Shown: positions 1 to 32,941 of the stretch, in pieces | Position numbering within the stretch: the first letter of the stretch is position 1 | Layout: every line of letters begins with the position of its first letter | NCBI GenBank assembly: GCA_016190285.1 | Contig: JACPQW010000188.1 | Coordinates: 1 to 32,941 of the forward strand | Length of the DNA stretch: 32,941 bases | Source: Candidatus Methylomirabilis oxygeniifera | GTDB taxonomy: Bacteria > Methylomirabilota > Methylomirabilia > Methylomirabilales > Methylomirabilaceae | Direction of reading: 5' to 3' | Made by a program: the position numbers and the translations under genes | The notes under the pieces: generated by a model | The model's input: only the letters and a program-made list of their open reading frames with translations | Database searches by the model: none | Told to the model about the DNA's origin: nothing

Positions 1-1
1 A

Positions 2-157
2 GCCGAGGGAAAGACGACGAAAGAGCTCGCCCAGCTCTTAGGGATCAGCGTCAAGACCGCCGAGTCGCATCGAACCCATATTATGGAGAAGCTGGATATT
101 CACGAGACGGCCGGCCTTGTCCGCTATGCCATTCGCCAGGGTGTGATTCAGCCCTGA
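2..157 (+). CDS. LuxR/NarL-family response regulator, C-terminal HTH only (5' truncated by window edge)
   Basis: Open frame reads AEGKTTKELAQLLGISVKTAESHRTHIMEKLDIHETAGLVRYAIRQGVIQP*, nearly identical to the C-terminus of the CDS at 3189-3821. Confidence 0.9.
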   Translation, partial: AEGKTTKELAQLLGISVKTAESHRTHIMEKLDIHETAGLVRYAIRQGVIQP

Positions 158-177
158 CCTGTCTGCCGCCAGGCAGG
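158..177. repeat. Hairpin-forming inverted repeat directly after the regulator stop codon
   Basis: CCTGTCTG-CCGC-CAGGCAGG; no clear T-tract, so a terminator role is uncertain. Confidence 0.4.
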
Positions 178-302
178 TCGGCGGCCTTGGACACGCCTTT
201 TACAGGATTTCCCCCCGCTCATTTCAGGGAATCACCTGATTACCCTCCCCATGCAGAGCGAGTAGGATGACGTTATCAAACCCAAGAATAGACATTGGGT
301 TG

Positions 303-444
303 CGTCATTGCGAGCGTAGCGAAGCAATCTGACCCGAAGGGTTATCCCGAGTGTAACGAGGGAGCTCGCAGGATTGCTTCGGCTTCGCCTCGCAACGACA
401 CTGCGCGTCGAATTGCCGCGCACCCTTCGGGTGCCCGCAATGAC
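303..444. repeat. Dispersed MITE-like repeat (CGTCATTGCGAG...CGCAATGAC), copy 1
   Basis: Ends cgtcattgcgagcgtagcgaagcaatct and ...cgcaatgacagacac; internal inverted arms; a related copy lies at 6734-6830. Confidence 0.75.
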
Positions 445-522
445 AGACACATGACATGAGGGACGATGGGGTCCCGCAGGAGGCGCCGTGGCAATCGATG
501 ACCAGACTCGAGTCTACAGCAT

Positions 523-880
523 GCCGATCGCGACACTGATTGTCGATGATGATCTTTCGTTTCGAAAGGCCGTAAGAGCGCTCTTGGAGCAGGCGCCGGA
601 GGTCAGCGTAGTCGGGGAGGCCACGGACGGCGAAGAGGCGCTTCAACTGGCGCAGGAGCTTCGACCTGATGAGGTCCTGATGGACATCACCATGCCACGA
701 CTCAGTGGGCTCGAGGCCACCCGACGGATCAAGGCCGAGCGGCCGGAGACGAAGGTCATCGTCCTGACGGTGTACCAGGATGAGGTGTACCGCAAGACGG
801 CGTATGAAAGCGGAGCCGACGCCTTTCTGACCAAGAAGACCGTGGGCACCCAGCTCCTCCCCACCATCATCGGCCTCTAG
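523..880 (+). CDS. Stand-alone response-regulator receiver (CheY-like) protein
   Basis: MPIATLIVDDDLSFRKAVRALLEQ...VLMDITMPR...LTVYQDE...FLTKK; receiver motifs DD, D, T, K; no output domain. ATG at 523 preferred over the ORF-track start. Confidence 0.88.
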
Positions 881-1027
881 TTGTCGTCAGCACGTCTCCT
901 GCTCCGCTTATCATGGCAATTTCTCCCATGGTGCCTTCCCTACAGGTGAAGGGTGTAGTATGTTATTAATGACGGAACAATTTTGGACAACGCCCTTTAC
1001 CACCATGAGCGGACGCCAGGCGCGGCA

Positions 1028-3187
1028 ATGCGTTCATTTGCTTCGGTGGCCCGATGGGCCAAACAGATCGAGCACACAGCAAAGGCCATCTCTGCCGGTG
1101 TTGCGAGTCTACGGTTCCGCGTCCTGCTGCTCGTCCTCCTAGCCCTTGCTCCCGCCTTTGCGATGCTGCTGTACACCACCATGGAACGACGAGGCTATGA
1201 GGCCGCTCAGGCTCAGGCTGACGCCCTCTCGCTGGTTCGCCTCGCCTCTGCCCAGCAAGAACGATTGATCGAAGGCGCGCGGGAACTGCTGGTCGGCCTG
1301 GCCCAACTGCCCGCCGTGCGCCGGGGCGACACGATCGCGTGCGATGATCTCCTCTTTGCCCTCCGGGAAAAATCCCCTCGCTATGCCAACCTGGGCGCGG
1401 TCCGGCCGAACGGCAAGATCTTCTGCAGCGCCACACCGGTTCGCGGTCCGATCAATGTGAGGGACCGCGCCTTTTTTCAGCGCGCCGTCCAGACCCGTAG
1501 CTTCGCCATCGGCGATTACCAGATCGACCCCTCCAGCGGCCACGCGATTCTCACATTTGCATACCCCGTGTTGAATCGAGCCGGTCAGATGGCGGCGCTG
1601 ATCTTTGCCGATCTGGATCTTACCTGGATCAGTAGCGTCGCGGCTGAAGCCCACCTGCCCCATGGGAGCGTGGTGACCTTGGTTGACCAGAACGGCACGA
1701 TCCTGGCCCGCGACCCCGACCCCAAGCGATGGGTTGGAAAGTCCGCCTCCGCAGTCCCGATCTTTCAGGCGATGGTGAAGCTGTCACGGGAGGGGACGGC
1801 GCAAGGGTTTGAGCTGGACGGCATCAGGAGCCTGTTTGCATTCAAACCCCTGTTGCGTTCCACGACGTCCGGAAATATCTATGTGGTGGTCGGGATTCCG
1901 ACGGCGGTCGCCTTTGCCCGATCCAACCGGCTACTGGCCATTAGCCTGGCCGGGCTCCTGCTGGTGGCCGCTCTCGCCATCACGGCGGTCTGGGTCGGCA
2001 GCGACGTTTTTCTCCTGCGTCAGGTCCGGGCGCTGGTGGGGGCGACGGACCGCCTGCGCAAGGGCGACCTCAGTGCTCGCACCGGCTTGCTATACGGACC
2101 CGGGGAGTTGAGTCGTCTCGCCAGGACCTTTGATGAGATGGCGGCCGCGTTGCAGACGAGGCAGGCCGAGGCGGAGCGGGCCGCTGAAACCATGAGGAAG
2201 CTGTGGAGCGCGGTGGAGCAGACGGCCGACAGTGTCATCATTACCAATCGAGACGGCATCATCGAGTATGTGAACCCCGCCTTTGAGCGAGAGACCGGTT
2301 ACAGGCGTGATGAGGTGATCGGCCGGACACCCAGCATCCTGAAGTCGGACCAGCACGGCAAACAATTCTATGAGCATCTCTGGGAGGCCATCGTCGCTGG
2401 AGAGGTGTTCCGCGCCGCCTTTATTAACAGAAAGAAGGATGGGACCATCTACTACGAAGACAAGACCATTGCGCCACTGAGGGACAGTGAAGGGACGATC
2501 ACGCACTTTGTGTCGACAGGCCGTGATATCAGCGATCTCCAGCGGGCAGGGCAGGCGCTACGGCACCTGAACGAGGCGATGGAGCAGGAGTCGAGACGGA
2601 TCGCCCATGCGCTGCACGACGAAGCGGGGCAGCTCCTGGCCGCGGTCGATATTGCGCTGGAGGAGTGTGCTCGCGAACTGCCGCCGACGGCCCAAGAGCA
2701 GCTCCAGGAGGTCAGGGGGCTGCTGGACCAGATCGAAGCGCAACTGCGGCACCTGTCCCATGAGCTCCGCCCTACGATCCTGGACGACCTGGGATTGGTG
2801 CCGGCCATGGAATTCCTGGCCGAGGGGGTCTCGGCGCGGACGGGGCTTTCCGTCACCGTGGACGGACCGACCACGGGTCGCCTGCCGCTTGCCATCGAAA
2901 CAGCTCTCTACCGGATTGTTCAGGAGGCCCTCACCAACGTGACGAAACACGCCCAAGCCACGAGCGTATCGGTTCAGGTCAAGCGGGAGAACCGGAGACT
3001 TCGCTGCACCATCCATGATGACGGGATCGGCTTTGACGTGTCTGCCGTTCTGGCCCAAAAGGGCGACCGGGGTCTCGGATTGGTCGGGATCCGTGAGCGG
3101 CTTAACGCCGTGGGTGGAAGGCTTCAGATTACTTCGGCCCCCGGCCAGGGGACGGAACTGGCCATTACCATCCCGCTGGAGGTATGA
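1028..3187 (+). CDS. Membrane sensor histidine kinase, Cache-like sensor + HAMP + PAS + HisKA_3/HATPase (NarL type)
   Basis: TM segment FRVLLLVLLALAPAFAMLL, extracellular region, HAMP, PAS-like VEQTADSVIITNRDGIIEYVNPAFERETGY, HisKA_3 SRRIAHALHDEAGQLLAAVDIAL, HATPase DDGIGFD...GLGLVGIRERL. The ORF opens from TTG 983; ATG 1028 is the likely start. Confidence 0.9.
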   Translation: MRSFASVARWAKQIEHTAKAISAGVASLRFRVLLLVLLALAPAFAMLLYTTMERRGYEAAQAQADALSLVRLASAQQERLIEGARELLVGLAQLPAVRRGDTIACDDLLFALREKSPRYANLGAVRPNGKIFCSATPVRGPINVRDRAFFQRAVQTRSFAIGDYQIDPSSGHAILTFAYPVLNRAGQMAALIFADLDLTWISSVAAEAHLPHGSVVTLVDQNGTILARDPDPKRWVGKSASAVPIFQAMVKLSREGTAQGFELDGIRSLFAFKPLLRSTTSGNIYVVVGIPTAVAFARSNRLLAISLAGLLLVAALAITAVWVGSDVFLLRQVRALVGATDRLRKGDLSARTGLLYGPGELSRLARTFDEMAAALQTRQAEAERAAETMRKLWSAVEQTADSVIITNRDGIIEYVNPAFERETGYRRDEVIGRTPSILKSDQHGKQFYEHLWEAIVAGEVFRAAFINRKKDGTIYYEDKTIAPLRDSEGTITHFVSTGRDISDLQRAGQALRHLNEAMEQESRRIAHALHDEAGQLLAAVDIALEECARELPPTAQEQLQEVRGLLDQIEAQLRHLSHELRPTILDDLGLVPAMEFLAEGVSARTGLSVTVDGPTTGRLPLAIETALYRIVQEALTNVTKHAQATSVSVQVKRENRRLRCTIHDDGIGFDVSAVLAQKGDRGLGLVGIRERLNAVGGRLQITSAPGQGTELAITIPLEV

Positions 3188-3188
3188 G

Positions 3189-3821
3189 ATGGCGACTCGG
3201 GTATTGCTCGCCGACGACCACTTGATTGTTCGTCAAGGGTGCAAGGCCCTTCTGGAGCGGGAAGGGTTCGAGGTCATCGCGGAGGCGTCAGACGGCCAAG
3301 AGGCAGTCCGCCTCGCCGAGTCCCTCCGTCCCGATGTCGCGGTCCTGGACCTGGCGATGCCGCTCATGAACGGTCTGGAAGCCTCTCAGGAGATCCTGCG
3401 CGCCTCCCCCAGGACGAGGAGTGTCCTGTTGACGATGTACACGGACGATCATTACGTCATCCAGGCCCTCCGGGCCGGCATCCGGGGGTATGTCGTCAAG
3501 ACCCAGGCCCCCTCAGATCTGGTTCAGGCGATTCAGGAGGCAACCAAGGGAGCGATCTATCTGAGTCCCACCATCTCTCGGGCGGTCGTCGACGCCTATC
3601 TGGCAAAAACCGAGCTGCCCCCTGATCCCCTGACGCCACGGGAACGACAGGTCCTGCAACTGGTTGCCGAGGGGAAGACGGCGAAGGAAGCGGCCGAACT
3701 CCTCGGAATCAGCGTCAAGACCGTTGAGTCCCATCGAACCCGGATTAAGGAGAAGCTGGATATCCACGAGACTGCCGGGCTGGTCCGCTACGCCATTCGC
3801 CAAGGATTGATCCAGCCGTGA
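3189..3821 (+). CDS. LuxR/NarL-family response regulator
   Basis: MATRVLLADDHLIVRQGCKALLEREGFEVIAEASDGQEA...; HTH LTPRERQVLQLVAEGKTAKEAAELLGISVKTVESHRTRI. Starts 1 nt after the kinase stop. Confidence 0.93.
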   Translation: MATRVLLADDHLIVRQGCKALLEREGFEVIAEASDGQEAVRLAESLRPDVAVLDLAMPLMNGLEASQEILRASPRTRSVLLTMYTDDHYVIQALRAGIRGYVVKTQAPSDLVQAIQEATKGAIYLSPTISRAVVDAYLAKTELPPDPLTPRERQVLQLVAEGKTAKEAAELLGISVKTVESHRTRIKEKLDIHETAGLVRYAIRQGLIQP

Positions 3822-4037
3822 GCCGGACGACCATGTGATGGCCGGCGCGTCTCCCTCCCGTGTAGGGTTTTTCCCGACCCCTTTTGCCCACTTACTCCAG
3901 TCGCCTTGTCAGGATTCCCGCTGATTGCCCCTCCCCACCTAGCACACTATGTTGTTGGTGAAGCGAGGAAGCGAGATGACGAAGATTACTACACTAGGCA
4001 GACGACACCTGATTACGCCATTCCGCTGAGGTGGGAA

Positions 4038-4397
4038 ATGCCTATCAATGCTCTGATCGTGGACGATGATCGCGCGTTTCGCAGGGTTGTCAGACGACTC
4101 TTGGAACAAGCGGGCGACATCAGTGTGGTGGGGGAGGCCGGTGACGGTGAAGAAGCGGTTGAGTTGACCCAACAGCTTCAGCCGGATGTCGTCCTCATGG
4201 ACGTCGCGATGCCCCGCGTGGACGGATTCGAGGCCACACGGCGCATCAAGGCCAAGCGGCCCCAGACAAAGGTCATTATCCTCACAGTTCATGAGGAGGC
4301 GGTGTATCGCCGGGCAGCCGGTGGCAGCGGAGCGGATAACTTTCTCATCAAGAAAACCCTTGCCACCAAGCTGCTGCCGGCCATTATCGAGCAGTAG
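4038..4397 (+). CDS. Stand-alone response-regulator receiver protein, paralogue of 523-880
   Basis: MPINALIVDDDRAFRRVVRRLLEQAGDISVVGEAGDGEEA...VLMDVAMPR; aligns end to end with the receiver at 523-880. Confidence 0.88.
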   Translation: MPINALIVDDDRAFRRVVRRLLEQAGDISVVGEAGDGEEAVELTQQLQPDVVLMDVAMPRVDGFEATRRIKAKRPQTKVIILTVHEEAVYRRAAGGSGADNFLIKKTLATKLLPAIIEQ

Positions 4398-4413
4398 TAT
4401 CGTGGAGAGGGCC

Positions 4414-5511
4414 ATGGGAACACAGAAGATATTCGGGGTCTTAGAGGGTGGCGGCGTTCGGGGGATCGCGCATGCCGGGGCCTACGAAGCCGTGTCCCGA
4501 ACAGCGCAGTGCGAATTTGCCGGGATTGCCGGCACATCGGCCGGCTCGATTGTGGCCGCCCTCATCGCGGCCGGCGCCAGTCCTGAGTTTATCAAGCAGT
4601 TGCTGCTCTCGACAGATTTTCGAGAATTTCTGGATCCCGAATGCCGCGACGTGAACATCGCGACCGCGAGGACACTCGTGGAGGGCCTGCTCAATGAGGG
4701 CATGCTGGGTCGTGCGATGACGATTACGTTTGCGCTGTTTTCGAACGATTCACTCGTCACGAGACTGATCTCAGGCAATGGCATTCACTCCGGCGCACCT
4801 TTTGTGGCCTGGTTTAGAGGCGCGCTTCAGGACTGTTGCGGCAACGCGGAATTGCGCTTCAGGGATATCGCCGGGAAACACCTGAAGGTCATCGCCACCA
4901 ACCTGACCACCCGATCACTGACCGTCTTCAGCTCGGAACTTACGCCGGACCTCACCTTGTGGGAGGCGGTACGAGCCTCGATCAGCGTTCCTTTTTTCTT
5001 TACGCCGTTTAAGATCGGTTCGGGACTGTTTATCGACGGCGGCCTGTTGAGCAATTGTCCGGTCTGGGTGTTTGATGATGAGCGACACGCGTTCCCCTCT
5101 GCCCCTACCGTGGGATTTCGATTGAGGGAGCCCACTCCACAACCACGGGAGCCTGTAAGTTTTGTCGATTTCGTCTCGTCGTTTTGTGAAACGTTGTGGA
5201 ATACCGCGAGAGACGAGAACGACCTGCGTCAGAACAGGGACATTCCAGCACTCATTATGATTAATCTGCTCGCCGACGAATTGGACTGGCTGGCATTTGA
5301 TATCGACGGCAACACAAAGCAGCAGATTTACGACAACGCGGTCCGCGTCACAGCGGAGGCGCTCAGCCGAGAGTTGCGGCCCGTCGCAAAGGCCTCGAAT
5401 GGGAAGGGTGTCTTCAGGCGGGTCGCCGAGGAGATATTCGTTGTATCACGAATGAACGGACGGTTTCGGAAACGGGGCGAAACGGGAACCGGGTTGTCGC
5501 GCGCTGCGTAG
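4414..5511 (+). CDS. Patatin-like phospholipase
   Basis: VLEGGGVRGIAHAGAYEAV...IAGTSAGSIVAALIAAG (GGGxRG, GxSxG) and FIDGGLLSNCPV (DGG). Confidence 0.9.
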   Translation: MGTQKIFGVLEGGGVRGIAHAGAYEAVSRTAQCEFAGIAGTSAGSIVAALIAAGASPEFIKQLLLSTDFREFLDPECRDVNIATARTLVEGLLNEGMLGRAMTITFALFSNDSLVTRLISGNGIHSGAPFVAWFRGALQDCCGNAELRFRDIAGKHLKVIATNLTTRSLTVFSSELTPDLTLWEAVRASISVPFFFTPFKIGSGLFIDGGLLSNCPVWVFDDERHAFPSAPTVGFRLREPTPQPREPVSFVDFVSSFCETLWNTARDENDLRQNRDIPALIMINLLADELDWLAFDIDGNTKQQIYDNAVRVTAEALSRELRPVAKASNGKGVFRRVAEEIFVVSRMNGRFRKRGETGTGLSRAA

Positions 5512-5590
5512 AGGTTTGTGGAGGGGCACCTCTTACCGAGGGTGCATATCCGTTATAACTCGGCCTCTTGTTTCTCGCCCGGCAAGGGGG

Positions 5591-5652
5591 GCCGGCGCTT
5601 ACAACGCCGTATCCGGAACCGTGCAGTTCGAATTGACCCGGATTGCCGGAAC
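5591..5652 (+). pseudogene. Short diverged duplicate of the patatin 5' region (fragment)
   Basis: Hand alignment with 4474-4535 gives about 49/62 identical bases; translated AGAYNAVSGTVQFELTRIAGT versus AGAYEAVSRTAQCEFAGIAGT; a stop follows a few codons later. Confidence 0.55.
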
Positions 5653-5847
5653 GGTGCAGTAGCAAGGCAATAGTATGGTGTCAGGCTCTTGCCACGCGGC
5701 TCCGGCTGTCTCCGTGGCCTCTCGTTGGTCTTCCTGTCGCGTAAGCCGTTCAAGTTGCTCTCGCGCCTCGTCGATTGACCGCGTGGCGCGGAGGACGTGA
5801 GCAGCCAGGGTCCAGGGTATGGGCCAACTCCTTCCGATCCCCAACAT
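5599..5847 (-). CDS. Possible small hypothetical protein (82 aa)
   Basis: MLGIGRSWPIPWTLAAHVLRATRSIDEAREQLERLTRQEDQREATETAG...; GGAGGA a few nt upstream of the ATG; its C-terminus reads through the patatin-like fragment in antisense. Confidence 0.35.
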   Translation of the reverse strand: MLGIGRSWPIPWTLAAHVLRATRSIDEAREQLERLTRQEDQREATETAGAAWQEPDTILLPCYCTVPAIRVNSNCTVPDTAL

Positions 5848-6040
5848 GGTGAGTCCTCCGCTTCTGAATGAATATGCCGTCCGGTGGTGTGATGATGATC
5901 CTCTCATGCTCTTTACTCATAAAATAAAACGGCATTTGAGAAACAAGAATCGGCGAATATCTGATTTTTGCGTCAGACTACGGATCGATTCCGTGTCGGC
6001 GGTTGGCCTACACGGAGAGCGTCAGGGAAAGCAAAGAGCG

Positions 6041-6673
6041 TTAATCCACCAGCTTATTGCGGATCGCGTAGGCGATAAGATCCGCCGTTCTGCTCATCTG
6101 CAACTTCTCCAGGATCCGCGCCCGATAAGTGCTGACGGTCTTGACGCTGAGATTCAACTGGGTGGCGATATCGTTGACCCTTTTGCCGGCGCCGATCAGA
6201 GACAAGACTTGGTACTCGCGGCTGGACAGGCCCTCGTGCAGGGGCCGGTCGGTCGCGATGGCGACGTCATTGGCCAGTCGCTCGGCCAGCGTCGGACTGA
6301 CATACCGCCCGCCGCTCACGACCTTGCGGATCGCCTTGACCAGCTCCTCTGGCGCGCTCTCCTTCGTCAGATACCCCGACGCGCCCAGCTTCAGCGTCCG
6401 CACCGCCACCTGATCTTCCGGGTGCATGCTCAACACCAGCACGGGCAGTTGGGGGCAGTCGTGCTTGAGCTCCTTAAGCGCGTCGAGCCCGCTGATCCCC
6501 GGCATGTGGAGATCCAGCACGACGACGTCGTAGGGCTCGTGTCGGGCCAGCGCGAGCAGTTCGTTCGCATTGGCCGCTTCGCCCGTCACCCGCATGTCGG
6601 GCTCCGCGCCCACGATCTGCTTGAGCCCCTGCCGTACCACCGCATGATCGTCAACAATCAGCACGCGCAGCAT
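6041..6673 (-). CDS. LuxR/NarL-family response regulator
   Basis: MLRVLIVDDHAVVRQGLKQIVGAEPDMRVTGEAANANELL...; HTH LSSREYQVLSLIGAGKRVNDIATQLNLSVKTVSTYRARILEKL. Confidence 0.93.
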   Translation of the reverse strand: MLRVLIVDDHAVVRQGLKQIVGAEPDMRVTGEAANANELLALARHEPYDVVVLDLHMPGISGLDALKELKHDCPQLPVLVLSMHPEDQVAVRTLKLGASGYLTKESAPEELVKAIRKVVSGGRYVSPTLAERLANDVAIATDRPLHEGLSSREYQVLSLIGAGKRVNDIATQLNLSVKTVSTYRARILEKLQMSRTADLIAYAIRNKLVD

Positions 6674-6733
6674 GGCGTCTCCCTTTCCCAAACATAGAGA
6701 TGACAATCCGTTATTGGTCCGACACCCCATCGG

Positions 6734-6830
6734 CGTCATTGCGAGGGAGCGTAGCAACCGAAGCAATCTCACAGTCTTTCAGCAGGAGAACGATGAGATT
6801 GCCGCGCTCCCGTTGGTCGCTCGCAATGAC
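6734..6830. repeat. Dispersed MITE-like repeat (CGTCATTGCGAG...CGCAATGAC), copy 2
   Basis: cgtcattgcgagggagcgtagcaaccgaagcaatctca ... tgagattgccgcgctcccgttggtcgctcgcaatgac; long imperfect palindrome with termini shared with copy 1. Confidence 0.78.
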
Positions 6831-7201
6831 AGACACACGACTGAATTACGGGCGGTCACACGACGGATTGGTTGTTGGCCGGCCGTGGCGATCTCCCGGA
6901 TCTCACGCATGTACTGGCTGACCACCTTGTCCCATTGGTGCCTATCTGATGTCAGGATCAGCCTTGGCAGGTTGACTAAAACGAGGCATTCTGTTCGGAC
7001 TCTCACCGAAAAGATACGGCGTAACAGAGGGGAAGGGAATCGACGAAAGGACTGACTTGTACGATAGAAACTGATGAATCCGTCGTCAGTATTTATTCTG
7101 CAATGAGACAGGGGGAAGTGTGTAAGGCGAGGTGTATGGTGGGAAAGACAGGGTGCGGGGATGAGATAGATTCTTTCCTGCTTTACCCTACACCCTAAAC
7201 C

Positions 7202-8530
7202 CTACACCCTGTTTTTTGGCTCCACCCCTCGATAAGAGGCGTCAAGAAGCTCGACGGGATGCATCACCCGAATCTTCAGCCCTCGCTCTCTGATGCCCTT
7301 CTCGATCTGGAGTGAGCAGCCAGGGTTGCCGCTGACGACGATATTGGCCCCCGTCTCCTTGATCCGATCGATCTTCCGATCGAGCAACTGCTGAGCCGGT
7401 TCGGGATGCAAGAGATTGTAGATCCCGGCGCTGCCGCAGCAGAAGTCGGACTCTTTCAGCTCGATGAACCGGAGCCCGGGGATCTGTGTGAGGAGTGCCC
7501 TTGGCTGCTGCCGAATCTTCTGACCATGGGCCAGGTGGCAGGCATCGTGATAGGTGACGGTCACGTTTAGCGGCTGGAGCTTACCGTATAACGAGACCCC
7601 AGCCAGAAGCTCTGAGACGTCCCGCACCTTCTTGCTGAAGGCTTCAGCCCGCCTGGCGTAGGCCGAATCAGTCCGGAACAGCTCCCAATATTCCTTCATG
7701 GCTGAGCCGCACCCCGCCGCATTGACCACGATGTGATCCACGCCTACCCGTTCGAAGAGGTCGATGGTCTGCCTCGCCAGCGCCTTCCCTTGCTCCCGCT
7801 CCCCTTCGTGAATGAGCAGCGAGCCACAGCAGCCTTGATCCTGCGGCGCGATTACCTCGTAGCCGTTCTCGCTCAAGACGCTGACCGTGGCCGCATTCAC
7901 GTGGGCGAAAAAGAACCGTTGGACGCAGCCGAGCAAAAGCCCCACCCGTCCCCGGCTCGGACCGTTGGCCGATGTAATCTCAGGAAGTACGAACGCATGA
8001 GGATCCGAGATGTGGGGCAGAAGCGCTTCCATCCGACTCAGGCGGCCCAAGCGACTCAAAAGCCCTGAGCCCCGGATGAGCCGCTGCAGGCCGGACCGCT
8101 GATATAATCGGAGGACGCGGATAAGCGTCCGTAGCCGACCGAGATGGGTGAAGGTGCGCAGAAGGAGATCGCGAAACCGCCGCTCGACTGCGGAACGCTG
8201 ATAGCGCCGCTCGAGCTGGCCCCTGGTCGTTTCCATCAGGAAACCAAATTGCACGCCCGATGGGCAGGCCGTCTCGCAGGCCCGGCAGAGGAGGCAAAGG
8301 TCCATGTGTTTGGCGAAGCTGTCGGAGGCGTCGATCTTGCCTTCAGAGGCAGTCCGGATAAGGTAGAGCCGCCCGCGCGGGCTGTCCATCTCGTTGCCAA
8401 GGACGAGGTAAGTGGGGCAGGTCGGCAGGCAGAACCCGCAGTGGATGCAGTCGAGAAAGAGTTCGGGATCAGGCGGATCGAGCTGATCGAATGCCCGTGC
8501 GCCTCTTGGCCCTGGTGGCGGCATTACCAT
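7202..8530 (-). CDS. glcF: Glycolate oxidase iron-sulfur subunit-like protein (two 4Fe-4S clusters, two CCG domains)
   Basis: CIHCGFCLPTCPTY, CLLCRACETACPSG, CCGSLLIHEGE, CCGSAGIYNLL. Confidence 0.9.
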   Translation of the reverse strand: MVMPPPGPRGARAFDQLDPPDPELFLDCIHCGFCLPTCPTYLVLGNEMDSPRGRLYLIRTASEGKIDASDSFAKHMDLCLLCRACETACPSGVQFGFLMETTRGQLERRYQRSAVERRFRDLLLRTFTHLGRLRTLIRVLRLYQRSGLQRLIRGSGLLSRLGRLSRMEALLPHISDPHAFVLPEITSANGPSRGRVGLLLGCVQRFFFAHVNAATVSVLSENGYEVIAPQDQGCCGSLLIHEGEREQGKALARQTIDLFERVGVDHIVVNAAGCGSAMKEYWELFRTDSAYARRAEAFSKKVRDVSELLAGVSLYGKLQPLNVTVTYHDACHLAHGQKIRQQPRALLTQIPGLRFIELKESDFCCGSAGIYNLLHPEPAQQLLDRKIDRIKETGANIVVSGNPGCSLQIEKGIRERGLKIRVMHPVELLDASYRGVEPKNRV

Positions 8531-8591
8531 CCTTAAATGATCAGCGAAGGCCGGGATCGCTCCCGGCCTTCGCTGTGTTCACGAAGCGCTG

Positions 8592-9098
8592 TTATCGGAG
8601 GATCTGTCCGCGAATCTCCCCCGGTGGAAAGAGGACTGTGTGCACATTGGCATATGTGAGGCCGGCGCGCATCGCCTGGACCAGCTCAGCCAACTCCCCC
8701 GCTGCGATCCCCTGTCCTGTGACGGCAACCACGTCAGCCGCGACTATCGTTCCCGTCAGGAACACTCCTGAGTCCGGACAGGCGGGTTTCCCGCCCCCCC
8801 CGCACAGGAATGCCGCCACGCCCCCGGTCACACCCGGTGCGCCCAGGTGAATATGGGCGACGGTCACGGGCGCCTCCATACTGAAGTACACCAGGGTGTA
8901 GTCGATCTGTGTCGCGGCATCGTTGAGGGTGGCAAAGAAGAAACCTGTCCCTGTTGTGGAGATGGTGGAGGGGTTCGTCTCCTGGCCTCCGTTCAAGTGA
9001 GCGCCGAATTGCTGAGCCGCCATGGTCGGTCCTGCAGTAAAGAGCATGACTCCCAAAGCCAGTGCCATGACCCATGAGTACGTTCCACGCTGCCGCAT
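8592..9098 (-). CDS. CHRD-domain secreted protein
   Basis: Signal peptide MRQRGTYSWVMALALGVMLFTAGPTMAA, then FGAHLNGGQETNPSTISTTGTGFFFATL...HIHLGAPGVTGGVAAFLC...ANVHTVLFPPGEIRGQI, typical of CHRD. ggagggagg upstream of the ATG. Confidence 0.88.
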   Translation of the reverse strand: MRQRGTYSWVMALALGVMLFTAGPTMAAQQFGAHLNGGQETNPSTISTTGTGFFFATLNDAATQIDYTLVYFSMEAPVTVAHIHLGAPGVTGGVAAFLCGGGGKPACPDSGVFLTGTIVAADVVAVTGQGIAAGELAELVQAMRAGLTYANVHTVLFPPGEIRGQILR

Positions 9099-9430
9099 TG
9101 TCCTCCCTCCTTGCTGTCGGGCGAGTGTCTCGCGCGACGATGAAAGTAGAAAGGTACGCCTCTCCTCATAGTTCATAGTATGTCTCTCCAGGCAGAATTA
9201 GTCCATAGGGTTTTACCTTGACTCCATGTCCCCCTTGCGCTCGCCCCAAACCGTACGTGGAACCTCTTCAGTTACCCTATTTCGCCGAGTCGGCGTCACC
9301 GCATCCCTCGTTATGGCGTATGTAATAGTGGATTGTGCTCGCAACTTGGCGAGCTCTGCCGGCATGCAGGTTGCTTTACTTTCATGTTAAACTCATAGAG
9401 AAATCCTCTGAAGGCGAGAGGGAGGTGTCG

Positions 9431-11125
9431 ATGAACAGGACAGTGGCAACGGTGTCAGCGTTGTTGGTCTTTGGGGTCATCAGTCCGGCCTGGGCACAGG
9501 AGTGGCCCGCAAACCTTGCGCGCCTGAGTGTGGTCGAGGGAGAGGTCGCGGCGCAAATGGCTGGGTCCCAGGAGGGGATAGCCGCCACCTCGAATCTTCC
9601 CCTTGGCCCAGGAGATCGGCTGTGGGTAACAGGCCACGGCAGAGCCGAGATCCAGCTCCCGGAGGGTAATACCTTGCGTCTGGGCGATCACGCGAGCATT
9701 GAGCTTGGCGCGTCTACATCTCCTTCTGCCTGGTCATCCCCGGTCAGACTTGAGCGTGGTACGGCGACCTTTTATATCAGACGGCTGCCGCCTGAGCTTA
9801 CCGCCTTCCAGGTCGAGCTGCCGCAGGCCGGCGTTCTGGCCTCGATCTCTTCCACCTTTCGCGCCGATCTTTTCCCCGATGGATCGGCCCTGGTCTCGGT
9901 CTATGCCGGAGAGGTGGTCGTGCAGACCCCCGAGGGGAGTACCGAGGTTCGGAACCGTCAGACGCTGCGGTTGAGCCCTGACCGGCGCTCTCAACTGTAC
10001 GCGCTCGCCCCATGGGACGAGTTCGACCGCTGGAACGACCTGAGGGATATCCAGCTTTCCCGCACAGCTCCAGCCTCTTACCTACCGGCCGAGTTGACTC
10101 CGTACGCGTCCGACTTCGTGGCCTATGGCCACTGGGTTCCGGTCCCTCCGTACGGCTATGGCTGGGCTCCTACTGTAGAGGCGGGCTGGTCGCCCTTCCG
10201 ACAGGGACAGTGGATCTCGTGGCGAGGTGAGCTGGTGTGGCTTTCCTCAGAGCCCTGGGGATGGGCGCCGTATCATTACGGCCGGTGGCTCTTCTACCCC
10301 GAAATCGGGTGGGTCTGGATCCCACCCGGACGTGAGCTCGTGATCTGGAACCCGGGGGCGGTGGCCTGGGTTACCGGCCCTGAATTTGTCGCCTGGATCC
10401 CGCTGGCGCCCGGGGAGATCTTTTTCGGCTTCCGGGATTTCGGCCCTGCAAGCGTGAACATCACCAAGGTCCAGGTGACGAACGTTCAGGTTACCAACGT
10501 TTTCGTTAACAGGAGGGCTGCGAATGCCGTGGTTGTCGTCCACAAAGGTACCTTTGTGGCGGGTGGGCGGGCCCCAGCCTCGTTCCGTCCGCCAACGGAT
10601 GTCTTTGCCGCCGGCGGTCGTCGGGCTATCGGGCCGCCGCCGCTTCGGCCGGCAGCCATCCTGCTGCGCCATGCCCCATCCGGGCCGATGGTTCGGCAAG
10701 GCTCGCCACAACTCTCCACGACCCCGCGAAGGACCCAAGAGGGGAGCAGACCCGCATTGCCGACTGTTCGAGGTCCTGAGGTGGGCAGGACTCGCGGCAG
10801 GCCTGTCCTGAGCCCCACTGAAAGGCCGCCGGCCGCTGACGTCAAACAGGCGGTCCCTCACCCGGATGTTCACCAGCGCAGGCTCTCCCCGGAAATCTTA
10901 TTGGGGTCACCCCCGTCACCATCTTCCGGAGCATCGATGCAGCGCCGTGGCGGCGGAGCCGTTGAGTTCCATTCGCCCCAGGCGCGCCATGCGCCGGTTT
11001 CCTCAATGGCCCCAGCAGTTCCGAGGGCAGCCCATCCCGGCGATGGCGGAACAAAGAGAGAGACGCCCGCATCGTCACACGCCGGCAAGAGTCATCCCCA
11101 CCCTGCAGGGGCCGGTGGCCGTTGA
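9431..11125 (+). CDS. FecR-domain / DUF6600-type secreted protein
   Basis: Signal peptide MNRTVATVSALLVFGVISPAWAQ; FecR-like RLSVVEGEVAAQ...LPLGPGDRLWVTGHGRAEIQLPEGNTLRLGDHASIEL; Trp/Tyr/Pro-rich YGHWVPVPPYGYGWAPTVEAGWSPFRQGQW...GWAPYHYGRW. Confidence 0.82.
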   Translation: MNRTVATVSALLVFGVISPAWAQEWPANLARLSVVEGEVAAQMAGSQEGIAATSNLPLGPGDRLWVTGHGRAEIQLPEGNTLRLGDHASIELGASTSPSAWSSPVRLERGTATFYIRRLPPELTAFQVELPQAGVLASISSTFRADLFPDGSALVSVYAGEVVVQTPEGSTEVRNRQTLRLSPDRRSQLYALAPWDEFDRWNDLRDIQLSRTAPASYLPAELTPYASDFVAYGHWVPVPPYGYGWAPTVEAGWSPFRQGQWISWRGELVWLSSEPWGWAPYHYGRWLFYPEIGWVWIPPGRELVIWNPGAVAWVTGPEFVAWIPLAPGEIFFGFRDFGPASVNITKVQVTNVQVTNVFVNRRAANAVVVVHKGTFVAGGRAPASFRPPTDVFAAGGRRAIGPPPLRPAAILLRHAPSGPMVRQGSPQLSTTPRRTQEGSRPALPTVRGPEVGRTRGRPVLSPTERPPAADVKQAVPHPDVHQRRLSPEILLGSPPSPSSGASMQRRGGGAVEFHSPQARHAPVSSMAPAVPRAAHPGDGGTKRETPASSHAGKSHPHPAGAGGR

Positions 11126-11261
11126 CAGCAATCACATGAGCGGCATCACCTTTTGCTCTGGCGCTTTTCGTCCACCGACCGTATACTACGGCGTAATTCT
11201 CTGGTTGTTCCTGACGTATGCATAACCCCTCGTCTCATCGCCCCTGAAGAGGCTGTGAACC

Positions 11262-13202
11262 ATGAACCAGGTTGTTGCTCCACCGCTTGCAGGCTTAACC
11301 GGCCTTACCGTGGTCTCTTTTGAGAGTCGCCTGGCTGCTCCGATGGCCGACCTGATCTGTCGTCAAGGAGGCGCGCCCGTCTCCGCGCCTGCGCTCCGCG
11401 AGATCCCGTGTACGGGACATGCGGAAGCCATCGAGTTTGCAAAGGCATTGTTGGCCGGCCAGATCGATATGGTTGTGTGGCTGACCGGCGTCGGCGCCCG
11501 CGCCTTGCTGACCGCTGTGGAAGGGACCGTGTCGCGCGCGGAGTTTCTGGCGACCCTGAGCCGGATCCCAGCCATTGCCCTTGGTCCAAAACCCCAAGCG
11601 GTTCTACGGGAACTGGGTATTCCGATTACGTTGGCTGTCCCGGAACCCAACACCTGGCGCGAGATTCTGACGGCGATCGACAGCGCGGCTATCCCTCTGC
11701 TTGGTCGGCGGGTGGCGGTCCAGGAATACGGTCGCAGCAACCCGGAGCTGATTGCGGGACTGCAAACGCGCGGCGCCAGCGTCCTGCGGGTTCCGGTCTA
11801 CCAGTGGGCGTTACCCGAGGATTGTGGCCCTTTGCGGCAGGCGATCAAGGCTATCGTCAATCAACAGGTTGATCTGGTCCTCTTTACGACCGCTGTGCAG
11901 GCGGATCATCTGTTGCAGGTCGCGGCAGCGGACGGTCTGGAGGAATCGCTGCGAGGAGGATTGCGCGATACAGTCGTTGCCTCAATCGGCCCTACCTGCA
12001 GCAAAGCACTCCGCGAACATGGCCTGACGGTCGACCTGGAGCCGGAGCATCCTAAAATGGGCCACCTGGTTCAGACCGTCGCTCGACACGCCCACGTGCT
12101 GCGACGGATCAAGCGAGCCAGAACAGTGCAGGAGGCCGGAGACAGGAGGCCGAAGGCAGGAGGCGCGGATCTATTGTCGGAGAGTCCATTTCTAAAAGCC
12201 TGCCGCCTGGAGCCGGCCCCCTATACGCCGATCTGGATCATGCGGCAGGCCGGGCGCTATCTTCAGGAGTACCGCGAGATTCGAGGGAAGCTGTCGTTTC
12301 TGGAACTGTGTCACCGACCTGACCTGGCGGCGGAGGTGACGGTCACGGCCGCCGAGCGGCTCGGCGTGGATGCCGCGATCATCTTCGGCGACATCCTCCT
12401 GGTGGTGGAGCCGATGGGGGTCGGGTTGGAGTTTACCAAGGGGGACGGTCCGGTCATCCATCATCCGGTAAGGTGCGGGGCCGACCTGAAACGGCTGCGA
12501 CCGGTCGATGTGCAGGGATCGCTCTCGTTTCTCTTCGAAGCGGTGCGCCTGGCGCGCGCAGCGCTACCGGCGAACATCCCCCTCATTGGGTTCGCCGGGG
12601 CGCCGTTTACGCTGGCCTCATATCTGATCGAGGGCCGCGGGTCACGCCAGTATCAGCAGACCAAGACGCTCATGTATCGCGATCCTGCGGCGTGGCACGC
12701 CCTCATGGAGCGGCTGTCCGATGTCGTGTCCGACTACCTGAACGGTCAGATCGCCGCGGGGGTCCAGGTGGTGCAGTTATTCGATAGCTGGGTCGGCTGT
12801 CTGAGTCCCGACGACTATCGGGAGTTCGTCCTACCCCACACGAAACGCGCTATCGCAAAGCTTGTACCCGGCGTGCCGGTCATTCATTTCGGGACCGATA
12901 CGACGTCGCTGCTGCCGCTGATACGGGAGGCCGGCGGGAATGTGATCGGGTTGGACTGGCGAGTGGATCTTGGAGAGGCCTGGGCCGGTCTGGGGTATGA
13001 GGTCGGCGTACAGGGCAACCTGGACCCGGTGGCGCTATTCGCCGAACCCGATAAGATTCGCCGCCAGGCCGATCGGATCCTTGAGCGGGCTGCGAAACGA
13101 CCAGGCCACATCTTCAATCTCGGTCATGGTATCTTACCGCAAACCCCTGTAGACCACCTGCGCGTGCTCATCGACTATGTCCACGAAGCGACGGCGAGAT
13201 AA
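11262..13202 (+). CDS. hemDE: Fused uroporphyrinogen-III synthase (HemD) / uroporphyrinogen decarboxylase (HemE)
   Basis: N-terminal half HemD-like (LTVVSFESRLAAPMADLICRQGG...VDLVLFTTAVQADHLL...SIGPTCSKALREHGL); C-terminal half HemE (PIWIMRQAGRYLQEYREIR...IGFAGAPFTLASYLIEG...FNLGHGILPQTPVDHLR) in one uninterrupted frame. Confidence 0.93.
   Translation: MNQVVAPPLAGLTGLTVVSFESRLAAPMADLICRQGGAPVSAPALREIPCTGHAEAIEFAKALLAGQIDMVVWLTGVGARALLTAVEGTVSRAEFLATLSRIPAIALGPKPQAVLRELGIPITLAVPEPNTWREILTAIDSAAIPLLGRRVAVQEYGRSNPELIAGLQTRGASVLRVPVYQWALPEDCGPLRQAIKAIVNQQVDLVLFTTAVQADHLLQVAAADGLEESLRGGLRDTVVASIGPTCSKALREHGLTVDLEPEHPKMGHLVQTVARHAHVLRRIKRARTVQEAGDRRPKAGGADLLSESPFLKACRLEPAPYTPIWIMRQAGRYLQEYREIRGKLSFLELCHRPDLAAEVTVTAAERLGVDAAIIFGDILLVVEPMGVGLEFTKGDGPVIHHPVRCGADLKRLRPVDVQGSLSFLFEAVRLARAALPANIPLIGFAGAPFTLASYLIEGRGSRQYQQTKTLMYRDPAAWHALMERLSDVVSDYLNGQIAAGVQVVQLFDSWVGCLSPDDYREFVLPHTKRAIAKLVPGVPVIHFGTDTTSLLPLIREAGGNVIGLDWRVDLGEAWAGLGYEVGVQGNLDPVALFAEPDKIRRQADRILERAAKRPGHIFNLGHGILPQTPVDHLRVLIDYVHEATAR
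12131..12165 (+). repeat. 14-bp tandem repeat (about 2.5 copies) in the hemD-hemE linker
   Basis: AGGAGGCCGGAGAC / AGGAGGCCGAAGGC / AGGAGGC, read directly. Confidence 0.85.
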
Positions 13203-13203
13203 C

Positions 13204-14139
13204 GTGGCCTCACCGTCCGATGCCGTCCTGATGATCGCCTTTGGGGGTCCTGCGAAGTCTGATGAGATCCGCTCATTTCTCGCCAATGTGCTTCAGGGTG
13301 TACCGGTCCGACCGGAGCGGCTGGAGGAGGCGGCCCGTCACTACGAAGCGCTCGGTGGCCGGTCTCCGATCACTGAGTTGACCTTTCGGCAGGCGAAGAG
13401 CCTGGCTGCGCTGTTGGAGCGCGAGGGGCCGAGGCTGCCCGTCTATGTCGGGATGCGCTATTGGCATCCGTTCGTTGCCGAGACGGTGGAGCAAATGGTT
13501 CGGGATGGCAGACGGCGTGCGGTCGCGTTGATCATGGCGGCGCACGATTCCGGAGCGGCAAGTTGGGAGAAATCGGTAAGGGCGGTCACCGACGCACTGT
13601 TCGCTGCAGGACCCAGAGCGCCCTACGTGGACTTCGCCCAGCCATGTTATGACCACCCGGATTTCATCGCGGCGATGGCCGAGCAGGTCCACACGCAACT
13701 GCAGGCGATCCCCCATACTCACCGTCACGGGACGCCGCTGGTCTTTACGGCCCACAGCATCCCGGTTTCGGTCGCCGCCTCGTCGCCCTATGTGCAGCAA
13801 CTCGAGACGTCCTGCCGCCTCGTCGCGGAGACCTTAGGACATCCCTGCTGGTTCCTGGCCTATCAGAGCCGCAGCGGCAATCCCAAAGAGCCGTGGCTTG
13901 AGCCTGATATACGCGATGTCCTGCGCACGCTCCACGCTGAAGGTCACCGGTCGGTGGTGGTGGCCCCCATCGGCTTCGTGTGCGATCACGTTGAGGTGCG
14001 TTACGATCTGGACGTGGAGGCCAAGGCGCTGGCCGACACGCTCGGGATCGAATGGCGACGGGCCGGTACGGTAAACGATCATCCTTTGTACATTCGCGCC
14101 CTGGCCGATCTGGTGCGTCAGCGGATAGCGCAGGGCTAA
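13204..14139 (+). CDS. hemH: Ferrochelatase
   Basis: SPSDAVLMIAFGGPAKSDEIRSFLANVLQG...VYVGMRYWHPFV...TAHSIPVSV...YQSRSGNPKEPWLEPDI...PIGFVCDHVEVRYDLDVEA. GTG 13204 preferred just after the hemDE stop. Confidence 0.92.
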   Translation: MASPSDAVLMIAFGGPAKSDEIRSFLANVLQGVPVRPERLEEAARHYEALGGRSPITELTFRQAKSLAALLEREGPRLPVYVGMRYWHPFVAETVEQMVRDGRRRAVALIMAAHDSGAASWEKSVRAVTDALFAAGPRAPYVDFAQPCYDHPDFIAAMAEQVHTQLQAIPHTHRHGTPLVFTAHSIPVSVAASSPYVQQLETSCRLVAETLGHPCWFLAYQSRSGNPKEPWLEPDIRDVLRTLHAEGHRSVVVAPIGFVCDHVEVRYDLDVEAKALADTLGIEWRRAGTVNDHPLYIRALADLVRQRIAQG

Positions 14140-14159
14140 AGGGCCTTTGGCCAGCGTGG

Positions 14160-15647
14160 ATGGCGACGGAACGGCACAGCGGCAGTAAGCGTATCGTGGT
14201 GGTGGGGAGCGGCATCGCGGGTCTGGCCGCCGCCTGTCGGTTGCAGGAGCGGTGCGAGCAGGACGGCCCGCCTTGCGAGGTGCGCGTATTGGAGGCCGCT
14301 GCACGGCCCGGCGGTGCGATCAGTACCACGCACCGGGATGGTTTTATCCTTGAATCGGGACCCGATACCATTTTCACCGATAAGCCGTGGGGGCTGGATC
14401 TGATCAGGCGCCTTGGTCTGGGCGAGCAGATCATCGGGACCAGTGAGGCGCACCGCCGGACCTTTGTTGTGCGGGACGGCGCGCTGCACCCGCTGCCCGA
14501 AGGGTTCGCCTTGATGGGGCCGACCAAGCCTTGGCCGTTTCTGCAATCAGGGCTGCTGTCGTGGCGTGGCAAGGCAAGAGCGGCTCTGGACCTGGTGCTG
14601 CCGCGAGGACGATCATCCGACGACGAAAGCCTGGCGTCGTTCGTTCGGCGTCGTTTCGGACAGGAGTTTCTCGACCGGCTGGCCCAACCGATGATCGGTG
14701 GAATCTATGGCGCCGACCCGGAGCGGTTGAGCTTGCGCGCTACCTTCCCGCAGTTTCTGCAGATGGAAGTGATGCACCGCAGCGTGATCCTCGGCCTGCG
14801 ACGAATGCGCCCCGCCGGCCGCGGCGCAGGCCGACCCAGCAGCGGCCCGCGCTATGGCCTGTTTGTGACGCTGGATCACGGGCTGCAGGCCCTCGTCGAT
14901 GCCATGGTAAAAAGGCTGCCGGCCGGGACACTGCGTCTCCGTACGCCGGTTGACAGGATCGCGCACACAGCGCAAGGCTGGACCCTTCGACTTGGAGACG
15001 GCGCGAGCCTGCAGGCCGATGGCCTTATTCTCGCCGTCCCCGCGTTTGAGATTGCCAGGCTCACCCGTGACCTGGACCAAGACCTGGCTTATCAGCTAGA
15101 GGCGATTCCCTACGCCTCTTCGGTCACGATCAATCTGGCCTATCGTAGAGAGGCGATCCAGCATCCGCTCGACGGGTTTGGATTTGTGGTGCCGGCCTGC
15201 GAGGGGCGCACCATCATCGCCTGTTCGTTCAGCAGCGTGAAGTTCGCCCATCGGGCGCCGGCCGGTCACGTCCTGCTGCGTGCCTTCGCGGGCGGCGCGC
15301 TACAACCGGAGCCGTTCACCTGGGATGACGAGACGCTGCTGAGCGCGGTGCGCCGCGATCTGGAGGAGCTGCTGGCGATTCACGCACCCCCTTTGTGGAG
15401 CCAGTTGGTCCGACATCCTCGTGTGATGCCCCAGTACCAGGTCGGCCACCTGGCTCGGTTGGCGGTGCTCGAAGAGGCGCTTGGGCGCTGGCCCACCCTC
15501 AAGCTGGCCGGTAACGCCTATCGCGGCGTTGGTGTCCCGGACGTGGTTCACAGCGGGGAGGTGGCCGCCGATTCATTAGTGGCAGAGCTGGCTCCGTCAC
15601 CGACCGAGCCGACCCCGGCTTGTACCGAAGGCGATTCTCGCCTATAA
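14160..15647 (+). CDS. hemG: Protoporphyrinogen/coproporphyrinogen oxidase (HemY-type FAD protein)
   Basis: KRIVVVGSGIAGLAAACRLQ (FAD GxGxxG), LEAAARPGGAISTTHRDGFILESGPDTIF, C-terminal LAGNAYRGVGVPDVVHSGEVAADSL. Confidence 0.9.
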   Translation: MATERHSGSKRIVVVGSGIAGLAAACRLQERCEQDGPPCEVRVLEAAARPGGAISTTHRDGFILESGPDTIFTDKPWGLDLIRRLGLGEQIIGTSEAHRRTFVVRDGALHPLPEGFALMGPTKPWPFLQSGLLSWRGKARAALDLVLPRGRSSDDESLASFVRRRFGQEFLDRLAQPMIGGIYGADPERLSLRATFPQFLQMEVMHRSVILGLRRMRPAGRGAGRPSSGPRYGLFVTLDHGLQALVDAMVKRLPAGTLRLRTPVDRIAHTAQGWTLRLGDGASLQADGLILAVPAFEIARLTRDLDQDLAYQLEAIPYASSVTINLAYRREAIQHPLDGFGFVVPACEGRTIIACSFSSVKFAHRAPAGHVLLRAFAGGALQPEPFTWDDETLLSAVRRDLEELLAIHAPPLWSQLVRHPRVMPQYQVGHLARLAVLEEALGRWPTLKLAGNAYRGVGVPDVVHSGEVAADSLVAELAPSPTEPTPACTEGDSRL

Positions 15648-15735
15648 TCCTGTACTCCGGGGCTAAATACGAAGAGGCGAGTCGATCCAACGAGTGATCC
15701 CGCCGTGAGCGCGAATAAGAATAAGGAGATCACCT

Positions 15736-17004
15736 ATGCACGCAAGAAAGATCGTTGTCCTGTGTGGGTTCATGGCCGCTATAATCTTCAGTGCGGGTTG
15801 CGCGACCACACTGTCGAAGGTCGCCTATATCGTCTCAGAAGACCAGGGAACAACCTCAGTCCTGGTTCAGAACGCCGATGGCAGTAATCCCGTCCGCGTT
15901 CCGGGCCTATCCGGGGCAATCTCGGAGATCGCCATGTCGCCTAGTGGCCAGCGGCTGGCCTATGTGACTGGCGGAACCACCACCGGCCTCGAACAGGTGT
16001 TTGTCGCCGAGCTGGATGAACACAGTAACATCGTAGGGGTCAGGCGCAACGTTTCGGATGAACCGCCGACTGCGAGAAGCTTCTCGCCGAAGTTCCTCGA
16101 CGACAATCATCTCCTGTATCTTTCGGAGAACCAGGGTGACCGGATTCTGGTTCTGATAGATTTACTCACCGGAGGTAAGCAGAAGATCTCCGCGATCAGC
16201 GGAACGATCGACACGGTGATCCGGTACAACATTGATGACAAAGACGCCCTCTTTTTTGGACTGAACAAGGAGATGCGACGATTTGACCTTCCGACCGGGC
16301 CGCTTCGGTCGGTTGTGGCGAATACGGGGAGCGTCTCCGCGCTGGCCTATGAGAAGATGGGGATTTTTGAGAATTCCCTTATTTTTAGTGCTCAGGTCAC
16401 TCCCGAGGAACGGGTCATCTCACACATGCGTCTGGATGGAACAGGGCTCAAGGCTGTTGCTGAGGTCCCCTCTGAACTGGTCTTTTCGATCATCAGGCTG
16501 GCGCAGGAACCGGCATCGCGGGTCCAGCGATTCAGTCTGTTTGACTTCACTCTGGTGACAAGGCCCGAGGACGAGGCAGACCTGATTACGCTGGAAGGCT
16601 ACGAGATAACCGCACAGAAGATCACTGAACGGCACCTCTTCTGGGTCGTGCGAGATCTGCGGAGCCCGGACCTGGTCCGTGCGGTCTACGCGGCGAAGGG
16701 CTTAGAGGATCTTAGAACAGGCGCCCACGGAAGATCAGTCTACCTCGCATCGACGGGGAATACGCTGGTCTGGTATGATCCTGCCAACCAAAAGATATGG
16801 GGCGTGCCGATCGACCAGATCGGTGGGAATCCGGTCGATCTCTCGGCCGGCGTGACCAGGGTGGCCGATCGTCCTTTCTCGATTTCAGCAAACAATATCG
16901 GCGTAGTTACTGAAGAGGGGAAGCTCTATTTGCTTTCAACCAACCGCACGTCGCCGCCACGCTTGCTGGGGCAGGGAATTCACATGAGCATCACCCGCCC
17001 GTGA
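15736..17004 (+). CDS. Putative lipoprotein with TolB-like beta-propeller repeats
   Basis: Lipobox-like MAAIIFSAGC; VAYIVSEDQGTTSVLVQNADGSNPVRV, SPSGQRLAYVTGG. Confidence 0.65.
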   Translation: MHARKIVVLCGFMAAIIFSAGCATTLSKVAYIVSEDQGTTSVLVQNADGSNPVRVPGLSGAISEIAMSPSGQRLAYVTGGTTTGLEQVFVAELDEHSNIVGVRRNVSDEPPTARSFSPKFLDDNHLLYLSENQGDRILVLIDLLTGGKQKISAISGTIDTVIRYNIDDKDALFFGLNKEMRRFDLPTGPLRSVVANTGSVSALAYEKMGIFENSLIFSAQVTPEERVISHMRLDGTGLKAVAEVPSELVFSIIRLAQEPASRVQRFSLFDFTLVTRPEDEADLITLEGYEITAQKITERHLFWVVRDLRSPDLVRAVYAAKGLEDLRTGAHGRSVYLASTGNTLVWYDPANQKIWGVPIDQIGGNPVDLSAGVTRVADRPFSISANNIGVVTEEGKLYLLSTNRTSPPRLLGQGIHMSITRP

Positions 17005-17067
17005 CTCGCCTCCACGTCGCGAGGGGAGAATGCAGGCAAAGGGCGCTGTATAGTTGAGGAGGAAGTG

Positions 17068-18741
17068 ATGACGTTCGATCCGAGGCATAAGAGCCGTACG
17101 CTGTTGGATGGGCCGGACCGTGCCCCGGCACGGGCGATGCTGAAGGCCATCGGTTTTAAAGATGAAGATCTTGCGCGACCGCTCGTCGGCGTGGCCCACT
17201 GCTGGATCGAGGTCATGCCCTGCAACTTCAACCACCGAACGCTGGCTGAGCGGGTCAAGGCAGGCATTCGGGCGGCCGGTGGAACGCCGATCGAGTACAA
17301 CACGATCGGAATTTCCGATGGGATCTCCATGGGCACCGAAGGGATGAAGACGTCCCTGGTGAGCCGGGAGGTTGTAGCCGACTCCGTCGAATTGGTGGCC
17401 AGAGGACACCTGTTTGACGGCTTAGTCGCTATCTCCGGCTGCGATAAAACGATTCCTGGTACGGTCATGGCGCTGGCCCGCCTGAATATTCCCGGCCTCA
17501 TGCTCTATAGCGGCTCCACCGCCTTCGGCGAGTACGAGGGCCGCCATCTCACGATCCAGGATGTCTTTGAGGCAGTGGGCGCCTACAATGTCGGTAAGAT
17601 GCCGTCCGAGGAGCTTCGCGTCATTGAGAACTGCGCCTGCCCCGGTGCGGGCGCCTGCGGCGGCCAGTTCACGGCCAATACCATGTCTACCGCCTTTGAG
17701 ATGCTGGGCATCTCGCCCATGGGCTGGAATGGCGTCCCGGCGACGGATGCCCGGAAGGAAGAGGTGGCCTTCGAGAGCGGAAAGCTGGTCATGGAGCTGC
17801 TGCGGCAAGGTATTACACCCAAGCAGATCCTTACCCGCAACGCCTTTCGCAACGCCATTGCCGGTGTCATGGCCACGGGAGGATCTACCAACGCTGTGCT
17901 TCACCTCATCGCTGTCGCCAAGGTCGTCGGTGTCAAGCTGTCGTTGGACGATTTCGATCGAATCTCCAAAAAGACCCCGCTCCTGGCTGACCTGAAGCCG
18001 TGGGGACGCTTTACTGCTCCGGACATGTACATGGCGGGCGGCATGCCGGTGGTGGCTAAACGACTGTTGGATGCCGGTATTCTGCATGCCGACGAGCTGA
18101 CGGTCACCGGTAAGACGATCGGTAAGGAGGCACGGGCTGCTCGCGAGACCCGCGGACAAGTCGTGATCTATCCGCTCCTGAAGCCGATCAAACCGACCGG
18201 GGGGATGGTCATCCTGAGAGGTAATCTTGCGCCGGACGGGTGTGTGGCCAAGGTCGCCGGTCACGAGCGGATGATCCATCGAGGTCCGGCGCGGGTCTTC
18301 AACCGGGAAGAGGACGCCTTCACCGCCGTCAAGGACGGGAAGATCAAGGCGGGCGACGTAGTTGTCATCCGCTACGAGGGGCCCAAGGGCGGGCCGGGGA
18401 TGCGTGAGATGCTCGGCGTGACCGGGGCGCTTGCCGGCGCCGGCCTTCTGGACTCGGTGGCGCTGATGACGGATGGACGCTTTTCGGGCGCCACGCATGG
18501 CCTGATGGTCGGTCACATCGCCCCTGAGGCTGCGGTGGGCGGACCGATCGCCGCACTGCGCACCGGCGACACCGTACTCCTCGATATCAACAAGCGCCGC
18601 CTGGACGTCGAGCTGTCGGCCGCCGAACTGAAGCGGCGACTCCGAACATGGAAGCCGCCCGCCCCCCGCTATAAGAGCGGTGTGATGGCCAAGTACGCCC
18701 GCGCGGTCTCCTCCGCCTCAGAAGGCGCGGTCACCGATTGA
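17068..18741 (+). CDS. ilvD: Dihydroxy-acid dehydratase
   Basis: [85 protein letters not shown]. Confidence 0.96.
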
Positions 18742-18765
18742 GAAGCTGTCAGCACCAGGCGCAAA

Positions 18766-18824
18766 AGGCTGAAGGTAGATAGACTGAAGGTTTCGAGAAT
18801 TCTTAAGCCTTCAGTCTTCAGCCT
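18766..18824. repeat. Imperfect inverted repeat between ilvD and the dedA-like gene
   Basis: AGGCTGAAGgtagatAGACTGAAGG ... CCTTCAGTCTTCAGCCT. Confidence 0.7.
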
Positions 18825-18857
18825 AACCACCTGCTTTTAACGTTGAGGGCTGCTGAG

Positions 18858-19493
18858 ATGGAATGGCTCTGGAGTCTGTTTCATACTATCTATGATGTAG
18901 AGGGCTTAGTCCGCGTCGGCGGCCTCATGGCGCTTATCGCCATCATCTTTGCGGAGACCGGCCTGCTGGTTGGCTTCTTTTTGCCGGGTGATTCCCTGTT
19001 GGTCACCGCAGGACTGTTCGCGGTCAACGGTCATCTGGAGTTATGGAGTCTGTTCCTCTTCGTCAGCCTGGCCGCCATCGTGGGCGATGCCGTCGGCTAC
19101 TTCCTTGGCACAAGGACTGGCCCCAGAATCTTCTCCAGAGACGACTCCCTCCTTTTTCATAAGAAACATCTTGTCAGCACCAAAGCGTTCTATGATCGCC
19201 ATGGCGGCATCACCATCGTCCTCGCCCGGTTCATGCCGATCCTTCGCACCTTTGCGCCGATTGTCGCAGGAGTCGGCAACATGCAGTACGGTCGATTTGC
19301 CCTCTACAACGTGATGGGAGGGGTCGGATGGGTTGTCAGTCTGACCTCCATCGGCTACTTCCTCGGAAAGACCATCCCGGATATTGACCGATATATCCAT
19401 GTTGTCATCGCCGCAGTGATCCTGCTTTCCTTGATTCCCGGGATAGTCGCATTTCTGAGAAGCAGGCAGCGGGCTCGCACGCTTTCTCTGTAA
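18858..19493 (+). CDS. DedA/SNARE-associated-family membrane protein
   Basis: FAETGLLVGFFLPGDSLLVTAGLFA...GDAVGYFLGTRTGPRIF...ITIVLARFMPILRTFAPIVAGVGNMQYGRF. Confidence 0.92.
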   Translation: MEWLWSLFHTIYDVEGLVRVGGLMALIAIIFAETGLLVGFFLPGDSLLVTAGLFAVNGHLELWSLFLFVSLAAIVGDAVGYFLGTRTGPRIFSRDDSLLFHKKHLVSTKAFYDRHGGITIVLARFMPILRTFAPIVAGVGNMQYGRFALYNVMGGVGWVVSLTSIGYFLGKTIPDIDRYIHVVIAAVILLSLIPGIVAFLRSRQRARTLSL

Positions 19494-19953
19494 TCCCCCC
19501 ATGGGGTGGGAGCCATTAGCTTTCAGCGGTCAGCTATTAGCTTTTCCGGTCCGTTCTCGGCTTTTTGTGAGGCCAAGGGCTGAATTGTGATTGTTACACG
19601 CTAATTATTGAATTGCTCTGCGCTTTTCTCCAATTTGGCCTTACCCTGTTAATCGGGTGGGGCTGCCGTTTTTTTAGGCTTGCCTCTCTTCAAGAGGCGG
19701 GTTATCTTTACTATGTATCTGGCGAGTCTGCCGGTTGATGACATCGGCTTGGCGTAAGCGAATCGAGATGATTCAGTAAGGGAACGTCAACCGGTTCCTC
19801 CTCCACGCGAACGTCTCTTCGCGGGCGATCATCCGAGACAATACCGATAGCGACAAGCTCTTTACCGTTTGGGACACCGCAGTATAAGATTTTCCTGTCT
19901 TCATGATGGCTGGGTCTGCCCTCTCCACGCGGTATCGATGATGGTTGACGGCA

Positions 19954-20484
19954 ATGGATCTATATCTTAGCGAGAATGCCTTCGTCGGACTGTTGGTCTC
20001 GACGATCGAGGTCTATCGAAAAGAGTGCTTCGGCGTGCTCCTGGGCCAGGCGACGTCCGACCGGGTTCTGGTCGATTTCGTCGTGCCGTACCAGACAGCC
20101 AACCGAAAGTTTCGTGAGGTACATGTCGATCTGATGCGGAGTCAACGGGTCGAGGAAGCCGTCAGGGGTACGTCGCGCTGGGAGTGCGTGGGCGACTACC
20201 ACTCGCACCCGATGTACGGCACCGTTCGCGCAACGACCACGCTGAGCAAGGTCGATAAGAGTTTCTTCAAGGATGGGAATATCGCGATTGTGGTGGCCAT
20301 TAACGATTCGGCACGCCAGCAGCGGTGGAGCTACGTGCAGGGTGGCGGGGTGTCCGGCAGCATTAACGGGTACAACATCCGAATTGCCGGATACCATAAG
20401 GCAGATGGAACCATCGAGCGAGCGCCAGTCCATTGCCCTTACGCCATAGGGTTTCAGGCCAAGGAGCTGAACGACAAGGAGTGA
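19954..20484 (+). CDS. JAMM/MPN (Mov34-like) putative metalloprotease-fold protein
   Basis: YRKECFGVLLGQ (E and GxLxG context) and DYHSHP...SKVD (HxH and SxxD), with unusually long spacing. Confidence 0.7.
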   Translation: MDLYLSENAFVGLLVSTIEVYRKECFGVLLGQATSDRVLVDFVVPYQTANRKFREVHVDLMRSQRVEEAVRGTSRWECVGDYHSHPMYGTVRATTTLSKVDKSFFKDGNIAIVVAINDSARQQRWSYVQGGGVSGSINGYNIRIAGYHKADGTIERAPVHCPYAIGFQAKELNDKE

Positions 20485-21324
20485 GTGGTCGCCATGGCCA
20501 TGCGCTCACATGCGCAGCTCAAGGCGCTTCTGGATGAGTTGTATTGTCGCTATAGCCGGCCCGCCTTTCTCTCAACCGACCCCATCAGCATTCCCCATAA
20601 ATATCGTCGCCCGGACGATCGCGAGATCGCGGCCTTCGTTGCCGCAGCGCTTGCCTACGGCAACGTGAAGCAGATTCACCGCAGCGCCGAGGCGGCGCTT
20701 GAGGCGATGGGTGACAGCCCGGCCCGGTTCATTCGGCAATTCGATCCGGCTCGGGATCCGGCGCGATTCCGACACGTTGTCCATCGCTTCAACTCTGGTG
20801 TCGATCTGGCGATCCTTTGCTATCTACTCTATCAGGCAATTGCAGCAGCAGGATCGCTTCAGGCCTTCTTTCTCAAAGGGTACGATCCCGCTCACGACGA
20901 TATCGGGCCTGCCCTGACCAGCTTTGTTGAGCGGATGCTGTCGCTGGACGTTTCGCCGTTGTACCCTTCGGACATACTTCCGGCAAAAGCCGGAGACCGC
21001 TTCTTCTTCCCCTCGCCGGCGGGAGGGTCAGCCTGCAAGCGTCTCAATCTCTTCTTGCGCTGGATGGTGCGTCGCGGGGATGCGATCGATTTCGGCATCT
21101 GGACAGAGGTGTCGCCGGCGAAGCTGATCGTGCCCCTCGACACGCATGTCGCGCGAATCGCGCGGCAGCTCGGCCTGACCACAATTAAGCAGACCAACTG
21201 GCGAATGGCCAAAGAGGTGACGGAGCGGCTCCGTATTTTCGATCCTGAAGATCCCGTAAAGTACGACTTCGCCATCTGCCGCCTCGGTATCCTGAGGCAG
21301 CCGATCCCAGACCCGAATGACTAA
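20485..21324 (+). CDS. TIGR02757 / DUF2400-family protein
   Basis: PISIPHKYRRPDDREIAAFVAAALAYGNVKQIHRS...KRLNLFLRWMVRRGDAIDFGIW...LDTHVARIARQLGL...DPVKYDFAICRLGI. Confidence 0.85.
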   Translation: MVAMAMRSHAQLKALLDELYCRYSRPAFLSTDPISIPHKYRRPDDREIAAFVAAALAYGNVKQIHRSAEAALEAMGDSPARFIRQFDPARDPARFRHVVHRFNSGVDLAILCYLLYQAIAAAGSLQAFFLKGYDPAHDDIGPALTSFVERMLSLDVSPLYPSDILPAKAGDRFFFPSPAGGSACKRLNLFLRWMVRRGDAIDFGIWTEVSPAKLIVPLDTHVARIARQLGLTTIKQTNWRMAKEVTERLRIFDPEDPVKYDFAICRLGILRQPIPDPND

Positions 21325-21603
21325 AACTCCGCGCGTCGACCCAGCGGTGGGCGGCCTTCGACGCAGCTACAATGCGACTATGCTTGTTAGTGTTTGCCGG
21401 TCAACAGCGGTTCTGGAGAACCTTGACAAGTTCTTAGAAAGGCGGGAGAATCGCCGCGAACATTGAAAGTGGTTGCACTCGGAATAGGCTGACCGATCTG
21501 CGCAACTAATGGCGCGGCGTAACGTGTCCACGCCATTGGGGCTGGGGCTTGCCCACCGCCAATCCGCAGCCCAGATAGACAAGCGAACCGTGGGGAGAAA
21601 CTC

Positions 21604-22755
21604 ATGACCAGTTCACAGGGTTTCTGGTCTTACATACACGCTGATGATATAACAGAGTGCGAACGCATCTCCAGGCTGGCGCGAGATGTTGCTGGCCAGT
21701 TCGAGATGCTGACGGGAGAGCCTCTGGCCTTGTTCCCCGATCGGGACGCGATCAAATGGGGTGAGAACTGGCAGAACAAAGTTGACTCCAGTCTCGCCTC
21801 CGTAGCATTCTTCATTCCAGTGTTAACGCCGCGGTTCTTCATGAGTCCGGAGTGCAGGAGAGAATTGCAGTTCTTCGCTCGTAAGGCCACTCAACTGGGA
21901 CTCAAAGAGCTTGTATTGCCGTTGCTCTATGTGGACGTTCCAGCTCTTCATGATGACACGCAACGGGACGACCTTGTTGCGCTCGTCCGCACGTTCCAAT
22001 GGGAAGACTGGCGGGAGTTGCGATTCGCTGATCTGTCAGCAGAAAGTTATCGTAAGGCGGTGGCTCGCCTAGCGGCACGACTCGTGGAAGCTAATAGGCA
22101 GGTCGAAACGGTCGATGTCGCAACCATTGCTCTAGAAGCTGAAGAGGCTACAGTCGGATCTGAGGATGACTCACCTGGGTATCTCGACCGAGTAGCATCA
22201 GCCGAGGACACCCTGCCGAAGCTTGTAGAAACAATCGAGGCGATCGGTCGTGATATCGAGCTGATTGGGCAGACAATGCAGGAAGCGATCGCCGACATTC
22301 AGCGGGGTGCGCCGCAAGCAAAAGGCTTTGCCGCGCGCTTACTAGTTGCCCGTAAAGTTGCACGTCAGCTTGCTGAACCGGCAGATCGTGTGTGGTCGTT
22401 TGGCAATGAATTCGTCTCTCAACTGCATGAGGTTGATCAAGGCTTCCGTGCCATCATTGAACGGGCGGCTTCGGAGGTCCAACAAAATCCAGACTCCAAA
22501 ACGGCAGTCTGCGCCTTTTTTGCCGCGGTTCGCTCCATGTCTACTTCCGCTCATGTTGGACTGGGATCTGCTCAGGGAATGATCGATGCCATCGGCCCTA
22601 TTGAGAAGATGTCAAGAGACTTGCGGCCGGTCCTGAGGCGGCTTCGGCAAGGGTTGACGACAATGGTTGAGGCCAGAGAAGTGAGTGACGAGTGGCTTCA
22701 CCTAATCGAGAGGTCCGGGATTAGCTGCGACGATCGACTGACCGATGCGAGTTGA
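21604..22755 (+). CDS. TIR-domain protein with helical C-terminal extension of unknown function
   Basis: GFWSYIHADD...LTGEPLALFPDRDAIKWGENWQNKVDSSLASVAFFIPVLTPRFFMSPECRRELQFF typical of a bacterial TIR domain; the remaining ~230 aa look helical and are unassigned. Confidence 0.82.
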   Translation: MTSSQGFWSYIHADDITECERISRLARDVAGQFEMLTGEPLALFPDRDAIKWGENWQNKVDSSLASVAFFIPVLTPRFFMSPECRRELQFFARKATQLGLKELVLPLLYVDVPALHDDTQRDDLVALVRTFQWEDWRELRFADLSAESYRKAVARLAARLVEANRQVETVDVATIALEAEEATVGSEDDSPGYLDRVASAEDTLPKLVETIEAIGRDIELIGQTMQEAIADIQRGAPQAKGFAARLLVARKVARQLAEPADRVWSFGNEFVSQLHEVDQGFRAIIERAASEVQQNPDSKTAVCAFFAAVRSMSTSAHVGLGSAQGMIDAIGPIEKMSRDLRPVLRRLRQGLTTMVEAREVSDEWLHLIERSGISCDDRLTDAS

Positions 22756-22774
22756 ACCTTGCCGCTCAAGACTG

Positions 22775-22828
22775 CGCTGGAGCGGACGCCAGCGTCTGCT
22801 ACACGCGGCGCTGCGGCTTGGCAGCCGC
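22775..22828. promoter_or_regulatory. Two consecutive hairpins in the leader upstream of the restriction gene
   Basis: CGCTGG-agcggacg-CCAGCG (22775-22794) and GCGGCT-tggc-AGCCGC followed by TTTCT (22813-22828). Confidence 0.4.
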
Positions 22829-22965
22829 TTTCTGTCCGGTGCGTCACACCTGGCATAACGCGGCTGCAGCAGTCAGTCGTCCACACGAGCACGCTCGCGC
22901 ATCCGTCCGCCGCTGACTCGCAGCCCGTCGGCTCAATTAAGAGACAAACCGAAATTTTATTTGCC

Positions 22966-23703
22966 ATGCCTATGAAACAGGATGATATGCTGCGAGACCT
23001 GCCGGCGCGTGCCGGTCGTGCGGTGGCCCATTACTGGGCAACCAGGGCTGCCCAACGCGACAGACAGAAGCAGACCGGAAAGGCCGACCAGGGGCTACGT
23101 AGCGCTGTGACCGGCGGTGCGCAGATGGATGGATTCATTGACCTCTTCACCGAACTCATCACGGCCGCCGGGATACCCGCGCAGTACGTCTTTCGGAGCA
23201 AGAACGTTGAGCTGCCGGGATTCTTCCGTCCCACAAAGGAATGGGACCTGCTCGTCATCCGCGAGAACACGCTTCTCGTTGCCATCGAAGCCAAGTCACA
23301 GGTCGGACCGTCGTTCGGCAACAACTTCAACAATCGAACCGAAGAGGCGATGGGCAGCGCGCTCGACCTCTGGACCGCGTATCGGGAACACGCCTACCTC
23401 GCAAGCCCTCAACCGTTCCTCGGCTACTTCTTTATGCTGGAAGACTGCGATGCATCCAACAGCCCGGTAAAAGTGCGGGAACCGCACTTTAAGGTCTTCC
23501 CGGAGTTTGTCGGCGCGTCGTATCGCCGTCGGTACGAACTCTTCTGCCGAAAGCTTGTTCTTGAGCGATACTACACAACATCAGCGTTCATCACCTCGAC
23601 GGTTGGAGACGGGAGCAGGGGTCTGTTTTCGACGCCGGCGGACGACCTCTCGATCGAGCGCTTTGCCAAGATTCTTGTCGGCCATGTGGCAGCCTTTGTG
23701 TGA
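22966..23703 (+). CDS. XhoI/PaeR7I-family type II restriction endonuclease
   Basis: RAVAHYWATRAAQ...AVTGGAQMDGFIDLFTELI...VELPGFFRPTKEWDLLVIRENTLLVAIEAKSQVGPSFGNNFNNRTEEAMGSALDLWTAYRE...EPHFKVFPEFVGASYRRRYELFCRKLVLERYY resembles the family as I know it; D...ExK motif present. Confidence 0.82.
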   Translation: MPMKQDDMLRDLPARAGRAVAHYWATRAAQRDRQKQTGKADQGLRSAVTGGAQMDGFIDLFTELITAAGIPAQYVFRSKNVELPGFFRPTKEWDLLVIRENTLLVAIEAKSQVGPSFGNNFNNRTEEAMGSALDLWTAYREHAYLASPQPFLGYFFMLEDCDASNSPVKVREPHFKVFPEFVGASYRRRYELFCRKLVLERYYTTSAFITSTVGDGSRGLFSTPADDLSIERFAKILVGHVAAFV

Positions 23704-23707
23704 ACAG

Positions 23708-24616
23708 ATGGGAATAACGACGCACAGGCTGATCCACGGGGATTCGCGGGATCTCTCGTTCCTGCCGGACGCCTCAGTCCATCTCGTAGTGACTTCACCG
23801 CCGTATTGGAATCTCAAGCGGTATAACGAAAACCCAGACCAGCTTGGGCACATTCAGGATTACGAAGCATTCCTGTTTGAGTTGGAGAAGGTATGGCGGC
23901 ATGTCTATCGAATTCTCGTGCCCGGCGGTCGTTTAGTCTGCGTGGTCGGAGACGTGTGCGTTGCGCGGCGCGATTTTGGCCGGCACCTGGTGTTTCCGCT
24001 GCACGCCGATATTTGCGTCGTGTGTCGGCGGATCGGATTTGACAACTTAAACCCCATCATCTGGCACAAGATCGCTAATGCTTCCTATGAAGTCGAGAAC
24101 GGGTCCAAGTTTCTTGGGAAGCCTTACGAGCCGAACGCCATCATTAAGAATGATATGGAATTCATCCTGATGCAGCGAAAACCCGGCGGGTACAGGAAGC
24201 CAACGAATAAGCAGCGCGATATGAGCCGCATTGATAAAGATGAGTTTAACCGATGGTTCCAGCAGATATGGACGATCCCAGGTGCTTCGACTAAACGGCA
24301 TCCCGCACCGTTCCCATTGGAACTTGCCACTCGTCTGATTCGTATGTTCTCCTTCACTGGCGACACCGTATTAGATCCTTTTTGCGGTTCCGGGACTACA
24401 ATGGTTGCGGCTCTGCGGATAGGCCGAAACAGCATCGGTGTCGAGATCGATCCGGAGTATTGCCGAATGGCGGCACGCTACCTCAAAGCTGAGGCCAGCG
24501 ATCTTTTCTCGACCGTCACGCTCCTGTTTGAAAAGATGGCTACCGAAACAGCGAGCCTGGTAAAGGAGGATCGAGCCCTGCATGAAGTTCGGCCAGCCAG
24601 GAAAAAACTTGGATAG
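23708..24616 (+). CDS. DNA methyltransferase (SPPY type, likely N4-cytosine or N6-adenine)
   Basis: VVTSPPYWNLKRY (motif IV) N-terminal to DTVLDPFCGSGTTMVAALRIGRNSIGVEID (motif I). An alternative in-frame ATG at 23684 overlaps the upstream gene. Confidence 0.9.
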   Translation: MGITTHRLIHGDSRDLSFLPDASVHLVVTSPPYWNLKRYNENPDQLGHIQDYEAFLFELEKVWRHVYRILVPGGRLVCVVGDVCVARRDFGRHLVFPLHADICVVCRRIGFDNLNPIIWHKIANASYEVENGSKFLGKPYEPNAIIKNDMEFILMQRKPGGYRKPTNKQRDMSRIDKDEFNRWFQQIWTIPGASTKRHPAPFPLELATRLIRMFSFTGDTVLDPFCGSGTTMVAALRIGRNSIGVEIDPEYCRMAARYLKAEASDLFSTVTLLFEKMATETASLVKEDRALHEVRPARKKLG

Positions 24617-24692
24617 GCCAACAATCGCATGTAGCGGGCGGCGATGACGGCGGGATCAACTCTCCAGGGCCAGGACACGCAGGATCTTGAGC

Positions 24693-24737
24693 GGTCGGGG
24701 AGATAGGTAACAAAAAAGTCCGGGGACATGGGTTACA
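24693..24737. repeat. Two ~20-bp direct repeats (25-bp period), possible insertion-sequence end
   Basis: GGTCGGGGAGATAGGTAACA (24693-24712) and GTCCGGGGACATGGGTTACA (24718-24737), 15/20 identical. Confidence 0.5.
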
Positions 24738-24765
24738 CCTTGTGACGTGTTAACCTACCATTTGC

Positions 24766-24936
24766 CGAACGATTGCCATCGAGGTCGGCATGCAGAATTC
24801 CGGGCTTGCCGTGGCGCTGGCCGTCAAATATTTTTCGCCGGCCGCGGCGCTCCCGGGCGCCCTCTTCAGCGTCTGGCATAACCTGTCAGGTGCCGCGCTG
24901 GCAAGTGTCTGGTCCCGAACCGGCCGACCGAGATAG
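24766..24936 (+). pseudogene. C-terminal remnant of a bile acid:sodium symporter (BASS)-family transporter gene
   Basis: [56 protein letters not shown] matches the conserved BASS C-terminus; no upstream part of the gene precedes it. Confidence 0.75.
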
Positions 24937-25163
24937 GGCAGTGGTCTTACGTAATCGCGATGCAGCGCCACTATACGCTCCCCAGTACTCCTACCGATAT
25001 GAAGCCCCATACGGGTTGATCAGAGCCAGCTCGCTAAGGTACAGTTTTTGCTTGCACTCCAGGCGGCCAATAAGGTAGACCTCAATGGGGAGTACGAGCT
25101 GATAGCAGAGGCAAAACGCATGAAGATTGCTCTGGCAACCGGAAAAAGGGGAACCGCGCTGCA

Positions 25164-27824
25164 ATGAATCACCTTCATCAGCGTCTCGCCCAGCGAGTGG
25201 ACCAATGGCGAGCAGACGGGTATCCTCTCCCGCAATATCCGGTACTTGCTGAGATTCTCGAGTGGGCGCGCGAGGGCGAGACCGAAACCCTTCGTTTTCT
25301 GCGCCGCCCGCAGCTTCACGCCCTGGAAACCTACTGGTATCTTCGGCTTGTCGAAGGGACACCGCACATCTTCGATCTCTATTGCAAGGTCTACCCACCT
25401 GATGAAAACCTTGCTGAATTATTAGAATCCCTGGGCGTCCCGGACAGCGCTTTCAAGGCAGCAAATTACAAGGCCGATGCGCTCTGGGCGCAGATCAAAA
25501 CAGACGGTAGATTTGTCCAAGATTTCAAGCTTGAATCGCTTCGCGAGACGCTCAGCCTTGATTACCCGAGCTACATCCTTGCCCTGGCGATGGGGGCCGG
25601 TAAGACCATTCTTATCGGCGCGATCATCGCGACCGAGTTCGCGATGGCGCTGGAATACCCCAATGACCCTGGTGCCCCGTTCGTTCAGAACGCCCTTGTC
25701 TTCGCACCAGGCAAGACAATCCTCGAATCGCTGCGCGAGCTGGCCGAGATCCCATACGAGCACATCTTGCCGCCACGCTTACACAAAGGCTTCGCCGCCT
25801 CGGTGAAGCTCACCTTCACCCGTGACGGTGAGAAAGACGTACCGGTCATCCGTGGCAGCCTCTTCAACGTTGTCGTGACCAATACCGAAAAGATCAGAAT
25901 TCAGAAAGAGACGATTCGCAAGGCCGACCTCGGCAACCTCTTTGCGCCGGGACGGGAGGACGAGGCCCGCGCCGAAATTGCCAACCTGCGCCTTCAGGCG
26001 ATTGCCAGCCTGCCTCATCTCGCTGTCTTCTCGGATGAGGCGCACCACACGTATGGACAGTCGCTCGACACCGGACTCAAGAAGGTCCGCAAGACGGTGG
26101 ACTACCTAGCCGCCAAGACCAACTTAGTCTGTGTGGTCAATACCACCGGCACCCCCTACTTCCAGCGGCAGTCGTTAAAGGATGTTGTCATCTGGTATGG
26201 CCTGTCCGCCGGCATCAAAGATGGCATTCTCAAAGATCTGGCGGGCAACATCCACGCCTACGATTTCTCGGGGGACGCCAAAACGTACGTCTCACACGTC
26301 ATCGAGGATTTCTTTCGAGACTACGGCGTCGTGCGTCTGCCGAACGGCGCCCCCGCGAAGCTGGCGCTCTATTTCCCCCAGACCGATGATCTCAAGGAAC
26401 TCAAGCCGGTCATCGACCAGGCGCTAGTAAAGATGCGCCAAAGTCCCACGCTCTGCCTCGTCAACACCTCCGACGAGAGCCTGACCAAACAGGCTGACAT
26501 CGACGCCTTCAACCGGCTGAACGATCCCACTGCCCCGCATCGGGTAATCCTGCTGGTGAACAAAGGGACAGAGGGGTGGAACTGCCCGAGTCTGTTTGCC
26601 TGCGCGCTCGCCCGCAAGCTTAAGACCTCGAACAACTTCGTCCTCCAGGCGACCACCCGCTGCCTCCGCCAGGTCCCAGGTAACGGCGTCAAGGCCCGCG
26701 TCTATCTCTCCATGGACAACTTCAGCGTCCTCGATCGGCAGTTGCAGGAAACCTATGGTGAAACCATCGCCGACCTCAACCGGTCCGGACAGGAAACCCG
26801 TAGCGCTCGCATCATCCTTCGCAAGCTCGATCTACCGCCACTCGTCGTCCCGCAGATGGTCAGCACTGTCGTCAAGAAAGAGGGCGCGACCATGCGGCTG
26901 CGCCTGGAGCGGCCAGCATACAGCGCGGACGGGCAGGTCAAAAAGACCGTCCATACGCTGGCAGACCAGCAGGCTACCGTAAGCGTCTTGCGCCAAGTCG
27001 GTGACACAGTAACCATTGACGCTATCCCAGAAGTGACCGACGCTTACGCCGCCGCAGTAGACCTCGCCGCACGCTACCGGCTTGACCTGTGGGTGATTTA
27101 CGATGAGCTTCGTCGCGTGTATGGTGAAGAGGACATCCCTTTATCCCATATTGACGATCTTGCCACTCAGATCGAAGAACAGACGCGCTGTTATGAAATC
27201 CAGAAGGAGAGGGTAGACGTCGCGCTGGCGCTGGTGAAGCCAGAAGGGTTCCTCAAGGAAACGGACGCATCCGGTGTGGACGTCTATACGGCCGACATTG
27301 TGTACCCCAAGGATCGTGAATACCTCCTGTTCTCACTGGAGCAGATGAGGGGCCAGAACCCGTGCGACTTCGGCTTCCACTATACCCCGTATAACTTTGA
27401 TTCCAACCCCGAGAAGAGCTTCTTCGAGCAGATGCTCGCGAACTTGAACCTCCATCCATCCGAAGTAGAGGACATATACTTCACGGGGGCACTTACCGAT
27501 CCGAACAAAACCGACTTCTTTGTTGAATACAAAGATGATAAGGGAAAGTGGCGTCGCTACACGCCAGACTTCATCATTCGCAAGAAGCCGAAAAGAGACG
27601 GGCGGCCTGGGACTGGCAAGGTCTTCATCGTGGAGATCAAGCGTGAACACGATCGCGCCCACCCGGTGGATGGCGAACATGGTAAGAAGGCCATGGCCCT
27701 TCGCAGATGGGAAACACTCAACCCCAACCGCCTCAAGTACCAGATGATCTTCACCGCCACTGACGCCGTACCAGCCGACGAGATGAGGGTTGTGCGTAGG
27801 TTCGTCGAGGAGCCCTGCACATGA
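25164..27824 (+). CDS. res: Type III-like restriction subunit (Res): SF2 helicase plus C-terminal PD-(D/E)xK-like region
   Basis: Walker A ALAMGAGKTILIGAII; DEAH box VFSDEAHHTYGQ; C-terminal TPDFIIRKKPKRDGRPGTGKVFIVEIKRE. Confidence 0.88.
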   Translation: MNHLHQRLAQRVDQWRADGYPLPQYPVLAEILEWAREGETETLRFLRRPQLHALETYWYLRLVEGTPHIFDLYCKVYPPDENLAELLESLGVPDSAFKAANYKADALWAQIKTDGRFVQDFKLESLRETLSLDYPSYILALAMGAGKTILIGAIIATEFAMALEYPNDPGAPFVQNALVFAPGKTILESLRELAEIPYEHILPPRLHKGFAASVKLTFTRDGEKDVPVIRGSLFNVVVTNTEKIRIQKETIRKADLGNLFAPGREDEARAEIANLRLQAIASLPHLAVFSDEAHHTYGQSLDTGLKKVRKTVDYLAAKTNLVCVVNTTGTPYFQRQSLKDVVIWYGLSAGIKDGILKDLAGNIHAYDFSGDAKTYVSHVIEDFFRDYGVVRLPNGAPAKLALYFPQTDDLKELKPVIDQALVKMRQSPTLCLVNTSDESLTKQADIDAFNRLNDPTAPHRVILLVNKGTEGWNCPSLFACALARKLKTSNNFVLQATTRCLRQVPGNGVKARVYLSMDNFSVLDRQLQETYGETIADLNRSGQETRSARIILRKLDLPPLVVPQMVSTVVKKEGATMRLRLERPAYSADGQVKKTVHTLADQQATVSVLRQVGDTVTIDAIPEVTDAYAAAVDLAARYRLDLWVIYDELRRVYGEEDIPLSHIDDLATQIEEQTRCYEIQKERVDVALALVKPEGFLKETDASGVDVYTADIVYPKDREYLLFSLEQMRGQNPCDFGFHYTPYNFDSNPEKSFFEQMLANLNLHPSEVEDIYFTGALTDPNKTDFFVEYKDDKGKWRRYTPDFIIRKKPKRDGRPGTGKVFIVEIKREHDRAHPVDGEHGKKAMALRRWETLNPNRLKYQMIFTATDAVPADEMRVVRRFVEEPCT

Positions 27825-28123
27825 GCCCCAAAATCCCGATCGACCGCAATAAGATCGCTGACTTCTGCCATCGCTGGAAAATCACCGAGTTCGCCCTCTT
27901 CGGCTCCGTGCTTCGCGACGACTTCCGCCCCGACAGCGACGTGGACGTGTTGGTGACATTTGCTCCAGATGCCCAGTGGAGTCTATTTGATCTGGTCGAG
28001 ATACAAGAAGCGCTGAGTGAGATACTGGGTCGGAAGGTTGATCTTATTGAGAAAAGAGGCCTTCGTAATCCATTCCGGCGTTATGAGATCCTGAGGACGA
28101 AGGAGGTGGTCTATGCCGCGTGA
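27821..28123 (+). CDS. mntA: MNT-type nucleotidyltransferase antitoxin (MntA-like)
   Basis: FALFGSVLRDDFRPDSDVDVLVTF (GSx10DxD). ATG overlaps the res stop (ATGA). Confidence 0.87.
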   Translation: MSPKIPIDRNKIADFCHRWKITEFALFGSVLRDDFRPDSDVDVLVTFAPDAQWSLFDLVEIQEALSEILGRKVDLIEKRGLRNPFRRYEILRTKEVVYAA

Positions 28124-28475
28124 AAGCCGCGACCCCGCCTACCTCTGGGACATGCTGGAGGCCGCGAAAACGATCCTGGATTTTACTCGAGATGTTACGC
28201 CTGAGCAGTATCGCGCCGACTTGAAACTCCGTCTGGCTGTTGAGCGTGAGATCGGCATCATCGGCGAGGCAGCTCGACGAGTGAGCGGCCCTTTCCAGAG
28301 CGCTCACCCTGAGATCCCGTGGCAGAAGATCATTGCTCAAAGAAACGTGATGATACACGAGTACGGCGATGTCGACCACGAGCGCATCTGGCAACTCGTT
28401 ATCGTCTACATCCCACGTTTGATTGAGCAACTGACACCGCTGATCCCGGCCATTCCCGAGGAGCCGAAAGAATGA
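28113..28475 (+). CDS. hepT: HEPN toxin (HepT-like, DUF86)
   Basis: LAVEREIGIIGEAARRVS...IPWQKIIAQRNVMIHEYGDVD; RX4HXY motif RNVMIHEY. Overlaps mntA by 11 nt. Confidence 0.88.
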   Translation: MPRESRDPAYLWDMLEAAKTILDFTRDVTPEQYRADLKLRLAVEREIGIIGEAARRVSGPFQSAHPEIPWQKIIAQRNVMIHEYGDVDHERIWQLVIVYIPRLIEQLTPLIPAIPEEPKE

Positions 28476-30586
28476 GCAAGACCGACCCAACGAAAAACAC
28501 TCCGGCTCGCGCGACAAAGAAGGTGCCACTCGAGTCAGCCGCACTCAAGCAGACCGAGGTCAAGATCACGCCTGCCAAGGGTCGGCCGATGCTCACCTGG
28601 GTGGGGAAGCGGCCGCTGTCGAACGTCACGGCCTTCCCGGCCCAGCATGTGGAGACCTTCGCACCGCCCCAATCCGCAATCGCCAACCCGAAATCGGACA
28701 TCTGGCATGACTGGCCAGCGGCCTACCCCAAGGGCGGCCTCCTCTTCCATGGCGACAACAAAGAGGTGTTGGCGCACCTGCTCGCCAACGGCTTCCGCGG
28801 CAAGGTGAACCTGATCTACATCGACCCGCCCTTCGACTCCGGAGCCGATTATGTTCGTAAAGTCTCCCTACGCGGCGTCAAGGGCACCGCGAAGATCGAC
28901 GGCGAGAGCTACACGCTTGGAGAGCAGATCCAGTACACCGACATCTGGGCCAACGACAATTACCTCCAGTTTATGTACGAGCGGTTACTGCTGCTGAAGG
29001 AGCTACTGCATCCCAACGGAACAATTTGGTTGCATTGCGATTACCACAAGGGCCATTTTCTGCGCAATCTTATGGACGAGGTTTATGGTTCTGCTTCCTT
29101 TAAAAATGAGATCATTTGGCAACGCTCATCGGCCCATAGTGATGCGTCAACGTTCTCAAACCTCCACGACATCTTGTACTACTACGCACTTGGTGACGAA
29201 TTCACTTTTAACAAGCAGTTTGTTGAGCATGACGAGAAGTACATCACATCCCATTATCGTTACGTTGACGAGCGTGGGCGGAGATATAGGACCGATAATC
29301 TGACTGCAACTGGTTTGAAGGGCCAAGGATATGAATACGAGTGGAACGGAGTCAGGCGAATCTGGCGGTGTCCACAGGAAACTATGAAGAAACTTCACGA
29401 AGAAGGCCGAATCCAGTACACGAGGAACAGAGTCGCGGAGTATGTCAGGTACTTGGATGAAATGAGTGGAACCGCTTTGCCAGACCTATGGACGGACATT
29501 TTACCCGTCAACTCACAGGCTGCTGAACGTCTTGATTTTGCGACCCAAAAGCCAGAGGACCTACTCAGTCGGATCATAGAAGCCTCGTCTAATCCCGGAG
29601 ACCTCGTCCTCGACTGCTTTCTTGGCTCTGGCACTACGGCTGCTGTGGCGCAGAAATTGGGACGCCGCTGGATCGGCTGCGACCTCAACAAAGGAGCGAT
29701 CCAGACAACAGCCAAGCGGCTGCAAACGATTATTCGCCAACAGATCGAGGCCGGGCAGAAAAACCCCCTCACCCTCGCCCTCTCCCACGATGGGGAGAGG
29801 GGAAAGGACGTGGGTCCGGCGCAAGTCGCGTTCGCTGTCTGGCGCGTCAACGACTACGACCTCGCGATCCAGCACAACGAGGCCGTCAATCTGGCCTGCG
29901 AGCACATCGGTATCCAGCGGACTCGCACCGATGCTTACTTCGACGGCACGCTGGGTCAACCCCTCGTCAAGATCATTCCCTTCGGCCATCCCCTTACACC
30001 GCTGGATCTGGAGGAACTCAAGCGGGAACTGGAGGCCAGGCCAGAAGAAGACCGACCCATCACCCTCGTCTGTTTAGGCATGGAACTTGCCGCCAAGACT
30101 TGGATCGAGGACTGGAACAGGCTCCGCAAACGCAAGAAGGATGAATACCTACATAAGCCGGAGGTCAACAGGATTGACGTCATAGAGCTTCGCACCGACC
30201 CCAAATACGGCAAATTTATCCGGCACGAGCCGGCTACGGCGAAGGTCAAGATCACTTGTGTAGGGGCGCCGCTCGCTGCGCCCAAGATCGTCGTCGAGAT
30301 AGAAGACTTCATCTCGCCGACGATCATCGAACGGCTGGATCAGCAGGCAGGAATGCTCAAGCCAACGATCGATGACTGGCGGGCGATGGTGGACTGCGTG
30401 ATGATCGACCCGGCCTACGATGGGCAGGTCTTCAACGTAGCTCTCGCTGACGTGCCGGAGAAGAAGACTGACTTGGTCGTGGGACGGTACGAACTTGCCG
30501 CCCCAAGCGCCGAAACCACCGTCGCCATCAAGATCATCGACATGCTAGGCGAAGAAGTCCTCGTCACTCGGTTGGTAAAGGAATAG
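28472..30586 (+). CDS. mod: Type III-like DNA methyltransferase (Mod), adenine-specific
   Basis: VNLIYIDPPFDSGADYV (motif IV DPPF), TIWLHCDYHKGHFLRNLMDEVYG, LVLDCFLGSGTTAAVAQKLGRRWIGCDLNKGAI (motif I). Start overlaps the hepT stop (ATGA). Confidence 0.92.
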   Translation: MSKTDPTKNTPARATKKVPLESAALKQTEVKITPAKGRPMLTWVGKRPLSNVTAFPAQHVETFAPPQSAIANPKSDIWHDWPAAYPKGGLLFHGDNKEVLAHLLANGFRGKVNLIYIDPPFDSGADYVRKVSLRGVKGTAKIDGESYTLGEQIQYTDIWANDNYLQFMYERLLLLKELLHPNGTIWLHCDYHKGHFLRNLMDEVYGSASFKNEIIWQRSSAHSDASTFSNLHDILYYYALGDEFTFNKQFVEHDEKYITSHYRYVDERGRRYRTDNLTATGLKGQGYEYEWNGVRRIWRCPQETMKKLHEEGRIQYTRNRVAEYVRYLDEMSGTALPDLWTDILPVNSQAAERLDFATQKPEDLLSRIIEASSNPGDLVLDCFLGSGTTAAVAQKLGRRWIGCDLNKGAIQTTAKRLQTIIRQQIEAGQKNPLTLALSHDGERGKDVGPAQVAFAVWRVNDYDLAIQHNEAVNLACEHIGIQRTRTDAYFDGTLGQPLVKIIPFGHPLTPLDLEELKRELEARPEEDRPITLVCLGMELAAKTWIEDWNRLRKRKKDEYLHKPEVNRIDVIELRTDPKYGKFIRHEPATAKVKITCVGAPLAAPKIVVEIEDFISPTIIERLDQQAGMLKPTIDDWRAMVDCVMIDPAYDGQVFNVALADVPEKKTDLVVGRYELAAPSAETTVAIKIIDMLGEEVLVTRLVKE
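28667..28699 (+). repeat. Dispersed-repeat-like segment in frame in the Mod N-terminus
   Basis: CCCCAATCCGCAATCGCCAACCCGAAATCGGAC, translated PPQSAIANPKSD; internal CAATCCG/CAATCGCC-like iteration. Confidence 0.55.
29763..29808 (+). repeat. Palindromic repeat-like segment in frame inside mod
   Basis: CCCCCTCACCCTCGCCCTCTCCCacgaTGGGGAGAGGGGAAAGG, translated PLTLALSHDGERGK; inverted arms CCCTCTCCC/GGGGAGAGGG. Confidence 0.75.
30261..30283 (+). repeat. Short palindromic repeat-like segment in frame inside mod
   Basis: TAGGGGCGCCGCTCGCTGCGCCC, translated VGAPLAAP; arms GGGCGC/GCGCCC. Confidence 0.5.
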
Positions 30587-30640
30587 GGGACCACGTGCTG
30601 GCGAGCGACTGGAGTCACTAATGGAGATTGAGGTGATATT

Positions 30641-31579
30641 GTGAGCAAGGGTGATTCAGCGAACCCTGACCTGGACTGTTTCGGCGTCCTCAACCGGCGA
30701 TGGACTATTGAGTTCGACGGAGGGAGCATTTCACCGGTTTCAGAGTTCGATGAAGTCACCGCTTGGGTCGATTCTTACACGAACCAGGATGGGTTTCTAT
30801 ACCCTCCAATGTCCCGTCAGGTCGTGTCGGACCCTAGAACAAATGAGGTAGTGGAGGAGGTGCCGAAAACGATACGTCCTGCGCTTCTCCACCAACTTCC
30901 GGCCTCCCATACGCTTCGCCTTTCCGACTCTGGTACGAGAGAGCAGCGTCGTCAGGGCATTGGCGCTTTCGTTATTCACCTGCTCGGGTACCTGTTTGGG
31001 ACTAGGCTCCAATTCTGGGACTGGTGGTTCGATAGCCGCGTGCCGATTCAATCAACTCACAACATCAGCTTTCGTGAGGCGACCGCCCAGGACTTCCTCT
31101 CGCATTGCTGCCGGACTTGGAGAAGTTGGACCGATGAAGAACGGCGGCTTATTACAAACGCGCTCTACATGCACTGTCGAGCGCCCTCGTATGAGTGGGA
31201 CTGGGAGCGGTTCACCATCGAGTACATGGTACTTGACGGCTGCTGGAAGCTCGCCAAGCTCAGATATGGGGTTAAAGATGAAGGCCACGCAAGGCGAATA
31301 GATAGCCTTTGTCGCAAGTTCGGCATTCCCTCAGATGGTAATCTTGTTGAGGCAATCGTGCGCTTGAGAAACGGCCTCTTCCACGAGGCGCTTTGGGACG
31401 GCTCGCAACCTTGCATGGGCACCAGCGGCACCACTTTTCTCCAGTCATATAACCTCCGCAGATTGAACCAGCGCTTAATTCCAGCTCTCCTCGAATACGC
31501 GACGCCTTATGTCGGGACCTGTTGGTGGTCGATAGGCACATTTGCCTTCAATTCACCATCAAGGCACGTCAACCCGTAG
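30641..31579 (+). CDS. Putative HEPN-domain protein of unknown family
   Basis: GTG start preceded by GAGGTGAT; C-terminal VRLRNGLFHEALWDG contains RX4H (RNGLFH) in a helical context; the N-terminal region is unassigned. Confidence 0.6.
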   Translation: MSKGDSANPDLDCFGVLNRRWTIEFDGGSISPVSEFDEVTAWVDSYTNQDGFLYPPMSRQVVSDPRTNEVVEEVPKTIRPALLHQLPASHTLRLSDSGTREQRRQGIGAFVIHLLGYLFGTRLQFWDWWFDSRVPIQSTHNISFREATAQDFLSHCCRTWRSWTDEERRLITNALYMHCRAPSYEWDWERFTIEYMVLDGCWKLAKLRYGVKDEGHARRIDSLCRKFGIPSDGNLVEAIVRLRNGLFHEALWDGSQPCMGTSGTTFLQSYNLRRLNQRLIPALLEYATPYVGTCWWSIGTFAFNSPSRHVNP

Positions 31580-31691
31580 CATCGCGCCACCACTTCGCGA
31601 CCTCTAGAGCTGGGGGTAGAGCGCCGCTTCGCTGGCGCCAGAGAGCGCATAAAACAAGAACCCCTTATCTAATCAATTTTATCGACTGCCC

Positions 31692-32801
31692 TCAGTGTAA
31701 CTGGCGGAAGGGTGCGGCGTAGCCGGTCATTTCGAGATATCCCACGCCGGAGATCGGCCGGTCACCCGCCGTCCCTGAAATCGCGACCGATCCTTCCCAG
31801 TAGGTGACCAGTGTACTACCGCGCGTATCCAACTCCTGATCAGGAAACGCGGCCTGCACCGATAGGTCGAGGCGACGAGACGGGACTTGGATCCGCCACC
31901 GGATCGGGTATCGGCCGCCGCTCTTCGGGCTCTGCCACATCTCCTGCGGCGTCAGTTCAAAGGCGCTGAAGGGTAAATGCTCGACTCGTCCATCCGGTTG
32001 GATCAGGCTGCCGCTGGAGTGGGGATCAGATCGCCCATCTGTCAATCGAAGTTGGTAGAGCATCAGCTCAACGCCATCACCAAGCTGGATTGCGAACCAG
32101 TCCCAGCCTACCTGCGATTCAGTCAGTTGGTTACTCCCGAATTCATGATCCATCCAGGTCGAGCCGGTCACGGTCTGCCGCTTTCCGGCGACGGTCAAGG
32201 TTCCCTCAGTGGTCATCCTGGTGAGCGAGTAGTAGTGAGAGGCATGGCCCAGACCTGCCGCCTTTTGACTTACGCCATGACTGCCGTGAATGGCCGGCGG
32301 TTTGCTCAGGCTCAGGGTGAGGTCGATCGCGTACCCCTCCGCATGTGCGATCAAGCGGTGGACCTTTTCATCTCCGAGGGCTTGCCACTGGCCGTTCCAG
32401 ACCTTGAACGTGTTGGCCAGGGCGCCCGCCGAGTCGAGGGCACCTCGGCTGCGGCGCTCCCAGTATTGGAAGCGGCGGTGCGTGAGGTCCGAGATGGCGA
32501 AGTGGGCCAGATGCAGGTCTCGAATCGCCCAGCGTGATTGGCTTGCGCCTCTCAGGGACGGATCGACGCCAACCCGAAAGAAGGTCAGTTGGTAGCCGAA
32601 CCGCTGCCCATCCTCGGTCCGCAGGTGACCCGAATAGTACCACCACTCGGTCTTAAAATCGGGATGTGAGGCGTGGTCTTGCGGAAAGGCGAATCGATAG
32701 CCGGGAAGCGCCGGCCGGAAGGCGGCTTCTACCTGCGCCCCAAGGTCGCTGAGCAGGTAGAGGAGCACCACTATCCCGATTCTGAACCCCTTACCCCTCA
32801 T
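31692..32801 (-). CDS. CrtC/AttH-like (lipocalin-like hydrolase) secreted protein
   Basis: FRPALPGYRFAFPQDHASHPDFKTEWWYYSGHLRTEDGQRFGYQLTFFRVG...SRWAIRDLHLAHFAISD...GSTWMDHEFGSNQL...GWDWFAIQLGDGVELMLYQLR. Confidence 0.88.
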   Translation of the reverse strand: MRGKGFRIGIVVLLYLLSDLGAQVEAAFRPALPGYRFAFPQDHASHPDFKTEWWYYSGHLRTEDGQRFGYQLTFFRVGVDPSLRGASQSRWAIRDLHLAHFAISDLTHRRFQYWERRSRGALDSAGALANTFKVWNGQWQALGDEKVHRLIAHAEGYAIDLTLSLSKPPAIHGSHGVSQKAAGLGHASHYYSLTRMTTEGTLTVAGKRQTVTGSTWMDHEFGSNQLTESQVGWDWFAIQLGDGVELMLYQLRLTDGRSDPHSSGSLIQPDGRVEHLPFSAFELTPQEMWQSPKSGGRYPIRWRIQVPSRRLDLSVQAAFPDQELDTRGSTLVTYWEGSVAISGTAGDRPISGVGYLEMTGYAAPFRQLH

Positions 32802-32941
32802 ACGCCACCGCTGCTGCGATGTTCAGGCGGGCCGCCTGCCTGGCAGGCAGGTAGCCGGCCAGTAAGGCCGCGCCGAGTGTGATGATCGACGACTTGAGGA
32901 CAACCCACCAGGAGAACTGAAACTGGATGGTCCAGCCGAAC
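32791..32941 (-). CDS. FtsX-type ABC transporter permease, C-terminus (truncated by window edge)
   Basis: Minus-strand frame FGWTIQFQFSWWVVLKSSIITLGAALLAGYLPARQAARLNIAAAVAYEG*; PARQAARLN motif; overlaps the start of the CrtC-like gene. Confidence 0.8.
   Translation of the reverse strand, partial: FGWTIQFQFSWWVVLKSSIITLGAALLAGYLPARQAARLNIAAAVAYEG

Follow-up and report, generated by a model that had tools for sequence, protein, structure and literature searches.

The 312 amino acid protein encoded at positions 30,641-31,579 of the window (the whole 32,941-nucleotide stretch of Candidatus Methylomirabilis oxygeniifera DNA that was analysed) is a member of the HEPN family, as is well supported by an invariant arginine and histidine and by a helical domain that matches HEPN structures. 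With a probability of about two in three, it is a portable, two-domain HEPN ribonuclease that works as a defence effector and, in this genome, provides a second line behind restriction. The family is new, but it belongs to a well-known kind, the HEPN effectors of defence loci, some of them tied to restriction-modification (R-M) systems, and does not represent a novel type of system; links to R-M systems have been described for at least 16 HEPN clades (PMC3710099). Its relatives include PHROG 5937, a widespread unknown gene of the P2 defence hotspot, for which a predicted fold, a likely catalytic site and a function that can be tested are thereby supplied, together with a link to R-M loci of phyla that have been little studied.

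The gene and its surroundings

The gene lies on the forward strand, begins with GTG and has homologues elsewhere. Three nucleotides before the start codon is a Shine-Dalgarno sequence, GAGGTGAT (30,630-30,637, +), complementary to the 3' end of 16S rRNA. Directly upstream on the same strand, and ending 54 nt before the GTG, is the gene for a type III-like DNA methyltransferase, Mod (28,472-30,586, +; PF01555, 3.6e-46; PADLOC models MTase_III and MTase_II). The first-pass annotation, made from the letters of the sequence, had thus placed the 312-aa reading frame correctly with respect to mod, and its remark on a strong ribosome-binding site was also sound. Preceding mod in the same orientation are genes for a Res-like helicase/nuclease subunit with a TnsA-like C-terminal stretch (25,164-27,824, +; weak PF04851 and PF08722, partial NF046055), an MntA-like nucleotidyltransferase antitoxin (27,821-28,123, +; PF01909/PF18765, with NF047752 below its cut-off) and a HepT RNase toxin, the first HEPN protein of the locus (28,113-28,475, +; PF01934, 6e-23). 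A terminator-like or promoter-like site was looked for in the gap between mod and the 312-aa gene and none was found, so that co-transcription of the two is possible. Farther upstream, at 21,604-24,616 of the window, lies a defence island encoding a TIR-domain protein (FxsC-like), an XhoI-type restriction endonuclease (PF04555, 6e-91) and an N6/N4 methyltransferase.

The conserved motif and the predicted fold

The protein had been described at the outset as a putative HEPN protein of unrecognised family, and the second half of that description was borne out when searches of Pfam, NCBIfam, PADLOC and the PDB sequences gave no match. When its relatives were scanned against Pfam, NCBIfam and PADLOC, no member matched any curated HEPN profile; many HEPN families were first recognised only through profile-profile searches (PMC3710099). 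The only profile that does match the 312-aa protein is PHROG 5937 (E 1.1e-9), which is listed as of unknown function.

The predicted RNase active-site motif, RNGLFH (R243-N244-x3-H248; 31,367-31,384, +), lies toward the C-terminus as originally noted, at residues 243-248, about 78% of the way along the protein. It has the form of the HEPN catalytic motif, Rx4-6H, in which the R is typically followed by N (PMC3710099), or otherwise usually by D or H. By itself, an Rx4H motif is at chance level and is weak evidence for HEPN: the protein has 28 arginines, 9 histidines and four Rx4-6H matches, and at least one such match is present in 93% of shuffled 312-aa sequences (10% for the R[NDH]xxxH form). 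RNGLFH is meaningful because it is conserved among the homologues, not because it is merely there. When 22 members were aligned (median pairwise identity 22%), the only invariant residues were H90, D199, H216, R243 and H248, and N244 and R219 were each kept in 21 of the 22; conservation of the R and the H had been named beforehand as a point on which the HEPN claim might fail, and both are present in all 22. H90, D199 and H216 are just as invariant as the R243/H248 pair. In a partial planctomycete homologue (L004), outside the 22-member alignment, the motif H is replaced by N.

The AlphaFold2 model of the full-length protein (pTM 0.79) has a confidently all-helical C-terminal domain, residues 146-283 (31,076-31,489, +), which when modelled alone reached a pLDDT of 86.7 and a pTM of 0.83; as modelled, it is consistent with the helical bundle of the HEPN superfamily. 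The comparison with HEPN folds that had been proposed as a check gave a uniform answer: the top 11 Foldseek matches of this domain in the PDB are all HEPN structures, with 2hsb first (probability 0.97) and again first when the full-length model was used; HEPN-MNT toxins, AbiV (9bj5) and the HEPN domain of human sacsin are among the matches of the C-terminal domain. The E-values of these HEPN matches are all above 0.1 and none is significant, so that the fold assignment rests on the consistency of the matches together with the motif. Aligning to the local HepT and HEPN-T families with hhalign likewise gave no significant match, the best one to HepT falling on the RNxxxH helix, and no significant match was found in the BFVD viral structure library. 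Taken with the invariant R and H and the nearly invariant N, the HEPN-only best matches of the helical domain support the original HEPN claim.

The N-terminal domain, about residues 1-140 (30,641-31,060, +), is of mixed beta/alpha character in the AlphaFold2 secondary structure and carries the invariant H90. These ~140 residues show no resemblance to anything searched; possibly, they form the sensor or regulatory part of the protein.

Distribution of the family

Chromosomal homologues are found in Nitrospirota (45-52% identity), Chromatiales, a deltaproteobacterial MAG, a planctomycete, a gemmatimonadete and Thioploca, and, among 95 genomes of the phylum searched, one further genome from the window's genus has a divergent copy (25%). 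More distant homologues (22-28%) are carried by P2-like phages, and by plasmids from Providencia, Burkholderia and Acinetobacter. Those on viral contigs were found with an alignment as query, a single-protein query having found nothing. ORF313 of P2-EC67 (PHROG 5937; CAJ43160.1, E. coli WP_001161210.1) is equal in size to the window protein and homologous to it over most of its length, with 25-26% identity by tblastn and the RNxxxHE motif common to both; the members of PHROG 5937 differ in being solo prophage genes with no R-M partner, and their identity to the window protein is just 22-26%.

In the 36 viral loci, the portal gene gpQ lies upstream in 32 and gpA downstream in 32, both being present in 30; most of the loci that lack this pair of flanks are interrupted by contig ends. 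This cos-proximal gpQ-gpA locus of P2, the home of old and tin, is a reservoir of anti-phage systems (PMC9122126; PMC9519451). The family gene is present in 97 of 5,426 complete E. coli genomes, always on the chromosome and usually in single copy; three of the four E. coli loci opened are flanked by portal and replication-endonuclease genes and the other lies in a prophage remnant. At the plasmid loci opened, the gene has no evident partner. The family is thus a portable single gene, carried on its own by P2 prophages and by plasmids, and its E. coli homologues offer an inexpensive route to testing its function. A search of the literature for P2-EC67 ORF313, CAJ43160, WP_001161210 and phrog_5937, supplements not covered, turned up no relevant study; the family is described as previously unnamed, with the 169 curated P2-hotspot systems (PMC9122126) and the PD- systems (PMC9519451) lying outside the comparison.

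Restriction-modification genes beside the homologues

The two closest homologues of the window protein, at loci L086 (52%) and L087 (49%), both lie 3' of Eco57I-type (type IIG) R-M genes. That of L086 overlaps the stop of the R-M gene by 8 nt, and that of L087 is the third gene of an operon-like run of type IIG R-M, unknown and HEPN genes. In L003, the homologue (40%) stands behind an HsdR-like gene and an HsdM-HsdS fusion (type I-like), with a 300-nt gap. The homologue in L089 is head-to-head with a ResIII/SNF2 helicase gene that includes a NOV_C domain, and two Nitrospira homologues overlap a SNF2-helicase gene, the helicase of L001 having a SWIM domain. Those of L019, L083, L084, L088 and L025 are solitary or close to PIN toxins, and for L019, L083, L088 and L025 R-M genes are nowhere close.

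Overall, among the 13 chromosomal loci for which enough upstream sequence was available, 4 have a same-strand R-M gene preceding the homologue. If our own estimate holds that about 0.5% of genes would lie behind an R-M gene by chance (Eco57I-type matches number a few per Nitrospirota genome), this is far above expectation, although the loci are not wholly independent of one another and were counted post hoc. Descent of the R-M linkage from a single event was considered but is not favoured: about four changes are needed on a weakly supported tree, and the R-M label is not significantly clustered, so that gain or loss on several occasions is no less likely. The recurrent pairing with unrelated R-M types makes this family a well-defined setting in which to ask if restriction is monitored by HEPN proteins.

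These neighbours raise the question of whether the R-M proteins themselves might bind and silence the HEPN RNase, which would then be freed by anti-restriction or by loss of R-M activity, in the manner of PrrC and EcoprrI. There is a precedent (PMC3710099), both of the closest homologues are R-M-linked, and the gene is adjacent to, or in an operon with, several R-M types in the window, L086, L087 and L003. We nonetheless consider this rather improbable, since the phage, plasmid and several of the chromosomal homologues have no R-M partner, the partners that do occur are mutually unrelated (types I, IIG and III), which makes one common inhibitory contact hard to picture, and the gene is absent from the nearest relatives of the window's type III operon.

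Two features of the type IIG loci may be recorded here. The 1317-aa R-M protein of L086 (8,671-12,624, -) has an extra Fic/DOC domain near its C-terminus and its gene is immediately followed by that of the HEPN homologue, placing restriction, Fic and HEPN functions within one two-gene unit. In L087, a 356-aa protein of no known family (4,811-5,881, -) is encoded between the type IIG R-M gene, which its gene overlaps by 4 nt, and the HEPN homologue.

Proposed function

As an effector, the protein would probably use its C-terminal HEPN domain as a dimeric, metal-independent ribonuclease, acting through R243-N244-x3-H248, while the N-terminal ~140 residues would probably keep it inactive until a signal derived from the phage or the infection is received. 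In the window, the gene would have been added behind mod as the last gene of the type III R-M and MntA-HepT locus. A phage that had got past restriction would then, most likely, set off cutting of the target RNA and so growth arrest or cell death, as a second-line defence. That it is an infection-responsive effector, as had been suggested, is plausible, judging from its residence in the P2 hotspot and its adjacency to R-M genes. HEPN-R-M linkage is an established pattern for which PrrC is the model, and the analogy suggests that triggering may come upon failure of restriction (PMC3710099). It is also conceivable, though on the whole unlikely, that we are dealing with a new HEPN RNase family that has its own N-terminal sensor and serves as a universal back-up for restriction; one gene would repeatedly join R-M systems of types I, IIG and III and be released upon inhibition of restriction, while the prophage versions would sense the phage directly.

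With PrrC, the EcoprrI-linked HEPN anticodon nuclease, the window protein has in common the HEPN motif, the R-M-linked gene and the proposed second-line role (PMC3710099), but it has no ABC-ATPase domain and no sequence match to PrrC; where PrrC and RloC have an N-terminal ABC-ATPase, it has an N-terminus of ~140 aa in which no ATPase profile was detected. ApeA and AbiJ are similar in combining an effector-like HEPN C-terminus with an additional N-terminal domain, and AbiV through structure 9bj5; however, the ApeA/AbiV/AbiJ-type Pfam profiles found no match among 18 members of the family (for the ApeA type, none at E<=1), and ApeA-NTD1 is about 300 aa long (PMC3710099), against about 140 aa for the N-terminus here. 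HepT, from the same operon, also has the RNxxxH motif, and HEPN toxin structures match the model of the window protein, but the two differ in length (120 vs 312 aa) and in how the motif ends, with HEY in HepT and HEA in the window protein. HepT toxins have an RX4HXY motif, the tyrosine of which is the residue for control by MntA. The 312-aa protein, with RNGLFHEA, has no Y two residues after the motif H, so that such control is not expected; the MntA of the locus is, moreover, already paired with HepT, and the protein does not qualify as a MntA-HepT (type VII TA) toxin.

RNase activity is here a prediction, and the HEPN superfamily includes members that have lost catalysis (PMC3710099); the protein might accordingly be a HEPN-fold RNA binder or regulator of expression with no nuclease function, as has been proposed for MtlR. 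This seems very improbable, since the R and H are invariant among divergent members and the family is found in defence hotspots; HEPN families predicted to be non-catalytic usually lose the motif (PMC3710099).

Relation to the type III operon

The first-pass annotation had envisaged a five-gene type III system with the 312-aa protein as its added effector. Seven other genomes of the phylum proved to encode relatives of Res, and five of the regions were opened (L078-L082). In L078, from the same genus and with a Res 83% identical to that of the window, the order is res-mod-trypsin-like peptidase-MntA-HepT, and the operon ends at the same crtC-like neighbour as the window operon. The order in L079-L081 is res-MNT-HEPN-mod, with an MNT-HEPN pair different from that of the window, and an MNT match occupies this position in L082 as well. 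No homologue of the 312-aa gene is present in L078, L080 or L082, each of which has sequence beyond mod, nor in L079 or L081, where the sequence ends inside mod and soon after it, respectively. The gene following mod is variable: a trypsin-like peptidase in L078, an SDR oxidoreductase in L080 and a DUF433/PIN-like pair in L081. Co-occurrence with type III mod had been put forward as a check, but no other homologue found lies beside such a gene; they are instead solo or next to type I or IIG systems. Since the related operons carry MNT-HEPN pairs and not the 312-aa gene, the pairs are a recurrent companion and the gene a local addition. The idea of a fixed fifth gene was therefore rejected, given its absence from the relatives of the Res/Mod operon. 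That the protein is a dedicated fifth subunit of the type III R-M/MntA-HepT system, for which the shared strand, the short gap, the good Shine-Dalgarno sequence and the finding of no terminator between the genes might speak, is hardly likely at all in the face of operons (L078, L080, L082) that have MNT or MNT-HEPN genes and no homologue, of the changing gene after mod and of the want of any other type III neighbour.

The MNT-HEPN pair itself varies in both placement and family. MntA-HepT lies between res and mod in the window and after mod in L078; in L079-L081, a different pair, MNT/HEPN-T, separates res from mod. In L078, the most closely related operon, the trypsin-like peptidase (PF13365; 7,194-8,102, +) fills the slot after mod that is held in the window by the HEPN gene, and is possibly an R-M accessory.
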